Shown: one piece after another, positions 1 to 22,081 of the stretch
Numbering within the stretch: position 1 is the first letter of the stretch
Layout: every line of letters starts with the position of its first letter
Made by a program: the position numbers and the translations under genes
Source: a virus
IMG/VR virus record: IMGVR_UViG_3300030060_006046
Span: 546-22,626 of that record
Length of the DNA: 22,081 nucleotides
Strand: one strand, 5' to 3'
The notes under the pieces: model-generated
Database searches by the model: none
Seen by the model: the letters and a program-made list of their open reading frames with translations, nothing else
Told to the model about the DNA's origin: nothing

Positions 1-1
1 A

Positions 2-334
2 GCTGCACACGGTTACTTTGGTCGTCTTATCTTCCAGTATGCTTCATTCAACAACTCAAGAAGTCTTCACTTCTTCCTTGCAGTATTCCCTGTAGTTTGC
101 GTATGGTTAACTTCAATGGGCATTTGCACAATGGCATTCAACTTAAATGGTTTCAACTTTAACCAGTCTGTAGTTGATGCACAAGGTAAAATCGTACCTA
201 CATGGGGCGACGTTCTTAACAGAGCAAACCTTGGTATGGAAGTAATGCATGAGAGAAATGCACACAACTTCCCACTAGACCTAGCATGTGCTGAGTCTTC
301 AACAGTTGCTTTAACAGCACCTTCAATCGGTTAA
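2..334 (+). CDS. psbA: Photosystem II D1 protein, C-terminal 110 residues (5' end outside window)
   Basis: D1 is the reaction-centre subunit of photosystem II in the thylakoid membrane. It carries half of the cofactors and most of the manganese-cluster ligands. The frame is open from the first bases, so the gene begins upstream. Counting back from the conserved C-terminus, the visible part starts near residue 250. The expected residues are all present: His252, Ser264 and Phe265 of the QB pocket; His272, a non-haem iron ligand; and the manganese-cluster residues His332, Glu333, His337, Asp342 and Ala344. After Ala344 a 15-residue tail ([15 protein letters not shown]) remains. It has the form of the cyanobacterial C-terminal extension that the host processing protease CtpA removes. 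No intron interrupts this part. In cyanophages, viral D1 is known to replace damaged host D1 during infection. psbD follows after a terminator. Confidence 0.98.
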
Positions 335-357
335 TTTCTTAACCAAATCAAACACAA

Positions 358-379
358 GGGGTCTTCGTGACCCCTTTTT
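358..379 (+). terminator. Rho-independent terminator between psbA and psbD
   Basis: A perfect 6-bp GC-rich stem (GGGGTC 358-363 with GACCCC 369-374) closes a 5-base loop containing TTCG and is followed directly by TTTTT at 375-379. It starts 23 bases after the psbA stop. The psbD ribosome-binding site (AGGAG, 383-387) begins only a few bases after the T-run. Transcripts ending here would give psbA-only messages, and psbD would need read-through. Confidence 0.85.
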
Positions 380-391
380 ATTAGGAGAATT

Positions 392-1468
392 ATGGTAGCA
401 TCTACCTTACAACCAACTACAAGAGGTTGGTTTGATGTACTTGATGACTGGTTAAAAAGAGACCGTTTCGTATTCATCGGATGGTCTGGACTTCTATTAC
501 TTCCTTGTGCTTTTCTATCAATTGGTGGTTGGTTCACAGGAACTACTTTTGTTACAAGTTGGTATACACACGGAGTAGCAAGTTCATATCTGGAAGGATG
601 TAACTTTTTAACAGCAGCAGTATCCACACCTGGCGATGCAATGGGTCACAGTTTACTGTTCCTATGGGGTCCTGAAGCACAGGGTTCATTCGTTCGTTGG
701 ATACAACTTGGTGGATTATGGAACTTTGTAGCGTTACATGGAGTCTTCGGACTTATAGGTTTCATGCTTCGTCAGTTTGAGATTGCAGGTCTTGTAGGGA
801 TTCGTCCTTATAATGCTCTTGCTTTTTCAGCAGTTATCGCAGTATTCACAAGTATATTTTTGATCTATCCATTAGGTCAGCACAGTTGGTTCTTCGCACC
901 TTCATTTGGTGTGGCAGCAATCTTCCGTTATATTTTGTTTATTCAAGGTTTCCACAACATTACATTGAATCCATTTCATATGATGGGTGTTGCGGGTATT
1001 CTTGGTGGTGCACTTTTGTGTGCAATTCATGGTGCAACAGTGCAGAACACATTGTATGAAGATTCATCCATCTACACAGAGGGACAAATTCAGAGTACAA
1101 CATTCCGTGCTTTTGATCCAACACAGGAAGAAGAAACTTACAGTATGATTACAGCAAACAGATTCTGGTCACAGATATTTGGTATTGCTTTCTCAAATAA
1201 AAGATTTCTACACTTCTTAATGTTGTTCGTACCTGTGATGGGTATGTGGACATCATCTATCGGTATCGTAGGTCTTGCACTTAACTTAAGAGCATACGAC
1301 TTTGTATCTCAAGAGATAAGAGCAGCAGAAGACCCAGAGTTCGAGACTTTCTATACAAAGAATATTCTTCTTAATGAAGGTATGAGAGCGTGGATGTCAT
1401 CTGTTGACCAACCACATGAGAACTTTGTGTTCCCAGAGGAAGTATTACCTCGTGGTAATGCACTCTAA
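392..1468 (+). CDS. psbD: Photosystem II D2 protein
   Basis: D2 is the partner of D1 in the photosystem II reaction centre in the thylakoid membrane. It carries the other half of the P680 chlorophylls, QA and the redox-active tyrosine. The 358-residue protein matches the family end to end, from [20 protein letters not shown] near the start to the C-terminus [12 protein letters not shown]. Seen at the expected places are His116 (accessory chlorophyll), Tyr159 (the TyrD equivalent), His196 (P680 chlorophyll), and His213 and His274 (non-haem iron). Cyanobacterial D2 is usually about 352 residues. The extra residues lie between His213 and His274, where [11 protein letters not shown] lies between the conserved NTLYED and TTFRAF. 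An AGGAG ribosome-binding site at 383-387 supports the ATG at 392. The gene probably shares the psbA promoter by read-through and is followed by a strong terminator. Like psbA, it would support host photosynthesis during infection. Confidence 0.98.
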
Positions 1469-1494
1469 ACCAAAATCACTATTTGATTACATTT

Positions 1495-1524
1495 ACCTCG
1501 AAAAAAATTTCGGGGTATTTTTTT
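1495..1524 (+). terminator. Rho-independent terminator after psbD
   Basis: A 9-bp stem (ACCTCGAAA 1495-1503 with TTTCGGGGT 1508-1516, one T-G wobble) closes an AAAA loop and runs into seven Ts at 1518-1524. It lies 26 bases after the psbD stop. A second, overlapping pairing (GGGG 1512-1515 with CCCC 1526-1529 across the T-run) is also possible. This would end the photosynthesis transcript before the HNH and structural genes. Confidence 0.85.
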
Positions 1525-1563
1525 GCCCCTTATATCTCAAAATCTTAAGTTAACCTTAAATCT

Positions 1564-1570
1564 CTAAATA
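1564..1570 (+). promoter_or_regulatory. Possible late promoter before the HNH gene
   Basis: CTAAATA at 1564-1570 is one base off the T4-like late consensus (TATAAATA) and ends 19 bases before the HNH ATG at 1590. The stretch 1531-1589 is AT-rich and otherwise featureless, and has no clear Shine-Dalgarno site. The assignment rests on one degenerate motif and is weak. Confidence 0.35.
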
Positions 1571-1589
1571 TTTTCAGTTACAATTTCAT

Positions 1590-1961
1590 ATGGGTATCCT
1601 CCATTCTTCTAAGGCTTATGTTTTTAATCTACACACAACGAGTTCAGCAGAGGCAAAAAGATTATGGAGAAGAGATGTAAAAGAGAAATGGAATTGGGAA
1701 TGTGCATATTGTGGAGACAGTAATAATTTAACAATTGATCATGTAGTACCACGTTCTAAAGGTGGTCCTGACTTTACAAAGAATGTAGTCTGTTGTTGTA
1801 ATGACTGCAATCAAAGTAAAGGTCACGAACCTTGGGAAGAGTGGTATCTGAATCAAGATTTCTTCTCATATAAGAAGCATCAAAAAATAAAGGAGTGGAT
1901 GGAACCAGACCCACCACAGGATCTATTTGCATATCGTCCAAGACGCAATAATGCAACTTGA
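1590..1961 (+). CDS. Free-standing HNH homing-type endonuclease
   Basis: This is a 123-residue protein with a compact HNH nuclease core and zinc ribbon. Zinc cysteines are seen at C38/C41 (ECAYC) and at C70/C73 (CNDC). The active-site elements are D50-H51 in LTIDHVVPRSKGG, N65 in TKNVV, and N74 in CNQSKG, where N replaces the final H as in many members. HNH enzymes cut DNA using one metal ion; free-standing phage versions often act as homing endonucleases that spread themselves and their flanks. Cyanophage psbA neighbourhoods are known sites for such genes: F-CphI of phage S-PM2 sits beside psbA. Here the gene lies directly after psbD, between a terminator and the late structural genes. No group I intron is visible in the psbA fragment or in psbD. 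The target site cannot be read from the sequence. The start is uncertain because no ribosome-binding site is evident. Confidence 0.9.
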   Translation: MGILHSSKAYVFNLHTTSSAEAKRLWRRDVKEKWNWECAYCGDSNNLTIDHVVPRSKGGPDFTKNVVCCCNDCNQSKGHEPWEEWYLNQDFFSYKKHQKIKEWMEPDPPQDLFAYRPRRNNAT

Positions 1962-1968
1962 ATAAATA
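1961..1968 (+). promoter_or_regulatory. T4-like late promoter for the first structural unit
   Basis: AATAAATA at 1961-1968 matches the NATAAATA late element described in T4-like cyanophages, and its first base is the last base of the HNH stop codon. The ATG of the next gene is 41 bases downstream, the longest leader of the units here. A T4-type start of transcription roughly 5-7 bases past the element would put the mRNA 5' end at the hairpins at 1974-2002. Confidence 0.7.
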
Positions 1969-1973
1969 AACCA

Positions 1974-2002
1974 GCAGTACATACTGCATAACGGTACATA
2001 CC
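1974..2002 (+). other. Two tandem inverted repeats in the leader
   Basis: GCAGTA-CA-TACTGC (1974-1987) and GGTA-CA-TACC (1993-2002) are both perfect inverted repeats sharing the core GTACATAC, which recurs 17 bases apart. They occupy the inferred 5' end of the late transcript, so they could form small hairpins in the RNA or be a paired protein site on DNA. The function is not known. Confidence 0.5.
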
Positions 2003-2009
2003 AAAATAT

Positions 2010-3866
2010 ATGGCAACTCCTTTTAGGTTAAAGAGGTCTGCTGTCACTGGGAAGCGTCCTGGTTTGACGGATATGCAGATCGGAGAATTAGCAATCAATT
2101 TTTATGATGGGCATCTATTCGCAGAGAGAGACACGCAAGGTGTTGGAATAGGTACAACAGTCGCACTATTAACCCCTTGGGTTGAAAATTTTGGTGGTGG
2201 ATCGATAGTATATAATGGAATCGTAACAGCAACATCATATCACGGTAATCAAGTAATCGGAACTCCTGCAGGTGGATTTAAGTCAGGAGCATTTACAATT
2301 GCAAATTCAGATCATACGAAAGATTCAATCAACGAACTTAATTTTATATTAGGTAAGTTAGTTCCAGCTGCACCTGATACACTAAATGCTTTAAGTGTTT
2401 CATTGACAGGCACTGCGGGTAATGGAAGATTGTGCCAAGGATTCACACCGACTAATAATACAGGAGGATCAGCACCAGTAGCGGCAACGCAATATACAAG
2501 AAACACTGATAGCACGATTACATCAAATTATATCAACGATGTCGGACCAGGTGATAATGGCACAGTGATTGGGAAGGTTAATGCTGCATCTGTTGGTAAT
2601 ATTTCATTTGATACTAATGTAAATAATGGTACAAATGGTGGAATACAAGTAGCAGATAATAAAGATGCATCATTTTCAACAAGAAATACAGGCATCACTT
2701 CACAATTCTATCAAGTCTATGATGTAAGATTTCTAAATGCAACATCACCTGATGGATTTAACAAAGCATTCTTTACTCATGGATCAGCAACAAGTAATGA
2801 TGTTTTCTGGTATGAAGATCCGAGTACAGTAAGTGCTCCTGTTATTTCATTCAGTGGAGTGACTGTTCCTTCAAGTTCATCTCACACAGTTGCATACTCA
2901 TCTGGAGTTCCTCATTATACGGAGTCAGCAAATAATACATTCACATATGTCTTGACAGTCACCAATGCATCGGGTGATATGTACACTCAAAATACATTTG
3001 TAACTCAAGATAGTAATACAGGAAGTGCCTTTGCAAATACAGGAAATAAAAGTTATACTGATTTTAATGGTGGAACAAATCCACCTACACAAAATTATGG
3101 AGTTGGTACTGGTGTAACAGCACTTGTATCAGGTGTCCCTAGAAATATACATAACACAATTACATCAAATCATTTTAATAGATATGATGCATTTACACCC
3201 TATGGTAGTCATAATAATCAGAGAGTCAGCTACAGCACAGCATTAAACATTATGGGAACATCTGCTACTACGTCACAAGTTGATGAAGATAATATTAACA
3301 TATCTGGAACTCTTGGTTCTGGTTCAGGAAATGCAATTCGTGTTGATGCTGGTGCAGGAACAGACACACCAACTCCTGTAACAACCACTTTTAATTCAAG
3401 TGGAACTCCTGCAGTTTATGAGGCAATTGTAAGAGGAGGCACACTTCGTCACGATCAAACAAATTACTCAACAGGTTATTTACCTGTAGGTCCTAATTAC
3501 TCCTCTGGTAGAAGTGGTACACAATACTTCCAGATGTTAATTACTCGTAATGCAGTTTCGCAGTTCAATATAGTTGTTTCTGGTTCTTATGCAGGTTGTC
3601 AGGTTTGCTTGCCCGATAATTCAACTTGGACAACTGGATTGAATAATACAAATGGTTGGGCAGATATGTTCACTGCATATGGAGGTTCTGGGGTTCCTCG
3701 AAATGCCTCACCTGGTTGTGCTTTCGCTGGAAATATGACTGGTGGTAGTGGTACATTTACCTGTGTATTTGGAACAGAATCATCATCAAATGGTAATGGA
3801 AAAATCTTAATTAGATTTAAGTTGACTTCTGGTCAGTCGATCACAAATATTCAATTCACAGCATAG
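2010..3866 (+). CDS. Tail-fibre-like structural protein (618 aa)
   Basis: This is probably a virion protein, the first gene of the first late unit. Residues 1-70 form a module I associate with cyanophage fibre genes: RSAVTGKRPG, then IGELAINFYDGHLFAERDTQ, then a TPWVENFGGGS motif and GIVTATSYHG, resembling the GIVTAT repeats of the other fibres here. The middle (about 100-480) is rich in Ser, Thr, Asn and Gly and looks like beta-sandwich or Ig-like folding, for example FTYVLTVTNASGDMYTQNTF. The C-terminal third contains four cysteines (CQVC, GCAFAG, FTCVFG), unusual among these cysteine-poor fibres. There is no signal peptide or membrane segment. The ATG at 2010 has no ribosome-binding site and sits 41 bases from a late promoter. 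The next gene starts 9 bases after the stop. A structural role is inferred from composition and context; the exact place in the tail is unknown. Confidence 0.8.
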   Translation: MATPFRLKRSAVTGKRPGLTDMQIGELAINFYDGHLFAERDTQGVGIGTTVALLTPWVENFGGGSIVYNGIVTATSYHGNQVIGTPAGGFKSGAFTIANSDHTKDSINELNFILGKLVPAAPDTLNALSVSLTGTAGNGRLCQGFTPTNNTGGSAPVAATQYTRNTDSTITSNYINDVGPGDNGTVIGKVNAASVGNISFDTNVNNGTNGGIQVADNKDASFSTRNTGITSQFYQVYDVRFLNATSPDGFNKAFFTHGSATSNDVFWYEDPSTVSAPVISFSGVTVPSSSSHTVAYSSGVPHYTESANNTFTYVLTVTNASGDMYTQNTFVTQDSNTGSAFANTGNKSYTDFNGGTNPPTQNYGVGTGVTALVSGVPRNIHNTITSNHFNRYDAFTPYGSHNNQRVSYSTALNIMGTSATTSQVDEDNINISGTLGSGSGNAIRVDAGAGTDTPTPVTTTFNSSGTPAVYEAIVRGGTLRHDQTNYSTGYLPVGPNYSSGRSGTQYFQMLITRNAVSQFNIVVSGSYAGCQVCLPDNSTWTTGLNNTNGWADMFTAYGGSGVPRNASPGCAFAGNMTGGSGTFTCVFGTESSSNGNGKILIRFKLTSGQSITNIQFTA

Positions 3867-3875
3867 GGGTATATC

Positions 3876-6800
3876 ATGGCATTAACAACAGAGCAAAAGG
3901 TTGACTTACTCCTTAAAAAATTAGGTTATACAAAAACGAAAACTGGATCTGTATTTGGAACAGGTTCTGTATCAGGTACAGGAAAACAACCCTTTGGTGA
4001 GGCAATACCATCACCACTGATTGTTGCAAATGGTTCTTTATGGAATGAGAGTGATTCAATTCCAGCGACTCCACCTGGTTCAGATACTAATCAAGTAAAA
4101 AGATATCCAACAACCTCTGCGTTGAGAATGACACTGGATACCACAGTGACTCCAAATCGTTCTTTCATTGCATATACAACATATAATAATACTTCATCGG
4201 CAAGATTAACAAATTGGATTGATACACAATTTGGTCCTGATTATCAACTTGAAGTTTATGTAGATGATGCAACAGATCCTGATAATAAGTTACCTGAAGG
4301 TGGTTCTGGATCTAATGATGGTTGGTATTTTGATTATTCTGCTGGTGTACTAAACTTTAGTGATACTAATCTTCCTTCTGGAGTTAACGGAGCAGGTACG
4401 AATGTTTATATTGTAGGTTACAGATATGTTGGTCAAACTGGTGCACCCACACCAGGTATCTCTACATTCTCATATCTTGATCTTACAGTTGAAAGAAATC
4501 TTGATGTTGGTGTTCAAGGTGGTATTTCTACATTCCGACATAATATTGATGCGAATGGTATAATCGAAGGTATTGCTGGAGAGAATAAGATACCATTCTT
4601 ATATTCTAACCTAGCAGCACTACCCAATGCAGGAACATATCATGGTATGTTTGCTCACGTTCATTCAGAAGGTAGAGGATATTTCGCACACGCAGGTAAT
4701 TGGTTAGAGTTAGTTAATAAAGATACAAGTGGTAATGTAGGATTAAGCGGAGATTTAGATGTTGATGGTCATACTAACTTAGATAACGTAAGCATTGCTG
4801 GAGTAACCACCACTGGTGGATTATTAGATATTAATGCAGGTGGTCAGGCAAATACATTTAAAGTTGAAGATTTAACAGATAATCGTATTGTTATTGCTGG
4901 AACTGGTGGAGAATTAGAAGATAGTGCAAATCTAACATTTGACGGTTCGACACTTGGAGTCACTGGTGATGCGACATTTAGTGGTAATGTTTCAATTGGT
5001 GGAACATTAACATATGAAGACGTTACTAACGTTGATTCTGTTGGACTATTAACAGCAAGATCTGGTATTCGTGTTACTGGTGGTGTTATTGAAGCACAAG
5101 CAGGTGAGAATAAGATACCATCTCTCTATGCGAATATGGCAGCATTGCCAAGTCCATCTACCTATCATGGAATGTTTGCTCACGTTCATTCCACAGGTAG
5201 AGGTTATTTTGCACACGGTGGTGCTTGGTATGAATTAGTTAATGCTGATTTAACTGGTAGAGTTGGAACAGGAACAGAGAGTTACTTTATTGATCGTCTT
5301 GTATCAACATCAACAACTGCAACCTCATTAAATGTCACTGGAGTAACAACTGCTGTTACTGTAGATATCAACGGAGACTTAGATGTAGATGGTCATACAA
5401 ATCTAGACAATGTAAACATCGTTGGTGTAGTCACTGTAACTGGTGAGATAAAAATACCAGATTTAAGTGGTAGTAATAACAGAATAACATTTGGAGATAG
5501 TCAAGATTTACAAATATTCCATAGTTCTGGTGCAAATTATATCAAAGTTATCAATGCTCAAAATTTGGTATTTGGAACAAATAATACTAATAGAGCTTTG
5601 TTTGAAAGTTCTGGTAACTTCAGACCTGTTGTTGATGGTGTTTATGATCTTGGTGTAAGTGCAACAAGATGGAAAAATGTTTATGCAGACACCTATATTG
5701 GAAATGGAAATTTAGGTATCGTAACCGCAACAGAAATAGACTTAAATGGTGACTTAGATGTAGATGGTCATACAAACTTAGATAATGTAAGCATCGCTGG
5801 AGTAACAACTACTGCAGGATTATTAGATATTAATGCTGGTGGTCAAGCAAATACATTTAAGGTAGAAGATTTAACTTCTGGTAGAGTTGTTCTTGCAGGA
5901 ACTGGTGGTGAGTTAGAGGATAGTAATAATTTAAGATTTGATGGAACAGATCTTTATGTAAGTGGTATTCGTGTTGGTTCTGGTAATGGTGGAATTATTG
6001 GTGATGATATCATTACAAGAAATCTAAAGGTAAATGGTATTTCAACATTCATTGGTATTGCTACATTTAATAATGCAACATTTCATGGAGATATAGATGT
6101 TGATGGTCACACAAACTTAGATAATATTTCTGTTGCAGGTGTCACCACATTTACTGGAAATATTGATGCAAATGGAAATTTAGATGTTGATGGAATAACA
6201 GACCTAGATGTATTGAACGTCGCTGAAGCAGCAACATTTAGTAGTTCAGCAGAATTTGATGGTAATGCAAAGTTCGATAGCACAATCACTGCTGGTGGTG
6301 CTACAGGAAGTAACGGTCAATATCTAAAATCAACTGGTAGTGGAGTTGCTTGGGCATCATTCCCAACTGCAAGAACATCACAAGCATTCACTGCATCTTC
6401 AGGACAGACAACATTCAGTTTCAGTTACACTGTTGGACTTGTTGATGTATTTGTAAATGGTATTAAGTTATCAACTAGTGAATTCACTGCGACTAATGGT
6501 AGTTCAGTTGTACTAGCGGTTGGTTGTTTTGTCGGAGATATTGTAGAGATACTTTCTTATAATACTGCAACTGGAGGAGGAGGTGGTGGTTCTCTTAATA
6601 ATATTGTTGAAGACACGACCCCACAGTTAGGAGGAAACCTTGATTTATTCAATAAAACTATTAATGGTACAGGTGGAATCAATATTACTGGTGTTGTTAC
6701 TGCCACAACATTTATAGGTGATGGATCTGGTCTTACAGGAGTAACAGCATCTGGAACGGGTGTTGTTATAAAAGATGGTGGTTCAACAGTTGGAACCGCT

Positions 6801-8882
6801 TCAACAATCAACTTTGGTGATAACTTATCTGTATCTCCTATCTCATCTGGTATTGTAACTGTTACTGCAACGCAATTATCTAATGAAGAAGTTCAGGATA
6901 TTGTTGGTGCGATGTTCTCAGGAAATACTGAGACTAATATTACTGCCACTTATCAAGACGCTGATGGAACAATTGATTTAGTAGTCGATAGTGGTGTATC
7001 AGTTGCAAACCAAGCAGATAACAGACTAATTACTGCAACAGGTACAACAGATACATTAAATGCAGAATCAGGATTAACATTTAATGGTTCAACTCTTGCA
7101 TTAACAGGAAGCCAAACGATTACTGAATTATTAGATGTAGATGGTCATACAGAATTAGACAATGTGAATATATCAGGTGTTGTGACTGCCACTACATTCA
7201 AGGGTGCAATTCAGGCAACATCAGGAACATTCTCAAGTGGTGTTGATGTTACTGGTGATTTAGATGTTGATGGACATACCGATTTAGATAACGTATCTGT
7301 TGCTGGTGTGGTAACTGCAACAACATTTGTGGGTGCTCTCACTGGTAATGCTGCGACTGCAACTGCATTACAAAATGCAAGGAATATTGGTGGTGTTTCA
7401 TTTGATGGTACTGCAAATATCAATCTACCTGGTGTAAATGCAGCTGGTAATCAGGATACAACTGGGACTGCTGCTGTTGCAACTAATGTTACTGTAAGTG
7501 CTAATAATTCTGGAAACGAAACTGTTTATCCAGTGTTTGTTGATGGTGCTACTGGAACACAAGGTGCAGAAACAGACACAGGATTGAATTATAATCCAAG
7601 CACTGGTAATTTAAGTGCTACAAAATTTACTGGAGATGGTTCAGGACTCACAGGCATCACTGCATCAGGTTCTGGCGTTGTTATCAAACACGATGGTTCA
7701 ACAGTTGGAACTGCTGGAACAATTAACTTCTCCACTAACTTAGATGTTTCTGCAATCTCTGCTGGTATTGTAACTATAACTGCATCTGGTGGTACATCAT
7801 TAACATCTGACGCACAATTTAATACTGTAGCAGGAACTAATGCTGGAGATAGTTTCTCAGGCACAGATGCAGTTAGAAATACTTTGTTTGGATATGATTC
7901 TGGAACTGCAATCACCACTGGAGATAATCATGTAGCTTTGGGTGCTTATGCATTAGATGCTATTACGACAGCTAGTGATGCAGTTGCAATAGGTTATAAC
8001 GCTGGTTCATCTTTAACAGTTGGACAATGTGTTTTAATAGGATCTAAATGTGCTCCTTCAGCAACTACATCTAGTGGTATTGTTGGTGTTGGTTATGAAG
8101 TTTATCAATATTTAACAGATGGTCAATACAATACTGCTGTTGGCTCTCAGTCAATGAATCGTATCACATCAGGTGACAAAAACTCATCGTATGGTGCACT
8201 CTCACTTATCTATTCCCAAACAGCGGACGAGAACACTGCCTTGGGTTTCAGAGCTTTAGGTAGGGAACCCGTTACTGGAAATAGTAATACAGCTGTTGGT
8301 TGTGAGGCAGGTGCAACAGGGACTAATGATATAACTTCAGGTGCTAATAATATACTTCTTGGATACAAAGCACAGGCTACTTCAGCAACAGTATCAAACG
8401 AAGTTACTATTGGTAATTCAAACATCACCAAGTTTAGAATACCTGGTATTAATTTCATACTGAAGGATAATGGTGGAACTCCAACTCAAGGTCACGTTTT
8501 AACTGTCGATGCAAATGGTGAAGCAGGTTTCGCTGCAGTATCAGGTGGAACAGATGTAGGTATTACTACTAACCTTTCAGGATCATTCACTGCAAGTGCA
8601 GGTTCTCCATCTACAATCAATACATATGGATATGGTTCTGGTGATATCGTTGTTGAGTATACAGTATTCATTAAGAATGGAAGTAATTTCCAATCACAAA
8701 AACTACTAGCAATGAGAGATGGAACAACGATTCATTCAACACAGTTTGCAGTGATGTTTAGTTCTTCACTCTTAGTTCAATTAGATGCTACAATCAGTAG
8801 TGGTAATATCTTATTAAGAGCAACACCTGAAACGGGAGTGTCAGGGTCAACAACTTATAAAGTCAAACGTGAGGTAATGTAA
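3876..8882 (+). CDS. Giant mosaic tail fibre / adhesin (1668 aa)
   Basis: This is the largest gene in the window and almost certainly a fibre or adhesin. Residues 1-200 form a head region ending in VGYRYVGQTGAPTPGISTF. Residues 235-810 are a shaft of duplicated modules: two 55-residue GENKIP...YHGMFAHVHS blocks (235, 410), repeated DLDVDGHTNLDNVSIAGV units, one SIGGTLTYEDVTN unit (373), and a YDLGVSATRWKNVYADT block. Residues 835-898 are a phage module (FTASSGQTTFSFSYTV...VDVFVNGIKL), followed by a poly-Gly linker and VEDTTPQLGGNLDL. Two GDGSGLTG...GIVT blocks follow (948, 1253). Residues about 1320-1528 resemble YadA-type head repeats (NTAVGSQSM, NTALGFRAL, NTAVG). The last ~110 residues form a separate terminal domain. 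AGGGG at 3865-3869 supports the start. The stop overlaps the protease start by one base. Confidence 0.9.
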   Translation: MALTTEQKVDLLLKKLGYTKTKTGSVFGTGSVSGTGKQPFGEAIPSPLIVANGSLWNESDSIPATPPGSDTNQVKRYPTTSALRMTLDTTVTPNRSFIAYTTYNNTSSARLTNWIDTQFGPDYQLEVYVDDATDPDNKLPEGGSGSNDGWYFDYSAGVLNFSDTNLPSGVNGAGTNVYIVGYRYVGQTGAPTPGISTFSYLDLTVERNLDVGVQGGISTFRHNIDANGIIEGIAGENKIPFLYSNLAALPNAGTYHGMFAHVHSEGRGYFAHAGNWLELVNKDTSGNVGLSGDLDVDGHTNLDNVSIAGVTTTGGLLDINAGGQANTFKVEDLTDNRIVIAGTGGELEDSANLTFDGSTLGVTGDATFSGNVSIGGTLTYEDVTNVDSVGLLTARSGIRVTGGVIEAQAGENKIPSLYANMAALPSPSTYHGMFAHVHSTGRGYFAHGGAWYELVNADLTGRVGTGTESYFIDRLVSTSTTATSLNVTGVTTAVTVDINGDLDVDGHTNLDNVNIVGVVTVTGEIKIPDLSGSNNRITFGDSQDLQIFHSSGANYIKVINAQNLVFGTNNTNRALFESSGNFRPVVDGVYDLGVSATRWKNVYADTYIGNGNLGIVTATEIDLNGDLDVDGHTNLDNVSIAGVTTTAGLLDINAGGQANTFKVEDLTSGRVVLAGTGGELEDSNNLRFDGTDLYVSGIRVGSGNGGIIGDDIITRNLKVNGISTFIGIATFNNATFHGDIDVDGHTNLDNISVAGVTTFTGNIDANGNLDVDGITDLDVLNVAEAATFSSSAEFDGNAKFDSTITAGGATGSNGQYLKSTGSGVAWASFPTARTSQAFTASSGQTTFSFSYTVGLVDVFVNGIKLSTSEFTATNGSSVVLAVGCFVGDIVEILSYNTATGGGGGGSLNNIVEDTTPQLGGNLDLFNKTINGTGGINITGVVTATTFIGDGSGLTGVTASGTGVVIKDGGSTVGTASTINFGDNLSVSPISSGIVTVTATQLSNEEVQDIVGAMFSGNTETNITATYQDADGTIDLVVDSGVSVANQADNRLITATGTTDTLNAESGLTFNGSTLALTGSQTITELLDVDGHTELDNVNISGVVTATTFKGAIQATSGTFSSGVDVTGDLDVDGHTDLDNVSVAGVVTATTFVGALTGNAATATALQNARNIGGVSFDGTANINLPGVNAAGNQDTTGTAAVATNVTVSANNSGNETVYPVFVDGATGTQGAETDTGLNYNPSTGNLSATKFTGDGSGLTGITASGSGVVIKHDGSTVGTAGTINFSTNLDVSAISAGIVTITASGGTSLTSDAQFNTVAGTNAGDSFSGTDAVRNTLFGYDSGTAITTGDNHVALGAYALDAITTASDAVAIGYNAGSSLTVGQCVLIGSKCAPSATTSSGIVGVGYEVYQYLTDGQYNTAVGSQSMNRITSGDKNSSYGALSLIYSQTADENTALGFRALGREPVTGNSNTAVGCEAGATGTNDITSGANNILLGYKAQATSATVSNEVTIGNSNITKFRIPGINFILKDNGGTPTQGHVLTVDANGEAGFAAVSGGTDVGITTNLSGSFTASAGSPSTINTYGYGSGDIVVEYTVFIKNGSNFQSQKLLAMRDGTTIHSTQFAVMFSSSLLVQLDATISSGNILLRATPETGVSGSTTYKVKREVM
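4578..4742 (+). repeat. 55-residue GENKIP/YHGMFAH module, copy 1
   Basis: This block encodes 55 residues beginning GENKIPFLYSNLAALP and containing YHGMFAHVHS and GRGYFAH. It is repeated in frame at 5103-5267 with about 15 substitutions and no length change. The two copies are 525 bases apart within the same fibre gene. Confidence 0.9.
4752..4949 (+). repeat. 198-base compound duplication, copy 1
   Basis: This region encodes DLDVDGHTNLDNVSIAGV followed by GLLDINAGGQANTFKVEDLT and AGTGGELEDS. The same order and spacing recur at 5751-5948, so the unit copied was the whole 198-base block rather than each motif separately. Confidence 0.9.
4992..5069 (+). repeat. SIGGTLTYEDVTN module, copy in giant fibre
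   Basis: This is a 26-residue module, SIGGTLTYEDVTNVDSVG then LLTARSGI. Related copies lie at 10992-11069, 13308-13385 and 20871-20948, all of the same length, in four different fibre genes. Confidence 0.9.
5103..5267 (+). repeat. 55-residue GENKIP/YHGMFAH module, copy 2
   Basis: This is the second in-frame copy of the module at 4578-4742 (GENKIPSLYANMAALP, then YHGMFAHVHS and GRGYFAH). Differences cluster at the linker-facing ends; the YHGMFAHVHS core is unchanged. Confidence 0.9.
5751..5948 (+). repeat. 198-base compound duplication, copy 2
   Basis: This is the second copy of the block at 4752-4949, 999 bases away and in frame. The DVDGHTNLDNVSIAGVTT and DINAGGQANTFKVEDLT segments are identical in protein. 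Differences cluster around DNRIVIAG versus SGRVVLAG and in the last few residues. Confidence 0.9.
6717..6869 (+). repeat. GDGSGLTG/VVIK module, copy 1
   Basis: This encodes 51 residues beginning GDGSGLTGVTASGTGVVIK and ending SSGIVTVTA. The same-length second copy is at 7632-7784. Confidence 0.85.
7632..7784 (+). repeat. GDGSGLTG/VVIK module, copy 2
   Basis: This is the second in-frame copy of the 51-residue module at 6717-6869 (GDGSGLTGITASGSGVVIK, ending SAGIVTITA). It immediately precedes the YadA-like head-repeat region. Confidence 0.85.
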
Positions 8883-10816
8883 TGGATTTTGATAGGTACA
8901 CCCTAGCAGTCACAAGTCCTGAAGATTGGAATACAATTCATAACGCACTCATCGTTGATAGTAACGAGGATGGTATTCCTGATCGAAAGGTAACTTGCAC
9001 TGATTGTAAATCTCATAGTCCAACTCGTGGAACTTATGATTTAACAGAGGAAGAGGCAAATCAAATTGCAAAACATCCAAAGGTAAAGTGGATTGAGTTA
9101 TCACCCTCTGACCATCCAGATGTATATCCAAAACCAGATCCTGCTACAAAAAGATTCAAGAAAGATGTAAAGATATATCGTGATATTAGTACTGGTGGTG
9201 CAAATGTCCCACCAGGTATCACAACAGCAGGTGAATTAGATCGAACAAATTGGGCAGTAAAGAGAGTTGGTATTGCAACTAATGGTGATAGTTGGCCAAA
9301 TGTTACAGGCAATCCACCACCAATATTCGCAGATGTAAGTTATAGTTTGACAGGTAAAAATGTTGATGTTGTCATTCAAGATTCAGGTATATTACAGTAT
9401 CATCCAGAGTTTATTCAGGGTAATGGTGAATCAAGAGTAAGAGATATAGTATTGGATGGTCCGTATTATATTGATCCAGCATATTTTAATTCTAACGGAC
9501 ACACATATACAAAACCTGATGGTCGCACTGGTATAACAACTGCATCAGCTCATGCTTGGTGGGAAAACTCAAGTAATCGTTCAGGATCTTTTTCATCAGT
9601 TGCAACAGTATCCATTGATAGTGGTTATACCGTTTCAAGAAGTGTTGGTGCTGGTGGTTCAGCACATAGTTTTACTAGCGGTCACGGAACAGGTTGTGCT
9701 GGTTTAGCTGCTGGAAAGAATTTTGGATTAGCATTTGAGGCAAATCTATGGAATATAAACATCTTTGGTGATATAATGGCAGTTGAAACAAGTTATGATG
9801 TCTTAAAAATATTTCATCAAAATAAACCAAATGTTCAGGTTGGTAGTAAGTTGAGAAAAAATCCAACAGTTGTAAATGGAAGTTGGGGATATCAGGCTAG
9901 ATTTAATACAAGTACAAATGTGAGTTATAAGTTTAGAGGTGAGACAGGAACATTTACTGGAAACGATGCGATTGGGTCAGGTACAGGACAATTGGCAAGA
10001 GCGATGAAAGAAGGATTAAGTAATCAAGTAGTAGGTGCTTATAAATCTTGGTCTTCTTCATCAGGGTCTAATTCAAGTGATACTGCTGGTGGAGAGATGA
10101 TTGATTCAGGAGTTATATTTGTTGCTGCTGCTGGAAACAACAATCAAAGATTGGGCATTGGTGCTGCTGATCCTGATAGATTAAATTATATGACATCAAC
10201 TGTTGGTAGTGATCCAAGATCAGAGTTTCCAGGAACAACAAAACCTTGCGGTCATCGTGACTGGATGAATCCTCAAGGAATCGGTTTTGATAGTGCAAAT
10301 GATTTTCATCCAGTAATTTGTTGTGGTGCAATGGAAGAATATATTGGTATTGTTGGTGGTGCTGCAACTTATGAAGAGGGTCAAGCAAGTTACTCTAATA
10401 ATGGACCAGGTATTGATATCTGGGCACCTGCTGATGAAACTTTATCTGCTGGAATATGGGATACTGATGAAACAAATTATGTAAGAAGAGATGATGCTAA
10501 TTTTGCAGATCGTTTTTTCAATGGAACATCAGCAGCTGCACCTGTGGTAACTGGATTGGTCGCTCTATTTTTAGAATCGAATCCATCTGCAACATCTAAA
10601 GATGTTAAAAATTTCTTGGCAAATGATGGTTCTAAATTACTACCTGATTCAGAATGGGTAGATCAATATACAAGTGATTCTTCAACAGATTACTGGTCTG
10701 AAAGTTATAACAATCGTGGTGCACAAAATAAAGTAGCATTCGATCCATTTGCATCTGACACAGTTCCAACCATTTCAGGAGTTGAAATGTCAGGTGTATC
10801 GTACACACAATCATAA
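8882..10816 (+). CDS. Subtilisin-like serine protease (peptidase S8 family), 644 aa
   Basis: The catalytic triad of the S8 family is complete: Asp167 in VDVVIQDSGI, His268 in SGHGTGCAG and Ser550 in NGTSAAAP, with the oxyanion-hole Asn419 in VAAAGNN. Residues 1-80 contain LTEEEANQIAKHPKVKWIEL, which resembles the end of an inhibitor_I9-type propeptide, so the enzyme may mature by self-cleavage. The Asp-His gap (101 residues) and the His-Ser gap are larger than in subtilisin, so surface insertions are likely. No signal peptide or membrane segment is seen, which fits a protein that acts inside the cell or in the virion. The ATG shares its A with the stop of the giant fibre (TAATG), so translation is probably coupled; GAGG lies just upstream. 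The target is unknown; fibre maturation or digestion of host surface protein are both possible. Confidence 0.92.
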   Translation: MDFDRYTLAVTSPEDWNTIHNALIVDSNEDGIPDRKVTCTDCKSHSPTRGTYDLTEEEANQIAKHPKVKWIELSPSDHPDVYPKPDPATKRFKKDVKIYRDISTGGANVPPGITTAGELDRTNWAVKRVGIATNGDSWPNVTGNPPPIFADVSYSLTGKNVDVVIQDSGILQYHPEFIQGNGESRVRDIVLDGPYYIDPAYFNSNGHTYTKPDGRTGITTASAHAWWENSSNRSGSFSSVATVSIDSGYTVSRSVGAGGSAHSFTSGHGTGCAGLAAGKNFGLAFEANLWNINIFGDIMAVETSYDVLKIFHQNKPNVQVGSKLRKNPTVVNGSWGYQARFNTSTNVSYKFRGETGTFTGNDAIGSGTGQLARAMKEGLSNQVVGAYKSWSSSSGSNSSDTAGGEMIDSGVIFVAAAGNNNQRLGIGAADPDRLNYMTSTVGSDPRSEFPGTTKPCGHRDWMNPQGIGFDSANDFHPVICCGAMEEYIGIVGGAATYEEGQASYSNNGPGIDIWAPADETLSAGIWDTDETNYVRRDDANFADRFFNGTSAAAPVVTGLVALFLESNPSATSKDVKNFLANDGSKLLPDSEWVDQYTSDSSTDYWSESYNNRGAQNKVAFDPFASDTVPTISGVEMSGVSYTQS

Positions 10817-10819
10817 ATA
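10812..10819 (+). promoter_or_regulatory. Late promoter cassette overlapping the protease stop
   Basis: CATAAATA at 10812-10819 contains the TAA stop of the protease gene (10814-10816). It is followed by ATCAAAAAGTAAT and the ATG at 10833, 13 bases past the element. The same layout recurs before the genes at 13140, 20715 and 21622. Confidence 0.8.
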
Positions 10820-10832
10820 ATCAAAAAGTAAT

Positions 10833-12707
10833 ATGGCAGAAAAGGGTTTCGGTGTAAAGGAGATTAATCTGATTGGTGCGTCAGGAACACCAACGATTGA
10901 AAGTCCGAACAATTTAAATCTAAATGCAGTCAATGTTGCAATCAGTACGAACGCAACGATTGGTGGAACTCTCACTGTATCTGGAAGTCTTTCAATAGGT
11001 GGAACAGTAACATATGAAGATGTAACAAACGTAGATGCGGTTGGTATAATTACAGCAAGAGATGGAGTATTCATACCTGATAGTAAAAAATTGAATTTAG
11101 GAAATACTGCTAGTAGTCCAGATTTACAGATTTACCACGATTCAAGTAATAATTATTCATACATTAAGGAAACAGGTTCTGGACCTTTACAAATACAAAG
11201 TAATGCAGTTTTCTTTCATGATGCTGGTAATACCCAGACTAATGCACAAATTACTGATACTGTTTGTAGATTAAATTATAGTGGTTCGACTAAAATTGCA
11301 ACAAGTAATACAGGAGCAACTGTAACTGGAACTTTAGTTGCAACAACTTTCAGTGGTTCAGGTGCATCACTCACAAGTTTACCAGCAGGAAACTTAACTG
11401 GAACTCTTCCTGCGATTAGTGGTACAAACCTAACAAACTTACCAGCAGCAAATTTAACTGGAACTCTTCCTGCAATTAGTGGTGCAAACTTAACAGGTAT
11501 CGCAGTCACCGAAGCACCAGTCACAGATTATACTATCACTGGAAATAATCCAAACTACTATTTTCATGGTGGTGGTGTAGATGAAACTGCAGGTAATCCT
11601 ACTTTATATTTGATAAGAGGACAGAAATATCGTTTTAATAATACCACTGGATCTGGACATCCATTTGCTATTCGTGTATCAAATGGTGGATCAGCATACA
11701 CTGATGGTGTGTCTGGAAACAATCAGGGTGTTCAATTCTTCACTGTGCCTTATGCTGCACCAGCATCATTAGTTTATCAATGTACGATTCACGGTGGAAT
11801 GGTTGGTAGTATTGTGATTCGAGGTGGTGCTAATTTTGCATCCATATCTAATAATGCAGACAATCGAGTTATCACTGGTGGTAGTGGTGCTAACTTAAAT
11901 GGTGAATCTACTTTAACTTATGATGGTACAACTTTAAACAATGGTGCTGGTGGTATAAATCTCCAATCTACTGGTGGAGATTTAATAAATGTAACAACCA
12001 CAGATGCTACTAGTAGATCAACTATCAAGTTCAATACAAATGGAAATGATTGGGAGATTGGAGCAAGAGGTTCATCAGGTAATCCAGATAATGCTTTTTA
12101 TATTTTTGATAATGCAGCAATAGATTATAGAATGGTAATCAATCCCACTGGATTCATTACTAACACATTTAAACCAGTAAGAACTGCACAAAATGCAGTT
12201 GTAACTGATGCATCTAATAACAGATTTGTAATTACATTACCTAGTACAAGTAGAATGTTCAGACTTACAGGTTCATTTAATTTTGATGGTTCAGGGACTG
12301 GTACAATTTGGGCTGATTTTGGTGATTGGAGTGATAGTCATAGTCCTAGTTTAGAAGGATTTGCAAACGTATGGAGAAATGGAGCTGGAGGTCCTGAATA
12401 TCAGGATAACCCATCAGGACGATACTATCGAGTTGCTACCCCATTTGATTATGGATCTCTTGAAGTTACTTATGATGTTCTCATAACAACATTGGCATTT
12501 AATGGTGGTGCAAGACCAGGAGTACATGGACATATTAGATGGACTTGGAGTGGTATTGGAAATGCTTTGACAGTATTTTCATTTCAAGATACTGCTGCGA
12601 ACGGGACTGAAAGATTAAATAGTTTTGCTTGGGATATTGATGGTGTTTCTGGTAGTACTGGAACAGGAAGACATCATTATATTATAGAGGAGTACCCACT
12701 TACATAA
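10833..12707 (+). CDS. Tail fibre with an embedded cupredoxin-like domain (624 aa)
   Basis: This is a modular fibre protein. Residues 1-50 are a gene-specific start. Residues 54-79 are the shared SIGGTVTYEDVTN module, continuing as GVFIPDSKKLNLGN and PDLQIYHDSSN, a form shared with the 295-residue fibre at 20715. Residues 185-223 are a tandem 20-residue repeat (NLTGTLPAISG twice). Residues about 230-331 look like a cupredoxin: a strand rich in aromatic residues, LYLIRGQKYRF, GHPFAI and YQCTIHGGMVG. Residues about 440-624 form a C-terminal domain, possibly a sandwich fold, rich in Trp and Tyr. There is no signal peptide. The gene is first in a two-gene late unit and has no ribosome-binding site; AAAAAGTAAT precedes the ATG. 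A small chaperone-like gene follows after 5 bases. Receptor binding is inferred from context. Confidence 0.85.
   Translation: MAEKGFGVKEINLIGASGTPTIESPNNLNLNAVNVAISTNATIGGTLTVSGSLSIGGTVTYEDVTNVDAVGIITARDGVFIPDSKKLNLGNTASSPDLQIYHDSSNNYSYIKETGSGPLQIQSNAVFFHDAGNTQTNAQITDTVCRLNYSGSTKIATSNTGATVTGTLVATTFSGSGASLTSLPAGNLTGTLPAISGTNLTNLPAANLTGTLPAISGANLTGIAVTEAPVTDYTITGNNPNYYFHGGGVDETAGNPTLYLIRGQKYRFNNTTGSGHPFAIRVSNGGSAYTDGVSGNNQGVQFFTVPYAAPASLVYQCTIHGGMVGSIVIRGGANFASISNNADNRVITGGSGANLNGESTLTYDGTTLNNGAGGINLQSTGGDLINVTTTDATSRSTIKFNTNGNDWEIGARGSSGNPDNAFYIFDNAAIDYRMVINPTGFITNTFKPVRTAQNAVVTDASNNRFVITLPSTSRMFRLTGSFNFDGSGTGTIWADFGDWSDSHSPSLEGFANVWRNGAGGPEYQDNPSGRYYRVATPFDYGSLEVTYDVLITTLAFNGGARPGVHGHIRWTWSGIGNALTVFSFQDTAANGTERLNSFAWDIDGVSGSTGTGRHHYIIEEYPLT
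10992..11069 (+). repeat. SIGGTVTYEDVTN module, copy in the 624-aa fibre
   Basis: This is a 26-residue copy (SIGGTVTYEDVTNVDAVG then IITARDGV) of the module at 4992, 13308 and 20871. Here and at 20871 the homology continues into FIPDxKKLxLGN and an IYH motif. Confidence 0.9.
11385..11501 (+). repeat. Tandem 20-residue NLTGTLPAISG repeat
   Basis: Two adjacent units with a 20-residue period (AGNLTGTLPAISGTNLTNLP, then AANLTGTLPAISGANLTGI) are nearly identical in DNA as well. The unit resembles short repeats in phage collar-type fibres and sits directly before the cupredoxin-like domain. Confidence 0.9.
11520..11825 (+). other. Cupredoxin-like domain within the fibre
   Basis: Residues 230-331 of the 624-residue fibre contain the pattern of a type-1 copper protein: a His in GHPFAI (276), then Cys317, His320 and Met323 in YQCTIHGGMVG. 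The Cys-x2-His-x2-Met spacing is the one known in amicyanin; plastocyanin has Cys-x2-His-x4-Met. GHPF and the strand before the Cys fit the fold. Copper binding is inference, since phage domains may keep the fold only for structure. Confidence 0.65.
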
Positions 12708-12712
12708 AAATT

Positions 12713-13123
12713 ATGGCAATTAATTACGAATCAAAAGAGGATATGGGATATCTACTCATTGCACTTAGAGAGTGTTGTGGATTGGATAGTGATACCATAT
12801 TTAAAGTTAAAGATATACACTCTGCAGGATCATATGATGGAATTGAAATAATGAAGAGTGATACAAATGGTGTTACAAAACCATCTAAATCTGATTTAGA
12901 GGCAAAATTTGATGTTGTAAAGAATAGAGAAAATTTCGCTCGTCTGAGAAGAAAGAGAGACGAACTATTAAGTGAATGTGATTGGACACAGAGTGGTGAT
13001 GTGCCAACAAAAATAAAAACCAAATGGCAGACATATCGACAAACACTCAGGGATTTACCAAACAAACAATCACCGTCTGATATGTTTTTAAGTAACATAA
13101 CCTGGCCAAATATACCATCATAA
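12713..13123 (+). CDS. Tail-fibre assembly chaperone-like protein (136 aa)
   Basis: The C-terminal half carries the signature of the phage tail assembly chaperone family (Pfam Phage_tail_APC): LRRKRDELLSECDWTQSGDV, a KTKWQTYRQTLRDLP helix and a final WP motif. These small proteins are usually encoded just after a fibre gene and are thought to help it fold or assemble. The N-terminal half (MAINYESKEDMGYLLIALRE...) is not one I recognise. It contains a short CC pair (RECCGLDS). The gene begins 5 bases after the stop of the 624-residue fibre. GAGGAG is present at 12687-12692, about 20 bases upstream and too far to be a normal site, so translation is probably coupled to the fibre. The stop codon lies within the next late promoter. 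Partnership with the fibre is inferred from position. Confidence 0.75.
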   Translation: MAINYESKEDMGYLLIALRECCGLDSDTIFKVKDIHSAGSYDGIEIMKSDTNGVTKPSKSDLEAKFDVVKNRENFARLRRKRDELLSECDWTQSGDVPTKIKTKWQTYRQTLRDLPNKQSPSDMFLSNITWPNIPS

Positions 13124-13126
13124 ATA
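13119..13126 (+). promoter_or_regulatory. Late promoter cassette overlapping the chaperone stop
   Basis: CATAAATA at 13119-13126 contains the TAA stop 13121-13123. It is followed by ACTAAAAAGTAAT and ATG at 13140, again 13 bases past the element. Compared with the copy at 10812, only two of these 13 spacer bases differ. Confidence 0.8.
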
Positions 13127-13139
13127 ACTAAAAAGTAAT

Positions 13140-16100
13140 ATGGCACTGAATAGATTAACAAAAGTAGATGGTGGTGGTATCAGCACGACTTCGGATTATC
13201 GTGTTGGTATTATCACTGCATCAAAGTTTGTTGGTCCATTTGATGGAACTGGTGGTAATTTTTCAGGTGTAGTCACTGCTACAAGTGCAAATTTCACAGG
13301 TAATGTAACAATTGGTGGCACCTTAACTTATGAAGACGTAACTAACATAGATTCAGTTGGTATTATAACAGCAAGAGATGGAATTGATTGTAACGGGGAT
13401 ATAGATGTAGATGGTCATACAAACTTAGACAACGTAAGTATCGCTGGTGTAACTACTATTGGTCATCTTTATCCAAATACAGATAGCACTTATGATTTAG
13501 GATTAAATGGAACAAGATGGAGAAACTTATATGCAGATACTTTATATGGTGATGGTTCTAATTTAACTGGGATAGCAGCAGATAAGATATTTGAGGGTAA
13601 TACTGAAGTCGAAACTGTTGATACGGGATCTGATGGACATGTTAAAATAACAACTGAAGGTAATGAAAGATTTCGCATCGACTCAAATGGTCGATTGGGT
13701 ATCGGAATTACAAATCCAGAAGACTACTATGCTTCTTATAATAGAGTTGTTATGGGAAGACCTAATGACTCTGGAAGTATGACAATCGTCAGTGCTCCCA
13801 CTTATGGTGGATACATAGCGTTTGCAGATGGAACATCAGGTAATCAGGCATATCGTGGATTAATATCTTATTATCATGGTCAAGATGCAATGGTTTTTGG
13901 AACCGATGGAGGAACAGAAAGACTTCGCATCAGATCTGATGGTGGTGTCGGTATTGGTACTGAAAATAATTTTGGTGGTTCTACGTTATCAATTTATGGT
14001 GCTGATATTGGTGAAGGAACCGCAAAGGGTCAATTAGTTATAAAGGATACTGCTGCATATAATGCTTCTCCAACTGCGGGTATTTTGTTTCAGGGAATAC
14101 ATGCTGCTGGTTCTCAAGCAATCTTTGCTGGTATTAGAGGATTTAAGGAAAATACAACAAATGGTAATTATGCAGGTGCTTTAGCATTCGATGTGCGAGC
14201 AAACGGAGCGGTTGCTTATGAAGCAGCTCGCATCACATCTGATGGTAAATTTGGTATCAATACTAATAATCCATTATCGGGAACTCATATATCTGATGGC
14301 ACAGCATACGGTACACCACAAAATTCTAGTAGAAAAGCAACATTAACAATATCTGCTGGTAGTGAAGCGTCTGCTGATATACAATTATTAAGTGCTAACT
14401 ACAATCACATCTTCTTTGGTGATTCATCAGATCCAAACACTGGAATAATTCATTATAATCATACTGGTAGTAATACAGATAGTATGAATTTTGTCACTGC
14501 TGGTGAACAAAGACTTCGCATCGACTCAGATGGTCGTCTATTGCAGAATGGTATGACTGCAATTGGTGACTTTATGCTCCAAATGGAGGGAGCAGGTGGA
14601 ACAGGAAAAGTTCCAGCAATTTTGTTTAAGAATGGAACAGCATCAACTAACGAAATAATAGGTGGTTTTACAGCATATAATACATCTAATGAAGTCGCTA
14701 CAATATATGCAAAAGAAGAGTCTGCGAATGATGATGCTTATTTACAATTTTCTACTAAAGCAACAGGTGGTTCATTAACAGAAAGACTTCGCATTACATC
14801 GACAGGTAATCTCAAACTACCTGATAATGCAAAAATTGAATTAGGTGGAGCACAGACAGGTTCTGGAGATCTTGAAATATATCATACAGGATCTTCAGGT
14901 GCTATACTTAATAGTAATACATCTACCCAACTTACAATTGCTAGTGATAATGCTTTAAATCTTACATCTAGAACTGGCACAGAGTATTACTTTAGAGCAT
15001 ATCCAAATAATAGAGCTGAATTATATTATGATTTTAGTACATATAATACTCCTAAACTACAAACTTCTCCCACTGGTATCACAGTAGATGGAGAAGTCGC
15101 AGCATCACAAGACTATCCAAACTTCCGACCAACCATAGATTTTAATTTTGCAGCAACTAAAAAACTTGATCCAAGAATTGCATATTCAAGAACTGGACCA
15201 GCATCATTTGTGAATGATCTTGGAGAAGTCGTAATAATTGGTCCAGATGTTCCGAGATTTGATCATGATCCAACCACAAGAGAGAGTAAGGGTTTGTTGA
15301 TTGAAGCAACTCGAACTAATCTATGGTTATATTCAGAAGATCTTGTTACTTATGTTACTGGTGGTGAGATGCAACAATCAACTCTTGCAAATACAACAGC
15401 AACAACAGATCCAACAGGTGGAACAAATGCTGTTAAGATGGCAGCAACTGCGACAGGTGGTGCTCATTCATTCTACAAACTAATTAGCAGTGGTTCAAAC
15501 GGTAATGTTCACACAGCAAGTGTATGGGTAAAGGCAGCAGAAGTTGATTATGCAAGAATATATGTGGATACGGTTGGTGGAAATATGGGTGGACCAGGTG
15601 TTACATTCAGTACAGGAAATACTTGGAACGTATCTGCATCTGGTGTTGCAACGCAAACTGCAACAAGTGTAGTTGAATATCCAAATGGTTGGTGGAGACT
15701 ATCAGTATCTGGAAGTTTCTCAAATCAAAATCAATATTATGTTCATATTGATATCGAGGGTGGAGAAGGAGATATAAGTTATACTGGTAATGGTAGTAAT
15801 GGAATGTATGTATGGGGAGTGCAATTTGAGAGTGGTCCTTTCCCAACTTCTTATATTCCAACAAATGGGTCAACAGTAACTCGTGGTTTAGATCTCACAA
15901 TATTAGAAGGAACTAATTTTTCTGACGTATTTGGAACAGAATTTAAAGAATTTTCATTAGTTGCTGATTATGATAATACAACAACATTTGATGGTAATAA
16001 TTATGGTATAATTGATTTATGGGGTGAATCAACTGGATTTGATGATCGTATAGGATGGTTTAAGGATAATGCATCACCATATCATATCGAAACAAGATCA

Positions 16101-16421
16101 TTTGGACAGGGAAATGCACTGTTTAATAATGGAAATCTATCTGCAAGTAGTAAAGCAAAGTCGCAAAGATTTGCAACATCTTGGTATGTTCCTGATTATT
16201 CTAACACATCATCCAGAAGATTTGTTGTATCAATGGGGGGTGAAGCAGTAGATATTATTCCTGATAATACTGGAACCACTGTTCCTCAAATAACAAGAAT
16301 GGGAATTGGTTGTAACCCAACCAGATATGATCTTAGTGGAGGTCTCCTTCACTTTAAGAGACTTATGGTTTATAATAAAACTTTAAGTGATGGTCAATTA
16401 CAAAATCTGTCAGCACAATAA
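13140..16421 (+). CDS. Modular tail fibre with lectin-like C-terminus (1093 aa)
   Basis: Residues 1-55 are a gene-specific start with GIITASKFVGPFDG. Residues 57-82 are the shared SIGGTLTYEDVTN-type module, and 87-104 are DIDVDGHTNLDNVSIAGV. Residues 111-145 carry YPNTDSTYDLG, TRWRNLYADT and GDGSNLTG. Residues 175-570 contain five RLRI/DG-type repeats (ERFRIDSNGRLGIG, ERLRIRSDGGVGIG, ARITSDGKFGIN, QRLRIDSDGR, ERLRITSTGN), a form often seen in phage and bacterial fibres. Residues 663-915 are a widespread phage module: RPTIDFNFAATKKLDPRI, then VPRFDHDPTT, GLLIEATRTNLWLYSE and WGVQFESGPFPTSYIPT. The fold of this module resembles carbohydrate-binding modules. The last ~170 residues may be a second concanavalin-like domain. 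The gene has its own late promoter and no ribosome-binding site. Host glycan binding is inferred. Confidence 0.88.
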   Translation: MALNRLTKVDGGGISTTSDYRVGIITASKFVGPFDGTGGNFSGVVTATSANFTGNVTIGGTLTYEDVTNIDSVGIITARDGIDCNGDIDVDGHTNLDNVSIAGVTTIGHLYPNTDSTYDLGLNGTRWRNLYADTLYGDGSNLTGIAADKIFEGNTEVETVDTGSDGHVKITTEGNERFRIDSNGRLGIGITNPEDYYASYNRVVMGRPNDSGSMTIVSAPTYGGYIAFADGTSGNQAYRGLISYYHGQDAMVFGTDGGTERLRIRSDGGVGIGTENNFGGSTLSIYGADIGEGTAKGQLVIKDTAAYNASPTAGILFQGIHAAGSQAIFAGIRGFKENTTNGNYAGALAFDVRANGAVAYEAARITSDGKFGINTNNPLSGTHISDGTAYGTPQNSSRKATLTISAGSEASADIQLLSANYNHIFFGDSSDPNTGIIHYNHTGSNTDSMNFVTAGEQRLRIDSDGRLLQNGMTAIGDFMLQMEGAGGTGKVPAILFKNGTASTNEIIGGFTAYNTSNEVATIYAKEESANDDAYLQFSTKATGGSLTERLRITSTGNLKLPDNAKIELGGAQTGSGDLEIYHTGSSGAILNSNTSTQLTIASDNALNLTSRTGTEYYFRAYPNNRAELYYDFSTYNTPKLQTSPTGITVDGEVAASQDYPNFRPTIDFNFAATKKLDPRIAYSRTGPASFVNDLGEVVIIGPDVPRFDHDPTTRESKGLLIEATRTNLWLYSEDLVTYVTGGEMQQSTLANTTATTDPTGGTNAVKMAATATGGAHSFYKLISSGSNGNVHTASVWVKAAEVDYARIYVDTVGGNMGGPGVTFSTGNTWNVSASGVATQTATSVVEYPNGWWRLSVSGSFSNQNQYYVHIDIEGGEGDISYTGNGSNGMYVWGVQFESGPFPTSYIPTNGSTVTRGLDLTILEGTNFSDVFGTEFKEFSLVADYDNTTTFDGNNYGIIDLWGESTGFDDRIGWFKDNASPYHIETRSFGQGNALFNNGNLSASSKAKSQRFATSWYVPDYSNTSSRRFVVSMGGEAVDIIPDNTGTTVPQITRMGIGCNPTRYDLSGGLLHFKRLMVYNKTLSDGQLQNLSAQ
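13308..13385 (+). repeat. SIGGTLTYEDVTN-type module, copy in the 1093-aa fibre
   Basis: This encodes TIGGTLTYEDVTNIDSVG then IITARDGI. It is the same 26-residue module as at 4992, 10992 and 20871, placed at nearly the same depth from the protein start as in the other shorter fibres. Confidence 0.9.
13398..13451 (+). repeat. DVDGHTNLD unit, copy in the 1093-aa fibre
   Basis: This encodes DIDVDGHTNLDNVSIAGV. The DNA is nearly identical to copies at 5751 (giant fibre) and 21766 (last gene), including the shared run GATGTAGATGGTCATACAAA. Confidence 0.9.
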
Positions 16422-16424
16422 ATA
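16417..16424 (+). promoter_or_regulatory. Late promoter overlapping the 1093-aa fibre stop
   Basis: AATAAATA at 16417-16424 contains the stop TAA (16419-16421). The spacer to ATG 16445 is 20 bases rather than 13 and includes AGGAG at 16429-16433, so this unit departs from the common cassette. Confidence 0.75.
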
Positions 16425-16444
16425 CCACAGGAGAATAATTATCA

Positions 16445-19066
16445 ATGCCTAATCTAGTCGGAATCGGAAACAGTCAAGTACCAACAAATGCAATGTTGGG
16501 TGGATTGGCCTATCAAGATCCAACTAATGTTATTTTAGATAACATAGAACCAGGAAAAGTAAGGGCAATAATAAAAAAATCTGGACTCCAAGTACCATAT
16601 GAAGTAAGTGGATCTGGTGAATGTGCGTTTGTTTACGATACATCAAAAGATTCTGATGGTGGAGCATGGAGAAAGAAAACTCAAAACACATCTTGGTATA
16701 ATGAAAAACCATCATTTTATAGGGGAGCAAGAAAAGAATTTCCATCAATAGCAATAATAGTAGTTGCTCAATCTAGAGTTAACATATATGATGGTGATGA
16801 TCCAAATTTATCATTATGGATGCAATTTAAATGTGGTAATCCATATGCGATTGGTCCTAATGGTGATTATCCACATTGTGTCACAGCATTAAATGGAATG
16901 TTAGTAATTGGTGAGGATACCAATTATGGGGGAGTTAATTGTATTGATTTTGTAAAAGATGAAATTAGAAGACTAAGAGGTGCAATTACAACCAACGGAA
17001 CAAATGGAATGTGGCCCACTGGTATATGGGGTAGAAACGGTAATCCAGATCGCACAGACTCTCTTTGGGCAACTGGTAGAGGATATGATAATTATAATAT
17101 TGGTCAACTTTTAAGTGATAATGTAAATTCAGTTGCAATTTTTGCTCATGATAGTTCACCAATTGATCCAGTTACAGGATTACCATATCCTACAATTGCT
17201 TGTGCAGTTGACTCTGGTATATCCATAATAACTCCAAGACACTTTGAGATGACTGGTTATCCTGGTGGAATGGGAGAAACTGGTGATGGTGGAACTGGAA
17301 TATATGACATCACGAGCACTAATAATACATACAGACTTGGACGTTCAGTCGAGTGGAATGAATTTGGAGATTTGATATTTGTAATGGGGGATGGAAATGG
17401 AGATTTGGATTACATTCATACTATAGATCAATATATTACATATAATGATGCAGTTGTAGTCGACACAAAAAAATCAAATTATACAAATACTGCACTTATA
17501 AGAAATTTATATCGAGGAAGTTATAATCACACTGCATTTAATGGTACTAGTGGAAATTTCACTGGATATTTAAGTCAAGGTAGCGACAGACATATTACAG
17601 ATAATACTCATCAACATAAGACAAGTTTTCTTGCTGCGATGAAAGGATATCAATTTGCAACTGCAACTCGAAATGGATTGACACAAATAGTTGAAAATCC
17701 AAATGTAAACTGGACATCTAGTGCTTCTAGTAATCGAGGTGATTTATTTGCATATACAGGACATAGTTTCACAAGTGGTTGGTGTTATGGAAAACCAGGA
17801 ATTATAACTTTATGCACTACTGATGATACTAATATAACTGGAACTAATTTGTTATCCAGCACTGCTTCAGATTGGTCAACATATGCAGGATCTGGATCAG
17901 TTTCTAACCCTTCCTCTGGAGTATTGAGAATAGCGGATTCAGATAATAATTATCAGGTAAAACAAGATATTACAACCGTTGCTGGTAAGACATATGTATT
18001 TACAGCACATGTTACTTCCGCAAGATACGCATACGTCACCATTTACAATGGATCTACTAGCCTTGGTCATAATAATGATGGATTTGGTGGCACTACACCT
18101 AGTGGTGGAATCGGAATTAACATCACATTTGTTGCACAATCTACATCAACACAAATTAGAATAAGTGATGGTAGTAGTGGGGCATTTACCATTGATCTCG
18201 AAAATTTACAAGTTAGACTTGCAGAGAGAGATTATTCTGTTTACGATGCAAGTGCTTCAGTATATGGAACAATCACAAAAGGAAGAGTAAATGGAAACAG
18301 TGATTTATGTTATTATACTGGTTGGAGTGGTAGTAATTATATCTGGAAACACTATGCTGGAAGACCTAGCAGTTACGAAGATGGATTGGATCATGGAAAC
18401 GGAGATTTTTATTATAATTTCTGGGTAAATCCACAGGATGTTGCATCAGGCACGATGATATTCTCAAAGAGCACAGACAATAATGGAATGTATGTCAGAT
18501 GTTATACAAATGGTGATGATATTCGATTTGATTTAAGCACAAGTGGTAGTGGTTATATAGGTTTCCAAGCAGGTGGAAATTACTATGTACAGGAACATTA
18601 TTCTTGGGCGTGTGTGATGGGAATTCGAAGAGACCGTCACTTTGAGATATGGATAAATGGAAAACTTCAATTAAGAAATGAAATCACTGTTGCATCAGTA
18701 TTTTCAGATAGTTTCTCATCAACAGATCATGTATTAAAGTTTGGACACGATCCATATACAGCTGCAACTGATTCATCACTTCGATTGGCATTATTCAGAT
18801 CTGGTTTTGGTGCACCATCAAAAGAACAAATTGAAAAGATGTATTTTGATGAAAGAGGATTATTCGGTCCTGATGCAAAATGTACTCTTGTAGGATCTAC
18901 AGATGACCGTGTTGAAGCATTAGATTATGATAGTCATACTGATTTATTACACGTTGGTGGATCACAAGGTCGTGCAGATTTTAGTGGATTGGTTAGAATA
19001 AATAATAATACAACAGGAGTAACCCGTGCTTTGTCTGCGGAAAAAGGAATGATAGCGGAGTATTAG
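16445..19066 (+). CDS. Propeller/LamG-like structural protein (873 aa)
   Basis: This is a probable virion adhesin unlike the modular fibres; it has none of their repeats. Residues about 95-340 contain strand-rich stretches that look like beta-propeller blades (SIAIIVVAQSRVNIYDGDDP, ALNGMLVIG, SVAIFAHDSS, ACAVDSGISIIT, GDLIFVMGDG). Residues about 468-592 look like a carbohydrate-binding sandwich (NLLSSTASDWSTYAGSGS, then VKQDITTVAGKTYVFTAHV). Residues about 650-790 resemble a LamG/concanavalin domain (FYYNFWVNPQ, MIFSKSTDNNGMYVRCY, HFEIWINGK). Residues 795-873 return to a propeller-like pattern (ERGLFGPDAKCTLVGSTDDR, DLLHVGGSQGRADF), so the binding domains may be inserted in a propeller. AGGAG at 16429-16433 lies upstream of the ATG. 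A binding fibre gene follows after one base, suggesting joint assembly. The domain calls are by eye; carbohydrate binding is inferred. Confidence 0.75.
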   Translation: MPNLVGIGNSQVPTNAMLGGLAYQDPTNVILDNIEPGKVRAIIKKSGLQVPYEVSGSGECAFVYDTSKDSDGGAWRKKTQNTSWYNEKPSFYRGARKEFPSIAIIVVAQSRVNIYDGDDPNLSLWMQFKCGNPYAIGPNGDYPHCVTALNGMLVIGEDTNYGGVNCIDFVKDEIRRLRGAITTNGTNGMWPTGIWGRNGNPDRTDSLWATGRGYDNYNIGQLLSDNVNSVAIFAHDSSPIDPVTGLPYPTIACAVDSGISIITPRHFEMTGYPGGMGETGDGGTGIYDITSTNNTYRLGRSVEWNEFGDLIFVMGDGNGDLDYIHTIDQYITYNDAVVVDTKKSNYTNTALIRNLYRGSYNHTAFNGTSGNFTGYLSQGSDRHITDNTHQHKTSFLAAMKGYQFATATRNGLTQIVENPNVNWTSSASSNRGDLFAYTGHSFTSGWCYGKPGIITLCTTDDTNITGTNLLSSTASDWSTYAGSGSVSNPSSGVLRIADSDNNYQVKQDITTVAGKTYVFTAHVTSARYAYVTIYNGSTSLGHNNDGFGGTTPSGGIGINITFVAQSTSTQIRISDGSSGAFTIDLENLQVRLAERDYSVYDASASVYGTITKGRVNGNSDLCYYTGWSGSNYIWKHYAGRPSSYEDGLDHGNGDFYYNFWVNPQDVASGTMIFSKSTDNNGMYVRCYTNGDDIRFDLSTSGSGYIGFQAGGNYYVQEHYSWACVMGIRRDRHFEIWINGKLQLRNEITVASVFSDSFSSTDHVLKFGHDPYTAATDSSLRLALFRSGFGAPSKEQIEKMYFDERGLFGPDAKCTLVGSTDDRVEALDYDSHTDLLHVGGSQGRADFSGLVRINNNTTGVTRALSAEKGMIAEY

Positions 19067-19067
19067 T

Positions 19068-20333
19068 ATGTCACTGAGAGTTTCAAAACCTGAATTTAAC
19101 ATAAGAGAAAAATTAAATGAACTTGATCGTCCAATTGGTGTTCAGGGTAATAATATATTAAGAAGTAATACTGCTAGTGAAAGTTTCGACATAATACAAG
19201 CAGGTAGGAGAAACATGTTAATTAATGGTGACATGTCCATGGCTCAAAGAGGAGTTTATGTTGATGTAAATACCCCCTCACGAACAACTGGCATCACTGG
19301 GGATACATTTGGTGCTTGTGATAGATGGGAATTAGATATTGCTAGTTCTGGAACTTGGACACAAGAACAAGTGTTAGATGCACCACTTGGATCTGGATTT
19401 AGGCATTCAACTAAAATGACTTGCACAACACCAGATACTAGTGGAGGTGGATATACACCACTTGGTATCGTTTCTCTTAGACAAAAAATTGAACATGGAT
19501 TATTAATGAGTTTGCAACATAAGAGCACAAAAGGCAAACCATTTACATTATCATTTTGGGTAAAATCAAATGAACCTGGAAAATATTATGTACGATTAGT
19601 TAGTATTAACAATACTACTTCTGATAGTATAACTCGTAGTTATACTATTGAACAAAGTGGAGTATGGGAATTTAAAACTTTAACTATCCCTCCTGATACC
19701 AAAAATTATTATGCACTAGGCACTCCCGTTCAGGCTATGGAGGTATATTTAACAGTAGGTGCAAATTCAAATACATATGGATCTCCACATTATGGTATAT
19801 GGGATAATAATGCAGCACATTGGCATCGAGGACAAACTAATTTAGCTGCTGCCACTGGAAACTATATTCAATGGACAGGAATTCAATTGGAAAAAGGGTC
19901 ACAACATACTCCCTTCGAGCATCTTCATTATCATGAAAACTTAGCACTATGTCAAAGATATTGTGCTGCATTTGGTGGTGATGATGAAATGCATTTAGGA
20001 ACAGCACATGCATATAATTCTACTAATATAAATTTATCAATACATCTTCCTGTTTCTTTGAGAGCAAAACCGAGTCCATATATAACAACAGTTCCAAGTG
20101 GTTCCCAAGCTGGTAACTGGGTACAAGCATATAAGGGAGCAAGTGGTAATATGAGCAATGCGAGTGTATCAGTAGGTGATAATACAACTACCACCATAGG
20201 AGGAACCTCTTCAGGTGGACATCATACTCTTCGTTTATATCTCCAAAATGCACATAGTGGTTTATCCACAGGAGATGCATTATGGGTTCACACGTTAGCA
20301 AATGCTAAATTAGTCTTAGATGCGGAGTTGTAA
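19068..20333 (+). CDS. Fibre protein with carbohydrate-binding-like module (421 aa)
   Basis: Residues 1-50 (MSLRVSKPEFNIREKLNELD and on) look like an attachment region; I recall the form from marine phage fibres. Residues about 48-290 form a module common in phage adhesins: RRNMLINGDMSMAQRG, a DRWEL motif, QKIEHGLL, FTLSFWVKSNEPGKYYVRLV, WEFKTLTIPPDT and TGIQLEKGSQHTPFEHLHYH. It resembles family 4/9-type carbohydrate-binding modules. The rest, starting ENLALCQRYCAAFGG, is the usual C-terminal continuation. GGAG at 19057-19060, 7 bases before the ATG, is a good ribosome-binding site. The gene starts one base after the previous stop and ends two bases before the next start, so three genes form one unit from the promoter at 16417. 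A role in cell-surface recognition is inferred. Confidence 0.8.
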   Translation: MSLRVSKPEFNIREKLNELDRPIGVQGNNILRSNTASESFDIIQAGRRNMLINGDMSMAQRGVYVDVNTPSRTTGITGDTFGACDRWELDIASSGTWTQEQVLDAPLGSGFRHSTKMTCTTPDTSGGGYTPLGIVSLRQKIEHGLLMSLQHKSTKGKPFTLSFWVKSNEPGKYYVRLVSINNTTSDSITRSYTIEQSGVWEFKTLTIPPDTKNYYALGTPVQAMEVYLTVGANSNTYGSPHYGIWDNNAAHWHRGQTNLAAATGNYIQWTGIQLEKGSQHTPFEHLHYHENLALCQRYCAAFGGDDEMHLGTAHAYNSTNINLSIHLPVSLRAKPSPYITTVPSGSQAGNWVQAYKGASGNMSNASVSVGDNTTTTIGGTSSGGHHTLRLYLQNAHSGLSTGDALWVHTLANAKLVLDAEL

Positions 20334-20335
20334 GA

Positions 20336-20698
20336 ATGTATAAGTTATTCATAGTTCCACCTTCAACAGAAGCAAATTCAATAATTCGTTTATCAGATAA
20401 TGTCAGTATTCCTGTAGATTCTAATAATAGTGACTATCTACGATTTGTTAATGATATCTACAAAAATGGAACTGGTATTGTAGAGGGTGCAGATGTCGAA
20501 ACTCAAATTTCATATGTGGATGCTCGTAAGGTAGAGTATCCACCACTCGAAGAACAATTAGACAAAATTTATCATCATGGAATTGAATCATGGAGAACAG
20601 ACATAACAGCAATCAAAGATAAGTATCCAAAAACTCAAGTTGGTATAACCTCAATCTCACCTTTACCACAATGGGTAATTGATTTAACTAGTTCATAA
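20336..20698 (+). CDS. Small fibre-associated protein, possible assembly factor (120 aa)
   Basis: This small soluble protein ends the unit begun at 16445. The central part, YPPLEEQLDKIYHHGIESWR followed by DITAIKDKYPK, is a motif often found in small proteins or domains encoded next to phage fibre genes. Its role there is unclear; assembly or chaperone work is plausible. The N-terminus (MYKLFIVPPS) and the middle (DYLRFVNDIYKNGTG) are consistent with a compact alpha/beta protein. It is not the same family as the 136-residue protein at 12713, although it occupies the same place in its unit. GGAG at 20324-20327 is 8 bases before the ATG. The stop codon lies inside the next late promoter. Confidence 0.65.
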   Translation: MYKLFIVPPSTEANSIIRLSDNVSIPVDSNNSDYLRFVNDIYKNGTGIVEGADVETQISYVDARKVEYPPLEEQLDKIYHHGIESWRTDITAIKDKYPKTQVGITSISPLPQWVIDLTSS

Positions 20699-20701
20699 AT
20701 A
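20694..20701 (+). promoter_or_regulatory. Late promoter cassette overlapping the small-protein stop
   Basis: CATAAATA at 20694-20701 contains the TAA stop (20696-20698). The spacer GTCAAAAAGTAAT is again 13 bases to ATG 20715 and differs from the copy at 10812 only in its first base. Confidence 0.8.
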
Positions 20702-20714
20702 GTCAAAAAGTAAT

Positions 20715-21602
20715 ATGGCATTTACAAAGGTTGTTGGTGCTGGTATACATACCCTCTCCAACATAACGAGTCACAACATACATTCTTCAGGTATTGTAAC
20801 TGCCACAAAGTTTGATGGTCCGTTTGACAACCTAAATGTAACAGGTGTCGTGACATTTTCGGGAGATGTTTCAATCGGTGGAACACTTACATACGAAGAT
20901 GTAACTAATATCGATTCAGTTGGATTAGTCACAGCAAGAGACGGAATATTCATACCAGATAATAAAAAGTTAGAATTAGGAAACGCTGCGGGTAGTGGGG
21001 ATTTAAGAATATATCATAATGGCAACCACTCATATATTGATGAAGTTGGGACAGGAAATTTTTACATTAGAAATGGTGCAAAAAATAGTATTTTCGCCAG
21101 AACTAATGCCGAGGTTATATTATATCATAATGGGAGTGGTAAATTTCAAACAACATCAACTGGTGCAGAGGTAACTGGAATACTAACTGCAACGCATTTT
21201 AGTGGTTCGTCGGAGGTTGGTATTCAGTCTGGTGGTGTTCAGATTGGTGCTGGTGTAACTCAACTTAATTTTATTGGACTTGGAAATACATTTGCAGTCA
21301 ATGGTACTACAGTTGATGTAAGCATCTCTGGAAATTCAGGTGCTGGTGGAACATGGAGTTCATACACCGCTGGTATTGCAACCACTAAATCAGTTGGTGT
21401 TAATACAAATAATCTTGACGATAATGATTTAGTTGGAGTTGGCAATTCATTTCAAGGGTTGTATATTAGTAATGGTATGATGATTATGGATAATACATTA
21501 AGTGGTAATCATTATATTGGAACTGCATTTAATGGTTTGATGGCAGGTCCTGTTAACATTGAGGGTACACTTACCATCGATGGCAACTATGTTGTTGTAT
21601 AA
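20715..21602 (+). CDS. Short modular tail fibre (295 aa)
   Basis: This is the shortest complete fibre in the array. Residues 1-50 contain a gene-specific start with GIVTATKFDGPFDN. Residues 53-78 are the shared SIGGTLTYEDVTN module, continuing as GIFIPDNKKLELGNAAGSGD and RIYHNGNHSYI, close to the 624-residue fibre. Residues about 117-165 carry a second IYHN/LYHNGSGKFQTTSTGAEV stretch and GILTATHFSG. The rest is Gly/Asn-rich and ends in VNIEGTLTIDGNYVVV. It has no DVDGHTNLD unit and no recognisable receptor-binding domain, so it may be a shaft or a truncated family member. It is a single-gene late unit with no ribosome-binding site. The next promoter overlaps its stop. The function is inferred from family resemblance. 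Confidence 0.82.
   Translation: MAFTKVVGAGIHTLSNITSHNIHSSGIVTATKFDGPFDNLNVTGVVTFSGDVSIGGTLTYEDVTNIDSVGLVTARDGIFIPDNKKLELGNAAGSGDLRIYHNGNHSYIDEVGTGNFYIRNGAKNSIFARTNAEVILYHNGSGKFQTTSTGAEVTGILTATHFSGSSEVGIQSGGVQIGAGVTQLNFIGLGNTFAVNGTTVDVSISGNSGAGGTWSSYTAGIATTKSVGVNTNNLDDNDLVGVGNSFQGLYISNGMMIMDNTLSGNHYIGTAFNGLMAGPVNIEGTLTIDGNYVVV
20871..20948 (+). repeat. SIGGTLTYEDVTN module, copy in the 295-aa fibre
   Basis: This encodes SIGGTLTYEDVTNIDSVG then LVTARDGI. It is the fourth copy of the 26-residue module (others at 4992, 10992, 13308). Confidence 0.9.
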
Positions 21603-21608
21603 TAAATA
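21601..21608 (+). promoter_or_regulatory. Late promoter overlapping the 295-aa fibre stop
   Basis: AATAAATA at 21601-21608 shares AA with the stop TAA (21600-21602). The spacer to ATG 21622 is again 13 bases, but its sequence (AAAATAAAATCAT) differs from the CAAAAAGTAAT form, so spacing is conserved while sequence is not. Confidence 0.75.
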
Positions 21609-21621
21609 AAAATAAAATCAT

Positions 21622-22081
21622 ATGTCAGCGATAAGTCTCAAAAGTATAACTGGAATCACGAGTATCACCACTCCTGCAGGTGTTGATAATCAGTTAACGC
21701 TGCATACAAATAATACAACAGAGAGAGTAAAAATAAATTCATCAGGTAATGTAAGTATCGCAAACGATTTAGATGTAGATGGTCATACAAACTTAGATAA
21801 CGTAAGCATCGCTGGTGTTGTGACTGCAACGAGTTTTGTCGGTGCCTTACCAATATCAAATGATACGAATAACAGAGTTATAACAGCAACTGGTTCTGGT
21901 GGGTTAAATGGTGAGTCAAACTTAACTTTTAATGGATCATTATTAAATGTTTTTGCAAGAATATCTTGTGATGTTAATTCAGACATTGATATGTCCAATA
22001 GTGCTGATGGACAGTTGGTGATAGGTGGTGATGGATATACGAGTGCTATTGCATTAAATGATGTAGGAATGCAGATCTATC
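21622..22081 (+). CDS. Modular tail fibre, N-terminal 153 residues (3' end outside window)
   Basis: The frame is open from ATG 21622 to the end of the window. The protein begins MSAISLKSITGITSITTPAG, then VDNQLTLHTNNTTERVKINS, similar to the RLRI-type repeats of the 1093-residue fibre. Residues 49-66 are DLDVDGHTNLDNVSIAGV, followed by VTATSFVGAL. NNRVITATGSGGLNGES and LTFNGSLLNV resemble stretches in the giant fibre (about residue 1050) and in the 624-residue fibre (about 343-365). It is therefore another member of the fibre array under its own late promoter. No ribosome-binding site is visible. Nothing can be said about its C-terminal domain. Confidence 0.85.
   Translation, partial: MSAISLKSITGITSITTPAGVDNQLTLHTNNTTERVKINSSGNVSIANDLDVDGHTNLDNVSIAGVVTATSFVGALPISNDTNNRVITATGSGGLNGESNLTFNGSLLNVFARISCDVNSDIDMSNSADGQLVIGGDGYTSAIALNDVGMQIY
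21766..21819 (+). repeat. DVDGHTNLD unit, copy in the last fibre gene
   Basis: This encodes DLDVDGHTNLDNVSIAGV. Over its 54 bases it differs from the copy at 5751, about 16 kb away, at only a few positions, and a run of more than 30 bases is identical. Confidence 0.9.

Follow-up and report, generated by a model that had tools for sequence, protein, structure and literature searches.

What is a seemingly complete set of copper ligands doing inside a tail fibre? The question is raised by a stretch of viral DNA of 22,081 nucleotides (here called the window), contained in a 22,626-base virus record, IMGVR_UViG_3300030060_006046. The end of psbA and a complete psbD occupy the first 1.47 kb of the window and are approximately 87% identical to Prochlorococcus phage P-HM1. 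After psbD come fibre-like genes, an S8 subtilase, an ORF of 624 residues, a tail-assembly chaperone and more fibre-like ORFs, in that order. The window is part of the genome of an uncultivated cyanophage, most likely a myovirus that infects Prochlorococcus or Synechococcus. A small ORF with HNH-endonuclease-like motifs (1590–1961) lies after psbD and before the fibre genes, and P-SSM2 has a 'putative endonuclease' at the equivalent position.

The residues of interest lie in the 624-residue ORF (10833–12707, on the + strand, as are the subtilase and chaperone genes beside it), whose reading frame is open. A Pfam scan of the whole ORF gave no match, and for this reason the label 'tail fibre', used in the initial annotation, has to be drawn from the neighbouring genes and from N-terminal similarity. 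The N-terminal 226 residues are common to the fibres of loci L002, L003 and L038, and there are tail matches to phrog_677 and phrog_30742. The gene directly downstream (12713–13123) encodes a tail assembly chaperone (PF16778, Phage_tail_APC, E 8.8e-17), which supports the reading of the ORF as part of a fibre cassette. The last 173 residues, at the C-terminal tip, have no relative in the viral_contigs scan. The C-terminal part also contains one HGH (HxH) motif at residues 565–567 (12525–12533), a motif type that has been proposed to bind iron in other phage fibres (PMC11705849).

Directly upstream is the S8 subtilase gene (8882–10816, PF00082, E 7.6e-23), in which the catalytic D/H/S motifs are present (DSGI, HGTG, GTSAAAP). 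This arrangement is not peculiar to the window. In 23 of the 46 loci that have both (approximately 19 after removal of duplicates), the end of the subtilase ORF immediately precedes the ORF that carries the domain described below, usually with a gap of within 13 bases, as in the window; the loci concerned include L002, L003, L005, L062, L073–L077, L152, L159 and L168. In S-CAM4 (L158, 6246–8291) and S-BM3 (L156) the two are fused in a single protein.

The domain itself consists of around 100 residues in the middle of the protein (residues 229–332, 11517–11828), and follows on closely after a series of shaft-like repeats, NLTGTLPAISGxNLT, which can be read in the translation at 11367–11498. The initial annotation had placed a cupredoxin-like domain at residues 230–331 (11520–11825), with a full set of four copper ligands, and both the span and the ligand positions proved correct. 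His276 (11658–11660) is in the motif GHPFAI, which starts at residue 275, while Cys317 (11781–11783), His320 (11790–11792) and Met323 (11799–11801) are all in the motif YQCTIHGGMVG, starting at residue 315. The only other cysteine in the 624-residue fibre is C145.

The structure of the domain was predicted using AlphaFold2, with 28 aligned relatives. The model is confident (pLDDT 92.3, pTM 0.85) and contains nine strands. His276 (residue 52 of the model) comes just before the strand at 54–57, Cys317 (residue 93) is at the end of the strand at 88–93, and His320 and Met323 (residues 96 and 99) fill the loop preceding the last strand, 100–106. The predicted model thus has the order of a type-1 site, namely His, Cys, His and an axial Met or Gln, with the Cys ending a strand, and the placement of the predicted ligands along the strands is in outline the usual type-1 copper arrangement.

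When the model was compared with the PDB using Foldseek, there were 55 matches at E ≤ 0.001, with a best E of 9.7e-6. The best 50 of the 55 are all copper proteins, and include nitrite reductases, rusticyanin, amicyanin, plastocyanin, AcoP, laccases and N2O reductase. Among the Foldseek PDB matches listed, the TM-scores to solved cupredoxins are modest, mostly 0.45–0.58; the top cyanophage matches in a search of BFVD have TM-scores of 0.86–0.92. The prediction and the comparison therefore agree with the initial annotation in assigning the domain to the cupredoxin superfamily fold, the Greek-key β-sandwich of plastocyanin and azurin. Independently, a sequence profile of the family ranks the same kinds of protein highest in the PDB, with E-values that are modest throughout (0.002–0.04): 0.0024 for nitrite reductase, 0.0075 for amicyanin and 0.013 for plastocyanin. 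In the alignment of the profile with amicyanin, H276, C317, H320 and M323 are in register with H53, C92, H95 and M98 respectively, which bears out the proposal of a complete ligand set with amicyanin-type Cys-x2-His-x2-Met spacing. With the size of the family described below, the predicted fold and this alignment show that the motif is no accident.

It does not follow that the domain belongs to a known copper family. In a Pfam scan, both the window ORF and the isolated domain fall below the gathering cut-off of PF00127 (Copper-bind) and PF13473 (Cupredoxin_1). PF00127 is matched weakly by nine of the 28 relatives (best E 6.6e-4), and the second copy of the domain in the P-SSM2 fibre passes it when searched as a protein (23.3 bits, the cut-off being 21.2), while remaining under it in the genome scan (19.8 bits). 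The domain does match the C-terminal third of phrog_677, 'baseplate wedge tail fiber protein connector', with an E-value of 1.6e-37, and the match of the window ORF is limited to columns 229–409 of that family. Since it lies outside the Pfam copper families, we have filed it as a new, unnamed family within the cupredoxin fold and in a new setting, rather than as a plastocyanin or an amicyanin.

The comparison with known proteins is instructive here. Amicyanin (PDB 1aac, 3ply) has the same cupredoxin fold and the same Cys-x2-His-x2-Met loop, but it is a free periplasmic electron carrier, whereas the domain in the window is a module of a structural ORF of 624 residues, flanked by tail genes, with no electron partner. 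The two also differ at the first ligand, which in amicyanin is followed by Asn (PHNVHF) and in the window and all 28 aligned relatives is part of the sequence His-Pro-Phe. An Asn after the first His is typical of the small blue copper carriers, and the Pro found in its place therefore implies a different second shell. The domains of copper nitrite reductase, rusticyanin, AcoP and laccase, although among the best structural matches, are only approximately 15–23% identical; they are enzymes or electron carriers, unlike a fibre module, and several of them have longer ligand loops. The cyanophage plastocyanin (petE) is also a cupredoxin and is carried by the same phages. It is however a separate gene of 116–144 residues in syn9, P-SSM2 and S-SSM7, where it matches PF00127 with E-values of 1e-19 to 1e-22. 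The idea that the fibre has captured a phage plastocyanin is not favoured, because these genomes have petE as a gene of its own, and it scores far better against Pfam.

The initial annotation regarded the domain as an oddity of one adhesin, and linked it to the photosystem genes of the virus. Neither suggestion survives a wider search. Using tblastn, 325 phage records were found to carry the domain family at E ≤ 1e-3, nearly all of them cyanophages, and most of the matches listed are annotated as baseplate wedge or tail-fibre connectors. In many cultured cyanomyoviruses the domain forms the C-terminal end of a gp9/gp10-like baseplate protein, and it recurs in tail fibres, in S8-protease fusions, in a podovirus and in phages of non-photosynthetic hosts. 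The connector of syn9 (ABA47071.1), which belongs to phrog_677, is a good example: it starts with the N-terminal domain of T4 gp9/gp10 (PF07880, E 1.3e-10; PDB gp10, E 1.6e-7) and ends with the cupredoxin domain, so that the C-terminal third of this family is equivalent to the domain in the window. PF07880 was not found in the window ORF by the Pfam scan. A profile search of whole phage records detected the domain in 21 of 21, a figure that does not measure prevalence because 18 of these were picked for having a match (P-HM1, P-TIM68 and P-SSM4 were picked for psbD similarity only); the largest number of copies, up to four, is in P-SSM2 and P-HM1. Further carriers are the podovirus P-GSP1, the pelagiphage HTVC028P, the Methylophilales phage Melnitz-1 and S-TIM5. 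The domain is thus a module that is frequent in the baseplate and fibre proteins of cyanophages, and its presence in a pelagiphage, a Methylophilales phage and secreted proteins of Bacteroidetes, together with the separate plastocyanin gene, speaks against a tie to the photosystem genes.

The domain also occurs in cells. In Bacteroidetes the domain is found at the end of secreted collagen-like proteins, in Psychroflexus at the end of fasciclin proteins, and in a Porticoccaceae genome alongside an imelysin (M75) domain. These relatives (L085–L089) may be surface copper-binding proteins, and they are a possible source of the phage module. A gp9-like protein with a very close counterpart in cyanophage P-TIM40 (188.6 kb) is encoded on a contig assigned to the bacterium Nonlabens xiamenensis (NZ_RMVE01000006.1, 188 kb), and this contig is probably a phage genome within a bacterial assembly. 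In syn9, the gene after the gp9/gp10-like gene (L151, 13357–13764) holds a second and very divergent copy with all the ligands kept. It has counterparts in L160, L161, L162, L169 and L182, with the pattern HPM, HPI or HPL followed by C-x2-H-x2-M.

A clue as to whether the four residues form a functional site comes from the way in which they are conserved and lost. Close relatives conserve them perfectly, but this is a biased result, because some of these sequences were found using patterns that contain the motif, and it was set aside. The recount used only copies that had come from profile searches of whole genomes, had been selected on E-value, or happened to lie in flanking sequence. Removal of redundancy left 49 copies, and in 45 of these the sequence is complete through the ligand region. 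The full ligand set is kept in 40 of these 45, with Met as the axial residue in 38 and Gln in two, counting related phages and judging the exceptions by eye. The residues singled out in the initial annotation are thus conserved in homologues that were not chosen by pattern. The Gln variant (C-x2-H-x2-Q) is seen as a subfamily in L058, L060, L069 and L070, at residues 140–267 of ORFs of 854–860 residues, and in L126; stellacyanins have Gln in this axial position. Relatives differ by synonymous changes in the His and Cys ligand codons (CAT or CAC and TGT or TGC, respectively), so the conservation acts at the level of the protein.

The remaining five copies have all lost both the Cys and the second His. 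In the order first His, Cys, second His and axial residue, four of them read HSSR, HTSR, HDQT and FAVM, and the fifth, from syn9, has no recognisable ligand. No intermediate, in which Cys or the second His had been lost singly, was found among the 45 complete copies. Because the profile was built from copies bearing the motif, full loss would be harder to detect than partial loss, and the lack of intermediates is therefore not an artefact of detection. On a tree calculated from the alignment with its ligand columns masked, there are two losses of Cys and the second His, joint on each occasion, a number too small to be significant. The clearest example is a domain whose orthologues, approximately 60% identical between contigs, have YYWCHTHTNQGG in some and YYFSNSSANRGG in others. 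This all-or-none pattern suggests that the residues form a functional metal site under selection, now and then lost whole, rather than a remnant of the fold. Since ligand-free copies persist, some copies can evidently do without the site.

It could be argued that the domain is simply a stable β-sandwich knob, metal-free in the virion, in which the four residues persist through common ancestry or because they are needed for packing. Fibres need stable knobs, there is little free copper in the cytoplasm, and the siblings that lack the Cys not only persist but are still modelled by AlphaFold2 as a β-sandwich (pLDDT 80), with fold matches that are mixed and weak and include some cupredoxins. Packing residues would however be expected to drift singly, whereas the loss of Cys and the second His is coordinated, and packing hardly explains why a free Cys, two His and a Met remain in register across the divergent HPF and HPM types. 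The joint loss, as read from sequence comparison, is easier to reconcile with a real metal site than with an inert knob, which we therefore regard as unlikely.

If the site does bind metal, it need not be structural. The ligand set and the short loop match those of the electron carrier amicyanin, and many of the hosts evolve oxygen, so the site could be redox-active, either passing electrons or acting as a sensor of oxygen or redox state on the surface of a photosynthesising cell; in this way it might help to trigger attachment. We consider this improbable. Neither a partner nor a second redox centre or docking surface has been identified; the domain also occurs in phages of non-photosynthetic hosts; its cellular relatives are found in adhesin-like proteins; and the variant with axial Gln and the copies without ligands give no sign of a uniform redox demand. 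About equally doubtful is the suggestion that copper or another soft metal serves host recognition or metal acquisition, as a copper version of the iron 'Trojan horse' of marine phages. It has a precedent in the iron-binding HxH motifs of marine phage fibres, which have been proposed as bait for host receptors (PMC11705849), and the domain is located in adsorption organelles. Against it, no link to a copper-uptake receptor was found, and in gp9/gp10-like baseplate proteins the domain is located elsewhere than at a fibre tip. The most far-reaching version, and the most speculative, would make cyanomyovirus particles copper proteins with many type-1-like sites in each set of baseplate and fibres, loaded in seawater or at lysis; the deployment of fibres, or attachment, on oxygen-evolving hosts would then be gated by the redox state of the sites or by their metal.

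We hypothesise instead that virion appendages are built in part from this cupredoxin-fold module, whose type-1-like copper site is intact, and on balance we think this probable. The ligand set makes copper the likeliest metal. The locations that the copies have in common, namely the baseplate–fibre joint, the fibre shaft and adhesin-like cellular proteins, are the reason for proposing a metal-tied structural or adhesive module, and no electron-transfer partner for the domain is in evidence. Copper in the bacterial cytoplasm is tightly limited, and its scarcity means that the loading of the site needs an explanation. Copper might be bound once the particle leaves the cytoplasm, or be taken from host copper at lysis. 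The metal would then link the first His to the Cys-His-Met loop, stiffening the end of the sandwich in the fibre or at the baseplate–fibre joint, with a role that, judging by location, would be structural or adhesive and not in electron transport. This is comparable in principle to the iron ions at the tip of T4 gp37, which, like the HxH fibres of marine phages (PMC11705849), has metal-coordinating residues built into the fibre. There, iron is held by the HxH motifs of a trimer, whereas the site in the window is predicted to be formed by Cys, His, His and Met of one chain, within a cupredoxin fold. The predicted domain is thus most likely a virion module that binds copper and has a structural or adhesive function.

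A search of the open-access literature (most subscription papers and all preprints being outside its scope) found no description of cupredoxin domains in cyanophage virions or of copper in phage tails; in the cyanophage papers that it retrieved, 'copper' refers to microscope grids. The closest idea that it found is the binding of iron by HxH motifs in phage fibres (PMC11705849). The fold and the site are well supported in silico, in a setting that is unusual yet widespread. Even if the sites are unloaded, an annotation is gained for the C-terminal domain of the widely conserved phrog_677, now named only as a gp9-like connector. The particles of related marine viruses may, on the evidence of these sequences, carry copper, apparently unreported so far. 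If the sites are indeed loaded, then abundant tailed phages of the ocean picocyanobacteria carry copper in their baseplates and fibres, in parallel to the idea put forward for iron in other marine phages, and this would bear on marine copper speciation, on the stability of the particles and on their adsorption.
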